This document shows positions 1-64,000 of a DNA stretch of 64,000 nucleotides, one piece after another. Under the pieces are notes generated by a model. The model searched no databases. It was given only the letters and a program-made list of their open reading frames with translations, and was not told where the DNA came from. A program made the translations under genes and the position numbers. Numbering within the stretch: position 1 is the stretch's first letter; every line of letters begins with the position of its first letter. Location: assembly GCF_020042665.1 (NCBI RefSeq), contig NZ_CP083376.1:1400001-1464000 (forward strand), written 5' to 3'. The stretch comes from Pseudoxanthomonas sp. X-1. Lineage in GTDB: Bacteria; Pseudomonadota; Gammaproteobacteria; Xanthomonadales; Xanthomonadaceae.

Positions 1-669
1 CAGGCGCTCGCGCAGCGCGGACGCGCCGCGCTGCCATTCCGGCGCACCGTAGAACGCGGCTTCCTGCGCGGCGTGGTCGTCCGTGATGGTCAAGGCCATC
101 AACTGTTCCAGCGTGACGCCACCCGCACGGTAGTCGTCCAGCAGGCGCGCCGAGACGTTGGCGAGCTTCAGGCGGCGCTGCACCACCAGCGGGGACACGC
201 CGAAGTCGGCGGCAATGTCTTCGATGGGGCGGCCTTCCTTCACCAGCGCGGCGAACGCCTCGAACTGGTCGGCGGGGTGCATCTGCTCGCGCAGCAGGTT
301 TTCCGCGAGGCTGACGGTACGCGCCGAGGCATCGGGCACCAACAGGCACGGCACTTCGTAGTCGGCGGGGATGCGCTTCTTCTTCGCCAGCAGCTTCAAC
401 GCGGTCAGGCGGCGGTCGCCGGCAACGACTTCGTACTGCTCGCCATCGGCGGCGAGGATGACGATGAGGTTTTGCAGCAGGCCGACGCGGGAAATGCTCG
501 CGGCTAGTTCGGGGATGGACAGGCGCGGCGTCCTGCGCGCGTTGCGCTTGGAGCGGCGCGGCTGCAACTGCGAGAGCGGAACCAAGATCAGATTCTTGGT
601 CGGGTCGGCGGCTTCCAGCGGCGCGGCGGTTTCGATGGCGATGACTTCGGTTTTGAGTACGGCGTTCAT
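1..669 (-). CDS. ParB/RepB/Spo0J-family partition-like protein, C-terminus cut off by window edge
   Basis: The reading frame is open from an ATG at 669 to the window edge, giving 223 N-terminal residues without a stop. A good ribosome binding site (AGGAG, 8 bases before the ATG) supports the start. The protein shows the ParB nuclease-fold boxes: VVAGDRRLTALK (about residues 78-89) and the ENLLREQMHPADQFEAF stretch (about 120-136). These are followed by a helix-turn-helix (IEDIAADFGVSPLVVQRRL). Chromosomal and plasmid ParB proteins bind parS sites and act with ParA. Copies in integrative elements, often beside DUF932, probably work in maintenance or regulation. No parA is visible here. The family call is firm; the exact role is inference. 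Confidence 0.88.
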   Translation of the reverse strand, partial: MNAVLKTEVIAIETAAPLEAADPTKNLILVPLSQLQPRRSKRNARRTPRLSIPELAASISRVGLLQNLIVILAADGEQYEVVAGDRRLTALKLLAKKKRIPADYEVPCLLVPDASARTVSLAENLLREQMHPADQFEAFAALVKEGRPIEDIAADFGVSPLVVQRRLKLANVSARLLDDYRAGGVTLEQLMALTITDDHAAQEAAFYGAPEWQRGASALRERL

Positions 670-747
670 GGTGATAACTCCTAGCGGTTGGGATGCAGCA
701 GCGAGAGAAGCGGCAAGGGCTGCTGCCCGCCCCTGCCGCTGTGGGGT

Positions 748-1575
748 TCAGGCTTTCAACTGGCGCAGGCCCTCGGCCAGCAGCCACAGGGCGCGGTTCA
801 GGCGCAGGTCTTGGTCGATGCCGTGCACGGGGCGGGTGGTCTGGCGGCGACCGTTGGCGCTGCGACCGTGCAAGCCGCCGCGCAAGAGGTTTTCCTGCGT
901 GCGGTTGAACACGCTCCACAGGTCGCGGCGGTCGTCGTCGAGACGGCGCGGCGCGAGCACCTGCGTTTCGGTGATGGGTGCGGGCTTGTCGGGGGCGTCG
1001 TACTTCAGCGCCAGCGCGGCACGCGCGAACACTTCGGCTTCGCCGGTGTCCAGCGTGACGGCCTGCATGGCATCGCGGGATTCCTGCGCGCGGTCGAAGC
1101 CGTGCAGCACTTCGTATGCGCCTTCGATGACGTGCGCGGCTACGTCGCCCTTGTGCGGCACGCGCACGTCGGCCACGGTGTCACCGCATACCAGTCCGTT
1201 CTTGCAAACGAACCGGAACATGCCGGCGAGCATTTGGTAGCTGCTCGTTCCGTCATGGGAGTTCAGCAGGATGATTTCGTTGGCCTCGCGGCCGTTGATC
1301 TGGCTGGCGTGGCGCAGCCGGATCATGTGCTTGGTGTAGTCGCGGCGGTCGTCCTGCCGCACGCGGGTCTGCGTCACCATGAAAGGCTCGAAGCCTTCGC
1401 TGCGGAGTTCGCGCAGCACGGTGGCAGTGGGGATGTAGCTGTACCGTTCCGAGCGGCTTTCGTGCGGGGCGTCCGCGAAGATGGACGGGGCTACGGCGCG
1501 GATTTGGTCATCCGACAAGGGATGTTCCGAGCGCAGCACCGGGGAGCGGGATGCGAAGCGGGAAGCAAGTTGCAT
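748..1575 (-). CDS. DUF932 domain protein (phage/plasmid-like, YfjQ-type)
   Basis: A 275-residue protein starting MQLASRFASRSPVLRSEHPL. The ATG at 1575 is preceded by AGGAGAA at good spacing, so it is preferred over an earlier in-frame start at 1617. The sequence has the DUF932 pattern: the SYIPTATVLRELRSEGF segment, the (K)HMIRLRHA segment, and FRFVCKNGLVCGDTVADVRVPHKG. DUF932 proteins are common on conjugative elements and prophage-like islands. Their biochemical function is not established. It lies 78 bases upstream of the ParB-like gene in the same direction, so the two are probably co-transcribed island backbone genes. Confidence 0.85.
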   Translation of the reverse strand: MQLASRFASRSPVLRSEHPLSDDQIRAVAPSIFADAPHESRSERYSYIPTATVLRELRSEGFEPFMVTQTRVRQDDRRDYTKHMIRLRHASQINGREANEIILLNSHDGTSSYQMLAGMFRFVCKNGLVCGDTVADVRVPHKGDVAAHVIEGAYEVLHGFDRAQESRDAMQAVTLDTGEAEVFARAALALKYDAPDKPAPITETQVLAPRRLDDDRRDLWSVFNRTQENLLRGGLHGRSANGRRQTTRPVHGIDQDLRLNRALWLLAEGLRQLKA

Positions 1576-2106
1576 GGTCGTTCTCCTGACAAGGGTTGCT
1601 GTCGAAAAAGCCACCACCGGATTCCTAGATTCGGAGCCCGCCTTTCGGCTTCTCCGGTGGGGTCGGCGCGGAGACCTGGGCCGGCCTCGTTGCCACCGTC
1701 TTTCCTGAGTTCATCGCCCGCGACGGTCAGGAGCGCGCGGACGGGGGCCGTCAAGGAGACAAGCGCAGGGTTGGTGCGGCCCGCAGGCGCAGCCGAGGAC
1801 ACGGCCCTGCGCGCCTTGACGGCACACGGCCGCGGGCTACAGTCGCGGACAAGGTGATGAAGTCAGGAAAGGCGGATCGACAGGCGACGGCCGCTACGTT
1901 GGCGCAGACACCACGCAAGCGAAGCGCGCAGGCCCGGATCTCGGAGCCGGGCCGAAGGCCGCGCCGGCGCAGCCGGGGCGGCGGCATTGCAGGGGCGCCA
2001 AGCGCAGCGCGGCGGGGATAGCCCGCAGGGCTTTCCCCTGGAGTGCAAGCGCAGCGCGCAGCGCCGAAGGCGCGAAAGCATCGACATCAGACGCAGCAAA
2101 AAGAAA
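1576..2106. other. Island intergenic region without a supported gene
   Basis: About 530 bases between the DUF932 start and the left end of the ISL3 transposon. Short overlapping frames exist on both strands, but none has a recognisable protein or ribosome binding site. The stretch 1890-2080 is rich in repeated GCGCAGCGC/GAAGGCGC-like words, typical of accessory-element spacers. It probably contains the promoter of the leftward DUF932-parB unit, but I see no convincing -35/-10 pair. Confidence 0.5.
2099..2106. repeat. Left target-site duplication of the ISL3 mercury transposon (AAAAGAAA)
   Basis: The eight bases AAAAGAAA lie immediately outside the left inverted repeat and are repeated exactly at 6728-6735, outside the right one. 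An 8-bp duplication is the usual size for ISL3-family elements. Exact identity supports a real, fairly recent insertion rather than chance. Confidence 0.9.
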
Positions 2107-2129
2107 GGGTATCCGGATTTTAGTGTGGG
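2107..2129 (+). repeat. Left terminal inverted repeat of the ISL3 mer transposon
   Basis: It begins GGGTATCCGGA and ends GTGTGGG. Compared with the reverse complement of 6705-6727 it differs at only three internal positions (12, 14 and 16). It abuts the AAAAGAAA duplication on its outer side. Confidence 0.9.
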
Positions 2130-2208
2130 AAGACCGCACTAGCCCTTCTTGTCTGACAGCTCTCGTTCGGTAGGTTTCTGGTATCGCAAGGCTTACGCGC
2201 TTTTAGCC

Positions 2209-2220
2209 TTCAGTGTGGGC
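2209..2220 (+). repeat. Left subterminal copy of a GTGTGGG-containing repeat
   Basis: TTCAGTGTGGGC here is matched by an inverted TTCAGTGTGGGT at 6601-6612, 11 of 12 bases. Both lie a little over 100 bases inside the two element ends, and both share the GTGTGGG core of the terminal repeats. They may be secondary transposase-binding sites; this is inference. Confidence 0.6.
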
Positions 2221-2286
2221 TTTGTCTGGCGCATGTCGGTGCAAGGAAACAATCAGTGGCAGGTCACCTTGCCCCCGGCTCGAACT

Positions 2287-2324
2287 GGGGTTTGAGGCGC
2301 AGTGGAACGGAAAACCGGGTTAAG
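2287..2324 (+). repeat. Possible relic of a Tn21/Tn501-type 38-bp terminal repeat beside merR
   Basis: This stretch is exactly 38 bases long, starting GGGG and ending TAAG, with GCAG and CGGAAAA inside. It lies 8 bases beyond the merR stop codon, with GGGG pointing outward. Tn501/Tn21-type mercury transposons have 38-bp ends of that form directly outside merR. The match to the remembered consensus is only partial, so this may be chance. If real, it marks where the mer genes came from before capture by the ISL3 element. Confidence 0.35.
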
Positions 2325-2332
2325 CCACGCGC

Positions 2333-2740
2333 CTAGCTCCCGTGCAGAGAATCGATCAGCGGGCACGACACAGTGCCTCGCTGCGCATGGCACTCGTTGA
2401 CCAACCGTGACAGCACCGCTTCGATTCGCGTCAGGTCCGCCATCTTGGTGCGCACGTCGGTGAGCTGGAGCGCAGCCAGCTCGGCGGCTTCGCTGCAGTG
2501 AGTGCCGTCCTCAAGCTGTAGGAGTTGGCCGACTTCGTCCAGGTTGAACCCCAGCCGCTGGGCGGATTTCACGAAACGCACCCGCGCCACGTCCGCCGAT
2601 CCGTAGCGGCGAATACTGCCGACGGGCCGACCTGGTTCTGGCAATAACCCCTTGCGCTGATAGAACCGGATGGTCTCCACGTTGACCCCAGCGGCCTTGG
2701 CGAAAGCCCCGATGGTCAGTGTTTGCGGATCGTTCACCAT
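2333..2740 (-). CDS. merR: Mercury-responsive transcriptional regulator MerR
   Basis: A 135-residue MerR-family protein. Its N-terminal winged helix-turn-helix ([26 protein letters not shown]) binds the mer operator, and a long dimerisation helix follows. The three Hg(II)-binding cysteines of true mercury MerR proteins are all present: Cys82 (THCSEA), Cys117 (NECHA) and Cys126 (VSCPL). Family members repress the structural operon without metal and, on binding mercury, untwist the promoter to activate it. It is divergent from merT, with its start only five bases from the merT -35 element, so it also controls itself. The length is normal for the family. Confidence 0.97.
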
Positions 2741-2745
2741 CGCGC

Positions 2746-2776
2746 TTGACTCCGTACTTGACTACGGAAGTAACCT
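2746..2776 (+). promoter_or_regulatory. mer promoter-operator (merTPA) with 19-bp spacer
   Basis: TTGACT (2746-2751) and TAACCT (2771-2776) are separated by 19 bases, the over-long spacer that MerR-type activators correct by DNA distortion. Within the spacer is the dyad CCGTA-N6-TACGG, the classical MerR operator. This matches the known mer promoter architecture closely and predicts mercury-induced transcription. Confidence 0.93.
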
Positions 2777-2814
2777 TAGCGCATCACGCAACGTCTCGGA
2801 AGGAGATCCCTCAC

Positions 2815-3165
2815 ATGGCAGACCCCAGCAACGGCCGCGGTGCACTGGCCGCCGGTGGCCTCGCCGCCATCCTCGCCTCGACCTGCTGCCTCGGTCCGCT
2901 GGTGCTGATCACGCTGGGTTTCTCCGGCGCCTGGATCGGCAACTTGACCGCGCTGGAACCGTACCGGCCGATCTTCATTGGCGTGGCGCTCGTGGCGCTG
3001 TTCTTCGCGTGGCGTCGCATCTTCCGGCCGGCTCGCGCCTGCGCGCCGGACGACGCATGCGCCGTGCCCCAGGTGCGGACGGCCTACAAGGTGATCTTCT
3101 GGATCGTCACCGCCCTGGTGCTGATCGCGCTCGTGTTCCCCTACCTCATGCCCCTGTTCTACTGA
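2815..3165 (+). CDS. merT: Mercuric ion transporter MerT
   Basis: A 116-residue inner-membrane protein, the usual MerT size. The ATG at 2815 follows AAGGAGAT; an in-frame ATG upstream at 2719 lies across the promoter and is rejected. Three hydrophobic segments are visible. The first contains the adjacent pair Cys24-Cys25 (STCCLGPL), and a cytoplasmic loop carries Cys76 and Cys82 (CAPDDAC). These pairs pass Hg(II) from MerP across the membrane to MerA. It is the first structural gene of the operon, 12 bases upstream of merP. Confidence 0.96.
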   Translation: MADPSNGRGALAAGGLAAILASTCCLGPLVLITLGFSGAWIGNLTALEPYRPIFIGVALVALFFAWRRIFRPARACAPDDACAVPQVRTAYKVIFWIVTALVLIALVFPYLMPLFY

Positions 3166-3177
3166 AAGGAGATTGCC

Positions 3178-5161
<1,984 letters not shown>

Positions 5162-5243
5162 TGGCTGGGCCTCTTACCTATGCTTCATCGGCTGAATCAC
5201 AAATTCAGGCTGAAGCGCCGCCTCTTGCACAATGGGCTGAGGA

Positions 5244-6584
5244 CTATTCGAAATACCCCTCTTCGAGTAGCCGCGCCAGCGTCGGGAGATAGGGGCCGTA
5301 CTCGACCACGCGCGTGATCTTCTTCTTGCGCGTTGCCGCCGTGGTCATCCGCTGGAACACGAAGTCCGTGGTCATTGGGTCGTCGTCATCGACCAACACG
5401 GTTTCGATAACCGAGCCATCCTTGCGCGCCTTCTTGTCGTAGAGCATGCGCGCCCGAAGCACCTCGAAGCTGTAACCCCTGCCCATGCGGTTCATGTCTT
5501 TGGCCACTCGGTTGACTGACTCAGTATAGGCATTGGTAATCGGCTGCTCGAAGTAGGCGAAGATTTCGTCGTGCCAGTTGTGCACGGCGGTGGTCAGGTC
5601 CTTGAACGTGGCCGCCAATTCGGTCGGAATATTGGCCTGCCACTTCGCGCAGGCGGCTTCTGCTGCTGGGCGGGTCTTCTGATCCCAGATCGACAGAAAT
5701 CCTTCCTTGAGCGCGTGGGCTTCGCTTAGGAGCGGGAACTGTTGGAACCATTCCCGCATCCGGTCCATATCTCTCCCTGTCAGGTCGTGCTGCCGCTTGA
5801 GCAGCAGGAACCGCTCGTCCTTGAGTTTGAGGCGCTGCCGGGTGGACAAATCCTTGCGAATGCGCTTGCGCAGCTTCTCCAGCGCGTCGTTCGCCATGCG
5901 CTGGATATGGAATCGATCGACCACGATCCGGGCCTGTGGCAGCGTGGCGCGCACCACCTGCCGATAAACGTGGTACATGTCCATCGCCACCCACTCGACC
6001 GAGTCCTTGTCCCGCAGGTCGCGGAAATAGGGCATCAACTCGGCTTTGGCCCGGCTGGGGCGGATATCGAACACGGTCTTGCGCTCGACGTTGGTGATCA
6101 TGGCCCGGTACTGGCCGATGATCTTGAGCTCGTCGATACCCAGCACCCGCGGCGTCCGGAACTGGGTCTTGGCCTCGACCTCCTCGATGAAATCGTCGAA
6201 GACGTGGCGGACCGTCTTTTCGTCCACGGCTACTTCCCGGGCAAGGGCCGCAAAGGTCTTGGAGAAGGACTGGTCGCGGATATAACGCACCAGACGCGCC
6301 GTGGCTTGGCGTTTTCCATCAAGGTCCGCCACAGGCTCAAACAAGGTCTTGGTGCAGCTTGTACAGCGATAGCGACGGCGCTGGATGAAGATCACGACGG
6401 GTTTGCCGTGCGTCGGTGTGTCCTGAAACGACTGTTCCTGTGAGCCGTGACCATGCAGGCGTCCGGTCTTGCACAGCGGGCAGGTCACCCACTGATTGAC
6501 GCCTTCGGCCTTGACGACGTAACTGTCCTCGCTGGTCAGGATTTCAAGCGTCTTCAGGCTTCGCAGCTGGAGAAAGTCCGTCAC
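5244..6584 (-). CDS. tnpA: ISL3-family transposase
   Basis: A full-length 446-residue transposase. The N-terminus has a zinc-ribbon-like set of cysteines (CPLC at 35-38, CTSC at 74-77) and a helix-turn-helix region (about 95-135). The catalytic core has GIDELK (Asp151), MDMYH (Asp202), DRFH (Asp223) and TNAYTESVN (Glu355), the pattern of ISL3 DDE transposases. The stop is 82 bases from the merA stop, so the genes converge. Nothing suggests decay. It is bracketed with mer by one pair of inverted repeats, so it probably mobilises the whole unit. Confidence 0.95.
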   Translation of the reverse strand: MTDFLQLRSLKTLEILTSEDSYVVKAEGVNQWVTCPLCKTGRLHGHGSQEQSFQDTPTHGKPVVIFIQRRRYRCTSCTKTLFEPVADLDGKRQATARLVRYIRDQSFSKTFAALAREVAVDEKTVRHVFDDFIEEVEAKTQFRTPRVLGIDELKIIGQYRAMITNVERKTVFDIRPSRAKAELMPYFRDLRDKDSVEWVAMDMYHVYRQVVRATLPQARIVVDRFHIQRMANDALEKLRKRIRKDLSTRQRLKLKDERFLLLKRQHDLTGRDMDRMREWFQQFPLLSEAHALKEGFLSIWDQKTRPAAEAACAKWQANIPTELAATFKDLTTAVHNWHDEIFAYFEQPITNAYTESVNRVAKDMNRMGRGYSFEVLRARMLYDKKARKDGSVIETVLVDDDDPMTTDFVFQRMTTAATRKKKITRVVEYGPYLPTLARLLEEGYFE

Positions 6585-6600
6585 TCAGCACCTTGGGCGA

Positions 6601-6612
6601 ACCCACACTGAA
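6601..6612 (-). repeat. Right subterminal copy of the GTGTGGG-containing repeat
   Basis: Read on the minus strand this is TTCAGTGTGGGT, the inverted partner of 2209-2220. It lies just downstream of the transposase -10 element and upstream of its start codon. Transposase binding here could repress its own gene; this is inference. Confidence 0.55.
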
Positions 6613-6623
6613 ATCCGACTTTT

Positions 6624-6651
6624 ACTCTAGCACATCCGCTCAGCCGTCCAA
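6624..6651 (-). promoter_or_regulatory. Probable transposase promoter
   Basis: On the minus strand TTGGAC (6651-6646) and TAGAGT (6629-6624) are separated by 16 bases. They lie about 40-70 bases upstream of the transposase ATG at 6584. Spacing and sequence fit a moderate sigma-70 promoter. Confidence 0.55.
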
Positions 6652-6704
6652 CACCAAAATCCATTCTTTGAAAGTGATAGCTACAAAGACCTAAGGAGCC
6701 AGAA

Positions 6705-6727
6705 CCCACACCAGATTCCGGATACCC
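6705..6727 (-). repeat. Right terminal inverted repeat of the ISL3 mer transposon
   Basis: The reverse complement starts GGGTATCCGGA and ends GTGTGGG, matching the left end at 20 of 23 positions. It is directly followed by the AAAAGAAA target duplication. Confidence 0.9.
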
Positions 6728-6735
6728 AAAAGAAA
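6728..6735. repeat. Right target-site duplication (AAAAGAAA)
   Basis: Exact copy of 2099-2106. On the minus strand it reads TTTCTTTT and doubles as the U-tract of the terminator at 6736-6763. Confidence 0.9.
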
Positions 6736-6763
6736 GGCGCGTCGCCCCGAAGGACGATGCGCC
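6728..6763 (-). terminator. Rho-independent terminator, target of the transposon insertion
   Basis: A 9-bp stem (6736-6744 with 6755-6763, one G-T pair) with a 10-base loop is followed on the minus strand by TTTCTTTT. It ends transcription of the leftward gene stopping at 6781. The transposon inserted at the end of this T-tract and duplicated it. Confidence 0.75.
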
Positions 6764-6780
6764 GGGTTGTCGGCGTGCGA

Positions 6781-7176
6781 TCAGTTCGCCGCCGGTGCAA
6801 CCATCGACTGCAACTGCTCAATGACGCCGGGTTCGACGAACACGCACGGCTGGTTGGCTGCGATCGGCAAGTTGAACACGCGAGCGAACACCTCGCGTTT
6901 CAGGTGCGCCAGGCGACCCGTGCGATATGCCTGTTCGGGCTTTACGTTCGCACCGCCCGCCGGCGAGCCGCTGCGCTGCGGATCGCATTCGATGAGTGCG
7001 ACAAAGCCATCGTCGGACAGCTTCTGGTGTTCGGCGCACAGGCCCCAGCCGGTGGCCGTGTGGTGCTCCATGCTCGCGCGCAGGCGGCGATCCAGCAGGA
7101 TGGCGCCGGTGTCGAAGCGAACGCCGCAGACAAGGCAAACGTGTTGTTCAAGGGAAACGTGCGATTTGTCGTTCAT
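6781..7176 (-). CDS. Island protein of unknown function with a CxxC zinc-ribbon-like N-terminus
   Basis: A 131-residue protein starting MNDKSHVSLEQHVCLVC. The ATG at 7176 has GGAGAT upstream; an earlier in-frame start at 7335 is less likely. Cys14-x2-Cys17 and a later LCAEH (Cys and His) could bind a metal, and the middle is acidic and polar. I do not recognise a named family. Its place between the integrase-nuclease pair and the DUF932/ParB genes suggests an accessory gene of the mobile element. The terminator just downstream supports a real transcription unit. Confidence 0.7.
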   Translation of the reverse strand: MNDKSHVSLEQHVCLVCGVRFDTGAILLDRRLRASMEHHTATGWGLCAEHQKLSDDGFVALIECDPQRSGSPAGGANVKPEQAYRTGRLAHLKREVFARVFNLPIAANQPCVFVEPGVIEQLQSMVAPAAN

Positions 7177-7507
7177 GACGATCTCCGGTTGCACGGGCGG
7201 AATTGCCCGGAACCGTCGCCAGCACGGCGCAGCGCAAGCAGTCAGGGGGCAAAGCCGGCCGCCAGGACGCCAGCGCGCTATACGCGCGCAGCCCTTGACG
7301 GCGAGAACGCCGTGGTACGGTGAAGGGAACAGCAAGACCGCCTACACCCCGCCCAATGCACATACCCGCCTTTGGCAAGCGGAGCGTGCAGGCCCACGAG
7401 GGCCGAAGGCGTCAGGGGTCAAAGCCGGATGGCCGCGATTCGGCACGAAGCGCGGGGCGCAGCCCGCGAACCCGACGGCGGCACGCCAGGACGCACGGAT
7501 GCTGCTG
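7177..7507. other. Island intergenic region with a short direct repeat
   Basis: No supported gene. It contains an 18-base direct repeat, GTCAGGGGGCAAAGCCGG (7241-7258) and GTCAGGGGTCAAAGCCGG (7411-7428), 17 of 18 identical and 170 bases apart. This may be a binding site for the element's own proteins or a duplication trace. The promoter of the leftward 131-residue gene must lie here, but none stands out. Confidence 0.5.
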
Positions 7508-8575
7508 TCAGGACTTCTCGCTAGGCTCCCGCTGCTCGATCTGCAACCGCGCCCGCTCGGTCGCCTGCTGCAACTTCTCGCCCAGCACCGCACGCGGCGG
7601 CAAGCTGGTCAGGTACTCGGCAACATGGATGCCCGACTTGTCCAGTTCCAGCAATTCGATCTGCTCGCGCTTCTTGCCGGTGCAGAGAATGATCCCCAGC
7701 GGCGAGGCTTCTTCCGGCTCGCGCTCGTGCTTGTCCAGCCAGCGCAGGTAAAGCTCCATCTGCCCCTTGTAGGCTGCCTTGAACTCGCCGATCTTCAACT
7801 CCACCGCCACCAGCCGCCGCAGCTTGCGGTTGTAGAACAGCAGGTCAAGGTGGAAATCCTCGTCGTCGATCTGGATGCGCTTCTGCCGGGCCACGAAGCT
7901 GAAACCGGCGCCCAGCTCCAGCAAGAACGACTCCATTTCGCGGATGATCGCCGCCTCCAGATCGCCTTCCTGCCAGGTGTCCCGCAATCCCAGGAAGTCG
8001 AGGATGTACGGGTCGCGCATGACCAGGGCGGGCGACATGCGCTGCGCATCGCGCATCGTGGCCAGCTCCTTCGCGATCGTCTCGCCCGGCTTCTTGGATA
8101 GGGCCGTGCGTTCGTATAGCATCGAGTCGATGCGCTCGCGCAGCGTCCGCACGCTCCAGCGTTCGGCGCCTGCCATCTGCGCGTAGTAGTCCCGCTGGAG
8201 CGGGTCTTTCAGCGGGATGAGGGCGATGAAATGCGTCCAGCTCAATTGTCGTATCAGTGATACGACAATCTGCTCGTCGGGAAAGGTGGCGGCGAACTGC
8301 ACCATACGGCGCAGGTTCTTGACCCCGAAACTGCTGCCGTATTCCTTCACCAACTGCGCCGCCAAGGTCAACACGACTTCCTCGCCGTAGTCGGCCCGCC
8401 GGCCCTCCAAGACTTGCGTGTGGATGCGCTGGCCGATGCGCCAGTAGAGCATCGTCAACTCGCTATTCACCGTCGAAGCGGCGCGCTGCCGCGCCGCCTC
8501 GATCAGTGTCCGAATGTCACTCAGCAATGCCGACGGCACTGCGGACGATGCCACGGATGACCGGCGCCCGTTCAT
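7508..8575 (-). CDS. YhcG/DUF1016-family PD-(D/E)XK nuclease
   Basis: A 355-residue protein. The N-terminal DUF1016 domain runs from about residue 15 to 170 (SDIRTLIEAARQRAASTVNSEL, YWRIGQRI, the FGVKNLRRMVQFA stretch). The C-terminal nuclease fold has DFHLDLLFYNRKLRRLVAVELK, with Asp and E-x-K as probable catalytic residues, then GQMELYLRWLDK. Members are linked to mobile elements and restriction loci; the substrate is not established. The ATG at 8575 overlaps the integrase stop (ATGA), so translation is coupled. The frame continues upstream without a stop into integrase sequence, but that part is a shadow frame. Confidence 0.9.
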   Translation of the reverse strand: MNGRRSSVASSAVPSALLSDIRTLIEAARQRAASTVNSELTMLYWRIGQRIHTQVLEGRRADYGEEVVLTLAAQLVKEYGSSFGVKNLRRMVQFAATFPDEQIVVSLIRQLSWTHFIALIPLKDPLQRDYYAQMAGAERWSVRTLRERIDSMLYERTALSKKPGETIAKELATMRDAQRMSPALVMRDPYILDFLGLRDTWQEGDLEAAIIREMESFLLELGAGFSFVARQKRIQIDDEDFHLDLLFYNRKLRRLVAVELKIGEFKAAYKGQMELYLRWLDKHEREPEEASPLGIILCTGKKREQIELLELDKSGIHVAEYLTSLPPRAVLGEKLQQATERARLQIEQREPSEKS

Positions 8576-9771
8576 GCCGCCCCCTCGGCCAGCTGGCGAG
8601 CGCCCGTAATGGCTTGGCGCCGGCTCGCCACCAGCTCGGCCGCATCGCGCACCGGCTTGTCCTCGGTGTGAACGTAGTGCATGAACATCGCCACGGTTTT
8701 GTGGCCCGTCAGCTTCATGCCTACCTTGGTCGGCACGCCAGAATTGGCAATGTCGGTCGTCGAGCGATGGCGGATGCCGTGCGTGCCGACATGTGGCACA
8801 CCGGCGGCCTTGAGCACGCGCTTCCAGCCGCTGTAATGCTCGCCAAAGGTCAGGTGCTTGCTCGGGTCGTTGGGCGATGGCAGAACGTAAGGACAGCCTT
8901 CCCGACGCGGCGCTGTCGAAAGCAGCCGATAGGCTTCCGCGCTCATGGGCTTGGAAATGCCGCCGGTCTTGCTGTCGGGCCACACCACGCGCCGCTTCTC
9001 GAAATCCAGCCAGTCCCATTCGAGCGGGCAGATTTCGGAACGTCGCGCGGCGAACTCGAATTGCAGGCGGATCGCCAGCGGGATGACATAGTTTTCGAGC
9101 CCTTCCGCCTCCAGCTTCTCCAAGTGGCGGAAGATCAGTACCAGCTCGTCGTCCACGATGAGCCGGGTTTCCTTGCCAGGTGGGTACATCGGAACGTGCC
9201 GGCACGGGTTGGTGCCATCCGGTCGCAGGCCCCATACCTCTGCCATGTTGAACATCTTGCGCAGCACTCCGAAGGTGCGGTTGGCTTCGGCCGGCTTGTA
9301 GGCCAGTTTTTTCATCAGTGCCGCGATGTCGGGACGCTTTACGTCCTGCACCTTCATCCGGCCCATGATAGGGATGATGTTGCGGTTGATGACGCCCCAG
9401 TAGCCGCGCTGGGTGGTTGGCTTGTTGCGTTGCTTGGAGTAGTCCTCCATGAAGGTGTGGCAATACTCCTTCATGGTCGGTGCCTTGCGGGCGGCGGTCT
9501 TGGCCGCGCCGGGATCGCCGCCCCGGCGTACTTCGGCCAGCCAGTCCTGCGCCATGACGCGGGCCTGCTCGACGGTTAGTTCGCCGAACAGTCCCAGGGC
9601 GGGCTTGCGACGCTGGCCGGCGTTCGTACGGTACTGGAGCATGAACACCTTGCGACCCGCTGGAGTAATCTTGCAGAGGAAACCCGGCACGGCGGTATCT
9701 CGCAGTTCAACCGCCTGCGCTCGGGGCTGCGCCGCATCGACGGCGCTCTTGGTGAGTTTGATCTTTGCCAT
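8572..9771 (-). CDS. int: Tyrosine site-specific integrase
   Basis: A 399-residue recombinase. The ATG at 9771 (MAKIKLTKSAVDAAQ) follows GGAGGAG; a longer in-frame start at 9807 lacks such support. Domains in order: an N-terminal arm-binding domain (about 1-95), a SAM-like core-binding domain (about 98-185), and the catalytic domain. The catalytic residues are Arg243 (ARRSEI), His331-x2-Arg334 (HGIRH), His357 (LTGHKT) and the nucleophile Tyr366 (FMHYVH). It sits at the element's right boundary and presumably integrates and excises it. It overlaps the nuclease gene by four bases. No excisionase gene was seen. Confidence 0.95.
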   Translation of the reverse strand: MAKIKLTKSAVDAAQPRAQAVELRDTAVPGFLCKITPAGRKVFMLQYRTNAGQRRKPALGLFGELTVEQARVMAQDWLAEVRRGGDPGAAKTAARKAPTMKEYCHTFMEDYSKQRNKPTTQRGYWGVINRNIIPIMGRMKVQDVKRPDIAALMKKLAYKPAEANRTFGVLRKMFNMAEVWGLRPDGTNPCRHVPMYPPGKETRLIVDDELVLIFRHLEKLEAEGLENYVIPLAIRLQFEFAARRSEICPLEWDWLDFEKRRVVWPDSKTGGISKPMSAEAYRLLSTAPRREGCPYVLPSPNDPSKHLTFGEHYSGWKRVLKAAGVPHVGTHGIRHRSTTDIANSGVPTKVGMKLTGHKTVAMFMHYVHTEDKPVRDAAELVASRRQAITGARQLAEGAA

Positions 9772-9947
9772 GCTGACTCCTCCGGCACCCCGGTTTCCAG
9801 GTGCCACGTGGGAGTCACGCGGGCGGAAGCCGGGTCAAGTTGCTGAAAGCACCGGCATAGGATGGACTGACCTAAGTCCTTGATAAACCTGCCACAGCGA
9901 GCCAGGTCGTAGTCCAGCGAAGTTCGGTGCTGGAGTCATCGTGAAAC

Positions 9948-9981
9948 AAAAAAAGCCCCGGCCGATTCGGCCGGGGCTTTT
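9948..9981 (-). terminator. Rho-independent terminator after the TonB receptor gene
   Basis: GCCCCGGCCGA and TCGGCCGGGGC form a near-perfect 11-bp stem (9955-9977). A run of seven T follows on the minus strand and four T on the plus strand, so it could act in both directions. It marks the chromosomal side of the island boundary. Confidence 0.9.
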
Positions 9982-10007
9982 GGCTCACGCGATGGCGGTG
10001 GAGCGGC

Positions 10008-12425
10008 TTACCAGGTGTAGGCGATGCGGCCGTACACGTAGGCGCCGTTGAAGCCGAACGGCGAGTAGTTGCTGTACGGGAACACGCCGCTGGTCGAGTT
10101 GGCGTAGGTGTTCTCCTGCGGATAGGTGTCCAGCACGTTGTCCGCGCCCACCGTCAGCGTCCACTGCGAGGTCGGCTTGTAGCTGGCGGTCACATCGACC
10201 AGCCACTTGGCATCGAAGGTCTGGTCGTTGGCCGGCGTGGTCGAGTTGCGCACGGTGACGCTGCCATAGCGCGTGCCCGTCAGGCCCACGCTCCAGTGGT
10301 CGCTGTGCCAGGTGCCGCCGACGATCGCCTTGCTCTTGGGGAAGCTGTCCTCCAGCCGCCCGACCTCGTCGCGCCCGACCAGGCCGGTGGTGATGCCCAG
10401 GTCGGTCAGCACGGCCGGCGACGCATCCAGGCGCGTCACCTCGGTCTTGCCGTAGCTGTAGCTGGCGGTCAGGTCCAGGCCGCTGGTCGCGAACGGGATC
10501 GCGTAGGTGCCCACCACGTCCACGCCGCGCGTGCGGGTATCGGCCGCGTTGGTGAAGTAGCGGAACTGGGTCACCTGGTCCTGGCCCAGGCTGGTCAGCA
10601 GCGCGCGCGCGGCCGGGGTGGTGTTGACGTTGGAGGACAGCAGGATGCGATCGTCGATCTTGATCTGGTAGGCGTCCACCGTCAGCGAGAACGCGTCGGT
10701 CGGCTGCAGCACCAGGCCCACGCTGTAGGAGGTCGAGGTCTCGGCCTTGAGCGGCTTGGCGCCCAGGGCCTGGGCCACGGCGGTGTCGGCCGGGAAGGTC
10801 CCGGACTGGAAGAACACGCCGTTGTTGATCGTGCTGGAGATCGCCTGGAAGCTCTGCTGGGCCAGCGACGGGGCGCGGAAGCCGTTGGACGCCGTGGCGC
10901 GCAGGGCGACCCGGTCGGTGAAGGCGTAGCGCGCCGAGAGCTTGCCCGAGACCTTGCTGCCGAAGTCCGAGTAGTCCTCGTAGCGACCGGTCAGGCCGGC
11001 GGAGAACTTGTCGGTGAAGTCGGCTTCCAGCCCGGTGTAGAACGCATAGCTGTGGCGGTCGGCGTGGACGGCGTTGGCCGGCGTGAAGCCGCCGAAGCCC
11101 TGCGCGCCCGAACTGGAGCCGGCGATGCCCAGGCCGGCGTTGGCGTAGGAGCCGTACTCGCCCGGCGACTGGTTCCACTTCTCGCCGCGGTACTCGGCGC
11201 CGAAGGACCAGGTCACCGGATAGGCCAGGCCCCAGTCCAGCGCCTGGGTGAAGTCGGCGTTGAAGATGTTCTGGGTGTACTCCAGCGCGCCATCGTAGAA
11301 GCTGGTCGGGCTGGCCGCGCCGAGCGTGTAGTTGATGGTGTTGCGGGTGTGGTAGTCGATCTTGTTGTAGCCGTAGTTGTAGCTGACGTCCCAGGTGAAG
11401 CCGCCGTCGGTGTTGCCCTTGAGCCCGGCGATCAGCGAGCGGTCCTTGGAGTACTGGTTGATCACCGGCACGTAGCCGTCCGGATAGAACTGCGCCAGCA
11501 GCGCGCTCTGGTTGTTGTGGTTCTTCGAGCGGTAGAAGGCGTAGGAATCGATGTCGCGGTTGCTGGCGATCGCCGTGGCGTAGGCGCTGAGGTGGTCGCT
11601 GAAGTCGAAGCTGGTGCTGGCCGAGACCGCGCCGGCGTCCACGTCCGGGTCGCCGATCACGAAGGCCTTCTGGCCCACCGAGGGGAAGTTGCCGGTGTTG
11701 GGCGTGCTGCCGGCGTAGGCGCCGGAGCGGTTGGTGGGATCCTGGTAGCCGACCTGGCCGGCCACGTGCAGCTTGCCGCGGCCGTCGGCGAAGCCCACGC
11801 CGGCATCGCCGGAGAGCTGGTACTGCTCGCCGTCGCCCTTGGCGTACTTGCCGTAGTTTACCGCCAGGCTGCCGCCGCTGCCGGCGCCCTTGAGCACGAT
11901 GTTGATCACGCCGGCGATGGCGTCCGAGCCGTACTGCGCCGAGGCGCCGTCGCGCAGCACTTCCACGCGCTCGATGGCCGCGACCGGAATGCTGTTGAGG
12001 TCCACCGCCGAGGAGCCGCGGCCGATGCTGCCGTTGAGGTTGATCGCGGCCGAGGTGTGGTAGCGCTTGCCGTTGACCAGCACCAGCACCTGGTCGGGCG
12101 AGAGCCCGCGCAGCTGCGCCGGGCGCACGCCGCTGGTGCCGTCCACCAGCGCCGGGCGCGGGAAGTTGAGCGAGGGCAGGGCGCGCGAGAGCGCGGTGGC
12201 CAGCTCGGTGGTGCCGGTGGCCTGCAGGGTCTCGGGCGAGATGATGTCGATCGGCGACTGCGATTCGGCCACGGTGCGGTCGGCCACATGCGTACCGGTG
12301 ACGATCACGGTATCCAGCGTGCTGGCTTTGACGGGCGCGGAAGTGACGGCGTCCTGGGCGAAGGCGGGGGCGGCGGCCAGGGCGAGTGCCACGGCGGCGG
12401 CGAGGGGACTGGTCTTGCGGTTCAT
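10008..12425 (-). CDS. TonB-dependent outer-membrane receptor
   Basis: An 805-residue protein with a signal peptide ([23 protein letters not shown]). A TonB-box-like segment ([10 protein letters not shown]) is followed by a plug domain (about 60-175, with [43 protein letters not shown]), then a beta-barrel ending in YGRIAYTW with a terminal aromatic. The ATG at 12425 has GGAG upstream; an earlier start at 12503 would spoil the signal peptide. Such receptors import siderophores, vitamin B12, sugars or peptides. The plug resembles the xanthomonad receptors without a known ligand. No substrate-linked neighbours are present. The 803-residue frame opposite it is a shadow. Confidence 0.93.
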
Positions 12426-12703
12426 CTGTGCAACTCCGGTAATAAAGGCATGCATCGCTGGGGGAGGGCTCGTCGCCTGAACAGGGGCGAGGTCGCGACG
12501 CACTTTCGAATTAACGCTTTTCTAACTGGTGTGTCAAACCCGGTTTCGGCTGAAATCGCTTTGGCCGTGCGCGCCGCGCGCCGGGAATTCCGGGGTTGCG
12601 GCACGTCTCGCGGGCTCCGAGTCAAGTATTCGTTAACGTTAGAATGGCGTCGCAGGAAGGGTCCTCATCTCCTCATGCCCTTCGGTTATTTCGGAAGCCC
12701 CCC

Positions 12704-14566
<1,863 letters not shown>

Positions 14567-14575
14567 GCCGGCGCG

Positions 14576-15463
14576 TCAGTCCGCCGGCGCGGCGTCCTGC
14601 GCTACGCGCTGTTCGAGCCAGCGCCGGAACTGCTGCGCGGCCGGGCGCTCGGGCCGCGAGCGCAGCCGGGTGAGCCAGTAGCGGCCCAGCGCGATGTGCA
14701 GATCGAAGGGCTGCACCAGCTGGCCGCTGTCCAGCGCCTGCTGGAACAGTTCCACCGGCAGCAGCGCCACGCCAGCACCGGCGGTGGCGGCCGCGGCCAT
14801 CGCCAGCGACGTGTCGAACACCGGCCCGCGCGCATCCAGCGGCGCGATGCCGGCCGCCGCGCACCAGCGCGACCATTCGTCCTGCCGGTAGGTGCGCAGC
14901 AGCGTGTGCGCGGCCAGATCCTCAGGGCGGTGCAGGGTCCTGGCCAGGGCCGGGGCGCACAGCGGCGCGAAACGCACCGACATCACCGGGGTGCTGTGCT
15001 GGCCCGGCCAGTCGCCCTCGCCGAAGCGGATCGCCAACTCCAGCCCTTCACCGGCCAGGTCGACGCGGTTGTTGTGAGTCTGCAGGCGCAGGTCGATGGC
15101 CGGATGCGCCGCGCCGAATTGCGGCAGGCGCGGCAGCAGCCAGCCGATGGCGAAGGTGCCGACCACGCCCACGTTCAAGGTCTCGCGATAGCGGCCATCG
15201 GCGAAGCGGTCCAGCGTGGCGGCGATGCGGTCGAAGCTTTCGTTGAGCATCGGATACAGCGCCGCGCCTTCGTCGGTCAGCGCCACCCCGCGCGCCAGGC
15301 GATGGAACAGCACCACCTGCAGGCGCGATTCCAATACACGGATCTGATGGCTCAGCGCGGCCTGGCTGATGTGCAGTTCCAGGGCGGCGCGGGTGAAGTT
15401 CAGGTGGCGCGCGGCCGCTTCGAAGGCGCGCAAGGCATTGAGCGGCAGGGCGGATCGGAGCAT
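14576..15463 (-). CDS. ampR: LysR-type regulator, AmpR-like
   Basis: A 295-residue LysR regulator. The N-terminal helix-turn-helix (PLNALRAFEAAARHLNFTRAALELHISQAALSHQIRVLE) is close to the AmpR pattern, and a co-inducer-binding domain follows. The ATG at 15463 is chosen because AmpR proteins begin a few residues before PLNALRAFE; an earlier start at 15538 is open. AmpR senses muropeptides released by beta-lactam stress and switches the neighbouring bla gene. It is divergent from the class A beta-lactamase with 168 bases between, the standard AmpR-bla layout, so the promoter-operator should lie there. Confidence 0.9.
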   Translation of the reverse strand: MLRSALPLNALRAFEAAARHLNFTRAALELHISQAALSHQIRVLESRLQVVLFHRLARGVALTDEGAALYPMLNESFDRIAATLDRFADGRYRETLNVGVVGTFAIGWLLPRLPQFGAAHPAIDLRLQTHNNRVDLAGEGLELAIRFGEGDWPGQHSTPVMSVRFAPLCAPALARTLHRPEDLAAHTLLRTYRQDEWSRWCAAAGIAPLDARGPVFDTSLAMAAAATAGAGVALLPVELFQQALDSGQLVQPFDLHIALGRYWLTRLRSRPERPAAQQFRRWLEQRVAQDAAPAD

Positions 15464-15631
15464 GACGGCGGGTCGGGAGGACGAGGACGCAGGCGCGGCG
15501 GCGGGGCGCCGTGCGATCGGCACTGTAGCCCAAGTCATCGATCCAGCTTATGGCTGCCCCTGAAACTTCGCGCTGGTGGCCCTGGGGCTGCCTTCCAATA
15601 ATCCTGGGGACCAACCGTTCGGAGTGCCGCC

Positions 15632-16552
15632 ATGTCTGACCGTCGTCGATTCCTCCAGCGCAGCGGGACCGCGCTGCTCACCGCCTTCGCCGTGCCCTGG
15701 GCGGCCGCTGCCGCGCCGGTGGCGCCTGCCGCCGCGAAGGGGGGCAGCGTGGCCGCGGCCATCGCCGGCGCCAAGGACTTTGCCGCGCTGGAGCAGGTCA
15801 GCGGTGGGCGGCTGGGGGTGACGCTGCTGGAGGTGGCCACCGGACGGCGCCTGGGCCGCCGCCAGGACGAGCGCTTCCCGATGTGCAGCACCTTCAAGGC
15901 GCTGCTGGCCGCGCACGTCCTGAGCCTGGCCGACGCCGGGACGCTGTCGCTGGATGAGCGCCTCCCGATCCGCCAGGCGCAGCTGCTGTCCTGGGCGCCG
16001 GAGTCGGAGCGGCACGTGGGCAAGGACCTCACCGTGCGCGATCTCTGTCGCGCGGCGGTCACCAACAGCGACAACACGGCGGCCAATCTGCTGCTGGCGC
16101 GGGCCGGTGGGCCGCCCGCGCTGACGACGTTCCTGCGCAGGCAGGGCGACGCGGTGACCCGCAGCGATCGTTACGAGCCCGAGATGAACAACTTCGCGCC
16201 GGGCGATCCGCGCGATACCACCAGTCCTGCGGCAGTGGCCGCGAGCCTGGCGCGCTTCGCGGTGGGCGATGGCTTGTCCAAGGCGTCGCGTGCGCAGTAC
16301 GCGGACTGGCTGATCGACAACCAGACCGGCGACGACTGTCTGCGTGCCGGTCTGGGCAAGCGCTGGCGCGTGGGCGACAAGACGGGCAACAACGGTCGCG
16401 ACACCCGCAACGATCTGGCGGTGTTGTGGCCGCTTGCGGGCGGCGCGCCGTGGGTGCTGGTGGCGCTGCTGCAGGGCGCCCGGGTCGATGCGGATCAGCG
16501 CGATGCGGTGCTGGCGCGGGTGGGGGCGCTGGCGGATGCGATGATCGGTTGA
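15632..16552 (+). CDS. Class A beta-lactamase, L2-like
   Basis: A 306-residue secreted serine beta-lactamase. The N-terminus RRRFLQRSG followed by a hydrophobic stretch is a twin-arginine signal. The active-site motifs are all present: CSTFK (Ser70-x2-Lys73), SDN (130-132), EPEMN (Glu166 to Asn170) and KTG (234-236) in VGDKTGNNG. The segments ERFPMCSTFK, GLGKRWRVGDKTG and VLWPLAGGAPWVL resemble the inducible L2 enzyme of Stenotrophomonas maltophilia. Family knowledge predicts periplasmic hydrolysis of penicillins and cephalosporins under AmpR control. Spectrum and expression cannot be read from the sequence. Confidence 0.94.
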   Translation: MSDRRRFLQRSGTALLTAFAVPWAAAAAPVAPAAAKGGSVAAAIAGAKDFAALEQVSGGRLGVTLLEVATGRRLGRRQDERFPMCSTFKALLAAHVLSLADAGTLSLDERLPIRQAQLLSWAPESERHVGKDLTVRDLCRAAVTNSDNTAANLLLARAGGPPALTTFLRRQGDAVTRSDRYEPEMNNFAPGDPRDTTSPAAVAASLARFAVGDGLSKASRAQYADWLIDNQTGDDCLRAGLGKRWRVGDKTGNNGRDTRNDLAVLWPLAGGAPWVLVALLQGARVDADQRDAVLARVGALADAMIG

Positions 16553-16740
16553 GCGCGCGGCTGCGTTTGGCGCCTCGCAGGTTCTTCCGACCGCTTGAGC
16601 TTGGCGGTTGGGCGTTCCGGCGTCGAAGGGGCGGCGGTACGGCAGGCGGTGTTCGCTCGTGCCTCGGCCGGGTCATCGATCCCGCCTGATGTGTCTATCG
16701 TCGTTGACCGCGTTGCAGTGGAGCTTCTTGGCTTCGGAGG

Positions 16741-16855
16741 GGCAGCGGGCCGGCGGGCCGTGGCCGCTTTTCCCTCGATCAGGGCATCCTGCCCTGACTC
16801 GGGCGCTCGGCGTCCTGCCTCGCTTGGCGCGGCCACGGCCCGCCGGCCCGCTGCC
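16741..16855. repeat. Long nested palindromic repeat, copy 1
   Basis: Two 27-bp arms (16741-16767 and 16829-16855) are perfect inverted copies. Inside lies a second hairpin, TCAGGGCA-TCC-TGCCCTGA (16779-16797). A related copy in the opposite orientation lies at 40546-40658, and the similarity continues for some tens of bases on both flanks. The structure looks like a cruciform-forming dispersed repeat of REP type, larger than usual. Confidence 0.88.
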
Positions 16856-17180
16856 TCACACGTCAGGTCACAGGACTTCGGTTTGCGGGGCGTTCGAACC
16901 TCTCCTCGCGCACAACGCGATCGGCGGGAAGGTATCGACTTGAAGCCCCTCCCTTGCTCGAAGCGCAGGGGAGGGACGGGAGGGGGCGGAGCTTTACAGT
17001 CAAGCCACCAAAGCGAAGAACAAATCATTCCCCCTCAGTCGCTAGTTCGCGACTTCGAGCTCCCCTTCGCCTGTGGCGAAAGGGAGGGGCGGAGTACTGC
17101 CCGATGCACTCAGGTAGGAAGAAATCCGGATCCTTTCGCGGTTTGCTTCCGTCGGTCGGGTGCTGAACCTATGTGGGAAT

Positions 17181-17264
17181 CGCCACGGCGGCGATGAGGC
17201 TTTCCCAGCGAAGCTTCATCGCGGCTCAAGCATTGCCAAGCCGAGCCTCATCGCCGCCATGGCG
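17181..17264. repeat. Inverted repeat, REP-like
   Basis: Arms of 21 bases (17181-17201 and 17244-17264) match at 20 positions, separated by 42 bases. The outer flanks TGTGGGAA and TTCCACA extend the pairing. The TGTGGGA-like start recalls REP elements common in gammaproteobacteria. Confidence 0.75.
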
Positions 17265-17416
17265 GCTTCCACAAAAGCATGTAGCGATCTCGATCCTTTC
17301 CATCCCGGCATCCGCCGTCGAGGGCGAGTCGTGCCCGGGAGCCGCGACCGGCCGGTCGCGGCCGGTTGGCGAAGTCCGCTGTTGTCGCGGACAGGATCCC
17401 GGCGAAGGTTCAACAA

Positions 17417-17448
17417 GCAGAAAGGCCGCTTTTCAGCGGCCTTTCTGC
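17417..17448 (-). terminator. metK terminator
   Basis: A perfect 14-bp stem (GCAGAAAGGCCGCT with AGCGGCCTTTCTGC) with a 4-base loop, 28 bases beyond the metK stop. The T-rich part lies within the stem (TTTCTGC). Confidence 0.8.
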
Positions 17449-17475
17449 GGTCTGCGGCGCGGGCGCGCGGCAGGC

Positions 17476-18687
17476 TTACTTCAGCTTGGCGTCGGCGCGC
17501 AGGGCGTCGGCCTTGTCGGTCTTCTCCCACGAGAAGGCGGTGGCGGTGTGCTGCGTGCCGGCGCCGTCGGTGTAGGTGAATTCCTTCGGCTTGCGGCCGA
17601 AGTGACCGTAGGAGGCGGTCGGCTGGTACATCGGGTGGATCAGGTCGAGCATCTGGATGATGCCGTACGGACGCAGGTCGAAATGCTTGCGGATCAGCTT
17701 CTCGATCTTCTCGTCGGCGATCTTGCCGGTGCCGAAGGTGGTGACCGAGATCGAGGTCGGCTCGGCCACGCCGATGGCGTAGGAGACCTGCACTTCGCAG
17801 CGGTCGGCCAGGCCGGCGGCGACCACGTTCTTGGCCACGTAGCGCGCGGCGTAGGCGGCCGAGCGGTCGACCTTGGACGGGTCCTTGCCGGAGAACGCGC
17901 CGCCGCCGTGGCGGGCCCAGCCGCCGTAGGTGTCCACGATGATCTTGCGGCCGGTCAGGCCGCAGTCGCCCACCGGTCCGCCGATGATGAACTTGCCGGT
18001 CGGGTTGATGTGGAACTTGGTGCCCTTGTGCAGCCACTTGGCCGGCAGCACCGGCTTGATGATCTCCTCGCGCACCGCCTCGATCAGGTCCTTCTGCTTG
18101 ATGCCCGGATCGTGCTGGGTCGACAGGACGACCGCGTCGATGGCCGTGGCCACGCCGTCCTCGTAGCGCAGGGTGACCTGCGACTTGGCGTCCGGGCGCA
18201 GCCAGGACAGCGGCGAGTTCTTCTTCTTGCGGATCTGCGCCTGGCGCTCGACCAGCCGGTGCGAGAGGTGGATCGCCGCCGGCATGTAGCTGTCGGTCTC
18301 GTTGGTGGCGTAGCCGAACATCAGGCCCTGGTCGCCGGCGCCCTGTTCCTCGGGCTTCTTGCGGTCCACGCCCTGGTTGATGTCCGGCGACTGCTTGCCG
18401 ATCAGGTTGAGCACGCCGCAGGTCTCGCCGTCGAAGCCGACCTCGGAGCTGTTGTAGCCGATGTCCAGGATGACCTTGCGGGTCAGGGCTTCCAGGTCGA
18501 TCCAGGCGCTGGTGGTCACTTCGCCGGCCACGATCGCCACGCCGGTCTTGACCAGCGTCTCGCAGGCCACGCGGGCGCGCTTGTCCTGCGCGAGGATCGC
18601 GTCCAGGACGGCGTCGGAAATCTGGTCTGCGATCTTGTCCGGATGGCCCTCGGAGACCGATTCGGAAGTGAACAGGTAGCTGGACAT
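17476..18687 (-). CDS. metK: S-adenosylmethionine synthetase
   Basis: A 403-residue enzyme making S-adenosylmethionine from methionine and ATP. The start [22 protein letters not shown] at 18687 is the usual N-terminus; a longer frame to 18843 runs across the promoter region and is rejected. Visible motifs are [13 protein letters not shown] (ATP and metal binding), [34 protein letters not shown] and the [19 protein letters not shown] signature. The length is normal. It is divergent from the olsF-like gene and ends at a strong hairpin. No SAM riboswitch was recognised in the 224-base upstream region. Confidence 0.98.
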
Positions 18688-18911
18688 CAGGCTTATATCC
18701 TTTGATTCGGATGAAAAGATGGCCGCGCATGATACACGCGCGGCGCCGGCCGCGCATGGTGGCGTGCCCCGTGTTGCCGGGGCGTTACTTTCCGCCGCGC
18801 CGGCCGCCGCCGGGCCTGTCATCGCCCTGCCGCACGCGTGCAACGCGCGTGTCGCGGTCGCGGCCCAGTCTGGCGTTCCAGATACGCCGCTGACCGGGAC
18901 GGGACCCGACC

Positions 18912-20618
18912 ATGCGCCCTCTGGAAGACGCCCTCATCGAACGTTACCCGCGCTGGTTCGGCGGCCGCCGCGGCCTGCTGACCCGGCCGCTGCTGCGCCG
19001 CTACGGCCACTGGTCCGGCCTGGACCAGGCGCTGGCCTTCCTGCGCGAGCACCAGGACAGCGCGCCCTGGGACTTCGTCGCCGCCGCGCAGGGCCTCCTG
19101 CGGCTGGACGACAGCTTCGATGCGCAGGCGCTGGCGCGGATCCCCGCAAGCGGCCCGTTGCTGGTGGTCGCCAACCATCCTTCCGGCGCGCGCGATGCGA
19201 TGGCGCTGCTGCATCTGGTCGGGCAGGTGCGCCGCGACGTCCGCATCGTCGCCAACCAGGTGCTGACCCGGATCGAGCTGCTGCGCCCCTTGCTGCTGCC
19301 GGTGCGCGTGTTCGGCGGCAGTTCGGCCGCCGGCAGCCTGCGCGCGGTGCGCGCGGCGCTGGAGGCGGGGCAGTGCGTGATCGTGTTCCCGGCCGGCGAG
19401 GTCTCGCGCCTGTCGCCGCTGGGCGTACGCGACACGGCCTGGCGGCCGGGGTTCGTGCGCTTCGCCCGGGCCAGCGGTGCCCAGGTGCTGCCGGTGCGCG
19501 TGCAGGCGCGCAACTCGGCGCTGTTCTACGGCGCCTCGGCGGTGTTCAAGCCGGCCGGCACGGTGCTGCTGCCGCGCGAGATGTTCGCGCGCCGCCAGCA
19601 GCCGCTGCGCCTGTACGTGGGCCAGGCGCAGGCGCTGGCGGCGCAGGCCGACGAGGCCACCGTGCTGCGCCAGCTGCGGCGCGCGCTGTACGCGCTCGGC
19701 CGCCGCGCCGATGCGGGCGCCGAATCGCCGGCCGAACTGGTCGCGCCGGTGCCGGTGGCGCAGCTGCGCGCGGCGATCGCGGCGCTGCCGGGCTTCGGCC
19801 GCACCAGCGAGGGCCGGCGCATCGTCGCCGGGCCGCTGGCCGCCGACTCGCCGCTGCTGCGCGAGATCGGCCGCCTGCGCGAACTGACCTTCCGCAAGGT
19901 GGGCGAGGGCACGGGCCGGGCGCTGGACGTGGACGACTACGACACCTGGTACGACCACATCGTGCTGTGGGACGAGGAGGCCGGTGCGGTCGCCGGCGCC
20001 TATCGCGTGGCGCGCGGGGCGCAGGTGCTGGCCAGGCGCGGCTTGGCCGGGCTGTACACGGCCAACCTGTTCGACTGGTCCGAGGACGCGCTGCCGCGCA
20101 TCGCCCAGGGCATGGAGCTGGGCCGCAGCTTCGTCGCGCCGGACTACTGGAACAGCCGCAGCATCGACCAGCTGTGGCAGGGCATCGGTGCCTACCTCGT
20201 CGCGCATCCGCAGGTACGCTATCTGTTCGGCGCGGTGTCGATGAGCGCGGCGCTGCCGCAGGCCGCGCGCGAGCAGGTCGTGGCCTATTACCAGCGCTTC
20301 CACGGCCAGCACGCCGGGGCCACCGCGCGCCATCCCTTCGTGCTGCAGGCGGTGCCCGCGCCGTTCGAGGCGCTGGATGCGCAGGCGGCGTTCGCCGTGC
20401 TGCGCGAGAACCTCGCTGCGCTCGGCGCGCAGGTGCCGATGCTGTTCCGGCAGTACACCGAGCTGTGCGAGCCGGGCGGTGCGCGCTTCCTGGCCTTCGG
20501 CGTGGACGCCGACTTCGCCGGCTGCGTCGACGGGCTGATCGAACTGGACCTGGAGCGCATGCACCCGCGCAAGCGCCAGCGCTATCTGCACACCCCTACG
20601 CAGGAGCAAGCCGCATGA
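18912..20618 (+). CDS. olsF: Bifunctional ornithine lipid synthase, OlsF-like
   Basis: A 568-residue fusion. Residues about 1-250 are a PlsC-like acyltransferase domain with NHPSGARD (His89, Asp95), VFGGSS and FPAGEVSR. Residues about 270-555 are a GNAT/hemolysin-like N-acyltransferase domain ([41 protein letters not shown]). In OlsF, described from Serratia, the C-terminal part acylates ornithine and the N-terminal part adds the second fatty acid, giving phosphorus-free ornithine lipids. The domain order here fits. It could instead acylate another amino acid or polyamine. The stop overlaps the next gene's start (ATGA). Confidence 0.82.
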
Positions 20619-21412
20619 ACCGCGCCGTGTTCGTCTCCGATGTGCACCTGGGCTCGACCCACTGCCATGCCGCCGAGTTCGCCGACTTCCTGGCGAAGCT
20701 GAAGTGCCGGCAGCTCTACCTGGTCGGCGACGTCGTCGACCTGTGGTGGATGTCGCGGCGGCGCGCGCGCTGGGACGCCGCCCACCAGCGCGTGGTCGAG
20801 GCGCTGCAGGCGCTGGCGCGCAACGGCACCGAGCTGATCTACGTGCCCGGCAACCACGACCGCGCCGCGCGCCGCTTCTGCGGGCTGATGCTGCCGGCCA
20901 TGCAGGTGCGTCGCCGCGTGATCCACACCACCGCCGACGGCCGCCGCCTGCTGGTGGTGCATGGCGACGACTACGACGCGGTCACGCACTTCGGCGGGCT
21001 GCAGGAGCGGTTCGGCGACTGGCTCTACTACCGCATCCTCACCGGCAACAAGCTGGTCAACCGGCTGCGGCGGCGCCTGGGGCTGCGCTACTGGTCGCTG
21101 GCCGAGTACCTCAAGCGCAGGAGCGCGGCGGCCGAGCGCTACATCGCCCGCTTCGTCGACGCCGGCCTGGCCGATGCGCGCCGGCGCGGCCTGGACGGCA
21201 TCGTCTGCGGACACATCCACCGCGCCGCATTGTTCCGCCGCGATGGCCTGGTCTACGCCAACGACGGCGACTGGGTGGAGAGCCTGACCGCGCTGTGCGA
21301 GGCCGCCGATGGCAGCCTGCAGTTGGTCTCGCACGCCGGGCAGGTGCTGGGCGAGGTGCCCGCGCGCCTGCGCCTGGTGGCGGACGAGCCGGCGTTGCCG
21401 CGGGCGGCCTGA
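20615..21412 (+). CDS. Calcineurin-like metallophosphoesterase, UDP-2,3-diacylglucosamine diphosphatase (LpxH)-like
   Basis: A 265-residue protein beginning [14 protein letters not shown], with translation coupled to the preceding gene by ATGA. Metal-ligand motifs are in order: DVHLG (9-13), GDVVDLW, GNHDR, VVHGDDYD and CGHIHRA. LpxH cleaves UDP-diacylglucosamine to lipid X in lipid A synthesis. This protein belongs to the broader LpxH-like group with a YWSLAEYLK insert, and many gammaproteobacteria carry a separate housekeeping LpxH. Its overlap with an ornithine-lipid gene suggests a role in membrane lipid remodelling; that is inference. Confidence 0.8.
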   Translation: MNRAVFVSDVHLGSTHCHAAEFADFLAKLKCRQLYLVGDVVDLWWMSRRRARWDAAHQRVVEALQALARNGTELIYVPGNHDRAARRFCGLMLPAMQVRRRVIHTTADGRRLLVVHGDDYDAVTHFGGLQERFGDWLYYRILTGNKLVNRLRRRLGLRYWSLAEYLKRRSAAAERYIARFVDAGLADARRRGLDGIVCGHIHRAALFRRDGLVYANDGDWVESLTALCEAADGSLQLVSHAGQVLGEVPARLRLVADEPALPRAA

Positions 21413-21485
21413 GCGACCGTCCCAGCGGTAGTCGCGCTTTCGTTCCGCGTGGTGCCTGTCCTGGCGCCGCCGCCGTCTCCGTCTG

Positions 21486-23570
21486 ATGGGCATGGAGCGA
21501 AGACTGCGTGTGCTGTTTCCCGGACTGCTGCTGATCGCGGCGCTGTTGACCCTGGCGCTGGCGCGCACGATGGTCGGCACCGCCCGCGACGGCCTGACCC
21601 TCGACGAGCCCTATCACTACGCCGCCGGCGTGTCCTATGCGCGGCTGGGCGACTACCGGATCAATCCCGAGCACCCGCCGCTGGCCAAGCTGTGGACCGG
21701 ATGGCTGACGCCCTCGTCGGTGGTGCTGCCGCCGCTGCGCGAACTGCACGAGAAGGACGACGAGCGCATCTACACCCAGTCCATGGCCTACCTGGACAAC
21801 GCGCCGGCCGACACCCAGCACCACATCCGCGTGGCGATGTTCGCGCTCAACCTGCTCCTGCTGGCCGCGCTGGCGCTGCTGGTGTGGAAGGTGGCGGGCC
21901 TGTGGTGGGCGGCCGGGCTGCTGGCCTGGCTGGCGGTGGATCCCACGGTCGGCGCGCACCTGCCGGTGCTGATGACCGACCTGCCGGTGGCCCTCGCCCT
22001 GGGCCTGAGCGCGGCCAGCGCGGCCTGGCTGGCCAGCACCTGGCGCTGGCCGGCCTGGGTGGCCTTCGCGCTGTCGGCGGGACTGGCGCTCGGGTCCAAG
22101 CACTCGGCGCCGGGCGCGCTGGCCGGCATCGGCGTGGCGCTGCTGCTGGCCGCGGCGTGGCGGCACTGGCGCAGCCGGCGCGACGCGCTGCCCGGCGCGC
22201 ACGAGCGCGGCGCGACCCTGCTGGCGCGGTGGGCGGCGGTGGCGCTGGCGGCCCTGGTCGCGGTGGCCGTGCTGTGGTCGTTCTACGGCTTCCGCTTCCA
22301 CGCCGGGCGCGATGGCAGCGATGCCTTCAACCGGCCGACGGCGCCCAAGATCGACGACCTGGCCTCGCCGATGCAGCGCAGGGTGCTGCACGCGCTGGAC
22401 GACGCCCGCCTGCTGCCGCGCGCCTACTTGTGGGGCATGGCCGACACGCTGCGTGCCGGCGTGGAGGGGCGCGGCCAGCGCGAGCACAAGCTGTTCGGCC
22501 GCGACTTCAAGGGCGCGCCGCCGTGGTTCTTCTGGCCCGGCGCGCTGGCGGCCAAGATCCCGCTGCCGCTGCTGGCCGGCGCCCTGCTGGGCTTGCTGGC
22601 GCTGTGGCGCGCCCCGCTGTCGAGCGGACAGAAGCACCTGCTGCTGACCATGGGCGCGCTCGGCGCGGCGTACTGGGCCAGCCTGCTCGGCTCGCGCGGC
22701 ACCTACGCCGGCGTGCGGCATGCGTTGCCGCTGTTCCTGCCGCTGGCGACGCTGGCCGGCGCGCTGGCCTGGCGCGCGTCGGTGTCGCTGCGGCGGCGCT
22801 GGCTGCTGCCGCTGGCCTTCGCTCCCACCGCGCTGGCGCTGGTGATGACCGCGCGCGAGCCGCGCCTGTGGGAATACTTCAACGAGCTGGGCGGCGGCAG
22901 CGCCAACGGCTGGCGCAACTTCTCCGACGAGGGTGTGGACCTGGGCCAGCGCCTGCCCGAGATCAGCCGCTGGATGCAGGCCCACCAGCCGCCGGGGACC
23001 ACGCTCTACAACAGTTACATGTACATGCCCGAATGGGTCCGCGGCAGCGGCTCGCCGCTGCGCGAGTACGTCGGCGGCGTGGACGACACCAATGTGGCCG
23101 GGCACTACGCCGGCCTGTTCGTGATGCGGCTCAGCAGCACCATTCCCGAGCCCGAGTACAACTGGAACCCGGCCGTCACCATGCGCAACCTGCACCAGGT
23201 GGGCCGGATCGGCGTGCTGGGCATCTGGCAGGGCCGGATGGACGACAAGCGCCTGCGCGTGCGTGGCCTGTATCGCGAGGTGCTCAAGGAGGTCTACCGC
23301 ACGCCGGCGCCCGACTGGCGTCAGGTGGCCAGGCGCTGCGCGGAGATCCTCGAGGCGGTGCCGTTCGCCACCGGCTGCTATGTCGAACGCGGCAATGCGC
23401 TGGCGCGCCTGGGCGATGTCGCCGGTGCACGCAAGGCCTGGACGGGCGGGGCCGAACAGCTCTCGCCCGACGATCCCATCGGCCTGCAGCTGCGCGCGCT
23501 GGTCAAGGCCAGCGCAGGTGATCGGCTCCCCGCCGACTGGCGCCCGGTGCGCAATCCCAGCCTCGAATGA
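21486..23570 (+). CDS. Polytopic membrane glycosyltransferase, GT39-like (GT-C fold)
   Basis: A 694-residue protein. After the first membrane helix, a periplasmic loop carries TLDEPYHYAAG and RINPEHPPLAKL, the acidic and HPPL motifs of the dolichyl-phosphate-mannose-protein mannosyltransferase family. About nine to eleven hydrophobic segments follow to residue 460, then a soluble C-terminal domain (about 465-694). Such enzymes move a sugar from a polyprenyl-phosphate carrier to protein or lipid A at the periplasmic face. The acceptor is unknown. A start at 21486 (MGMERRL) is taken; the ATG at 21492 is an alternative. It follows the LpxH-like gene by 73 bases. Confidence 0.75.
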   Translation: MGMERRLRVLFPGLLLIAALLTLALARTMVGTARDGLTLDEPYHYAAGVSYARLGDYRINPEHPPLAKLWTGWLTPSSVVLPPLRELHEKDDERIYTQSMAYLDNAPADTQHHIRVAMFALNLLLLAALALLVWKVAGLWWAAGLLAWLAVDPTVGAHLPVLMTDLPVALALGLSAASAAWLASTWRWPAWVAFALSAGLALGSKHSAPGALAGIGVALLLAAAWRHWRSRRDALPGAHERGATLLARWAAVALAALVAVAVLWSFYGFRFHAGRDGSDAFNRPTAPKIDDLASPMQRRVLHALDDARLLPRAYLWGMADTLRAGVEGRGQREHKLFGRDFKGAPPWFFWPGALAAKIPLPLLAGALLGLLALWRAPLSSGQKHLLLTMGALGAAYWASLLGSRGTYAGVRHALPLFLPLATLAGALAWRASVSLRRRWLLPLAFAPTALALVMTAREPRLWEYFNELGGGSANGWRNFSDEGVDLGQRLPEISRWMQAHQPPGTTLYNSYMYMPEWVRGSGSPLREYVGGVDDTNVAGHYAGLFVMRLSSTIPEPEYNWNPAVTMRNLHQVGRIGVLGIWQGRMDDKRLRVRGLYREVLKEVYRTPAPDWRQVARRCAEILEAVPFATGCYVERGNALARLGDVAGARKAWTGGAEQLSPDDPIGLQLRALVKASAGDRLPADWRPVRNPSLE

Positions 23571-23766
23571 GTCGTGGCGTCTGGCCTGATGCATGGGGCG
23601 CATGGCGCCGACGGCGGCGTGCAAGCAGGCATCACCATCAGCTTCAGCCTGCAGCTCAGCCTTGCGGCCCGCGCGGCAAGGGGCGTGACGCGGGCGGGAT
23701 TCGGGCGCTCGCGCGGTGGCGAGGGGACCGGGCGCGCAGCCTCGCCCGCGCAGGCATGATGGCGCC

Positions 23767-24882
23767 ATGGACTCGCTCACCCATCTTCTGCTCGGCGGCG
23801 CCATCGGCGCGGCCATCGCCCCGGCCGGCCAGCGCCGCGCCGCCATCCTGGCCGGCGCGGCGCTCAACACCGTTCCGGACCTGGACGTGCTGCTGCTGCC
23901 GCGGTTCACCGACGATCCGGTCGCGCTGATGACCTGGCATCGCAGCTTCCTGCACTCGGTGTTCGTGCTGCCGCTGATCGGCGCGCTGGTGTGGTGGGTC
24001 TGCCGGGTGCGCGGCACGCGGGTGAATTCGGCGCCGGCGCGCTGGTTCTGGCTGATCCAGGCCTGCCTGCTCAGCCATCCGCTGATGGACGCCTGCACGG
24101 TCTACGGCACCTCGCTGCTGTGGCCGCTGGATGTAGCGCCGGCGATGTGGTCGCTGTTCTTCATCATCGAACCGGCCTTCACCCTGTGGCTGCTGCTGGG
24201 CTGCGTCATCGCCTGGTGCGCGCCGCGCAAGCCGCTGGGCCGGCGCGGCGCGATCGCCGGGCTGGCGCTGGCCGCCTGTGTGCTGGGCGTGGCGGGGCTG
24301 GCCAAATGGAAGGTCGATCGCCAAGCCGAGCGCACGCTGGCGGGCATGGGCCTGGGCGACATGCCGCGCTTCTCCACGCCGATGCCGTTCTCCACGCTGC
24401 TGTGGCGCGTGGTGGCGATGACGCCCTCAGGCTATGTCGATGCCGAGCGCTCGGTGTTCGACACCGGGCCGATGGTCTTCCGCGGCCATGCGTCCAATAC
24501 CCAGGCGCTGGCGGAGGCGATGGGGATCGGCATCCCGGCGGTGACGCGGTTGGACTGGTTCAACCACGGCTTCATGCGCGCGCGGGTGCAGGACGGGCGC
24601 CTGGTGCTGTCCGACCTGCGGATGGGACTGGATCCGGACTACACCTTCAATTTCGCCGTGGCCGAACGGCGCGACCAGGACTGGCAGGCGATCGAGCCCG
24701 AGCAGATCCAGGTGCCGCTGCCGATCTCGGGCATCGCCGGGTTCAGGCGGCTGATCGGCGCGGTGTGGCATCGCACCTGGCATGAGGACGACACACCGCT
24801 GCGCGCGATGATCCTCGCTCCGCAGGCTCAGGCCACGTCGGCGAACGAGGACGCCACGCCGGCTTCCAGCGCGTCGAAGTAG
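23767..24882 (+). CDS. Membrane-bound metal-dependent hydrolase, YdjM-like
   Basis: A 371-residue protein starting MDSLTHLLLGGAIGAAIAP at 23767; an earlier start at 23716 has no support. The N-terminal half has four to five membrane segments with conserved histidines: DSLTH, TWHRSFLHS and LLSHPLMDACTVYG. This is the YdjM/DUF457 pattern, annotated as a probable metal-dependent hydrolase without a known substrate. The C-terminal half is soluble and presumably extracytoplasmic. Its last 55 bases overlap the end of dusB on the other strand, so the genes converge. Confidence 0.8.
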   Translation: MDSLTHLLLGGAIGAAIAPAGQRRAAILAGAALNTVPDLDVLLLPRFTDDPVALMTWHRSFLHSVFVLPLIGALVWWVCRVRGTRVNSAPARWFWLIQACLLSHPLMDACTVYGTSLLWPLDVAPAMWSLFFIIEPAFTLWLLLGCVIAWCAPRKPLGRRGAIAGLALAACVLGVAGLAKWKVDRQAERTLAGMGLGDMPRFSTPMPFSTLLWRVVAMTPSGYVDAERSVFDTGPMVFRGHASNTQALAEAMGIGIPAVTRLDWFNHGFMRARVQDGRLVLSDLRMGLDPDYTFNFAVAERRDQDWQAIEPEQIQVPLPISGIAGFRRLIGAVWHRTWHEDDTPLRAMILAPQAQATSANEDATPASSASK

Positions 24883-25826
24883 TCGCGCGTCAGGCGCAGC
24901 TGTTCCGCCGCGCTCTCGGCGCGGTTGACCACCGCACGGAAGGCCGCGTTCTCCGGCCGGTCCTTCGCGTACCAGCCCAGGTGCTTGCGCGCGATGCGCA
25001 CGCCCTGCGGCTCGCCGTAGAAGTCGTGCAGGGCCTGCAGATGGCCGAGCAGGATGTCGCGCACCTCGCCGATGGGCGGCGGCGGTAGGTCCTCGCCGGT
25101 GGCCAGGTAATGGGCGATCTCGCGGAAGATCCACGGCCGGCCCTGCGCGGCGCGTCCCACCAGCACCGCGTCGGCGCCGGTATCGCGCAGCACCTGTGCG
25201 GCCTTGCGCGGCGAATCGACGTCGCCATTGGCGAACACGGGGATGTCCAGGGCGGCCTTGATCGCGGCGATGGTGTCGTACTCGGCCACGCCGGTGTACT
25301 GCTGGTCGCGCGTGCGCCCGTGCACGGCCAGGGCGGCGATGCCGGCGTCCTGGGCGATGCGGGCGATGGTCGGCGCGTTGCGGTGCTGGGCGTCCCAGCC
25401 GGTGCGGATCTTCAGTGTCACCGGCACGTCCACCGCCTTGACCACCGCCGCGACGATGCGCGCCACCAGCGCTTCGTCGCGCATCAGCGCCGAGCCGGCC
25501 CAGGCGTTGCACACCTTCTTGGCCGGGCAGCCCATGTTGATGTCGATGATCTGCGCGCCGTGGTCGACGTTGTAGCGCGCCGCCTCGGCCAGCTGCGCGG
25601 GCTCGGTGCCGGCGATCTGCACGCTGACCGGCGCCGGTTCGCCGTCATGGTCCATGCGCCGCAGCGACTTGTCGGTGCTCCAGAAGCGCGGATCGGAAAT
25701 GGTCATCTCCGAGACGGCCAGGCCCGCGCCCAGCCGCTTGCACAGCTGCCGGAACGGCTTGTCGGTGACCCCGGCCATCGGCGCCAGGATCAGCGGCGGT
25801 TCGATCTTGTAGGGGCCGATGTGCAT
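24828..25826 (-). CDS. dusB: tRNA-dihydrouridine synthase B
   Basis: A 332-residue FMN enzyme that reduces specific uridines in the tRNA D-loop. MHIGPYKIEPPLILAPMAGVTDKPFR at 25826 is the typical start; a longer open frame to 25913 is not used. Motifs are SEMTISDPRFW, INMGCPAKKVCNAWAGSALM with the catalytic Cys, VTLKIRTGWD, AVHGRTRDQQYTG, VFANGDVDSP and the FMN-binding VLVGRAAQGRPW. In many gammaproteobacteria dusB precedes fis; here the downstream gene is a convergent YdjM-like gene, so that linkage is missing. Confidence 0.96.
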   Translation of the reverse strand: MHIGPYKIEPPLILAPMAGVTDKPFRQLCKRLGAGLAVSEMTISDPRFWSTDKSLRRMDHDGEPAPVSVQIAGTEPAQLAEAARYNVDHGAQIIDINMGCPAKKVCNAWAGSALMRDEALVARIVAAVVKAVDVPVTLKIRTGWDAQHRNAPTIARIAQDAGIAALAVHGRTRDQQYTGVAEYDTIAAIKAALDIPVFANGDVDSPRKAAQVLRDTGADAVLVGRAAQGRPWIFREIAHYLATGEDLPPPPIGEVRDILLGHLQALHDFYGEPQGVRIARKHLGWYAKDRPENAAFRAVVNRAESAAEQLRLTRDYFDALEAGVASSFADVA

Positions 25827-25990
25827 GGAGGAGCAGCGAGCGAAGATGGGTGAGGGGAGCGCTGCCTCGCGCTTCGAGCGGATGGCGTCGGGCGGAGGGG
25901 CATTCCGCTCCATCCGCCGAGGCCGGTGGGCGAAACGCGTTTACCGAGCCGGCGTTCCGGCAAAGCTCCTTGCCCGCTTTCGCGCACTTC

Positions 25991-26950
25991 TCAGCCGGCC
26001 GCCGGCGTCAGCCGCGGCATCGACACCGCCGCGCCTTCGTGCTCGGTCGAGCGCGCGGCGAAGCGGTTTGCGAAGCGCACGTGCAGGTTGAACGCCGCCT
26101 GCGGCGCATATGCCAGCGACGCGGCCAGCGCGCCGTTGAACGCATCGCCCGCGCCGGTGGTGTCCACCGTCTGCGCCGCGTCGGCCGCCACGCGGTAGTA
26201 GGCCTGCGCGTCGCCGCGCAGATGCTCGTCCTCGTGCGAGACGAAGGCCCCGACCGCCCCCAGGGTGATGACCACCGTGCCGCCGGGCAGCAGCTGGCGG
26301 CACAGGCTGTGCAGCGTGTTGCCGTCGAGGGCCGCCACATCGTCGCCTTCCATGCGCTGGCCGACATGGCGGCCCAGCAGGGCGGCGAACTCGGTCTCGT
26401 TCGGCGTCAGGATGTCGCTCTGGCGCAGCAGCGCGATGCTGGCTACGGCGTTGGCCGGGGCGGGGTTGAGGATGGTGGCCACGCCCGCGGCACGCGCGCT
26501 GGTCAGTGCCGCCTCGATGCTCTCCAGCGGCGACTCCAGCTGCGCCAGCACCACCTGCGCGCCGGCCAGCAGCGGCTGCTGTTCGGCGATGAAGCCGGGG
26601 CTCAGGGTGAAGTTGGCGCCGGGGCCGATCACGATGGTGTTGCGGCCGTGGTTGTCCACATAGATGCCGCCGGTGCCGGTGGGCTCGTCGCTGGGCTCGG
26701 CCACCAGGCGCACGCCGTCCTGCTCGGCCAGGCCGCGCGCCATCGCGCCACCGGCATCGCCGCCCAGCGCGCACACGAACGTGGTCGCCGCGCCCGCGCG
26801 CGCCGCCGCGATGGCCTGGTTGAAGCCCTTGCCGCCGGGGCCGGAGCTGTAGCGCCCGGCGATCGTGGCGCCGGCGGCGGGCAGCGCATCGCAGCGCCAG
26901 ACGTGGTCGACATTGAACGAGCCGACGACAACGACAGAACTCATAGACAT
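25991..26950 (-). CDS. rbsK: Ribokinase
   Basis: A 319-residue PfkB-family kinase that phosphorylates ribose at O5. The N-terminal SSGPGGKGFNQAIAAARAGA is the ribokinase substrate motif. TPNETEF lies mid-protein, and the C-terminal DTTGAGDAFNGAL contains the catalytic Asp and anion hole. The frame opens with ATG at 26950; a second ATG at 26944 has a slightly better-spaced GAAGAG. It lies downstream of, and in the same direction as, a nucleoside transporter but is separated from it by a terminator. Together they suggest nucleoside uptake and ribose salvage. Confidence 0.93.
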   Translation of the reverse strand: MSMSSVVVVGSFNVDHVWRCDALPAAGATIAGRYSSGPGGKGFNQAIAAARAGAATTFVCALGGDAGGAMARGLAEQDGVRLVAEPSDEPTGTGGIYVDNHGRNTIVIGPGANFTLSPGFIAEQQPLLAGAQVVLAQLESPLESIEAALTSARAAGVATILNPAPANAVASIALLRQSDILTPNETEFAALLGRHVGQRMEGDDVAALDGNTLHSLCRQLLPGGTVVITLGAVGAFVSHEDEHLRGDAQAYYRVAADAAQTVDTTGAGDAFNGALAASLAYAPQAAFNLHVRFANRFAARSTEHEGAAVSMPRLTPAAG

Positions 26951-26970
26951 CTCTTCTTCGAATCCAACAT

Positions 26971-26996
26971 AAAAACGGCGGCCGCAAAGCCGCCGT
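26971..26996 (-). terminator. Terminator between the nucleoside transporter and ribokinase
   Basis: Stem ACGGCGGC/GCCGCCGT (26975-26982 and 26989-26996) with a 6-base loop, followed on the minus strand by GTTTTTATG. It sits 100 bases past the transporter stop and 20 bases before ribokinase, so it probably separates the two units or attenuates between them. Confidence 0.75.
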
Positions 26997-27096
26997 CGGG
27001 GGCATCAGTATGCCGCAGCGCGGCACGGGCCTAGCGGCGAACGGCGTCCGCAATGCTGAACGAGGCGCGCGCCGTCAGCGCGCGCGGCGGCTTGGT

Positions 27097-28395
27097 TCAG
27101 CTGAAGTGGCTCAGCACCCCGGCGATGGTGGCGGTCATGAAGGTGGCGATCGAGCCACCCAGCACCGCGCGCAGGCCGAAACGCGCCAGGTCCGCGCGAC
27201 GCTCCGGAGCCAGGCCGCCGATGCCGCCGATCTGGATCGCGATCGAGCTGAAGTTGGCGAAGCCGCACAGCGCATAGGTCGCGATCAGGCTGCCGTCGGC
27301 GCTGAGCGAGACGCCGGGCACCTGGCCGTTCACGATGCGCGCCAGCTCGGTGTAGGCGACGAACTCGTTGATCACGACCTTCTGCCCGATCAGCGAGCCC
27401 ACCGTGGTCGCATCCCCCCACGGCGTGCCAATCACCCAGGCCACCGGCGCCAGCACATAGCCCAGGATCGTGGCCAGGTTGGTCGGCCGGCCGATCGCGG
27501 CGGCCAGGCCGCTCCACTCGCCGAACCAGGTCAGCGGCGCATTGAGCAGGGCGATCAGCGCGATGAAGGCCAGCAGCATCGCGCCGATGTTCAGCGCCAG
27601 GCGCAGGCCGTCGCCGGCGCCGGCCGCGGCCGCGTCGATGATGTTGCTGGTGGTCTTCTCCACTTCCATCTTGACCGTGCCGCGCGTCAGCGGCGTGCCG
27701 GTCTCGGGGATCAGGATCTTGGACACCACTAGCGTGGCCGGCGCGGCCATGATCGAGGCCGCCAGCAGATGCTTGGCGTAGAAGGCCTGCTGCACCGGAT
27801 CGCCGTTGCCCAGCATGCCCACATAGGCCGCCAGCACGCCGCCGGCGATGTGGGCCATGCCGCCGATCATCATCGTGATCAGCTCCGACTCGGTCATCCG
27901 GGGGATGTACGGACGCACGGTCAGCGGCGCCTCGGTCTGGCCGATGAAGACGCTGGCGCAGACGCTGGTGGTTTCCGCGCCGGAGACGCGCATCACCTTG
28001 GTGATCGCCCAGGCCATGGCCCGCACCACCGCCTGCATCACGCCCAGGTGGTAGAGCACGCCCATCAGCGCGGAGAAGAAGATGATGGTGGGCAGCACCT
28101 GGAAGGCGAAGATGAAGCCCGCCTTGGGCACGTCCATCAGGCTGCCGAAGATGAAGTTGGAGCCTTCGCCGACGAAGCTCAGCACCTTCACGAACACCTT
28201 GCCCAGCCAGTCGAAGACATCGCGCCCGCCGGGCACCAGCAGCACCAGCGCGGCGAAGCCGATCTGCAGCGCCACGCCGGTCACCACCAGGCGCCAGTCC
28301 ACCGCGCGCTTGTTGTTGGAGAACAGCCAGGTGATGCCCAGCAGCACGACCAGCCCGAACAGGCCGAACGCGGCCCGCGATACACCTTCCAGCAT
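27097..28395 (-). CDS. Concentrative nucleoside transporter, NupC family
   Basis: A 432-residue inner-membrane protein with about ten hydrophobic segments. The CNT motifs are clear: GFIFAFQVLPTIIFFSALMGVLYHLG, the GAETTSVCASVFIGQTEAPLTVRPYIPRMTESEL region that binds nucleoside and sodium, and ALCGFANFSSIAIQIGGIGGLAPERR near the end. The ATG at 28395 follows TTGGGGAT and is preferred over an in-frame GTG at 28413. It imports nucleosides with Na+ or H+. The exact specificity (NupC versus NupX type) is not decided. Confidence 0.93.
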   Translation of the reverse strand: MLEGVSRAAFGLFGLVVLLGITWLFSNNKRAVDWRLVVTGVALQIGFAALVLLVPGGRDVFDWLGKVFVKVLSFVGEGSNFIFGSLMDVPKAGFIFAFQVLPTIIFFSALMGVLYHLGVMQAVVRAMAWAITKVMRVSGAETTSVCASVFIGQTEAPLTVRPYIPRMTESELITMMIGGMAHIAGGVLAAYVGMLGNGDPVQQAFYAKHLLAASIMAAPATLVVSKILIPETGTPLTRGTVKMEVEKTTSNIIDAAAAGAGDGLRLALNIGAMLLAFIALIALLNAPLTWFGEWSGLAAAIGRPTNLATILGYVLAPVAWVIGTPWGDATTVGSLIGQKVVINEFVAYTELARIVNGQVPGVSLSADGSLIATYALCGFANFSSIAIQIGGIGGLAPERRADLARFGLRAVLGGSIATFMTATIAGVLSHFS

Positions 28396-28550
28396 TGCGA
28401 TCCCCAAGACCACGCGACGTCGAAGCGATGCAGCCTAAGTGAGGGGGACGGGCGCGGCAAGGCGAAGCCGGCCCGCCGCGTGGCCACGGGGCGCCGGAGG
28501 TGGGGATGCCGCCCGGGCCGGCGCGCTTCGCGCGGCGGTGCGCGCCGGGC

Positions 28551-29462
28551 TCAGCGGCAGGGCACGGCGGCCGGATCGTCCGGCCGCAGCGCCAGGTCGG
28601 CCGAGACCGGCGCGGCCAGCGCCCGGCTGCCGAAGGCCTCGCGGAACAGCCGCTGCGCCTGGCGCTCGGCCTCGACGCGCTGGCGTGGATCCAGCGCCGG
28701 GGCGGCCGGCGCGGGGATGGCCTGCAGATAGGACAGCAGCAGCCGGTAGCGATAGGCCAGGGCCGCATCGTCGGCCACCCGCGCATCGAGCAGGCCGTGG
28801 TCGTCGCTGTAGGCATCGGCCAGCAGCAGCGCGGCGCGCGGGTCGCCCGCCTGCAGGGCGCGCTGCAGGATCGGCACGGCGTCGCGGTACCAGTCGGCGA
28901 AACCCGGGTCCTGCAGGTAGCGTTCGTGGTCCTGTGCCTGCGCCGCCTGCGGGAACGGGCCGGCGGCGTAGCGCAGCATCGCGTCGCGGTTGCCCGCCAG
29001 CGCCGCCTGGCGCAGATAGAACGCGGCCTTGGTGCGCAGCGCGTCGTCCACGCCCTGGCAGCGATCGCGGCCGGTCTCGGCGGGCGAGGGCGCGGCGCAG
29101 AGCAGCAGCTCCACCCCGATCCGGCAGGCGGCCATCGCCTCGCCGGCATCGGCCCGGCGCAGGACGGCCTGCAGATTGGCGCCCAGCGGTTCGTCCCAGG
29201 GGGGCAGGGCGGATGCGGAGACCGCATCGGTGCGCGCGGTGGCCAGCCCGTCCGGCGCGCCGCGCGCGGCCAACGCCCGCTGCGCCTGCGCGGTCTGCGC
29301 GGCGATCCGTGCCGACAGCGCGGCCGCCTCCTCGGCCTGCCGGCGCCAGCGCCAGACGCCGAAGGCCACGGCCGCCAGGGCCAGCACGCCCATCACCAGG
29401 TTGAAGCGACCACGCGGGCTCACGGCGTGTCCTTGCTCGATCGACCGCGGCAAGTCTGCCAT
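28551..29462 (-). CDS. Membrane-anchored protein of unknown function
   Basis: A protein of about 303 residues with a single membrane anchor (FNLVMGVLALAAVAFGVWRW), then a coiled-coil-prone stretch (EEAAALSARIAAQTAQAQRAL). An alanine-rich helical region follows (CRIGVELLLCAA, RQAALAGNRDAMLRYAAGP, ALQAGDPRAALLLADAYSDD) that looks like tetratricopeptide or Sel1-type repeats. The start is uncertain: ATG at 29462 is chosen because the longer frame to 29561 would run into the haem-locus Fur box. I do not recognise a named family. Confidence 0.65.
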   Translation of the reverse strand: MADLPRSIEQGHAVSPRGRFNLVMGVLALAAVAFGVWRWRRQAEEAAALSARIAAQTAQAQRALAARGAPDGLATARTDAVSASALPPWDEPLGANLQAVLRRADAGEAMAACRIGVELLLCAAPSPAETGRDRCQGVDDALRTKAAFYLRQAALAGNRDAMLRYAAGPFPQAAQAQDHERYLQDPGFADWYRDAVPILQRALQAGDPRAALLLADAYSDDHGLLDARVADDAALAYRYRLLLSYLQAIPAPAAPALDPRQRVEAERQAQRLFREAFGSRALAAPVSADLALRPDDPAAVPCR

Positions 29463-29559
29463 GTGCCCCGTGCATCCCGCGCCGTCACCCAGGTGCGCGG
29501 GCCGCGGATGGGAAGCGCGAACACGATCGAAGAAATCGATCATGGACATTTGACTCTTC

Positions 29560-29578
29560 AATGAGAATGATTATCATC
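29560..29578 (+). promoter_or_regulatory. Fur box upstream of hemP
   Basis: AATGAGAATGATTATCATC closely matches the 19-bp Fur operator consensus, with the GATTATCAT half intact. It ends 28 bases before the hemP start. It predicts iron-repressed expression of the haem-uptake genes. Confidence 0.9.
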
Positions 29579-29605
29579 CACGTCGAACCACACAGGAGTC
29601 GTGCC

Positions 29606-29800
29606 ATGTCCGCCAACACCATCGCCTTCCCCCATGCCGACACGCGCGCGGCCGAGCGCGGTCCGCGCGCGGTGCCGCCGGCCGAGACCCTCGACAGCGA
29701 AGCGCTGCTCAAGGGCCGCCGCGAGATCCTGATCCAGCACGGCGACCGCGTGTACCGCCTGCGCCATACCAGCAACGACAAGCTGATCCTGACCAAGTAA
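29606..29800 (+). CDS. hemP: Hemin uptake protein HemP
   Basis: A 64-residue protein. The C-terminal signature LLKGRREILIQHGDRVYRLRHTSNDKLILTK is the HemP family motif. The ATG at 29606 has CAGGAG upstream; an in-frame ATG at 29561 lies inside the Fur box and is rejected. HemP is found at the head of haem-uptake loci and in some bacteria is needed for haem-receptor expression. A GC hairpin without a T-tract (29813-29832) follows and could protect or attenuate the transcript. Confidence 0.93.
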   Translation: MSANTIAFPHADTRAAERGPRAVPPAETLDSEALLKGRREILIQHGDRVYRLRHTSNDKLILTK

Positions 29801-29973
29801 GTCATCAGGTTCGCGGGCGCCGGAGCGCCCGCTGCCGTGTTCGCGCCCGCACCGCGCGGCGCGGCGGCCCCGGACGCGCGGCGATGGATCTCCCTCTCTC
29901 TCCCCGTCGCCGCGCGCGGACCGCTGTCGCCGCCCCGGTGCACTTGTCCGACCACCCGCCCCAGGAGCCGGTC

Positions 29974-30606
29974 ATGACCCTCGCCCCGACCGCGACGCCC
30001 CCACGCGCCGACGCGACCCGTGCGCTGCCGCTGCCGCAGCAGCTGGCCGCGCTGGGCACCGTGCTGTGCCTGTATCGCGCCCAGCAGGGCAGTGAGTTGG
30101 CCGGCTGGAACCAGGCGGTGCGCGCGGCGGTCCAGGCCGGGGTGGAAAGCGACGGACTGCGCGAGAGCCTGTTGTTCTTCGACCGCGACGGCGCCTGCTG
30201 CTGGCGGCTGTGCCTGCTGCCGGACAGCGACTTCCTGGCGTGGGACCAGCTCAGTGCGCGGCTGCCGGCGCATGCGGCCGGCGCGCCGCAGGGACGTGGG
30301 GTGAGCGAGCGGCTGTGGCAGCGCCTGGCCCGGCGCCTGACCGGCGAGCAGTGGCGCGCCTGCCCGGTGCGCCTGCATGCGCTGGCCGCCTCGGGCGCGC
30401 GGGCGGTGCTGGCCGCCAGCCTGACCCCTGTCTCAGCGCTGGGAGCGAGCGCCACGCGCGCGATCGTGCACGCCGAAGGCGCCGAGCTGGCCGCCTGGGA
30501 CGACTGCTGCTGCGCGCAGGCCGCGCTGCAATCGGTCGGCGTCGGCGCCTCGCACGGCGACCTGGCCGACTATGTCTTCAGGCCCGACCTGAAGACCGGT
30601 CGATGA
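29974..30606 (+). CDS. Haem-locus protein of unknown function (hemin-transport-associated)
   Basis: A 210-residue protein starting MTLAPTATPPRADATRALPL, with AGGAG before the ATG at 29974. An open frame upstream to 29884 is not supported. It is probably cytoplasmic, with no signal peptide, and has several cysteine and tryptophan residues (ACCWRLCLL, WDDCCCAQAAL). Position between hemP and a TonB haem receptor, in the same direction, indicates a role in haem uptake or handling. It might resemble part of an HmuS/HemS-type haem-handling protein, but I cannot show that from motifs. Confidence 0.7.
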   Translation: MTLAPTATPPRADATRALPLPQQLAALGTVLCLYRAQQGSELAGWNQAVRAAVQAGVESDGLRESLLFFDRDGACCWRLCLLPDSDFLAWDQLSARLPAHAAGAPQGRGVSERLWQRLARRLTGEQWRACPVRLHALAASGARAVLAASLTPVSALGASATRAIVHAEGAELAAWDDCCCAQAALQSVGVGASHGDLADYVFRPDLKTGR

Positions 30607-30746
30607 CCTGCCGCGCGCCACCTTCCATGCGCCGCTGGCCCGCCTCGTCCCGTGGCCCGCACTGCCCGCCGGGGACGGACGCGGCCGACCCGGGCGGCGC
30701 CTGCCCGAGGTGAGCGCCGCCCACTGAACCCCAGGCGCCTGCGCCT

Positions 30747-30778
30747 CGCCGAGACGACCTCGCCATGTCGTCTCGGCG
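30747..30778. other. Strong intercistronic hairpin before the haem receptor
   Basis: CGCCGAGACGAC and GTCGTCTCGGCG form a perfect 12-bp stem with an 8-base loop, in the 301-base gap between the accessory gene and the receptor. No T-tract follows, so it looks like a processing or stability element rather than a terminator. I see nothing else in this gap. Confidence 0.6.
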
Positions 30779-30907
30779 TGCCCCGCGTCTCCTGCTGAAC
30801 CTCCCGCGGTGGCCCTGCGCCACTGCGCCTTTTCCTTCCTCCTGGGCGCCAGCCGCGACCGCGCACGGTCGCGCCAGCCTGCCGGGTCACCTTGCAAAGG
30901 GCCTGTC

Positions 30908-33166
30908 ATGCCGACGTTCCGTGTTTCCCTCCTTGCCTGTGCGCTCGCCTGCGCGCTGGCGTCCCCGGCGCGCGCCGCCGATCCAGCCGTGACCCCGCCG
31001 GGCGCAGCCGGCGATGCGCCGCCCACGCGCGACTTCGATCCGCTGCAGGTCACCGCCACGCGCAGCCAGCGTGCCGTGTCCGACGTGCCCAACACGGTGG
31101 ACGTGATCGAGCGCCAGCGACTGGACCAGGCCCTGGTCTTCGACATCAAGGACCTGGTGCGCTACGAGCCGGGCGTGTCGGTCACCTCCAGCTTCGGACG
31201 CTTCGGCCTGGGCGGCTTCCGCATCCGCGGGCTGGAGGCCAACCGCGTGCAGATCATCACCGACGGCATCCGCGTGCCCGACGCATTCGCCATCGGCAGC
31301 TACTCCAATGCCAACCGCAACTTCGTCGACCTGGACACGGTCAAGCGCGTGGAGATCCTGCGCGGGCCGGCCAGCGCGCTGTATGGCTCGGACGCGCTGG
31401 GCGGCGTGGTCGCCTTCGTCACCAAGGACCCTTCGGATTATCTGAAGGCGGGCAAGGATGCCTACTTCGGCCTCAAGTTCGGCTATGCGGGCGACTGGAA
31501 CGGCCTGTTCGCCGGCGCCACGGCCGCCTTCGGCGGGGAGCGCTGGAGCGGCCTGGCGGCGGTCAGCCACCGCCAGGGCCAGGCGCAGGAGAACATGGGG
31601 CACGATCGCAGCCTGGCGCCGGTCGGCACCGCCGCCAACACCCGCACCGCGCCGAATCCGCAGGATCGTAACGGCACCAGCGTGCTGACCAAGCTGGTCT
31701 ACGCACCGTCGCAGACCAGCCGCCTGCGCCTGACGGTGGAGGGCAACCGCGACGACACCGACACCAACGTGCTCACCGCGCGCGGCTACAGCGCCTCGAC
31801 CCGGGCCACCACGCTGGACCTGCGCGGCGCCGACCACCAGTCGCGCGAACGCGTGGCCCTGGCGCAGGAACTGGACGCGCTGGACTGGGCGCTGGCCGAC
31901 AGCCTGGACTGGCAGGTCTACTGGCAGGACAGCCAGACCACGCAGGACACCCACGAGCTGCGCTCCACTGCCAGCCTGGGCCGGCATCGCCGCGACCGGC
32001 GCTTCGACTTCGAGCAGCGCGAGATCGGCGTGCAGGCCAACCTGCTCAAGACCATCGACGCCGGCAGCGTGGTCCATACCCTGCGCTACGGTCTGGACCT
32101 GCAGCGCACGCGCACCGAGCAGGAACGCGACGGCCGGGTGACCTACGCCAATGGCACCAGCACCAATGTGATGTCGCCGGACGTCTTCCCGGTGCGCGAC
32201 TTCCCGATCACCGACACCACCACCGCGGCCCTCTACGCGCAGGACGAGATGGCCATCGGTCAGCGCTTCAGCCTGGTGCCGGCGGTGCGCGTGGACCATT
32301 ACGACCTGGACCCGAAGCCCGATGCCATCTTCGTCGAGGACAACCCGGGCATGGCCGTGACCGGGCTGAGCAAGACCAGCGTCTCGCCCAAGCTGGGCGC
32401 GGTGTGGAAGTTCGCCGGCGACTGGTCGCTGTACGGCGGCTACGCACGCGGCTTCCGCGCGCCGCCCTACAACGACGCCAACCTGGGCTTCACCAACCTG
32501 CAGTTCGGCTACACCGCCATCCCCAACCCGGACCTCAAGCCGGAGACCAGCAACGGCTTCGAACTGGGGCTGCGCTACACCGGCGCAGCGGTGTACGCCG
32601 CGCTGACGGGCTATCGCAACGACTACCACGACTTCATCGAGTCGCAGGGCTTCGTGGGCTACAACGCGCAGGGCCTGATGGTGTTCCAGTCGCGCAACGT
32701 GTCGCGGGCGCGCATCTACGGCGGCGAGTTCAAGGGCGGCATCGACCTGGGCGCGCTGGCCGGCTGGAGCGGCTGGTCGCTGCGCGCGGCCGCGGCCTGG
32801 TCGCACGGGCAGGACCTCACCGCCGATGTGCCGCTGGACACGATCGATCCATTGACCGGCACGCTCGGCCTGGCCTACGACGCGCAGGCCTGGGGCGTGG
32901 AGCTGGCCGGTTCCTTCGCTCGGCGCAAGGACCGCGTGTCCGACGCGACCTACTTCCGCCCGCCCGGCTACGGCGTGGCCGATCTGCTGGCGCACTGGAA
33001 TTTCGCCCCCGGCGCACGCGTGAACCTGGGCGTGTTCAACCTGGGCGACCGCAAGTACTTCAACCCGGGGGACGTGCCGGTGGGCACGCTGGCGAGCAGT
33101 ACGACGCTGGATCGCTACACCAGCACCGGCCGCACCGTCTCGGCCAGCCTGACGGTGGAATGGTGA
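30908..33166 (+). CDS. TonB-dependent haem/haemoglobin receptor
   Basis: A 752-residue outer-membrane receptor with signal peptide MPTFRVSLLACALACALASPARA. A TonB-box-like segment (FDPLQVTATRS), a plug domain (about 45-165, with GLGGFRIRGLEANRVQIITDG and VEILRGPASALYGSDALGGVVAF) and a barrel ending SASLTVEW follow. The plug pattern belongs to the haemoglobin/transferrin/lactoferrin receptor group, which fits its place behind hemP and the Fur box. The start at 30908 gives a clean signal peptide; the open frame begins earlier, at 30809. It would bring haem into the periplasm with TonB energy. Confidence 0.9.
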   Translation: MPTFRVSLLACALACALASPARAADPAVTPPGAAGDAPPTRDFDPLQVTATRSQRAVSDVPNTVDVIERQRLDQALVFDIKDLVRYEPGVSVTSSFGRFGLGGFRIRGLEANRVQIITDGIRVPDAFAIGSYSNANRNFVDLDTVKRVEILRGPASALYGSDALGGVVAFVTKDPSDYLKAGKDAYFGLKFGYAGDWNGLFAGATAAFGGERWSGLAAVSHRQGQAQENMGHDRSLAPVGTAANTRTAPNPQDRNGTSVLTKLVYAPSQTSRLRLTVEGNRDDTDTNVLTARGYSASTRATTLDLRGADHQSRERVALAQELDALDWALADSLDWQVYWQDSQTTQDTHELRSTASLGRHRRDRRFDFEQREIGVQANLLKTIDAGSVVHTLRYGLDLQRTRTEQERDGRVTYANGTSTNVMSPDVFPVRDFPITDTTTAALYAQDEMAIGQRFSLVPAVRVDHYDLDPKPDAIFVEDNPGMAVTGLSKTSVSPKLGAVWKFAGDWSLYGGYARGFRAPPYNDANLGFTNLQFGYTAIPNPDLKPETSNGFELGLRYTGAAVYAALTGYRNDYHDFIESQGFVGYNAQGLMVFQSRNVSRARIYGGEFKGGIDLGALAGWSGWSLRAAAAWSHGQDLTADVPLDTIDPLTGTLGLAYDAQAWGVELAGSFARRKDRVSDATYFRPPGYGVADLLAHWNFAPGARVNLGVFNLGDRKYFNPGDVPVGTLASSTTLDRYTSTGRTVSASLTVEW

Positions 33167-33252
33167 GCCCGCCCATGCGCCTCGCACGCCGCCGCACGAC
33201 GCCCGCGCTGGTCGGGTTGCAGCTTCCGTCCCAAGTCAAAGGAACGCCTTAC

Positions 33253-34197
33253 ATGCACCGCCGCCTACCGCTCGCCGCCCTTGTGGCCCTCGCTGTCCTC
33301 GCACCGGCCCACGCGCAGACCGCCGACGCCGCCCGTGACCACGCGGCGATCCTGAAGATCGCCGGCGAGTTCGCGGTGGACTTCGCCTTCGACGAGACCG
33401 TGCTGCTGCAGCCCGGTTACGAGCGCGCCGCGGCCATGCGCAGCAGTGCCGACGAGGTGGTGATCGTGGTCGAGGACACGCCCACGCGCGTGGTGCTGCA
33501 GCACCTGCTGGTCGATGGCAGGAGCGGTCACGTCACCAAGCACTGGCGCGAGGACTGGGTCTACCAGGCGCCGCGGCGGTTCGAGTTCAGCGCCGACCAG
33601 ACCTGGACCGTGCGCGCGCTGTCGCCGCAGGAGACCGCCGGCGCCTGGACCCAGTGCGTGTACGAGGTCAGCGATGCGCCGCGCTACTGCGGCACCGGTC
33701 GCTGGACCTACAGTGGCGAGGTGGCGACCTGGACCAGCGACGAGAGCTGGCGCCCGCTGCCGCGCCGCGAGTACACCCGCCGCAGCGACTACAACGCCCT
33801 GCGCGTGGTCAACCGCCACACCGTCACGCCCAACGGCTGGAGCCACGAGCAGTTCAACACCAAGGTGCTGCGCAGGCCCGACGGCCGCCAGGTGGAGATC
33901 GCGCGCGAGTTCGGCTTCGACGACTATCGCCGCGACAGCCAGGTCGACTTCGCCCCGGCCTACGCCTACTGGAAGGCCACCAGCGATTTCTGGGCCGGCG
34001 TGCGGGCGCGCTGGGCCGGGTTCCTGAACGCGCCGCCGGGCGTGCACCTGAAGACCAAGCTCGATGGCATGGCGATGGTGATGCCGCTGTTCGAGCAGGC
34101 CGACACCCTGGTGCAGGGCGGCAAGGTCAAGGCCGCCGACACCGATGCGGTGTTCGCCCGGTACGTGGAAGCCGCGCCGGCGCCGGCCGATCGCTGA
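33253..34197 (+). CDS. Secreted DUF6607-family protein of the haem locus
   Basis: A 314-residue protein with signal peptide MHRRLPLAALVALAVLAPAHAQ. The mature part is rich in aromatic and charged residues: HWREDWVYQAPRRFEF, TQCVYEVSDAPRYCGTGRW and RREYTRRSDYNALRVVNRH. This is a pattern I associate with DUF6607 proteins next to TonB receptors in xanthomonads. Function is unknown. It starts 86 bases after the receptor and is probably co-transcribed. A much longer open frame over the receptor gene is a shadow that happens to join this frame. Confidence 0.78.
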   Translation: MHRRLPLAALVALAVLAPAHAQTADAARDHAAILKIAGEFAVDFAFDETVLLQPGYERAAAMRSSADEVVIVVEDTPTRVVLQHLLVDGRSGHVTKHWREDWVYQAPRRFEFSADQTWTVRALSPQETAGAWTQCVYEVSDAPRYCGTGRWTYSGEVATWTSDESWRPLPRREYTRRSDYNALRVVNRHTVTPNGWSHEQFNTKVLRRPDGRQVEIAREFGFDDYRRDSQVDFAPAYAYWKATSDFWAGVRARWAGFLNAPPGVHLKTKLDGMAMVMPLFEQADTLVQGGKVKAADTDAVFARYVEAAPAPADR

Positions 34198-34295
34198 AGG
34201 CGCGGCGGCCGTCCCGCATGACGGCGCATCCCGCAGGCGCGACCCTATAATCGCCTCGGGAGCGCCCGCATCGGGCGACAGGCAAGGGGAGTGCA

Positions 34296-35261
34296 ATGGG
34301 AACGGGAGCGATTCTGGCTTTTGTCTTGGTGACTGCTGTCGTTATTTTGCTGCTGCGAAGCGTGCGTGTCATTCCGCAGGGTTTTGAGTACACCGTCGAG
34401 CAGTTCGGCAAGTACACGGCGACACTGACCCCGGGCCTGCACGTTCTTATCCCTGTCATGCAAGGCATTGGCCGCAAGGTCAACATGATGGAGCAGGTCT
34501 TCGACGTGCCCTCGCAGGAAGTCATCACCAAGGACAACGCGGTGGTGAAGGTGGACGGGGTGGTGTTCTTCCAGGTGCTGGACGCGGCCAAGGCGGCCTA
34601 TGAGGTGTCCAACCTGGATCAGGCGATGATCGCGCTGGTGCAGACCAACATCCGCACCGTCATCGGCTCGATGGACCTGGACGAATCGCTCAGCAACCGC
34701 GAGACCATCAACGCGCGCCTGCTGGGCGTGGTCGACCACGCCACCAGTCCGTGGGGCGTCAAGGTCAACCGTATCGAGATCAAGGACATCCAGCCGCCGC
34801 GCGACCTGGTCGACTCGATGGCCCGGCAGATGAAGGCCGAGCGCGACAAGCGCGCCTCGATCCTGGAGGCCGAGGGCGCGCGCCAGTCGGAGATCCTGCG
34901 CGCCGAGGGCGAGAAGCAGAGCGCCATCCTCGAGGCCGAGGGCAAGCGCGAGGCCGCCTACCGCGAGGCCGAGGCGCGCGAGCGCCTGGCCGAGGCGGAG
35001 GCCAAGGCCACCACGCTGGTCTCCCAGGCCATCGCCGACGGCGATGTGCAGGCGATCAACTACTTCGTGGCGCAGAAGTACGTGGAGGCGTTCAAGGAAC
35101 TGGCCACCGCGCCCAACCAGAAGTTCGTGCTGATGCCGATGGAGGCCTCGGGCATGATCGGCTCGCTCGGCGGCATCGCGCAGCTGGCGCGCCAGGCGCT
35201 GGGCGAGGACGGCCCGCGTCCGCCGGCCATGCCGCCGAAGGTGCCGCGTGCCGGCGTTTGA
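34296..35261 (+). CDS. qmcA: SPFH/Band 7 membrane scaffold protein, QmcA-like
   Basis: A 321-residue protein with an N-terminal membrane helix (ILAFVLVTAVVILLLRSVRVIPQG). The SPFH domain (about 25-185) includes YTVEQFGKYTATLTPGLHVLIPVM and the NLDQAMIALVQTNIRTVIGSMDLDE helix. A long EAEG-rich coiled coil (about 190-250) follows. Such proteins form ring-shaped membrane microdomain scaffolds and often regulate FtsH-type proteolysis. AGGGGAG precedes the ATG. It overlaps the NfeD-like gene by 14 bases, the classic stomatin-NfeD pairing. Confidence 0.93.
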   Translation: MGTGAILAFVLVTAVVILLLRSVRVIPQGFEYTVEQFGKYTATLTPGLHVLIPVMQGIGRKVNMMEQVFDVPSQEVITKDNAVVKVDGVVFFQVLDAAKAAYEVSNLDQAMIALVQTNIRTVIGSMDLDESLSNRETINARLLGVVDHATSPWGVKVNRIEIKDIQPPRDLVDSMARQMKAERDKRASILEAEGARQSEILRAEGEKQSAILEAEGKREAAYREAEARERLAEAEAKATTLVSQAIADGDVQAINYFVAQKYVEAFKELATAPNQKFVLMPMEASGMIGSLGGIAQLARQALGEDGPRPPAMPPKVPRAGV

Positions 35262-35697
35262 CGCGGCGACCCTGCGCCTGGCGTTCTGGGCCGGCCTGGC
35301 GCTGGTGCTGTTCGCCGCCGAGGCGCTGCTGCCCGGCGCCTCGCTGATGTGGCTGGGCTTCGCCGCCACGGCGATGGTGCTGGTGATGCTCATCGCGCCC
35401 GGGCTGGAGGTGCTGCCGCAGGCGGCGCTGTTCGCCGTGTTCGCCATCGCCTCGGTGCTGGTGTACCGGCGCTGGTTCCGCGCCCGCGCGCAGGTCAGCG
35501 ACAAGCCCCTGCTCAACCGGCGCGCCGAGCAGCTGGTCGGCCAGACCGCGGTGCTCGAGCAGCCCATCGTGCGCGGCCGCGGCCGCATCCAGCTGGCCGA
35601 CACGTACTGGAGCGTGGAGGGCCCCGAGCTGCCCGCCGGGGCCGCCGTGCGCGTGGTGTCCACCGACGGCATGACCCTGCACGTGGAAGCGGCCTGA
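35248..35697 (+). CDS. NfeD-like membrane protein, YbbJ type
   Basis: A 149-residue protein starting with GTG inside the end of qmcA. Three hydrophobic segments (about 8-68) lead to a small C-terminal OB-fold domain (VGQTAVLEQPIVRGRGRIQLADTYWSVEG...GAAVRVV). This is the short NfeD class partnered with Band 7 proteins in membrane quality control. The gene overlap predicts translational coupling. Confidence 0.92.
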   Translation: MPAFDAATLRLAFWAGLALVLFAAEALLPGASLMWLGFAATAMVLVMLIAPGLEVLPQAALFAVFAIASVLVYRRWFRARAQVSDKPLLNRRAEQLVGQTAVLEQPIVRGRGRIQLADTYWSVEGPELPAGAAVRVVSTDGMTLHVEAA

Positions 35698-35778
35698 CGG
35701 GCGCAGCCGTGGCATGGGTCACGGCCGCGGGGCGGCGAGGTTCTGGAATAATGCGGTCCTCTTTGTAAGGACCAGCCC

Positions 35779-36885
35779 ATGACCCAGAAGACGATCCTCA
35801 ACGACAGCCACCGTGCGCTCGGCGCCAAGATGGTCGATTTCGGCGGCTGGGACATGCCGATCAGCTACGGTTCGCAGATCGAGGAACACCACGCCGTGCG
35901 TCGCGACGCCGGCATGTTCGACGTCAGCCACATGACCGTGGTCGACCTGCGCGGCCCGCGCGTGCGCGAGTTCCTGCGCTACCTGGTCGCCAACTCGGTG
36001 GACAAGCTCAAGAAGCCGGGCAAGGCGCTGTACACCGCGATGCTCGACGCCAACGGCGGGGTGATCGACGACCTGATCGTGTACTTCCTGGAAGACACCT
36101 TCTTCCGCCTGGTGGTCAACGCCGCCACCCGCGAAAAGGATCTGGCCTGGATCAACAAGCAGGCCGCCGCCTATGGCGTGGAAGTGACCGAGCGCCCGGA
36201 GCTGGCGATGATCGCCGTGCAGGGCCCGAACGCGCGCGCCAAGGTCATCGGCCTGCTGCGCGAAGAGGATCGCGAGGCGGCCGACAAGCTGGCGCGCTTC
36301 GCCGCGCTGGACGCGGTCAGCAGCGCCGGGGTCGAACTGTTCCTCGCCCGCACCGGTTACACCGGCGAGGACGGCTTCGAGATCGTGCTGGCGGCCGAGC
36401 ACGCGGTGGCGTTCTGGAACGCGCTGCTGGACGCCGGGGTCAAGCCGGCCGGTCTGGGTGCGCGCGACACGCTGCGCCTGGAGGCGGGCATGAATCTCTA
36501 CGGCCAGGACATGGACGAGACCGTCTCGCCCTACGAGGCGGCGATGGGCTGGACCGTGGCGCTGGACGAAGGCCGCGAGTTCGTCGGCCGCGACGTGCTC
36601 GAGGCCCAGCACCTGCAGGGCGCGCCGCGCCAGCTGATCGGCCTGGTGATGGACGAGAAGGGCGTGCTGCGCCACGGGCAGAAGGTGTTCACCGCGCAGG
36701 GCGAGGGCGAGATCCTCTCCGGCACCTTCTCGCCGACGCTGGGCAAGGCCATCGCCTTCGCCCGCGTCCCCAGCGGCGAGCCGGGCGAGGTGCGCGTGGA
36801 CATCCGCGGCCGCGAGGTGCCGGTGCGGGTGGTCAAGTTCCCCTTCGTGCGCGACGGGCAGCCGCAGCCCGGCGTGCTCGCCTGA
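35779..36885 (+). CDS. gcvT: Glycine cleavage system aminomethyltransferase (T protein)
   Basis: A 368-residue enzyme that moves the methylene group from aminomethyl-lipoyl GcvH to tetrahydrofolate. Visible features are [33 protein letters not shown], the [21 protein letters not shown] folate-site region and [31 protein letters not shown] near the catalytic Asp. AAGGA precedes the ATG. No glycine riboswitch is visible; only about 80 bases separate it from the NfeD-like gene. gcvH follows one gene later. Confidence 0.97.
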
Positions 36886-36899
36886 CACGGGGCGCGACC

Positions 36900-37520
36900 A
36901 TGGCCGAGCGGCTGGACTACTTCTTCACCCTGCTTTCGCCCTGGTCCTACCTCGGGCACCAGGCGTTCCTGGACATGGCCGCGCGCCACGGCGCGGCGGT
37001 GCGCACGCGGCCGGTGGCCATCTTCGACCTGTTCGGCGAGGTCGGCGCCCTGCCGCTGGCGCAGCGTCCGCCGGTGCGCCAGGCCTACCGGCTGATCGAA
37101 CTGCAGCGCGTGCGCGAGCAGCGCGGCCTGCCGCTGAACCTGCGGCCGAAGTTCTATCCCTGCGATGTCGGCCTGGCCGACCGCGCGGCGGTCGCGCTGA
37201 TCGCGCAGGGCCACGATCCGCATCCGTACATCGCCGACGCCTTCGCCGCGCTGTGGGCCAACGAGCAGGACCTGGCCGATCGAACGACGCTGGTGGCGCT
37301 GCTGTCCGCGCGCGGCTTCGACGCCGAGGCGGTGCTCGCGCTGGCCGAGGCCCCGGCCGCGCACGCGACCCTGCAGGACAACACCCGCGCCGCGATCGAC
37401 GCCGGCCTGCCTGGCCTGCCGGGCTACGTGCGCGAGGGCGAGCCGTTCTGGGGCCAGGACCGCATCGACCTGCTCGAAGACGCCCTGCGCAGCGGCCGCG
37501 CGCCGTACCGCGCCGGGTGA
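36900..37520 (+). CDS. DsbA-fold 2-hydroxychromene-2-carboxylate isomerase-like protein
   Basis: A 206-residue protein beginning [24 protein letters not shown]. The [13 protein letters not shown] start, [15 protein letters not shown], and [28 protein letters not shown] near the end are the pattern of the HCCA isomerase/GST-kappa thioredoxin-fold family. The Ser in SPWSY is the likely glutathione-activating residue. The substrate is unknown, and no aromatic-degradation genes are nearby. It lies 14 bases after gcvT and 70 before gcvH, so it is probably co-transcribed with glycine cleavage genes. Confidence 0.85.
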
Positions 37521-37590
37521 CAAGTCGCGGCGGCCTTTCGTTAGACTTGCGCCATTCCCAACCACGCGCCTGACCGGCCGGAGCATCCTC

Positions 37591-37986
37591 ATGAGCGAGA
37601 TCCCTGGTGATCTGAAATTCCTCAAGTCCCACGAATGGGCCCGCGTCGAAGGTAACGGCCGCGTCACCGTCGGCATCTCCGACCATGCCCAGGGCCTGCT
37701 GGGCGACCTGGTCTACGTCGAGCTGCCCAACGTGGGCGATGCGGTCACCGCCGGCAACGCCTGCGCCGTGGTCGAGTCGGTCAAGGCGGCCTCGGACGTG
37801 TACAGCCCCGTGTCGGGCACGGTGGTCGAGGTCAACGAAGCGCTGGCCGACAAGCCGGAGACCATCAACGAGGACGCCTACGGCGAAGGCTGGCTGTTCG
37901 TGGTCGAGATCAGCGACGCCGACGAACTCAACGACCTGCTCGCCCCGGACGACTACGCCGAGCAGCTGGAAGAAGACGAAGAGTGA
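37591..37986 (+). CDS. gcvH: Glycine cleavage system H protein
   Basis: A 131-residue lipoyl carrier protein. [16 protein letters not shown] carries the lipoylated Lys65. [37 protein letters not shown] and [15 protein letters not shown] are typical. It shuttles the aminomethyl group among the P, T and L proteins. A TTAGACT element 45-50 bases upstream may be part of its own promoter. gcvP is not in the window. A strong terminator follows. Confidence 0.98.
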
Positions 37987-38025
37987 CGCCTGCCGCCGGC
38001 CCGGTGCCGGCACCGCGTCGAGACG

Positions 38026-38054
38026 AACGCCGCGTCCTGGACGCGGCGTTTTTT
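38026..38054 (+). terminator. gcvH terminator
   Basis: Stem AACGCCGCGT/ACGCGGCGTT with a 5-base loop (38026-38050), then TTTT, 40 bases past the gcvH stop. Confidence 0.93.
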
Positions 38055-38475
38055 GTTGGCGCCACGCCACGCATGGAGACGGTCGATCCGCGTCGTCGTG
38101 ACGGTCGCGTGCATCGACTCGGCACGCGATCGGGATGCGCGCGTCGTCGCATGGATCGAAAAAGTTTGCGCAGTTGGCGCGCGAGGCAGCTTGTGCGACG
38201 CGAAAACGCATGCCGGCCGCGTTGCCGGAATCAGGCGCGATTCAACTGCGCGACACCTTCGGCGAAGGCGCCTCGACCTGCATCCAAACTCGCGCCCCGG
38301 CCGGCATGCCAACTGCATCGCGCACACCAAACCGCATAAAAAAAGCATTCTGCTCAACATGCATCGCCACGCGCGCGGCGCCATGCCATCGCCCGGAATG
38401 TCATCGGACCGGCAGGCGGGCGTGGCGAGGCGATGGCGCGGTTGAAAGCACATGAGAAATTTTTCTGAAAAACCA
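38055..38475. other. Intergenic region without a supported gene
   Basis: About 420 bases between the gcvH terminator and the promoter at 38476. Open frames of 70-190 codons exist in several phases, but none has a ribosome binding site or a recognisable product. The DNA is less GC-rich towards 38330-38475 (runs of A and T), as expected for a promoter-containing region. Confidence 0.5.
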
Positions 38476-38504
38476 TTGACACTAGAAAAAACCGTGATTA
38501 GGTT
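38476..38504 (+). promoter_or_regulatory. Strong sigma-70-like promoter
   Basis: TTGACA (38476-38481), 17-base spacer, TAGGTT (38499-38504), with an A/T-rich upstream region. The -35 is perfect. The next gene start is 348 bases away and a terminator-like hairpin lies between. Confidence 0.7.
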
Positions 38505-38510
38505 TCGCCC

Positions 38511-38689
38511 CAACGCGCATCGGCGCTAAGCAAATCAAGCGAGTCGGTCATCGCGACGAAACCCACAACGGCAAGGTCGCCCGCCCGTACCCCCGGCAGG
38601 ATGGTCGAAGGCTTCGCTTCCCCCAAAGAAATTCGAACCCCGATCCGCATCGACACCTGCGCCGCAGTCGCCGCAGGTGTCTTTGCTTT
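38511..38689 (+). ncRNA. Candidate small RNA or attenuated leader
   Basis: Starting about 7 bases after the strong promoter and ending at a perfect 10-bp hairpin (38652-38661 with 38672-38681) followed by TTTGCTTT, this would give a transcript of about 180 bases without a convincing reading frame. It could be a free small RNA or a terminated leader of the histone H1-like gene downstream. I do not recognise 6S RNA, tmRNA or another known family. Boundaries are inferred from promoter and terminator only. Confidence 0.4.
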
Positions 38690-38851
38690 GAAGGGTGCAC
38701 GACGCTGGCCCACGCCGGCGTCGCATCAGATCCGCCCCAGCGCGCGTGGCGCGTCGGCGGCTGCACGCGGGTCCGACTCCCGCGGCGTTTTGAGTACTGG
38801 GCTTTGCAACGGATGTTTCATCCAAAGTAATCACTGACGAGGAGCCATCAC

Positions 38852-39217
38852 ATGGCAACGAAGAAAGCTGCGAAGAAACCGGCCAAGAAGGCCGTCAAGA
38901 AGGTCGCCAAGAAGGCGCCCGCCAAGAAGGCTGTGAAGAAGGTCGCCAAGAAGGCTGCCAAGAAGGTCGCCAAGAAGCCGGCCAAGAAGGTCGTGAAGAA
39001 GGCCGCCAAGAAGGTCGCGAAGAAGGCTGCCAAGAAGGTCGCGAAGAAGGCTCCGGCCAAGAAGGTCGCCAAGAAGGCTGCCAAGAAGGCCCCGGCTAAG
39101 AAGGCCGCCAAGAAGGCTCCGGCCAAGAAGGCTGCCAAGAAGTCGCCGGCCAAGAAGTCCGCCAAGAAGAAGGCCGCTCCGGTCGCACTGCCGGCGACCC
39201 CGGCGCCGCTGATCTAA
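38852..39217 (+). CDS. Histone H1-like Lys/Ala-rich DNA-binding protein
   Basis: A 121-residue, highly basic protein made almost entirely of AAKK, VAKK and APAKK repeats, ending VALPATPAPLI. It resembles the C-terminal tail of eukaryotic histone H1 and the H1-like proteins found in xanthomonads and other bacteria, which bind DNA non-specifically and may compact the nucleoid. GAGGAG precedes the ATG. The repeat array makes its length prone to change by slippage. A strong terminator follows. A long antisense frame is a shadow of the repeats. Confidence 0.92.
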   Translation: MATKKAAKKPAKKAVKKVAKKAPAKKAVKKVAKKAAKKVAKKPAKKVVKKAAKKVAKKAAKKVAKKAPAKKVAKKAAKKAPAKKAAKKAPAKKAAKKSPAKKSAKKKAAPVALPATPAPLI

Positions 39218-39264
39218 CAACAAGTATCGCGGCGTCATCGCCGCGCGCTGTCGTCTGACTGCAG

Positions 39265-39306
39265 CTTCCTTCCCCGGTTGCCCAGCGGGGAAGGAAGTGT
39301 TTTTTT
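39265..39306 (+). terminator. Terminator of the histone H1-like gene
   Basis: Perfect 12-bp stem CTTCCTTCCCCG/CGGGGAAGGAAG with a 9-base loop, followed by TGTTTTTTTG. Confidence 0.95.
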
Positions 39307-39509
39307 GGGCGCGCCGTTCCGGCGGCGCGGGCATCGTCCACCGGGTCCGCCTCCGGCACCGCAGGGGCCGCGACGGATGCGAAAAAGTCGCGCCGGCGTT
39401 CTCCGGCGCCCGGAAGCTGCGTGCTAACATCCCGCTTACATGCCCTGCGCAACGCAGGGGGCGACACGCCAGAGAAGTCGGGGCAAGACGGATGATGCAG
39501 CGGGGGAGC

Positions 39510-40211
39510 ATGACAAGGATCTGGATCGGCGCCGCGGTCGTGCTGATCGCCACGGCCTGTGCGCCGCTGCCGGCCGCCACGCGGACCAAGCAGGCACCGC
39601 CGGCCGAGGAAAAGTCCGAAGTGGTCGAGCCCAGCATCGGCAATACCGCCGAGGAGCTGCGCCACCTGATGGACGCCGGCTCGCTGACCGAACTGCGCAC
39701 CACCTACAACGGCAATTACGGCGCCAGCCTGCTGTTCCATGCCGACTCGCTGAACTATTACGTCACCCTGTTCCGCGACAAGCAGTTCTGGCGCGTGATC
39801 CGCACCAGCTCGGTCGAGCAGGCCGAACAGCTGTACAAGACCTTCGTCGACCAGACCAACCAGCTCGCGCAGGTCTATATCGACACCGTGCGCCTGGAAG
39901 CCGGCAAGCGCTACACCGAGCGGATGGTCGAGCTGAACCAGAAGCGCTTGCAGGGCCTGCAGGCCGAAGTGGAGCAGCAGCGCCAGCAGGCGCTCCAGGT
40001 CAGCAGCGCCCTGCAGCAGAACAAGCAGCAGGCGGTGAGCCTGAGCAGCGACCTGCGTGCCACCAATACCGAGCTGGAAGCGCTGACCCGCCGCATCGAA
40101 CAGCTGCAGCAGCAGCAGGGCAACCCCGCGCTGGAACTGCCGCCGACGCCGGCCGCCGCCCCCGCACCGCAGCCGACCGCGCCGGGTCCTGCGCCGCCGA
40201 CAGCGGATTAA
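39510..40211 (+). CDS. DUF2968 lipoprotein
   Basis: A protein of about 233 residues with a lipoprotein signal (MTRIWIGAAVVLIATAC, lipobox at ATAC). A DUF2968 domain follows (SIGNTAEELRHLMDAGSLTELRTTYNGNYGASLLFHADSLNYYVTLF), then a long coiled coil (about 120-205, QKRLQGLQAEVEQQRQQALQ) and a Pro/Ala tail. Function is unknown; it is probably anchored to a membrane and faces the periplasm. ATG codons at 39492 and 39495 are alternative starts. 39510 is chosen because the signal then begins directly, though its GGGGGAG is close to the ATG. Confidence 0.82.
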   Translation: MTRIWIGAAVVLIATACAPLPAATRTKQAPPAEEKSEVVEPSIGNTAEELRHLMDAGSLTELRTTYNGNYGASLLFHADSLNYYVTLFRDKQFWRVIRTSSVEQAEQLYKTFVDQTNQLAQVYIDTVRLEAGKRYTERMVELNQKRLQGLQAEVEQQRQQALQVSSALQQNKQQAVSLSSDLRATNTELEALTRRIEQLQQQQGNPALELPPTPAAAPAPQPTAPGPAPPTAD

Positions 40212-40258
40212 GCACGGCGTCGGGTCGAGCCATTCGACCTTGCTCCAGTTCGCAGTGA

Positions 40259-40289
40259 AGGCCCGGCACCCGCCGGGCCTCTTGTTTGG
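40259..40289 (+). terminator. Terminator of the DUF2968 gene
   Basis: Stem AGGCCCGGC/GCCGGGCCT with a 4-base loop, followed by CTTGTTTGG. Confidence 0.8.
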
Positions 40290-40883
40290 TTCCTCGAAAA
40301 CGAAATCCCTCGAGGACATGCGCGGAGTCGAAAATCATTTCGTCCGCCAGCCTCGACCGGGCACGGGTCCTCGGCTCGGTCCACCATCCATGGCCTGCTC
40401 TCGGCGCGCCATACCGGGTCGAGGTCTCGCGACGCATGGACCAGGATTTCTATCGACCCTGAGACAGAGCGCCCGGCCAAGTCAGCCTTGGCCGCAGATG
40501 CGTCGAGACGTCTTTCGGGTTGAAGTCGTTTGGCTCAACGTGCGAGGCAGCGGTCCGGCGGGCGTGGCCGCGACGAGCGAGGCAGGAGCCGAGCGCCCGA
40601 ATCAGGGCAGGATGCCCTGATTGAGGGATAAGCGGCCACTGCCCGCCGGACCGCTGCCCCTCCGGAGTCGCAGCGCTCATGCGCCGCACCGCCTCGGTCG
40701 ATACAAGCATCTTCGTCTTCACTCCACCGCGCACTTGACCGGTCACACCCGCACGAGGTCGACCAGACCCGGCTGCGCCGAGCAGCAGTACGAGCGCCAC
40801 CACCTGCGCCCATCAGGCGCCCCCGGCGCCCTGTCAGCGCCAGCCCAAGCCATGGCGCCTCCAACTGAGGCACGTAGACTCCC
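40290..40883. other. Repeat-containing intergenic region without a supported gene
   Basis: About 590 bases between two convergent terminators. It contains copy 2 of the long nested palindrome. Frames here are shadows of the palindrome and have no recognisable product. Confidence 0.65.
40546..40658. repeat. Long nested palindromic repeat, copy 2
   Basis: Arms 40546-40571 and 40632-40658 are inverted copies except for one single-base gap. The inner hairpin is TCAGGGCA-GGA-TGCCCTGA (40602-40620). It is the reverse-oriented relative of 16741-16855. In the stem, copy 1 has GCGGGCC paired with GGCCCGC while copy 2 has GCGGTCC paired with GGACCGC, a compensatory change. Confidence 0.88.
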
Positions 40884-40914
40884 AATGAAAAACGCCGGGC
40901 GATGCCCGGCGTTT
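40884..40914 (-). terminator. Terminator of the serine hydrolase gene
   Basis: Stem AAACGCCGGGC/GCCCGGCGTTT with a 3-base loop. On the minus strand it is followed by further T residues (GTTTTTCATT). It is 28 bases past the stop codon. Confidence 0.9.
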
Positions 40915-40941
40915 CCCTTCGTCCAGATTAGGAGCGAGAGC

Positions 40942-42417
40942 TCAGTGCGGTGCAGCCACCGCCTTGCTCGAAGCCGCGCCGGCCTCGTCGTCGTCGCTGA
41001 CGTTGTCGTCGGAAGTGGCGTGCATGGCCTGCGGCAGCGGATGCCCGTTGGTCTGCGCCAGCAGCAGCTGCTTGGCCATGTCGGTATCCAGCCAGCGCTG
41101 CGGCGACAGACCCAGCGCCGTGTCCAGCACGGTCGGCAGCAGGCCGGACGGCAGCGGGCTGTTGCTGTTCCACAGGATCGCCACGCCGAAGTCGCGCCCC
41201 GGCACCAGCGCGACCAGGCCGCGATAGCCCTCCACCGCGCCGGCATGGAACACCACCTGCTGACCCGAGTAATCCAGCACGCGCCAGGCCAGCGCGTAGC
41301 TGGCCGACTCCACGCGAGCACCACGCCAGCCGGCGCGCATCTCGCCCGGCGTGCTGATCAGCGGCGCGTGCAGCGTGGCCAGCAGCGGCGCCGGCAGCAC
41401 GTCCGGGCGATGGCCCAGCTGCGCGAGCAGCCACTGCGCCATGTCGCTGGCGCTGGCATTGACGCCGGCCGCCGGGGCCAGACGGTAATAGGTCGGCTTG
41501 GGATTGATCGACGCCCAGCCGCTGCGCGCACGCACGTGCGGCTTGGCCCAGCTCGGGCTGTTCTCGATGCCCGCCAGGCCGATGCTGGCGTCGTTCATGC
41601 CCAGCGGCTTGAAGATCCGCCGATCCACCGCCTGGTCGTAGAAGCTGCCGGTGGCGGCGAAGACCACATCGCCGATCAGGCTGAAGGCGACGTTCTGGTA
41701 CTCGTAGCACTGGCCCGGGCGGCAGCCCAGCGGCGCGGTGGCCAGCTTCTGCGACACGGTGTAGTAGTCGGCGTTGCCTTCGATGTCGTTGTCGAAGGCG
41801 TTGTGCCAGCGCAGGCCGGTGCGGTGGCTGAGCACGTCGGCGACGGTGACCTCGCGCGTGGCGACCGGATCGATCAGGCGGAAGCTGGGCACGTAGTCGG
41901 CGACCTTGCTGTCCCAGCGGATGACGCCGTCGTTGACCAGCAGGCCGGCCATCGTGCCGGCGAAGGCCTTGGACAGCGAGGCCAGGCGGAAGACCGTGTG
42001 CGCGTCGATCGGGCGCGGGTTGCGCACATCGGTCACGCCATAGCCCCGGGCGCTGACGATGCGGCCGTTCTGGACCACGGCCATGGCCAGGCCGGGAACG
42101 CGCTGGCCGACGGTCAGGTCCTGGGCCAAGGCCTCGAACGCGGCGACATCGAATCCCGGGGCGACCGGGCGCACATCGCTGGGCGCCAGCGCGGTGCGGT
42201 AGGGCAACGGTTTGGTCGGGGATTCATAAGGCGCCGGCGCCGCGCGCCAGGCGTCGGCCTGCGTCCCGTCCTGGGCGGCGCCGCTCATGGTGACCGTGGC
42301 CAGCTGGGCGGGCAGGGTCGGTGTCTGCGCGGTGGAGGACAGGGCCAGCGGCAGCAGCGCGGCCAGCAACGTCGTCGTCAGCGATCGCGCGCGAGCGCGT
42401 CCCCTGGGGTTTTTCAT
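40942..42417 (-). CDS. Serine hydrolase of the beta-lactamase/penicillin-binding (class C-like) family
   Basis: A 491-residue protein with a signal peptide (MKNPRGRARARSLTTTLLAALLPLALSSTAQ). The catalytic pattern is SLSK in FRLASLSKAFAGT (nucleophile Ser and Lys), the tyrosine motif YQN in CYEYQNVAFS, and HAG in VVFHAGAVEGYRG in place of KTG. This is the class C/esterase EstB/DD-peptidase-like family, so it may be a peptidase, esterase or weak beta-lactamase. An acidic low-complexity tail (SDDNVSDDDEAG) ends it. The frame stays open far upstream to 44946; the start at 42417 gives the signal peptide. Confidence 0.88.
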   Translation of the reverse strand: MKNPRGRARARSLTTTLLAALLPLALSSTAQTPTLPAQLATVTMSGAAQDGTQADAWRAAPAPYESPTKPLPYRTALAPSDVRPVAPGFDVAAFEALAQDLTVGQRVPGLAMAVVQNGRIVSARGYGVTDVRNPRPIDAHTVFRLASLSKAFAGTMAGLLVNDGVIRWDSKVADYVPSFRLIDPVATREVTVADVLSHRTGLRWHNAFDNDIEGNADYYTVSQKLATAPLGCRPGQCYEYQNVAFSLIGDVVFAATGSFYDQAVDRRIFKPLGMNDASIGLAGIENSPSWAKPHVRARSGWASINPKPTYYRLAPAAGVNASASDMAQWLLAQLGHRPDVLPAPLLATLHAPLISTPGEMRAGWRGARVESASYALAWRVLDYSGQQVVFHAGAVEGYRGLVALVPGRDFGVAILWNSNSPLPSGLLPTVLDTALGLSPQRWLDTDMAKQLLLAQTNGHPLPQAMHATSDDNVSDDDEAGAASSKAVAAPH

Positions 42418-42627
42418 GTGCGAGTGCCCGCGTGATCCGGCGTGTTTTGGATCATAACGCCCATGTCGAGAAATGCACAAACGGCCCGAGATTGGCCGGC
42501 CATCTCGTTCATCCGCTTGATCTTTTTGAACAGCGCGCGGCGCTCGCCCGGTTCCCTGTTCAGGTGTTCGTGGCGCGACCAAAGCGGTAATGACGGCGCT
42601 GCAAGGCGCGGGCGATGATCGCCCTCC

Positions 42628-43524
42628 ATGGCCGCGCCCGCCTCCGACACGACACCCCGCGCGAGCAGCGATGCGCTGCTGGGCATCGGCTTCGTGCTGG
42701 TGTGGTGCACCGGGTACATCGCCGGCAAGGTCGTGGTGGTCCACGCCGCGCCGCTGACCTCGCTGGTCCTGCGCTTCGGCATTGCCGCGCTCGTGTTCGC
42801 GGCGCTGGCGCTGGTCGGGCGCGCAGGGCGCTGCCGGCGCGCGGACCTGCTGCACAGCGCGGTGACCGGCGTGCTGATGCTGGCGCTGCACTTCGGCGCG
42901 GTCTACGTGGCCTTCCAGTGGGGCGCCAACGCCGGGGTGTCGGCCCTGGTGATCGGCGCGATGCCGCTGCTGGTGGCGCTGGTGGCCACGCTGGACGGCA
43001 GCGAGCGGCTGGGCGCGTGGCGCTGGTTCGGCATGGCGCTGGGGCTGGTCGGGGTGGCCCTGGTCGTGGCCGACCGCGTCGACGGGGCCACGCCGCTGAA
43101 GGCCTGGGCGATGCTGGGGCTGGGCCTGGCCGGCATCACCGCCGGCACGCTGTACCAGAAACGCCATGCCGCGCACCTGGACATGCGCCTGGGCCTGACC
43201 GTGCAGAACGCGGCCGCCGCGCTGGTGCTGCTGCCGTTCGCCGCGCGGGAAGGCTTCCGCATCGACGACAGCGCGGCCTTCCACGGCGCGCTGGCGTGGC
43301 TGGTGCTGGTCAATTCGATCGGCGGCTTCGCGCTGCTGTTCCTGCTGATCCGGCGCGGCGCGGCCACGCGGGTGGCGGCGCTGTTCTTCCTGATGCCGCC
43401 GGTGACGGCGGTGTTCGGCCACTTCACCCTGGGCGAGCACCTGACCTGGCTCAAGGCGGCCGGCTTCGCCTGCGCCGCGCTCGGCGTGTGGCTGGCCACG
43501 CGCGAGGAGCCGCCGGCGGGCTAG
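42628..43524 (+). CDS. EamA/DMT-superfamily transporter
   Basis: A 298-residue membrane protein with ten hydrophobic segments forming two EamA repeats (about 15-140 and 155-290). FVLVWCTGYIAGK and SLVLRFGIAALVF are typical of the first repeat, and FFLMPPVTAVFGHFTLGEHLTWLKAAG of the second. DMT proteins export or exchange small metabolites such as amino acids. The substrate cannot be told. It is divergent from the serine hydrolase and 21 bases upstream of the next transporter gene. Confidence 0.92.
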   Translation: MAAPASDTTPRASSDALLGIGFVLVWCTGYIAGKVVVVHAAPLTSLVLRFGIAALVFAALALVGRAGRCRRADLLHSAVTGVLMLALHFGAVYVAFQWGANAGVSALVIGAMPLLVALVATLDGSERLGAWRWFGMALGLVGVALVVADRVDGATPLKAWAMLGLGLAGITAGTLYQKRHAAHLDMRLGLTVQNAAAALVLLPFAAREGFRIDDSAAFHGALAWLVLVNSIGGFALLFLLIRRGAATRVAALFFLMPPVTAVFGHFTLGEHLTWLKAAGFACAALGVWLATREEPPAG

Positions 43525-43545
43525 CCCTCGCCGCCGTGCGCCGGC

Positions 43546-44928
43546 ATGCTGGCGATGTTGCAGTGCATCGGCTACCGTGCGCGGCAATCGAACGCGCCGG
43601 AGTCGCCGCCCGTGGTCACGCACAAGCCCCACCGGGTCGAAGGGGGAGAAGGGTGGGCGCTCGCGCTGTCCTTCCTGTGCTTCTTCTGCGTGCTGGCCGC
43701 GTACTACGTGGTGCGCCCGGTCCGCGAGCAGCTGTCCGCGGCGGTCGGCTCGACCCAGCTGCCCTGGTTCTACCTGGCGACCTTCATCGCCACCCTGCTG
43801 CTGACGCCGGTATTCGCCGGACTGGCCTCGCGCTGGCCCAGGCGGAAGCTGGTGCCGCTGGTCTATGTGTTCTTCATCGTCTGCCAGCTGGCTTTCATCC
43901 CGGCCTTCACTTCGGTGGGCCTGCTCAGTCCGCGCATGCTGGGCATGGTGTTCTTCGTCTGGGTGAGCGTGTTCAATCTGTTCGTGGTGTCGGTGTTCTG
44001 GATCTTCATGTCCGACATCTGGAGCCTGGCGCAGTCGCGGCGGCTGTTTCCCATCATCGCCGTCGCCGGCACGCTGGGCGCGCTGGCCGGCCCGATGCTG
44101 ACGCGCTCGCTGGTGCAACTGCTCGGCGTGGCGCCGCTGCTGCTGGTGTCGGCCGCGCTGCTGGGCGTGGCGACCGTGTGCGTGGTGCTGCTCGGCCGCT
44201 GGGCCAGCGCGCATGGCGCGCGCCGACATGAAGACGGGCACGAGGCCGCGCTCGGCGGCAGCATGTGGGATGGCCTGAAGCAGATCTTCGCCGACCCCTT
44301 CATGCGCGGCATGGCGATCCTGCTGCTGCTGGCCGACGGCATCGGCACGGTCAACTACGCGCTGCTCGTCGATTACTCCGGCGCGACATTCGCCGACGCG
44401 GTGGCGCGCACCCGCTTCCACGCCGACGTGGACCTGGCTGGCAACCTGCTCACGGTGATCGTGCAGCTGACGATCACCCGCTGGCTGTTGCCGCGGCGCG
44501 GACCCGGCACGCTGATCCTGCTGTGGTCGGTGATCAGCATCATGGTGCTGCTGCTGGTGGTGTTCTCGTCCAATCCGCATGCGCCGCTGTTCGTGCTGCC
44601 GGTGCTGATCGGCCCGGTCGCGCCGACCGTGCTGGCGCTGGTGGTGAGCCGTGGGCTGGCCTACGGCATGGCCGAGCCGGCGCGCCACAGCCTCTACACC
44701 CGCGTGCCGCGCAACGTGCGCTACAAGGGCCAGAACGCGGTGGACACCGCGGTATGGCGCTTCGGCGATGTGGCCATCGCCACCGGCATGAACGGGCTGA
44801 AGTCGGTCGGCATGACCATCGGCGGCTTCGCCGCGATCAGCGCGCTGGCCGCCTTCGCCGCGGCCGGCATCGGCTGGCGCCTGTGGAAGCGCGTGGAACG
44901 GATCGACGAGCCCACCGCGCCGCGCTGA
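43546..44928 (+). CDS. MFS-type transporter of the ATP/ADP-translocase-like (NTT) group
   Basis: A 460-residue protein with about twelve hydrophobic segments. The first helix and loop, CVLAAYYVVRPVREQLSAAVG, carries the YY-x-RPVRE motif I associate with NTT-like translocases of free-living bacteria rather than with sugar MFS. Later PTVLALVVSRGLAYGMAEPARHSLYTRVPRNVRYKGQNAVDTAVWRFGD is a conserved loop of this group. The substrate in free-living bacteria is not established. The first ~30 residues are poor; a later in-frame start (VTHKPHRVEGGEG, GTG near 43615) is possible. Confidence 0.82.
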   Translation: MLAMLQCIGYRARQSNAPESPPVVTHKPHRVEGGEGWALALSFLCFFCVLAAYYVVRPVREQLSAAVGSTQLPWFYLATFIATLLLTPVFAGLASRWPRRKLVPLVYVFFIVCQLAFIPAFTSVGLLSPRMLGMVFFVWVSVFNLFVVSVFWIFMSDIWSLAQSRRLFPIIAVAGTLGALAGPMLTRSLVQLLGVAPLLLVSAALLGVATVCVVLLGRWASAHGARRHEDGHEAALGGSMWDGLKQIFADPFMRGMAILLLLADGIGTVNYALLVDYSGATFADAVARTRFHADVDLAGNLLTVIVQLTITRWLLPRRGPGTLILLWSVISIMVLLLVVFSSNPHAPLFVLPVLIGPVAPTVLALVVSRGLAYGMAEPARHSLYTRVPRNVRYKGQNAVDTAVWRFGDVAIATGMNGLKSVGMTIGGFAAISALAAFAAAGIGWRLWKRVERIDEPTAPR

Positions 44929-45007
44929 CCCTGCTGGGCGCCCCAACGCGTGCCAAGCGATCGCGTCCGCGGCACACTGCGCACCTGCTCATCGACCGGA
45001 TGGACCC

Positions 45008-45364
45008 ATGCCTGCTGTCGCCCTCGTCCTGACCGTGCTGGTCGCGCTGCTGCACATCTGGTTTCTGGTGCTGGAGATGGTGCTGTGGACCCGCCCGCTC
45101 GGCCTGAAGACCTTCCGCATGTCGCCGGAGAAGGCGCAGACCACGCGTGTGCTGGCGGCCAACCAGGGGCTCTACAACGGCTTCCTCGCCGCCGGTCTGC
45201 TGTGGGGCGGGCTGTGGCTACGCGATGGGCGCGTGGTGGCGTTCTTCCTGGCCTGCGTGGTGGTGGCCGGCGCCTACGGGGCGGCCACGGTGAGCCGGCG
45301 CATCCTGTGGATCCAGGCCGCGCCTGCGGCGCTGGCGCTGGTCTGCCTGTTCGCCGGCCTATAA
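45008..45364 (+). CDS. DUF1304 small membrane protein
   Basis: A 118-residue protein with four predicted membrane helices. MVLWTRPLGLKTFRMSPEKAQTTRVLAANQGLYNGFLAAGL is the DUF1304 signature. Function is unknown. The last six bases overlap the end of the convergent thioesterase-like gene. Confidence 0.9.
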   Translation: MPAVALVLTVLVALLHIWFLVLEMVLWTRPLGLKTFRMSPEKAQTTRVLAANQGLYNGFLAAGLLWGGLWLRDGRVVAFFLACVVVAGAYGAATVSRRILWIQAAPAALALVCLFAGL

Positions 45365-45844
45365 GCGCGGGGCGCGCGCCGGTTTCGGCGAGACCCACAT
45401 GTCCACCCGCGCGGTGAACACGGTTTCACCACCGGCATCGCGCACGGCGACGTCCACCGGCAGCGCGTAACCGTCGGTCGCTTCGCGCACCGGCTCGGCC
45501 GGTGTGGCCACCGCATGCTGCGGGCCGACCGCCTTCTTCAAGTAGCGCACCGACATGCCCTGGGGAATCCAGCGCATCGAGGCAGGGATGCTCGCGTCGG
45601 TCATCAGGCCGGCGGTGAGTTCGGCCAGGTTGCACAGGGCGATCGCATGCACCGTGCCGATGTGGTTGTGCACGCGGCGGCGGTCGGCGATGCGCGCCTC
45701 ACAGCGGCCGACGTCCAGCAGCGTGATGCGCGGGGCGATGCTGCCGAAGTAGGGCGCCTTGAAGCACACCGCGCGCGCGAACAGCCAACCGCCGGCGGGC
45801 CAGCGCTGCAGGCGGCGATACAACGCCAGGAGAGGTGCGGCCAT
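45359..45844 (-). CDS. Hotdog-fold thioesterase-like protein (DUF4442 type)
   Basis: A 161-residue protein starting MAAPLLALYRRLQRWPAGGWLFARAVCFKAPYFGSI at 45844, with GGAG upstream. RVHNHIGTVHAIALCNLAELTAGLMTDASIP is the hotdog helix and active-site region of DUF4442 proteins, which are putative acyl-CoA thioesterases. It lies 73 bases downstream of fadE in the same direction, which supports a role in fatty acyl-CoA metabolism. An open frame upstream to 46027 is a shadow of fadE. Confidence 0.85.
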   Translation of the reverse strand: MAAPLLALYRRLQRWPAGGWLFARAVCFKAPYFGSIAPRITLLDVGRCEARIADRRRVHNHIGTVHAIALCNLAELTAGLMTDASIPASMRWIPQGMSVRYLKKAVGPQHAVATPAEPVREATDGYALPVDVAVRDAGGETVFTARVDMWVSPKPARAPRL

Positions 45845-45917
45845 GTGAGGTGACTCCGGACAAGACGACGGCGGACCGAAGTCCGCCGTCGTGGGCAACG
45901 AAAAAGGCGCGGGGAAC

Positions 45918-48392
45918 TCAGGCGGCTTCGCGCGCGTCGGCCTGTCGCACCTGCTGGCGGTAGCCGGCCGAGCGCAGTTCCTCGGTGTCGAAGTCGTCCA
46001 CGCTGATGGTGTCCATCGTGATCGCACGCAGCTCTTCCAGCTGCACGCGCTCCTCGGCGGTGATCAGGCCTTCGCGCACCGCCTCGTCCAGCTGCGCCGG
46101 GAAGTCCAGTGCCTCGATGCCCTTGGTCTTGAGCGCCTTGATGAACTTGCGCTCGACCGGCTCGGCGGCCACGGCCTTGGCCAGATAGCTGGCGATGCGG
46201 CCGCCGGGATTGTTCTCGCACGGGGTCAGGAACACACCGCGGGCCAGCTGATCGCGCGCGACGTTGGGCGCCATCAGCAGCGCGGCCACGCGATGGCCCA
46301 GGCGGTCGCCCGGCGCCTCGGCACGGCGGCCCCACGGGAAGATCAGCGCCCACATCAGCCAGCCCACGGGGCGGATCGGGAAGTTGCGCAGCGCCGCCGA
46401 CAGCGCCAGCTCGATCTCGTGCACGCTGTTGTGGAAGGCCCAGGCCAGCAGCGGCTGTTCGGCCTGCGGCGCGCCCTCGTCGTGGTAGCGCTTGAGCATG
46501 GCGCTGGTCATGTAGATGTGGCTGAGCACATCGCCCAGGCGGCCGGACAGCGACTCCTTGAACTTCAGCTTGCCGCCGAGGGTCATCATCGAGATGTCGG
46601 CCATCAGCGCCAGGTTGGCCGAGTAGCGGTCCAGCTTGCGGAAGAAGCGCTTGGTGTAGGCATCGCCCGGGGCGGCGCCGATGCGCGAGGCGGTCAGGCC
46701 GAACCAGAACGAACGCACCGCGTTGGAGATGCCGAAGCCGATGTGGCCGAACAGGCTGCGGTCGAACGCATCCAGGCCCGCGGCGCGGTCCGGATCCTGC
46801 GCGGCCTTCATTTCCTTCATCACCCACGGATGGCACAGGATCGCGCCCTGGCCGAAGATCAGCAGGCTACGGGTCATGATGTTGGCGCCTTCCACGGTGA
46901 TCGCCACCGGCGAGGCCTGCCAGCTGCGGCCGGCGAAGTTGCGCGGTCCCAGGATGATGCCCTTGCCGCCGATCACATCCATCATGTCGGCGATGCACTC
47001 GCGGCTCATGCTGGTGCAGTGGTACTTGGCGATGGCCGACGGGACCGAGGGCACGTCGCCGCGATCCACCGCCGCGGCCGTGGCCTGCGACAGCGCGCTG
47101 ATGATGTAGGCCTTGCCGCCGATGCGGGCCAGGGCTTCCTCAACGCCCTCGAAGCGGCCGACCGACAGGCCGAACTGCTTGCGGATGCGGGCATAGGCGC
47201 CGGTGACCACCGCGCCGGCCTTGGCGCCGCCGCTGGCGGTGGAGGGCAGGGTGATCGAGCGGCCCACGGCCAGGCACTCGTTGAGCATGTTCCAGCCCTT
47301 GCCGGCCATGTCGGCGCCACCGATCAGCTGGCTGAGCGGAATGAAGACTTCCTTGCCGTGGATCGGGCCGTTCTGGAACGGCGAGTTGAGCGGGAAGTGG
47401 CGACGGCCGATCTCCACGCCCTCGGTGTCGCGCGGCAGCAGCGCCAGCGTGATGCCGATGTCCTTGGTGTCGCCGAGCAGGCCGTCGGGGTCGTACATGC
47501 GGAAGGCCAGGCCGATCAGCGTGGCCACCGGCGCCAGGGTGATGTAGCGCTTGTCGAAGGTGAGCTTCAGGCCAAGCACGTTGGCGCCGTTCCACTCGCC
47601 CTTGCAGACGATGCCGTAGTCGGGGATGGAGGTCGCATCGGAGCCGGCGAACGGGCCGGTCAGGCCGAAGCACGGCACTTCCTCGCCCACGGCCAGGCGC
47701 GGCAGGTAGTAGTCCTTCTGCTCCTGCGTGCCGTAATGGTTGAGCAGCTCACCCGGGCCCAGCGAGTTGGGCACGCCGACGGTGGAGCTGACCACGCTGG
47801 AGATGGAGGCCAGCTTCTGGATGACCTTGTGGTGGGCCAGCGCCGAGAAGCCCAGGCCGCCATACTGCTTGGGAATGATCATGCCGAAGAACTTGTTCTT
47901 CTTGATGAAGTCCCACAGCTCGGGCGGCAGGTCGGCGTGGACGTGGGTGATCTCCCAGTCGTTGACCATCCGGCACAGCTCTTCCACCGGGCCGTCGAGG
48001 AAGGCCTGCTCCTCGGCGGTGAGCTGCGGCTTGGGATAGTTGAGCAGCTTGTTCCAGTCCGGGTCGCCGGTGAACAGCTCGCCCTCGAAGCCCACCGAGC
48101 CGGTTTCCAGCGCGATGCGCTCGGTCTGCGACAGCGGCGGCAGCACCTTGCGGAAGAACTTCATCATCGGCGCGCTGACCAGCGCCTTGCGCGAGGCCGG
48201 CAGCAGCAGCGGCAGCGCGATCGCCGCGACGATGACCGCGGCCACCACGCAAGCCGTGGCGTTGGCGCCGAGCAGCCAGCAGGCCACCAGGGCGCAGGCG
48301 CTGATGGCGGCCCACGTGGCCAGGCGCATGCGGTGATAGGCGGCGATCGCGCCAGCCAGCAGGACGGCGAGGAACGGGACCAGGATGCTCAT
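45918..48392 (-). CDS. fadE: Acyl-CoA dehydrogenase FadE
   Basis: An 824-residue enzyme for the first step of beta-oxidation. Two N-terminal membrane segments (about 2-70) anchor it. The dehydrogenase domain (about 100-520) includes FGMIIPKQYGGLGFSALAHHKVIQKLAS, CFGLTGPFAGSDATSIPDYG, the FGLSVGRFEGVEEALARIGGKAY region and VEGANIMTRSLLIFGQGAI. The FadE-specific C-terminal domain follows. The frame stays open far upstream, but the ATG at 48392 (MSILVPFLAVLLAG), with GGAG before it, is the expected start. It overlaps the hydrolase gene by four bases (ATGA), so both belong to one operon. Confidence 0.96.
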   Translation of the reverse strand: MSILVPFLAVLLAGAIAAYHRMRLATWAAISACALVACWLLGANATACVVAAVIVAAIALPLLLPASRKALVSAPMMKFFRKVLPPLSQTERIALETGSVGFEGELFTGDPDWNKLLNYPKPQLTAEEQAFLDGPVEELCRMVNDWEITHVHADLPPELWDFIKKNKFFGMIIPKQYGGLGFSALAHHKVIQKLASISSVVSSTVGVPNSLGPGELLNHYGTQEQKDYYLPRLAVGEEVPCFGLTGPFAGSDATSIPDYGIVCKGEWNGANVLGLKLTFDKRYITLAPVATLIGLAFRMYDPDGLLGDTKDIGITLALLPRDTEGVEIGRRHFPLNSPFQNGPIHGKEVFIPLSQLIGGADMAGKGWNMLNECLAVGRSITLPSTASGGAKAGAVVTGAYARIRKQFGLSVGRFEGVEEALARIGGKAYIISALSQATAAAVDRGDVPSVPSAIAKYHCTSMSRECIADMMDVIGGKGIILGPRNFAGRSWQASPVAITVEGANIMTRSLLIFGQGAILCHPWVMKEMKAAQDPDRAAGLDAFDRSLFGHIGFGISNAVRSFWFGLTASRIGAAPGDAYTKRFFRKLDRYSANLALMADISMMTLGGKLKFKESLSGRLGDVLSHIYMTSAMLKRYHDEGAPQAEQPLLAWAFHNSVHEIELALSAALRNFPIRPVGWLMWALIFPWGRRAEAPGDRLGHRVAALLMAPNVARDQLARGVFLTPCENNPGGRIASYLAKAVAAEPVERKFIKALKTKGIEALDFPAQLDEAVREGLITAEERVQLEELRAITMDTISVDDFDTEELRSAGYRQQVRQADAREAA

Positions 48393-49345
48393 GAGCGTGC
48401 TCCGGAAGCGGAATCGAAAGCGGTGTTGAAGGAGCGGGTATGCCGGGCGCGCGACAGCGTGCCAAGGTAGTCGAGCACCACCGCGGTGAATGCATCGTTG
48501 TCGTCGCCGGCCAACATATGACCGACGTTCGCGACCTGGATGTGCTGCGCGTGCGGCACCAGCGCCTGGAAGGCGCGCACGTTGTCCTCCGAGATCAGCT
48601 CGCTGCGCCCGCCGCTGATCAGCAGCACCGGGCAGCGCACGTTGCGCGCGGCCGCGGCGATGTCGTCCTGGTGGCGCGCACTGTCGCGGATCAGATCGTC
48701 CACCAGGCGGCGATCCCAGTGCCAGTGCCAGCGGCCATCCTGGCCTTCGTGCATCAGCGCATCCAGCTCGTCGGCCGTCTTGCGGGTCCGCCGGTGCGGC
48801 AGGTAACGCGCCACCACGTCGGCGGCATGCTCGAGCGAGTCGAAGCCGTCGGGAAACGCGGTGACGAACTGCAGCACGCGCGCCAGTCCCGCCTCGTCCC
48901 AGTGCGGGGTGATGTCCACCAGCACCAGGGCCGAGAACAGCCCCGGCCACCGGCTTTCGGCCAGCAGCCCGAACAGGCCGCCCATGGAGGCGCCAACCAG
49001 CACCGGCGGTTCGGCCTGTTCGCCGGCCACGATGATCAGGTCGTCGACGAACTGCGCGCCGTCGTAGCCCACGTCCTGCGGATTGCGTTGCGAGTCGCCG
49101 TGGCCACGCGCGTCGTAGGCCAGCCCCGCATGCCCCTGCGCGGCCAGCCGCAGGGCGGTGCGCTGCCAGGCCCCGCGGGTCTGACCGAAGCCGTGGGTGT
49201 AGAGCACCGACGCCTGCTCCGCGGGGGCGCCCGCCGGCGGCGGGTAAGCCGTGCCGGCCAGGCGCATGCCACAGGCACCGACCAGCTCCACCGCACGCGG
49301 GGCGGTCGATTCAGCGGCTTCAGGCGAAGGGCGGGTGTCAACCAT
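48389..49345 (-). CDS. Alpha/beta hydrolase
   Basis: A 318-residue alpha/beta hydrolase. The nucleophile elbow is GASMGG (VLVGASMGGLFGLLA), the oxyanion-side motif is THGFGQTRGAW, DARGHGDS lies between them, and the catalytic His is in VANVGHMLAG. The ATG at 49345 is preferred over a GTG at 49351. The substrate is unknown; coupling to fadE suggests a fatty-acid or polyester derivative. It heads the fadE operon, and its promoter region holds a palindrome near the divergent TetR gene. Confidence 0.88.
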   Translation of the reverse strand: MVDTRPSPEAAESTAPRAVELVGACGMRLAGTAYPPPAGAPAEQASVLYTHGFGQTRGAWQRTALRLAAQGHAGLAYDARGHGDSQRNPQDVGYDGAQFVDDLIIVAGEQAEPPVLVGASMGGLFGLLAESRWPGLFSALVLVDITPHWDEAGLARVLQFVTAFPDGFDSLEHAADVVARYLPHRRTRKTADELDALMHEGQDGRWHWHWDRRLVDDLIRDSARHQDDIAAAARNVRCPVLLISGGRSELISEDNVRAFQALVPHAQHIQVANVGHMLAGDDNDAFTAVVLDYLGTLSRARHTRSFNTAFDSASGARS

Positions 49346-49359
49346 ACGCACAAGTATGG
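49342..49359. promoter_or_regulatory. Probable TetR operator at the fadE operon promoter
   Basis: CCATAC-N6-GTATGG is a perfect inverted repeat. It overlaps the start of the leftward hydrolase gene. The half-site GCGTATGG recurs at 49451-49458 close to the TetR start. Such spacing in a divergent intergenic region fits a TetR operator controlling both directions. Confidence 0.6.
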
Positions 49360-49470
49360 GGGTGTCTTTCGAGTGCCGTCAATCCATACAAGCGTTTGAT
49401 TCATTTACGGAAATTGGTGCGGTGCAGCAAACATACCGCTACATGCTCATGCGTATGGTTAAATGCGGAA

Positions 49471-50070
49471 ATGAACACGCCAGCGCCTTCGCCACGCCCC
49501 GTTCCCGTCTCACGTTCGGCCCGTCTGAGCGCCGAGGATTGGGCCCAGGCCGCGCTGGACATGGTCGCCGAGCAGGGCGTGGCCGCGGTGGCTGTCGAGC
49601 CGTTGGCGCGCCGCCTGGGCGTGACCAAGGGCAGCTTCTATTGGCATTTCCCTTCGCGCGATGCGCTGCTGCAGGCCGCACTGGAGCGCTGGGAGATGGT
49701 CGAGCAGGAGAGCGTGTTCGGCAGCCTGGAGGCCGTGCCCGACCCGCGCGAGCGCCTGCGGCAGCTGTTCCTGCTGGTCGCGCACGAGGCCAAGTCGCAC
49801 ATTGTCTATAGCGAGCTGCTCAAGGCGCTGGACCATCCGGCGGTGGCGCCGGTCATCCAGCGCGTCTCGCAGCGCCGCCTGGACTACCTGATCGCCTCGT
49901 TCCGCCAGGCCGGCATGAGCCGCACCGATGCCCAGCATCGCGCGCGCCTGGCCTATGCGGCCTACGTCGGTTTCCTGCAGCTGTCGCTGCAGCTGCAACA
50001 GCCGCGCATGCAGCACGAGGAGTACGAGGATTACGTCAACCACATGATCGCCGCGCTGATCCCCAATTAG
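49471..50070 (+). CDS. TetR-family transcriptional regulator
   Basis: A 199-residue regulator. The N-terminal helix-turn-helix (WAQAALDMVAEQGVAAVAVEPLARRLGVTKGSFYWHFPSRDALLQAALERWE) is classical TetR. The C-terminal ligand domain has no assigned effector. The ATG at 49471 (MNTPAPS) is used; an upstream start at 49396 runs through the operator region. It is divergent from the hydrolase-fadE operon and is its likely repressor, perhaps sensing an acyl-CoA. Confidence 0.9.
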   Translation: MNTPAPSPRPVPVSRSARLSAEDWAQAALDMVAEQGVAAVAVEPLARRLGVTKGSFYWHFPSRDALLQAALERWEMVEQESVFGSLEAVPDPRERLRQLFLLVAHEAKSHIVYSELLKALDHPAVAPVIQRVSQRRLDYLIASFRQAGMSRTDAQHRARLAYAAYVGFLQLSLQLQQPRMQHEEYEDYVNHMIAALIPN

Positions 50071-50118
50071 TTTGCGACGGCCTTAAACCTTCCCGCCGCG
50101 ACACGCATCCGAACTGGC

Positions 50119-50703
50119 ATGCTGACCTCGGCCGTGACCTTCGCCACCGACCCGCTCGCCACCGACGCCACCGAAGTGGACGTCGAACAGGCGCGTGCCG
50201 CCGCCAGCGGCGATACCCGCGCCTTCGAACAGCTCTATCGACGCCACGTGGGCAAGGTGCATGGCGTGATCATGCGGCTGGTCGGCGGCCATGGCGCCCG
50301 CGCCGAGGACCTGACCCAGGAGACCTTCGTGCGGGTGTGGCGCGCGTTGCCGGAGTTCCGCTTCGAGAGCGCGCTGTCGACCTGGCTGCACCGCATGGCG
50401 GTCAACACCGCGCTGATGGAACTGCGCAGCCGGCGCGCGGGGCCGCGCTGGGAGGAGGAGGTCGACGGCGACGACGTCGCGATGCTCGACCCGCGCGAAC
50501 AGGGACCGGCCCTGCGCATGGACTTGGAGCGCGCGATCGCCACCTTGCCGCCGCGCGCCCGCGCCGTGCTGGTCCTGCACGACGTGGAAGGCTGGAAACA
50601 CGAGGAAATCTCCGCATCACTGGGCATGGCCGTCGGCAGTTCCAAGGCGCAGCTGCACCGCGCCAGACAGCTGCTGCGGGTCCGTCTGGAGGCACACCAA
50701 TGA
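50119..50703 (+). CDS. ECF-type RNA polymerase sigma factor
   Basis: A 194-residue sigma factor. Region 2 (about 35-105: FEQLYRRHVGKVHGVIMRLVG, GARAEDLTQETFVRVWRALPEFRFESALSTWLHRMAVNTAL) and region 4 (about 135-190: AIATLPPRARAVLVLHDVEGWKHEEISASLGMAVGSSKAQLHRAR) are complete; regions 1 and 3 are absent, as in ECF factors. Its stop overlaps the start of the probable anti-sigma gene (ATGA), so the two are made together. Confidence 0.94.
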   Translation: MLTSAVTFATDPLATDATEVDVEQARAAASGDTRAFEQLYRRHVGKVHGVIMRLVGGHGARAEDLTQETFVRVWRALPEFRFESALSTWLHRMAVNTALMELRSRRAGPRWEEEVDGDDVAMLDPREQGPALRMDLERAIATLPPRARAVLVLHDVEGWKHEEISASLGMAVGSSKAQLHRARQLLRVRLEAHQ

Positions 50704-51230
50704 ACGAACGACACGACGACGATCTCCGCTTCGCCCTGCGCACCCTGCGCCAGGACACGCCGCCCGAGCGCGACCTCTGGCCCGGCATCGCCGCACGGCT
50801 GGAACCGCGCAGCGCCGCCGAGCCGGCCGCGCGGACGATGCCGAGCGCGCGCCGCACGCGCCGCTGGCAGCCCTTCGCGCTGGCCGCCGCGCTGGCGCTG
50901 GTGGCGGTGATGGGCTGGCGCCTGCAGCCGGGGGGCGTTGCCGATGCCCCGACGCCGACCCCAGCGCCATCGTTGGCGCAGGCGCCCCGCCACGCGCCGC
51001 TGCGGGCCGAGGCCGTGCGCATGACGCGCGACTACCAGATCGCGCTGGAGCGGATGCAGGGCGCGCCGATGCCCATCGCCCTGCAGCCCGCGCTGGAGGA
51101 TCTGGATCGCAGCGCCAGCCAGGTGCTGGAAGCGATCGACCACAACCCGCGTTCGGCACAGCTGCTGCAGACCCTGCGTTACACCTATGACCGCCGCCTG
51201 GCGCTGACGCGCCGCGCGGCCCTGAGCTAA
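50700..51230 (+). CDS. Probable membrane-anchored anti-sigma factor
   Basis: A 176-residue protein. A cytoplasmic N-terminus (LRFALRTLRQDTPPERDLWPGIAARL) is followed by one membrane helix (PFALAAALALVAVMGWRL) and a periplasmic helical domain. Position, overlap with the sigma gene and topology fit an anti-sigma factor. No zinc-binding HxxxCxxC motif is present, so this would be a non-ZAS type. The signal is unknown. Confidence 0.78.
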   Translation: MNERHDDDLRFALRTLRQDTPPERDLWPGIAARLEPRSAAEPAARTMPSARRTRRWQPFALAAALALVAVMGWRLQPGGVADAPTPTPAPSLAQAPRHAPLRAEAVRMTRDYQIALERMQGAPMPIALQPALEDLDRSASQVLEAIDHNPRSAQLLQTLRYTYDRRLALTRRAALS

Positions 51231-51241
51231 AGGCCCCGACC

Positions 51242-52132
51242 ATGCGATCCCTCATCTTTTTCGCCCTGTTGGGCAGCATCGCCGCCCATGCCGGAACGCC
51301 CATCAACCAGACATTGCCACTGGATGCGCGTGGCAAGGTCGAGGTGGACAACCTCAAGGGCCGCATCCAGGTGCGCACCTGGGACCGCAACGAGGTCCAG
51401 CTGCGCGGCACGCTGGGCGACGGCGTGGAAAAGCTGGACATCGATGCCGATGGCGGCGGCTCGCTCGACATCAAGGTGCGCTATCCCAAGGACGGCGGCT
51501 GGGGCGGCAAGTCCCTGGGGCCGACCGACCTGCAGTTGACCGTCCCGGTGCGCGCCTCGCTGGAACTGCATTCGGTGTCGGCCGACATCGATGTGTCCGG
51601 CGTGGCCTCCGACGAGCTGTCGATCAACAGCGTCAGCGGCGACGTGCAGGTGGCGGCCGCCCCGCGCGAGGTCTCGGTCAATACGGTCAGCGGCTCGGTC
51701 ACCGCCACGGTCAACAGCGGCCAGGTCGATGTGCAGACCGTCAGTGGCGCAGTCGACCTGCGCGGCAGGCTCAGCGGCGAAGTCGAGGTCGAGACGGTGT
51801 CGGGCAGCATCCAGGTATCGGTCAAGGAAGAGCGCCTGCGCGAGTTGTCCACCAACAGCGTCAGCGGCAGCACCCGCGTGTCCACCGCGCTGGCCCGCAA
51901 CGGCAAGCTCTCCCTGTCCAGCGTCAGCGGCGGCGTACTCCTGGTCGCGCCGAAGGATCTGTCCGCGCATGTCAGCGGCGAGACCTTCAGCGGCAGCCTC
52001 AAGGCGACCGGCGCCACGATCGAAAAGCCCGAATACGGCCCCGGCCGTTCCTTCGACACCCGCTATGGCAGCGGCGAGGGCGAGATCACCCTGGAGACCT
52101 TCTCCGGCAACGCCGAGCTGCGGCTGGAGTAA
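51242..52132 (+). CDS. DUF4097 secreted beta-repeat protein
   Basis: A 296-residue protein with a signal peptide (MRSLIFFALLGSIAAHA). The mature part repeats a xVSG motif every 17-25 residues (SVSADIDVSG, NSVSGDVQV, NTVSGSVTA, QTVSGAVDL, ETVSGSIQV, NSVSGSTRV, SSVSGGVLL, ETFSGSLKA, ETFSGNAEL). This is the DUF4097/DUF4098 beta-helix-like architecture. Such genes often follow sigma/anti-sigma pairs, as here, 11 bases downstream. It is probably a periplasmic adhesin-like or envelope-stress output protein; the function is not known. Confidence 0.88.
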   Translation: MRSLIFFALLGSIAAHAGTPINQTLPLDARGKVEVDNLKGRIQVRTWDRNEVQLRGTLGDGVEKLDIDADGGGSLDIKVRYPKDGGWGGKSLGPTDLQLTVPVRASLELHSVSADIDVSGVASDELSINSVSGDVQVAAAPREVSVNTVSGSVTATVNSGQVDVQTVSGAVDLRGRLSGEVEVETVSGSIQVSVKEERLRELSTNSVSGSTRVSTALARNGKLSLSSVSGGVLLVAPKDLSAHVSGETFSGSLKATGATIEKPEYGPGRSFDTRYGSGEGEITLETFSGNAELRLE

Positions 52133-52284
52133 CGGCTCTCACGCGTCGAGCGACCCGCAATGCCGGGTCGATCGACGTTCTGCTTCAAGCGTTGCGCTGA
52201 TCCCGCGCTCGCCCTGCACAAGACAGCAAAATGGCGCCGAAGCGCCATTGTCGGATGCCGTCGTTGGCGCCGCGTCTGCGGCCC

Positions 52285-53142
52285 TTACAGATCCTGCTCG
52301 TAACGCACGTACGGCACGGTGCCGTCGTCGCCGATGGGGGAGTTGGGCGCGAAGGGATTCTTGCCGCTGGTGACGATGTTCTCGGCGCCGACGGTGAGCT
52401 GGCCGCTCCAGGGGGTGCGCCAGGTGACGCCGACGCCCAGGCCTTCCCACTTGCCAGGCTGGCCCGGTGCGTCGACGACGCGGCCGATGATGCTGCCGCT
52501 GAAGGCGCCGTAGCCGCCGCCGAGGCTGAGGCTTCTGCTGGTCCACTGGTCGGGAATGCTGGTCAGCTCGGAGGCGGGCACCAGCTTGGCATGGGCCACG
52601 GTGCCGCCGATGGTGACGAAGCCTTCGCGCCCCAGGTTCTTCTGGCCGAACACGGCCAGATCGTTTTGCTCGAAGCGGCCCGGCGACACGCCGCCGCTGC
52701 CTGACATCCAGGCGGGCAGGGTGTCGTGGCCGTTGCCCACGCTCAGCCCGACCTTGCCGCCGGGGCGGCTGAGACTGGCGGTGGCGCTGAGATGCTGGCC
52801 ATTGTTCTGGCCGTCGTCGTCCAGCCGGGCGACATTGCAATAGGTGATCAGGCTGCTGATGCTGCTGCCGATGCCGTTGCGGCTGTTGCACAGCAGCCCG
52901 AGCGACTCGCCCGCGTCCAAGCCGAAGGCCGCACTGAGCGTGTTGCGGCCCATGCGCCAGCGGGCACCTGCGGCGGCTTCGTCGGTGGGTTCCAGGATCA
53001 GCGCCCCCTCGACCTGGCCGTTGCTGTTCCAGACCGGCAGCATCGTGGCCGAATTGGCGCGCGTCTGTGCGAACGCGCCCGAGCCCGCCGTGGAGACGGC
53101 GAGCATCAGGGCAAGCAGCGTTCGAGAGGTACGCAGGCGCAT
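52285..53142 (-). CDS. Secreted protein of unknown function, probable small beta-barrel
   Basis: A 285-residue protein with signal peptide MRLRTSRTLLALMLAVSTAGSGAFAQ. The mature part alternates glycine-rich strands (LSATASLSRPGGKVGLSVGNG, SLSLGGGYGAFSGSIIGRVV, GLGVGVTWRTPWSGQLTVGAENIV) and ends VPYVRYEQDL. The ending resembles TonB-receptor-like or xanthomonad outer-membrane families, but I do not recognise a named one. It is convergent with the DUF4097 gene. The start at 53142 yields a good signal peptide. Confidence 0.75.
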   Translation of the reverse strand: MRLRTSRTLLALMLAVSTAGSGAFAQTRANSATMLPVWNSNGQVEGALILEPTDEAAAGARWRMGRNTLSAAFGLDAGESLGLLCNSRNGIGSSISSLITYCNVARLDDDGQNNGQHLSATASLSRPGGKVGLSVGNGHDTLPAWMSGSGGVSPGRFEQNDLAVFGQKNLGREGFVTIGGTVAHAKLVPASELTSIPDQWTSRSLSLGGGYGAFSGSIIGRVVDAPGQPGKWEGLGVGVTWRTPWSGQLTVGAENIVTSGKNPFAPNSPIGDDGTVPYVRYEQDL

Positions 53143-53258
53143 GGTTCGACTTGGACCGGTAGAACGGGACGAAGTTCCCGCCCAGGCGTCGTCAAGCTAA
53201 CTGATTTATGTTTATTTAACAAGTCAGCGGGGCGTGAAATCGTGCGGCGGATTCCAGC

Positions 53259-54161
53259 TCATTGCAGCCGTTCCGAGCCGCTCGCAACCAGCGGCGCGGG
53301 CTCGAACAGCGCCTCGATCTGGGCCGGCGTGAACAGGTAGGTCCGTCCACAGAACTCGCAGCGGACTTCCGCCTGGCCGGTTTCGGCCGCAGCCTGGGCC
53401 TCCTCGCGCCCAAGCGAGACCAGCATGCTCTCCACGCGCTCGCGCGAGCAGGAGCAGCCGAAATGCAGCGGCCGTTGGTCCAGCACCGACACCGATTCTT
53501 CATGGAACAGCCGGTGCAGCAGGGCCGTGGAGGCGGTCCCCAGCAGCTCGTCGCGGCCGAGCGTGTCGAACAGCAGGCCGGCGCGGTTCCAGCCGTCGGC
53601 ATCGCCTTCGTCGCCGGGCAGCTTCTGCAGCATCAGGCCGGCGATCCGCTCGCCGTCGGCCGCCAGCAGCAGGCGCGTCGGCAGCTGCTCGGAATTTCGG
53701 AAGTAACCTTCGAACGCGGCGTCGAGCGTGGGCGCCCCCAGTTCGACCAGACTCTGGTAGCGCTGCGGCTGGCGCGGGTCCAGGCCCGGGTTCTCGATGG
53801 TGATGGCCAGCAGGGCGTCCTGGCCCAGGCCGGTCAGGTCGGCCGGCGCATCCTCGGCGTCGTCCAGCTGGACGATGCCGCGCACCGTGCCGGCGGCCGT
53901 GCATTCGGCGAACAGCGTGCGCAGGCCACGGTTGGCGCGCAGCTGCACGGACAGGCGCCCATCGATCTTGACGTGGCCGGTGAACAGCGCGACGGCGGCG
54001 ACGGCCTGGCCGAGCAGGTCGCGGGCGTGCGGCGGATAGTCGGCCGGTTCGAGCAGGTCGGTCCAGGCGTGACGCAGGCGCACGGCCACGCCGCGCACGC
54101 CGGCCTCCGGCAACAGGAAGCGGGTGCGCAGGTCGGTGGTGGTATCGGCAGGTGCGGTCAC
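53259..54161 (-). CDS. hslO: Redox-regulated molecular chaperone Hsp33
   Basis: A protein of about 300 residues. The C-terminal zinc switch FGCSCSRERVESML (CxC) and VRCEFCGRTYLF (CxxC) holds the four cysteines that form disulfides under oxidative stress. RFLLPEAGVRGVAVRLRHAWTDLL and GHVKIDGRLSVQLRANRGLRTLFAE are typical of the N-terminal chaperone domain. The GTG at 54161 (VTAPADTTTDLRTRFLLPE) is taken as start; the frame is open to 54245 and no strong ribosome site decides it. Confidence 0.93.
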   Translation of the reverse strand: MTAPADTTTDLRTRFLLPEAGVRGVAVRLRHAWTDLLEPADYPPHARDLLGQAVAAVALFTGHVKIDGRLSVQLRANRGLRTLFAECTAAGTVRGIVQLDDAEDAPADLTGLGQDALLAITIENPGLDPRQPQRYQSLVELGAPTLDAAFEGYFRNSEQLPTRLLLAADGERIAGLMLQKLPGDEGDADGWNRAGLLFDTLGRDELLGTASTALLHRLFHEESVSVLDQRPLHFGCSCSRERVESMLVSLGREEAQAAAETGQAEVRCEFCGRTYLFTPAQIEALFEPAPLVASGSERLQ

Positions 54162-54314
54162 GGCGGGTCCGGGGTGAAGTGAAACGATGGCGCAGGCGGG
54201 CCGCCTGGCGCCTTCCTCAATGCGGTCGCCGGAGCCCGTTTCCAAGCCGGGTGCAGCCCTGGCCTGCGGGAACGCGGGGGCGAACGGGTAACATCATCGC
54301 GCTTCGTCGCGCCC

Positions 54315-55055
54315 TTGCCGAGGACTTCCGCCATCGACCCCAAGCCTGTCGTGTCCCGCCGCCGTCGCTGGTTGCGCTGGCTGCTGGCGTTGCCGTTCCT
54401 GATCGCCGCCGCCTCCGCGCTGCAGGTGATGGTGCTGCGTTTCGTGGATCCCCCGTTCTCCGCGTTCATGATGTCGCGGCAGCTGGAGGCCTGGGGCGAG
54501 GGCGAATGGGGCTTCCACCCGGCCAATGAATGGCGCGACCTGGAGCGGATCGCGCCGGCGCTGCCGCTGTCGATGGTGGCCGCCGAGGACCAGCGTTTCG
54601 CCGAACACGATGGCTTCGACCTGGAGGCCATCGAAAAAGCGCGCGCGCACAACGAACGCGGCGGCCGCGTGCGCGGCGCCAGCACGATCAGCCAGCAGGT
54701 GGCCAAGAATCTGTTCCTGTGGTCCGGGCGCAGCTATGTGCGCAAGGGCATCGAGGCCTGGTACACGGTGCTGATCGAGTTGTTCTGGTCCAAGCGCCGG
54801 ATCCTGGAGGTCTACGCCAACATCGCCGAGTTCGGCGATGGCGTGTACGGCGCGCAGGCCGCGGCGCGCCGCTTCTGGGGCACCGATGCCTCCCGGCTCA
54901 GCGCGCAGCAGGCGGCCCAGCTGGCGGCGGTCCTGCCCGCGCCGCGCACCTACAATGCCGCGCGTCCGGGGCCTTACGTCTCCCGGCGCGCCGGCTGGAT
55001 CCAGCGTCAGGTCCGCCAGCTCGGCGGCACCGCCTATCTTCAATCCCTGGAGTGA
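54315..55055 (+). CDS. mtgA: Monofunctional biosynthetic peptidoglycan transglycosylase
   Basis: A protein of up to 246 residues with one membrane anchor ([25 protein letters not shown]) and a GT51 domain. Motifs are [14 protein letters not shown] with the catalytic Glu, [49 protein letters not shown] and [13 protein letters not shown]. It polymerises lipid II glycan strands without a transpeptidase domain. The start is unsure: the open frame begins at a TTG (54315) and a GTG at 54351 ([10 protein letters not shown]) is a good alternative. It abuts the GT2 gene. Confidence 0.93.
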
Positions 55056-55057
55056 CC

Positions 55058-56047
55058 ATGGCTTTCGACCTGCTGACCGTGGTGGTCGCCGCGCGCAACG
55101 AACAGGAAGCGCTGCCGCGCCTGCATCCGCGCCTGCGCGCGGTGCTCGATCGGCTCGATGGCATCACCGGGCGCGTGCTGTACATCGACGATGGCAGCAC
55201 CGATGCGACCTGGTCGGTGATGCAGCGCCTGGCCGAGCAGGATCCGCTGGTCGAACTGCTGCGCCTGTCGCGCAACTTCGGCAAGGAGGCCGCGCTGACC
55301 GCGGGCCTGGACCAGGTGGCCGAGGACAGCGCGGTGCTGATCCTCGATGCCGACGGCCAGGACCCACCGGAGCTGATCCCGCAGTTCGTCGCCGCCTGGC
55401 GCGAGGGCCACGACAACGTGTTCGGCACGCGCGTGGAGCGCGACGGCGAAACCTGGATCAAGCGCCTGACCGCGCACGGCTTCTACCGGGTGATCGGACG
55501 CCTGTCCAAGACGCCGATCCCGGCCGATACGGGCGATTTCCGCCTGCTGTCGCCGCGTGCGCTGGCCGCGCTCAGGCAGCTGCGCGAGCGCCATCGCTTC
55601 ATGAAGGGCCTGTTCGGCTGGGTGGGCTATTCGCAGCTGGCCGTGCCTTACCACCGCGAGGCGCGCATCGCCGGGCGCAGCAAGTTCGGCGCCTGGAAAC
55701 TGTGGAACTTCGCCCTCGAGGGCATCACCAGCTTCTCGACCGCGCCGTTGCGGGTGGCGACGTATCTGGGCCTGCTGGTGGCGGCGATGGCGTTCGTCTT
55801 TGCCTTGGTCATCGTGGCGCGCGCGCTGCTGCACGGCGATCCGGTCGCCGGTTGGCCGAGCATGATGACGGTGATGCTGTTCCTGGGCGCTACCCAGCTG
55901 ATCGCCCTGGGCCTGATCGGCGAGTACCTGGGCCGCCTATACGAGGAATCCAAGCAGCGGCCGCTGTACCTGGTCGACCAGTGGCTGCCGGCGCGGCAGG
56001 TGTTCGCGCCGGCGGCAGCGGATGTTCAGCGGGCGTCGCCTGACTGA
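55058..56047 (+). CDS. Membrane GT2 glycosyltransferase, polyprenyl-phosphate type
   Basis: A 329-residue protein, DPM1/GtrB/YkcC-like. The GT-A domain has VVVAARNEQEALPRL, YIDDGSTDATW, LSRNFGKEAALTAGLDQ, LDADGQDPPELIPQFV and GDFRLLSPRAL. Two C-terminal membrane helices (about 230-295) and GLIGEYLGRLYEESKQRPLYLVD end it. The family transfers a sugar to undecaprenyl phosphate for later use by GT-C enzymes; the 23.5-kb GT39-like protein could be such a partner, but that link is speculative. The ATG at 55058 lies two bases past the mtgA stop. Confidence 0.9.
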   Translation: MAFDLLTVVVAARNEQEALPRLHPRLRAVLDRLDGITGRVLYIDDGSTDATWSVMQRLAEQDPLVELLRLSRNFGKEAALTAGLDQVAEDSAVLILDADGQDPPELIPQFVAAWREGHDNVFGTRVERDGETWIKRLTAHGFYRVIGRLSKTPIPADTGDFRLLSPRALAALRQLRERHRFMKGLFGWVGYSQLAVPYHREARIAGRSKFGAWKLWNFALEGITSFSTAPLRVATYLGLLVAAMAFVFALVIVARALLHGDPVAGWPSMMTVMLFLGATQLIALGLIGEYLGRLYEESKQRPLYLVDQWLPARQVFAPAAADVQRASPD

Positions 56048-56133
56048 GCGCGGAGCCGGGACGGCTGGCGCCACGCCGGTCATCCGGGCCGCGACGGAAG
56101 CTTGTCCGCACTCGGGAGCGTCGAAGTCCATGG

Positions 56134-56153
56134 ATTCCCGCGTTCGCGGGAAT
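56134..56153. repeat. Short REP-like palindrome
   Basis: ATTCCCGCG-TT-CGCGGGAAT is a perfect inverted repeat between two convergent genes. The ATTCCCGCG...CGGGAATGAC form is a widespread intergenic repeat in xanthomonads. It may also act as a bidirectional terminator or mRNA stabiliser. Confidence 0.75.
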
Positions 56154-56180
56154 GACAAGGGGATCAAGCGGATTGGGGAG

Positions 56181-58145
56181 TTACTTGGCGTACTGGCCGC
56201 CGCAGTTGGCATCCTCGCCACCGCCCAGGTCCAGGGTCGCCAGCAGCGCGGCCGGAGGCGCGATGCTGCCCAGGGCCAGGGCCACCGCGCCGCGCAGGCC
56301 CAGCTTCTTCAGGTCCGGGTGGAACGAGGGATCCTTGAAGGTGCCGCCGATGTCCAGTGGCGTGCGGAAGCTCAGGATGCTGCGGTCCTTTGGCCGGGGC
56401 CGCAGGACCAGATCCAGCGATTCGTCCTTGAGGTTGATCGAGCCGTCGCCGAGCACGATCGTGTCGGTGGTGTCGAAGGCCATCGCGCGGGTCTGCATCA
56501 GGCCGTCCTTGATGCCGAAGTCGGCGAACGCGCAGCGGATCGGGATCTGCTTGTCGCGGTCGAACAGATAGCCCAGCGATTGCGTCACGTCCAGGCCGGC
56601 CAGCTCGACCAGCAGCTGCGGCAGATGTCCTTTGCCCATGCCCACGCCGAACTGCCCGTTGGCGTTGGCCGCCATGTCGGCGATCGAGTTGCCGGTGGTG
56701 TCGATGTCGATGCCGCCGCCGATGCGACCCACCGCGTCCTGCGTCAGCTTGACGTTGGGGAACAGCTGGCCCAGGTTGAGCGTGCGCACCGCGATCTGCG
56801 CGCGGGTGCGGATGACGGGCTGGCGTGCGTCCATGCGGATGTTGGAGCGGAGCTCGCCGCCGGCCACGCCGAAGTTCAGCGGCTGCAGCTGCAGCAGGCC
56901 ATCGTTGAGCACCAGGTGTGCGTCCATGTCGTCGAGCGGGAGCTTCGGGGCGTTGATGCGGGTCGCCTTCAGGCGCACGTCCGCATCCATCGAGCGCAGC
57001 TTGGACAGGTTGTAGTGCTCCTGCGGCAGCACGCGTGGACTGGCGGCGAGCTTGGCGGCCTGCGCTTCCTGCTTCGCGCTGCGCGTTTCGTCCGAGCCGC
57101 CCTTGGATGGCGCGTTGACGAAACCGGCCAGGTCATCGAAGTCCAGGCGCTTTGAGACCAGGTCCGCCTGGAGCTTCAGGCGCGGCCCGCCGACGGTGAC
57201 GGCTGCCGAGCCGCCCAGGTCGCTGTCGCCGACCTTGCCGGCGAACCGGTCGTAGTGCCAGACGTTGCCCTCGCGGGTCAGGGTGCCGTCGATCGCATAG
57301 GGCGGCGTCTCCGGCAATGCCACGCCGATCAGCGGGTAAAGATCGGCCAGATCCTGGCCGGACAGCGCCATGCGCAGGTCGAAGCCGCCCAGATGCAGGG
57401 GATCGATCAGGGTGCCGCGGGCATGCGCCCTGGTGGCGCCCGCCGCGGCGTTGAGGTCGATGCGATACGGGCGCTCGCTCTGCGTGAGATCCAGCGGCGA
57501 CTGGATGCGTCCCTTCAGGGTGAAGGCGTTGGCGCCCCAGCGTCCTGCGCCGGTCAAGTCGATCGGTGGCGCACGGTACTGGGCATCTGCCTTGCCACTG
57601 CTGGCCTGCACGCGCAGGTCGGTCTTGTTGGGTGGATCGAGATAGTGCAGGCGCAGCGCATCGACGATCACCGCGCCGAAGCGCACGTCCATGCCCGAGT
57701 CCTGCGACGGCTCGTCGCTTTTGAAGTTCCAGTTGCCGCCGCCCTGCGCGGTGGTGCGATTCTGCAGCTCAACGACGGGCTGGGTGATGCGGATCGCGGG
57801 CAGCGACACGCTGCGGTGGAACAGCAGCTGCGGCACGTCCACGTCCAGCTCCAGGCGCTGGACGGTCGCCATCTCCGGAGCGGTCTCGAGCGCCCAGTCC
57901 GCATTGGCGAGGCGCAGGCCGTCGGCGCGGATGGTGCTGATCCGGCCCAGGTCCACGTCCAGGTTGCCGTCGATATGAAAGGCACGCCCGGTCTTGGCCG
58001 ATACCATGCGCTCGACTGGCCCTTTGAACCAGTTCCAGTCCCAGAAGATGATCAGCAGCACGATCAGCACTGCGACGATCCCCAGTGCCGTCAGCACGGG
58101 GTGGGCGCGGACGAAGGGGCGCGGCGGGGTCTCGGCGGGCGTCAT
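56181..58145 (-). CDS. AsmA-family protein
   Basis: A 654-residue protein with an N-terminal membrane anchor (VLTALGIVAVLIVLLIIFWDWNWFKG), then a long periplasmic AsmA region. AKTGRAFHIDGNLDVDLGRISTIRADGLRLANADWA is the typical N-terminal motif, and the C-terminal part repeats beta-strand-rich AsmA units (GHLPQLLVELAGLDVTQSLGYLF, FDTTDTIVLGDGSINLKDESLDLVLRPRPKD). AsmA-like proteins bridge the inner and outer membrane and are linked to phospholipid transport. The ATG at 58145 is preferred over an in-frame TTG at 58163. Confidence 0.9.
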   Translation of the reverse strand: MTPAETPPRPFVRAHPVLTALGIVAVLIVLLIIFWDWNWFKGPVERMVSAKTGRAFHIDGNLDVDLGRISTIRADGLRLANADWALETAPEMATVQRLELDVDVPQLLFHRSVSLPAIRITQPVVELQNRTTAQGGGNWNFKSDEPSQDSGMDVRFGAVIVDALRLHYLDPPNKTDLRVQASSGKADAQYRAPPIDLTGAGRWGANAFTLKGRIQSPLDLTQSERPYRIDLNAAAGATRAHARGTLIDPLHLGGFDLRMALSGQDLADLYPLIGVALPETPPYAIDGTLTREGNVWHYDRFAGKVGDSDLGGSAAVTVGGPRLKLQADLVSKRLDFDDLAGFVNAPSKGGSDETRSAKQEAQAAKLAASPRVLPQEHYNLSKLRSMDADVRLKATRINAPKLPLDDMDAHLVLNDGLLQLQPLNFGVAGGELRSNIRMDARQPVIRTRAQIAVRTLNLGQLFPNVKLTQDAVGRIGGGIDIDTTGNSIADMAANANGQFGVGMGKGHLPQLLVELAGLDVTQSLGYLFDRDKQIPIRCAFADFGIKDGLMQTRAMAFDTTDTIVLGDGSINLKDESLDLVLRPRPKDRSILSFRTPLDIGGTFKDPSFHPDLKKLGLRGAVALALGSIAPPAALLATLDLGGGEDANCGGQYAK

Positions 58146-58221
58146 GGGCCCTACTATCGGCAAGCCGGGTGTTCACGTTCCGCGAAGAACGCGCCGCCGG
58201 CCTGGACGCGCGCGGGCGGTG

Positions 58222-58890
58222 TCAGCCGCCGTGATGCAGGCGCGGCACCAGCACCTGACCGGTCACGGCGATGAAGTGGCAGACGCTGCCGACCAGGACG
58301 AACAGGTGCCAGATCGCGTGGAAATAGCGCACCGAATCGCGCTGGTAGAAGTAGGTGCCCAGCGTGTAGAACAGACCGCCGGCCAGCAGCCAGCCCAGCG
58401 TGAAGGCATCGACCGATTTGAGCAGCGGCTCGATCGCGACCACCACCAGCCAGCCCATGACCACGTAGACGATGGTCGACAGCAGCTTGAAGCGGCCGGT
58501 GTAGAACAGCTTGAACACCACCCCGATCACGGCGATGGTCCAGATCGCCGCGAACAGGCCCCAGCCCCATGGCCCGCGCAGCCCGATCAGCGTGAACGGC
58601 GTGTAGGTGCCGGCGATCAGCAGATAGATCGCGCAGTGGTCGAAGATCTGCAGCCGCGCCTTGGCCATCGGGTGCTGGATGGCGTGGTACAGCGTGGAGG
58701 CCACGTAGAGCAGCAGCAAGGTGCTGCTGAAGACGATCGCCGTGCCCAGCTGCCAGGCGTCGCCGTAGAGCGCGCTCAGGGTGATCAGCACCGCGCCGCC
58801 GGCCAGCGCCGCCACCGCGCCCAACCCATGGGTCAGGGCGCTGGCGATCTCGTCACGCAGGTTGGTCTCGGGATGCGCCTGCAGAGCCAT
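58222..58890 (-). CDS. Hemolysin III family membrane protein (TrhA-like)
   Basis: A 222-residue protein with seven membrane segments. ETNLRDEIASALTHGLGA, ASTLYHAIQH, FDHCAIYLLIAGTYTPF and FHAIWHLFVLVGSVCHFIAV contain the Ser, His and Asp residues that bind zinc in the PAQR/HlyIII fold. In bacteria these proteins affect membrane fluidity; haemolysis is not implied. The ATG at 58890 (MALQAHPETN) fits the family; the open frame starts at 58950. Confidence 0.92.
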   Translation of the reverse strand: MALQAHPETNLRDEIASALTHGLGAVAALAGGAVLITLSALYGDAWQLGTAIVFSSTLLLLYVASTLYHAIQHPMAKARLQIFDHCAIYLLIAGTYTPFTLIGLRGPWGWGLFAAIWTIAVIGVVFKLFYTGRFKLLSTIVYVVMGWLVVVAIEPLLKSVDAFTLGWLLAGGLFYTLGTYFYQRDSVRYFHAIWHLFVLVGSVCHFIAVTGQVLVPRLHHGG

Positions 58891-58998
58891 GGTGCGGACT
58901 TTATCGCACCGCGATGATCGTGGTGCGTCGCAGCAGTCGCGGCGACGCACGCTGACCGGGACGGATTCAGCAAAACCGAACGCGAGCCTGCGCGCGGC

Positions 58999-60603
<1,605 letters not shown>

Positions 60604-60691
60604 GGTCGTCGCGCCCGGGCGGGCGCGCAGGGAATCGAAGGAGCCGGCAAGTATAACGGGGCGGCCCGGTCGGCTTCAGCCGGCCCAGGGC

Positions 60692-61351
60692 CTACCCGGG
60701 GAATGCGGGCAGGCCCTCGTAGCCGGCGATCTCCTCTCGCGCCAGCAGCGCGGCCAGCTGGGTGGCCGAGGCGCGGTCCATCGGCGCCTCGTCCACCACC
60801 GACAGCGGCGCCTGGCGCAGCGCCTGGCGCGGCAGCACGGCGATGTCGAAGCCGATCCCGTCGGCGACGAAGACCCAGACGGTGACGTCGGCGGTGCGCT
60901 GGCGGTCCATGCGCAGCCGGCGCACGCGCGCGTCGGCCGGGATGCGGTGGTCCTCGAGGAAGCGCGCCACCGCCTCCTCGTCGTCGCTGTGCAGGTGCAG
61001 CTGCACCGGCGACTGCGCGTCGGCCGTGCCGTCCAGCACCGGGCCGACCAGGCGCGGGGCGAAGCCGGCGAAGAATTCCATCGCCTGCAGCGCCGCCTCG
61101 CGTCGCGCCCGCAGCAGGCCGGCATGGTCGGGGCCGGCGAACAGGCGCTGGTACTCGCGCAGCGCCTCCTCGATCTCCCGGTTGCGCGGCAGCGAGGCAT
61201 CGTCGGAGATGCCCAGCCGGCTGGCCGCCTTGAGCTTGGCCTGGCGGTAGTCACGGATGCCGCTTTCGGCGATCAGCCGCGCGGCCTCGTGGGCCAGGCG
61301 GCGGCGCCGTTCGGCGGTCTGGGTCTGCGCGTGCTGGCGAGCGTGATGCAT
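60692..61351 (-). CDS. Conserved hypothetical protein
   Basis: A 219-residue, probably cytosolic protein starting MHHARQHAQTQTAERRRRLAHEAARLIAESGIRDYRQAKLKA, with GAGGGG before the ATG at 61351. The N-terminal half is helical (RLGISDDASLPRNREIEEALREYQRLF). The C-terminal half looks alpha/beta (VQLHLHSDDEEAVARFLEDHRIPADARVRRLRM, DVTVWVFVADGIGFDIAVLP) and could be a nucleotidyltransferase-like fold. I do not recognise the family. It sits between prfC and mrcA, all leftward, with gaps of 88 and 117 bases. Confidence 0.75.
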   Translation of the reverse strand: MHHARQHAQTQTAERRRRLAHEAARLIAESGIRDYRQAKLKAASRLGISDDASLPRNREIEEALREYQRLFAGPDHAGLLRARREAALQAMEFFAGFAPRLVGPVLDGTADAQSPVQLHLHSDDEEAVARFLEDHRIPADARVRRLRMDRQRTADVTVWVFVADGIGFDIAVLPRQALRQAPLSVVDEAPMDRASATQLAALLAREEIAGYEGLPAFPG

Positions 61352-61468
61352 GGCGGACCCCTCGGGTTTTGAGGCTCGAGTGTGGAGCAGCGAGGAGTGA
61401 GTGGGAAGTGACTGGCCGTGCGCCTTCACCTTCGTTCGCTTCCCGCTGTCTCCGCGCTCAAACCTGGT

Positions 61469-63937
61469 TCAGAAGATGTCGAACGCCGCCTCGTCGGTCG
61501 CGTTCTGATCCTGCAGGCTGTCCTCGCCCTGCATGCGCTCCAGGTCCTCGACCTTGATCCACTCGGTCGCGCCGTTGCGGCTGACCTGGACCATGCCTTC
61601 GGGCGGATCGTTGGGCGTGATCGGCTTGTCCTTCAGGGCCACGCGCATGTAGTCGATCCAGATCGGCAGCGCGGCCTTGCCGCCGTACTCGCGGTAGCCC
61701 AGCGAGCGGAAGTTGTCCTTGCCGACCCACACCGTGGTCACATAGGGCCCGGCGAAGCCGGAGAACCATGCGTCGCGGTGATCGTTGGTCGAACCGGTCT
61801 TGCCGGCGGTGTCGGCGCGCCCCAGCACCTTCGCCGCGGTGCCGGTGCCGCGCTGGACCACGTCGCGCATCATCGAGACCAGCTGGTAGGCCGTGCGTTC
61901 GTCGATCGCGCGCGGCGCCACGTTGGTGCCCGGCGGCGGCGCCTGTTCGTCGGCAGGCTCGGCCTTGGAGGTGGCCAGCGGCTCGGCCTTGGCCTGCGGG
62001 TCCTGGGCGGGGCCGAAGTTGAAGCCGTCCACCACCTGGCTGGGTGCCGGGGCATTGGCGCCGTGGCGGCCGCAGCTGCGGCAGGCCACGGCCGGATTCT
62101 CCTTGAACACCACCTTGCCGTCGCGGTCCTTGACCTCGTCGATCAGCCAGGGCGTGACCAGCGAGCCGCCGTTGGCCAGCACCGCATAGCCGCGCGCCAC
62201 CGACATTGGCGTCAGCGAGGCCGAGCCCAGCGCCATGGACAGATTGGGCGGCAGCTCGGCCTCGTCGAAGCCGAACTGGGCGATGAACTTGCGCGCGAAA
62301 TCCACGCCGATCGCATCCAGCAGCCGCACCGAGACCAGGTTCTTGGACTTCACCAGCGCCTCGCGCAGGCGCATGGGGCCGTCGAACTTGCCGTCGTCGT
62401 TGCCCGGACGCCAGACATGGCCGCGCCGGTCGCGGAACACCACCGGCGCGTCCAGCACGATCGACAGCGGGTTGAAGCCCTTCTCGAACGCGGCCGAATA
62501 CAGGAACGGCTTGAAGCTGGAGCCCGGCTGGCGCCGCGCCTGTGTGGCGCGGTTGAACTTGTTCGCCGCGAAGCTGAAGCCGCCGACCAGGGCGCGGATC
62601 GCGCCGCTGTTGGCGTCCAGCGACACCAGCGCCGACTGCGCCTGCGGCAGCTGGTCCAGCGTGTAGACGTACTCGGGCTTGGCCTCGGTCATGGGCCTGG
62701 TCTTGTCCTCGGCGTCCTTGTCCTTACGTTCGGCGCCGATGCGCACCAGGTCGCCGCGCTGCAGCAGCCGGCCGGGTGTCTTGCCGGTCCAGCGGCTGGC
62801 GCTGGGGCCGAGCACGATCTGTTGCGCGTCGCGGGTCACCACCGTGGCGCTGTCGCCGCTGGTGGAGGCGACGATCACCGGATCCAGCCCGCCCTCGGAC
62901 ACGATCCCGGTCAGGTGCGCCGCCAGCGATTCGGCATCGGCATCGCCGGTCACCTCGAAATGCTTCTCAGCGCCGCGCCAGCCGTGGCGATGATCGTAGG
63001 TCGCCAGACCCGTGCGCACCGCCTGGTCGGCGGCCGGCTGCAGCAGCGGATCGACCGTGGTGGTGACGTGGTAGCCCTTGTCCAGCACTTCGCCGCCGAA
63101 CCTGGACACCATCTCCTGGCGGACCATCTCCGCCACGTAGGGCGCGTAGACGTCGATCGGGCGCTCGTGCGGGGCGGCGTGCGGCGGCTCGGCCTTGGCC
63201 GCCGCGGCGTCGCTGGCGCTGATGTAGTGATCTTCCAGCATCCGGTCGATCACGTAGACGCTGCGCTGGTGGTTGCGCACCGGGTTGCTGATCGGGTTGC
63301 CGCTGGAGGGGAACTTCAGCGAGCTGACCAGCGTGGCCGCCTCGCCCAGGGTCAGCTGGTCCAGCGTCTTGCCGTAATAGAACTCGGCCGCCGCGGCCAC
63401 GCCATAGGAGCGGTTGCCGAAGAAGCTCTTGTTGAGGTACAGCTCTAGGATCTGGTCCTTGGTGAGCATCCGCTCGATGCGCATGGCCAGCAGCATCTCG
63501 GCCAGCTTGCGGGTGTAGCTGTACTCATTGCTCAGGAAGAACTGGCGCGCGACCTGCTGGGTGATGGTGCTGCCGCCGGCCACGCGGCCGTCCTTGGTCA
63601 GCGTCTGCCAGACCGCGCGCGAGATGCCGGTCGGGTCGATGCCGCCATGTTCGTAGAAGTTCGAGTCCTCCGCCGCCACGAACGCACGTTGGACGTTGAC
63701 CGGCACCTTGCTGATGTCGACCGGGTAGCGGCGGGTCTCGCCAAAGATTCCGATCAGGCTGCCGTCATTGGCATAGACGTACATCGGCTCCTGCAGCTGC
63801 ACATCCCGCAGCGACTGGATCGATGGCAGTTTCGACGAGATGGAGTAATAGAAAAAGCCTAGGATGACCGCCCCGGCCAGGGCGCCGGCCAGGCACAGGA
63901 GCAGCGCCCAGCGGAGCAGGCGGCGGAAACGGGACAT
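61469..63937 (-). CDS. mrcA: Penicillin-binding protein 1A
   Basis: An 822-residue bifunctional peptidoglycan synthase. After one membrane helix ([22 protein letters not shown]) the GT51 domain has [14 protein letters not shown] with the catalytic Glu, [27 protein letters not shown] and [17 protein letters not shown]. An OB-like insert follows, then the transpeptidase with PGSSFKPF (active Ser and Lys), SKN (VKSKNLVS) and KTGST ([10 protein letters not shown]). A low-complexity Pro/Ala segment (about 640-690) lies before KTG. In related genomes mrcA is divergent from the pilM type IV pilus operon; only 63 bases of upstream DNA are visible here. Confidence 0.97.
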
Positions 63938-64000
63938 CGGGAGGCTTCCGATTGCACAATTGGTGGCGCGGGAGTATAGATGACTCGGAAGCGGGGGCCG
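63938..64000. other. Upstream region of mrcA cut by the window edge
   Basis: Sixty-three bases with no gene. GAGTATAGATGACTC near 63972 contains a TATAG element that might be a -10 for a rightward gene outside the window. Nothing else is supported. Confidence 0.3.

Follow-up and report, generated by a model that had tools for sequence, protein, structure and literature searches.

The presence of a mercury resistance operon in the genome of Pseudoxanthomonas sp. X-1 raises the question of which element carries it and from where that element obtained it. As a rule, mercury resistance is associated with transposons of the Tn3 and Tn402 types. In the window (the whole stretch of 64,000 nucleotides that was analysed) positions 2107-6727 constitute a complete ISL3-family element of 4,621 bp, containing one transposase gene, merR-merT-merP-merA and a mer-type operator. 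With a probability of about 0.9 we read it as an autonomous passenger-carrying ISL3-family transposon that moves merRTPA as one unit and whose mer cargo was captured from a Tn3-family mercury transposon. The features are the following:

2099..2106, no strand: left target-site duplication AAAAGAAA, from the sequence; a single A-rich tract in the empty relatives
2107..2129, + strand: left terminal inverted repeat (IRL), from the sequence; the same in 14/14 main-lineage copies compared
2204..2219, + strand: left subterminal repeat, 11/16 against the inverted repeat core
2287..2324, + strand: 38-bp Tn3-family terminal inverted repeat (GGGG...TTAAG), with matches in genome G142, on plasmids and in locus L174
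2333..2740, - strand: merR, Hg(II) regulator, 135 aa, with Cys82/117/126; profile matches
2746..2776, + strand: mer operator/promoter, from the sequence; TTGACT, a 19-bp spacer with a dyad inside, TAACCT
2815..3165, + strand: merT, 116 aa; profile matches
3178..3456, + strand: merP, 92 aa; profile matches
3467..5161, + strand: merA, 564 aa, with an N-terminal HMA domain, a CVNVGC redox motif and a C-terminal CC
5244..6584, - strand: ISL3 transposase, 446 aa, open frame with a GTG start; profile matches
6602..6617, - strand: right subterminal repeat, 15/16 against the IRL core, immediately upstream of the transposase start
6648..6663, - strand: second right subterminal repeat, 13/16
6705..6727, - strand: right terminal inverted repeat (IRR), from the sequence and by comparison with other copies
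6728..6735, no strand: right target-site duplication AAAAGAAA, from the sequence

The IRL and the IRR are identical at 20 of 23 positions (87%). A preliminary description of the locus had already reported these repeats, the exact 8-bp duplication AAAAGAAA and a complete transposase; all were confirmed and its coordinates (2099-6735) proved exact. Among the 70,022 pairs of identical 8-mers lying 0.8-15 kb apart anywhere in the window, the AAAAGAAA pair gave the best terminal inverted match, the runners-up being two pairs with 18/23, and by a uniform-base estimate 7e-6 such structures are expected by chance per window. Imperfect terminal inverted repeats with an 8-bp target duplication are the arrangement by which ISL3 elements are recognised. 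The right subterminal repeat at 6602..6617 is discernible in all eight right ends aligned, and the GTGTGGG part of the left one is retained in L057, L059, L066 and L169 and absent from L064.

The transposase matches DDE_Tnp_ISL3 (PF01610, 5.9e-62) and PF14690 (6.4e-10), reaches PF13542 at its cut-off and scores 306.8 bits against the NCBIfam model transpos_ISL3 (NF033550, cut-off 180), so that DDE, zinc-ribbon and HTH domains place it in the ISL3 family. It has an open frame and the invariant candidate residues D151, D223 and E355, and may be active. Spread by viruses was considered and rejected, as viral contigs contained no relative of it. The genome of X-1 holds a single full copy of the 4,621-bp unit, and with one transposase and one copy it does not form a composite transposon between two flanking IS copies.

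All four Mer proteins score above the relevant NCBIfam cut-offs (MerR, TIGR02051; MerT, NF010314; MerP, TIGR02052; MerA, TIGR02053/NF010311), and MerR falls below that of one further subfamily model, NF010315 (225 vs 261 bits). With merR, merT, merP and merA, a divergent operator and no merB, this is a narrow-spectrum mer operon, which would be expected to confer mercury resistance; the operator/promoter presumably resembles the merOP of Tn21/Tn501. A second mer operon, about 80% identical, is found in the same genome at G000:C1:2659579. One entry of the phage set, that of Salmonella phage SJ1, aligns at 81% over 30% of the query and has a merA annotation.

The preliminary description held that mer is mobilised in one piece as an ISL3 unit and proposed looking for units at other sites with their own duplications and for a related genome with an empty site. 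Both were found. If near-identical copies are counted in which the two ends and the flanks on either side can be read, there are 14 distinct insertion sites, and 12 of these show exact duplications (11 of 8 bp and one of 9 bp), the remaining two having one mismatch (L171) and no duplication (L053, Thermomonas). Genes without a role in transposition thus lie within the ends and move with the unit, as in passenger-carrying ISL3 elements. Moreover, three relatives (G319, G184 and G330) have the same integrative-element segment without the insertion. The repeats are not confined to one locus, nor are mer and the transposase always apart, which were the two outcomes that had been named as speaking against mobility.

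The site count took in copies of at least 94.5% identity, and identity among them is 99.8-100% except for L052 (94.5%). From 35 loci in all, 14 were used, four of which represent one site with the window; L068 was included despite its interruption by another element, and plasmid copies L007 and L008 represent the same site as L006. Outside the count are contigs that coincide with the element and have no flanks (L046, L057, L061), interrupted or cut copies (L050, L056, L063, L065, L067, L074), copies in which the final 8 bp of one end are missing (L054, L069), loci with other cargo (L058, L064), distant ones (L071-L073, L075) and a sister lineage of about 81% identity (L059, L060, L066, L070). 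The hosts include Lysobacterales, Thauera and Zeimonas, together with MAGs labelled Nevskia, Acetobacteraceae and Alphaproteobacteria, and there are plasmid sites on Dyella p1 and X. euvesicatoria pXpT32.1/pXpT39.1. Most duplications are visibly A/T-rich tracts, those of L006 and L052 being merely 5/8 A/T. A preference for intrinsic terminators was also considered (strong-terminator score at 7/19 sites vs 25/153 control A/T tracts; Fisher one-sided p = 0.038, with the threshold picked after looking) and is too weak to claim.

The copy in the window lies near a tyrosine integrase gene within an apparent integrative element, and can therefore travel with that element too. Such passive carriage is real, as five loci including the window share one insertion in one integrative element, and it could be imagined that the unit is no longer active and that a few old insertions have been spread by the plasmids and integrative elements carrying them. 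This is very improbable, since the 14 distinct sites, the mostly perfect duplications and the near-identity of all copies but L052 require repeated recent transposition. It is even harder to believe that the mer operon belongs to a mercury transposon of Tn3 or Tn402 type which an ISL3 element later entered. A Tn3-type 38-bp terminal repeat does lie beside merR, but scanning the window at up to 11 mismatches revealed this single copy and no second one. Between these ends five genes were identified, namely merR, merT, merP, merA and the ISL3 transposase; the Tn3 transposase and resolvase (TnpA/TnpR) and the tniABQR genes of Tn402/Tn5053 are not among them. In addition, the unit is accompanied from site to site by the 8-bp duplication of ISL3 at its outer ends, unlike the 5-bp duplication and paired 38-bp repeats of Tn21/Tn501-type elements.

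The 38-bp repeat at 2287-2324 was missed by the preliminary description and its position beside merR is new here. Its inner TTAAG end is 8 bp from the merR stop. In Tn21/Tn501-type Tn3-family mercury transposons merR stands beside a 38-bp terminal repeat starting with GGGG, a layout which we take the present repeat to fit. The probable source of the mer cargo is therefore the merR end of a mercury transposon of Tn3 type, from which it would have passed into an ISL3 carrier with a single gene of its own. The same repeat is found at 38/38 in G142, adjoining a resolvase gene (PF00239), and on plasmids with 2-3 mismatches, where in the contexts read it adjoins resolvase, integrase or unrelated genes; L174 has a pair in opposite orientations, with the 5-bp repeat ATGCT at its outer borders. 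In the order sample the motif (at most 3 mismatches) occurs in 10 of 396 genomes, nine times by position in copies of this element (in G125 the left 231 bp only) and once, in G142, beside the resolvase gene. Cargo exchange at the merR boundary was considered for G125 and rejected: the copy matches positions 1-231 only, the contig stops 133 bp further, and this remainder, which has no plasmid match, is read as an interruption or assembly break.

The cargo and the repeat might instead have been acquired independently, the latter having been left by chance when an unrelated Tn3 element inserted. The plasmid contexts and order sample examined contained no intact Tn3 donor in which the repeat immediately adjoins a closely related merR, which would agree with this explanation. 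We nevertheless consider it rather unlikely, because the repeat is oriented and placed as one would expect at a merR end and a degraded version (27/38) occurs at the corresponding position in the divergent lineage of L057. No such repeat within 11 mismatches is present at the second mer operon of X-1 or in L039 and L040. None is recognisable in a 4,520-bp sister lineage (L059 scanned; L059 and L066 aligned), and the capture may thus be younger than the common ancestor of all mer-carrying relatives.

Autonomous transposition of an ISL3 unit with captured cargo remains our preferred reading. The unit structure, duplications, multiple and empty sites, Tn3-type repeat and cargo variation are seen at the level of sequence, and the mechanism would be as follows. 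The single DDE transposase would bind the terminal and subterminal repeats and move the complete element of 4,621 bp, with its ends, merRTPA and the transposase gene, mainly to A/T-rich tracts, generating the 8-bp duplication. Mercury would act through MerR at the divergent operator to induce merTPA, with Hg(II) imported by MerT/MerP and reduced to Hg(0) by MerA. Capture from the merR-side end of the Tn3-family transposon would have left the 38-bp repeat between the ISL3 left end and merR, and the window copy might also move with the apparent integrative element.

The mer-carrying sister lineage (L059, L060, L061, L066), for which we know of no published name, has the same end sequences, mer genes and an ISL3 transposase, but its tnpA, merA and merR are 82%, 81% and 74% identical to those of the window. 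Exact 8-bp duplications are found in L059, L060 and L066 and none in L070; L061 has no flanks. Within near-identical carriers the mer genes have been partly replaced: in L052 tnpA is 99.9% identical and merA 87.5%, and in L033 merP is 92.5% and the other parts 98.6-100%. Other related carriers contain an RHS-type fragment with a small partner gene, or a PEMT/ICMT-like gene with an AadA-type gene. It may be that an ISL3 clade with near-constant ends and transposase serves as a general one-gene carrier. One of its lineages would have taken up the merR end of a mercury transposon of the Tn3 family, by which a resistance transposon of several genes and of the cointegrate type became a small unit with one transposase. 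In sister carriers mer would have been gained independently or exchanged for another version, and others took unrelated cargo, with cargo exchangeable by recombination inside near-identical carriers; we regard the chances of this wider scheme as even.

The suggestion that the element may be undescribed is doubtful. NCBI records label the transposase "ISStma11 family", and copies 99.9% identical lie in named records with the mer genes inside. ISfinder's ISStma11 has a length of 3,426 bp or more, judging from the subject coordinates 3409-3426 in the BLAST table of PMC10383950, far beyond the needs of a transposase gene, and for this reason the element is probably already known and catalogued. 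Moreover, PMC11573517 mentions merRTPA flanked by an ISL3-like transposon. Papers place ISStma11 beside mer genes in lists from which merR is missing, and in Salmonella such ISStma11 calls are probably merR under a wrong label.

Among ISL3 elements, ISPst2 (2,985 bp), as described in PMC6305408, has ends beginning GGGTATCCGGA / GGGTATACGGA and 8-bp repeats that are AT-rich, and it carries passengers next to a single transposase, but these are an ArsR-type regulator and a permease instead of mer. ISPs1 (2,982 bp) also has 8-bp repeats, according to PMC3960245. ISPpu12 (3,372 bp; locus L181) is likewise an ISL3 unit with metal-related passengers, but its transposase is about 44% identical and co-directional with the cargo, which consists of cadR, a cation transporter and lspA. 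In P. putida W619 it adjoins merRB, with mer beside the element and not inside it, according to PMC3056050.

The same operon is here carried by an ISL3 unit with a single gene for its movement, almost unchanged from one proteobacterial host to another. The relic repeat shows the kind of transposon from which the cargo probably came, and provides a traceable case of cargo passed between transposon classes. Where ISStma11 is reported next to mer genes on Salmonella plasmids, and perhaps also in surveys of Klebsiella and wastewater, it is probably mer DNA that has been detected and not an ISL3 transposase.

The mercury resistance genes of the window lie in a 4,621-bp unit (2107-6727) which is, judging from its copies and their sites, a real and mobile ISL3-family mercury transposon. 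A search for its transposase in one genome per species (84,980 species) gave 35 loci. These loci, together with the plasmid records, the window and genome G015, give 14 distinct insertion sites for copies that are at least 94.5% identical and readable at both ends and both flanks. Eleven sites have an exact 8-bp duplication and one (locus L051) an exact 9-bp duplication, while L171 (from G015) has one mismatch and L053 has no duplication. The outer flanks are dissimilar between any two of the 14 sites. Five loci, including the window, share one site in one integrative element, with flanks 90-100% identical, and for this reason count as one site. The view of the preliminary description that the mer module moves as one ISL3 unit is borne out by the 12 exact duplications of 8-9 bp, 11 of them having the 8 bp that it had asked for. 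The empty site that it also sought in relatives was recovered in homologous and not in identical form: an insertion-free segment of the window's integrative element is present in genomes G319, G184 and G330, where the alignments (82-85%, the same one for G319 and G184) continue across the place of the insertion, where a single A-rich tract is found.

The sequence agrees with the unit as described at 2099-6735, with exact coordinates, and the features referred to here are as follows.

2107-2129 and 6705-6727, terminal inverted repeats of the ISL3 unit (20/23 positions match)
2287-2324, 38-bp repeat with outer end GGGG and inner end TTAAG, lying past the merR stop codon on the side of the ISL3 left end
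6602-6617, right-end repeat copy CGGATTTCAGTGTGGG, directly upstream of the transposase start
8572-9807, tyrosine integrase, about 1.8 kb past the right end of the ISL3 unit

Both flanks of the unit carry AAAAGAAA. The window has 70,022 pairs of identical 8-mers at a spacing of 0.8-15 kb, and this pair surpasses all others in its terminal match; the chance expectation for such a structure is about 7e-6 per window (uniform-base estimate). Five genes were identified between the ends, namely merR (-), merT, merP and merA (+), and a single transposase gene (-), whose product has matches to three Pfam ISL3 domains and the NCBIfam ISL3 model. D151, D223 and E355, which are among the 13 acidic positions invariant in an alignment with six relatives, form a candidate DDE triad. 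MerR has Cys82, 117 and 126, MerA has the CVNVGC motif and the terminal CC pair, and a TTGACT-19-TAACCT operator is located between merR and merT. Moreover, both ends contain additional copies of the repeat core, and CGGATTTCAGTGTGGG can be made out in each of the eight aligned right ends, those of relatives without mer among them. These subterminal repeats are putative extra transposase-binding sites and might allow self-repression of the transposase.

The host genome (4.52 Mb, single contig) has one full copy of the unit. A second mer operon, about 80% identical, is present at G000:C1:2659579-2662383 (L002); its match stops short of the ISL3 ends, and a scan allowing up to 11 mismatches detected no Tn3-type repeat there. 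In the window the left neighbour of the unit is a DUF932 gene, and from the genes in 1-2106 and 6728-9807 this copy looks to be placed in an integrative element; a search of the window for tRNAs gave none. The same insertion also occurs in Dyella AtDHG13 and in MAGs labelled Nevskia, Acetobacteraceae and Proteobacteria.

Copies are also present on plasmids, namely amid conjugation genes in p1 of Dyella sp. BiH032 (ATAAAAAA) and in three X. euvesicatoria plasmids (CAATTGCT). In one X. euvesicatoria plasmid, p3191.1 of T0319-01, the copy is broken inside merR by the Tn3-like ISXc4, which follows the first 445 bp of the copy. Near-mode DNA searches, which detect roughly 85% identity or more, were run for the transposase gene: of 72,556 plasmid records 4 have it, and the 5,426 complete E. 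coli genomes gave no match. At the protein level 2 more plasmid records are added at 60-80% and 4,770 below 60%. With the 1,484-bp query, eight of the 398 genomes sampled from the order, own genome included, have the whole length at 100%, one has 998 bp at 100% and four are at 80-83%. In the phylum sample (398 genomes) only the own genome and G100 reach at least 80% over the query length. Three contigs are exactly element-sized (L046, 4,621 bp; L061, 4,520 bp; L057, 4,594 bp), possibly as collapsed multi-copy elements in draft assemblies.

Passenger-carrying ISL3 elements have been published (ISPst2, PMC6305408; ISPs1, PMC3960245; ISPpu12), and the portions seen of two further papers report merRTPA flanked by an ISL3-like transposon (PMC11573517) and list merRTPA, assigning the mercury resistance of S. 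maltophilia K279a to a complex mobile region (PMC2643945). In P. putida W619 the mer genes are described beside ISPpu12 and near ISPs1, not inside (PMC3056050), whereas those of the window are inside the ISL3 ends. No description of this ISL3-merRTPA unit was found in the parts of the PMC literature searched. Nevertheless, the suggestion that it may be undescribed is doubtful, as NCBI annotates its transposase as ISStma11 family and the unit is probably already catalogued under that name. A BLAST match to ISfinder ISStma11 at subject positions 3426-3409 (PMC10383950, excerpt) implies a registered element of at least 3,426 bp, which must contain more than the transposase. In the passages available, two Salmonella papers place ISStma11 beside merTPCA or merT-P-A-B, with merR missing from the list, a third draws its IS names from Prokka files, ISStma11 is reported via ISfinder in chicken-farm plasmids and wastewater, and other papers name it with mercury unmentioned. 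A further 3,991 records match the element at 60-90%, against only four plasmid records with transposase DNA, and the 36 of these 3,991 that were listed all match mer genes. Likely the ISfinder entry holds the mer ORFs, so that merR receives its label.

Versions of the 38-bp repeat beside merR that differ at 2-3 positions occur on plasmids of Acinetobacter, Polaromonas, Paraburkholderia and Burkholderia, in four stretches in which 20 shuffled motifs gave zero matches; a reversed-pattern control gave zero among the genomes listed. On plasmid pBN2 of Paraburkholderia (L174) a 5.7-kb unit (10003-15686) has a copy at each end, in inverted orientation, and is flanked by the 5-bp repeat ATGCT, a sign that the repeat is a Tn3-family end. 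This unit contains ABC-transport and TauE/SafE genes, with a Tn3 transposase gene just outside. An identical repeat (38/38) adjoins a resolvase gene in genome G142. Transposons of the Tn21/Tn501 type have merR next to their terminal repeat, and in the window unit the 38-bp repeat is likewise on the merR side. The simplest reading is that the mer cargo would be the captured merR end of a Tn3-type mercury transposon. No such donor was found among the matches read. The divergent L057 lineage has a degraded repeat (27/38) at the same position, and no recognisable Tn3 repeat was seen in the 4,520-bp sister lineage of mer-carrying relatives (L059 scanned, L059 and L066 aligned).

In the transposase tree, whose deep branches are weakly supported, mer is carried by the window lineage, the 4,520-bp lineage with L063, and L057; no mer genes were found in L058 (cut by a contig end), L064, L169 and L071. 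In the merA tree the window gene groups with L017, L039 and L040, apart from that of the 4,520-bp lineage, with support. No ISL3 unit was found on either side of L039 as far as read, and around L017, on a short contig, and L040, close to the start of its contig, the surroundings are only partly readable. These observations suggest that the carriers acquired mer, or had it replaced, on more than one occasion. The L052 transposase is 99.9% identical and its merA only 87.5%, and L033 has merP at 92.5% and its other parts at 98.6-100%; by these sequence divergences, mer genes have been exchanged inside the carrier. The relatives without mer include L064 (8,780 bp, exact duplication AATAAAAA) and L169 (3,796 bp, exact duplication AAAAAAAT), the latter carrying a transglutaminase-like gene, a fragment read as RHS-like without a Pfam match, and a small gene, with the RHS-type cargo noted at 10325-12482. 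L071 (5706-12507) holds an RHS-repeat gene with small neighbouring genes, and in Pseudoxanthomonas kaohsiungensis (L058, 11645-12973) the ISL3 relative is followed by PEMT/ICMT-like and AadA-type genes, the contig stopping before the far terminal repeat. What is new here is the Tn3-type relic beside merR and the variable cargo of these carriers.
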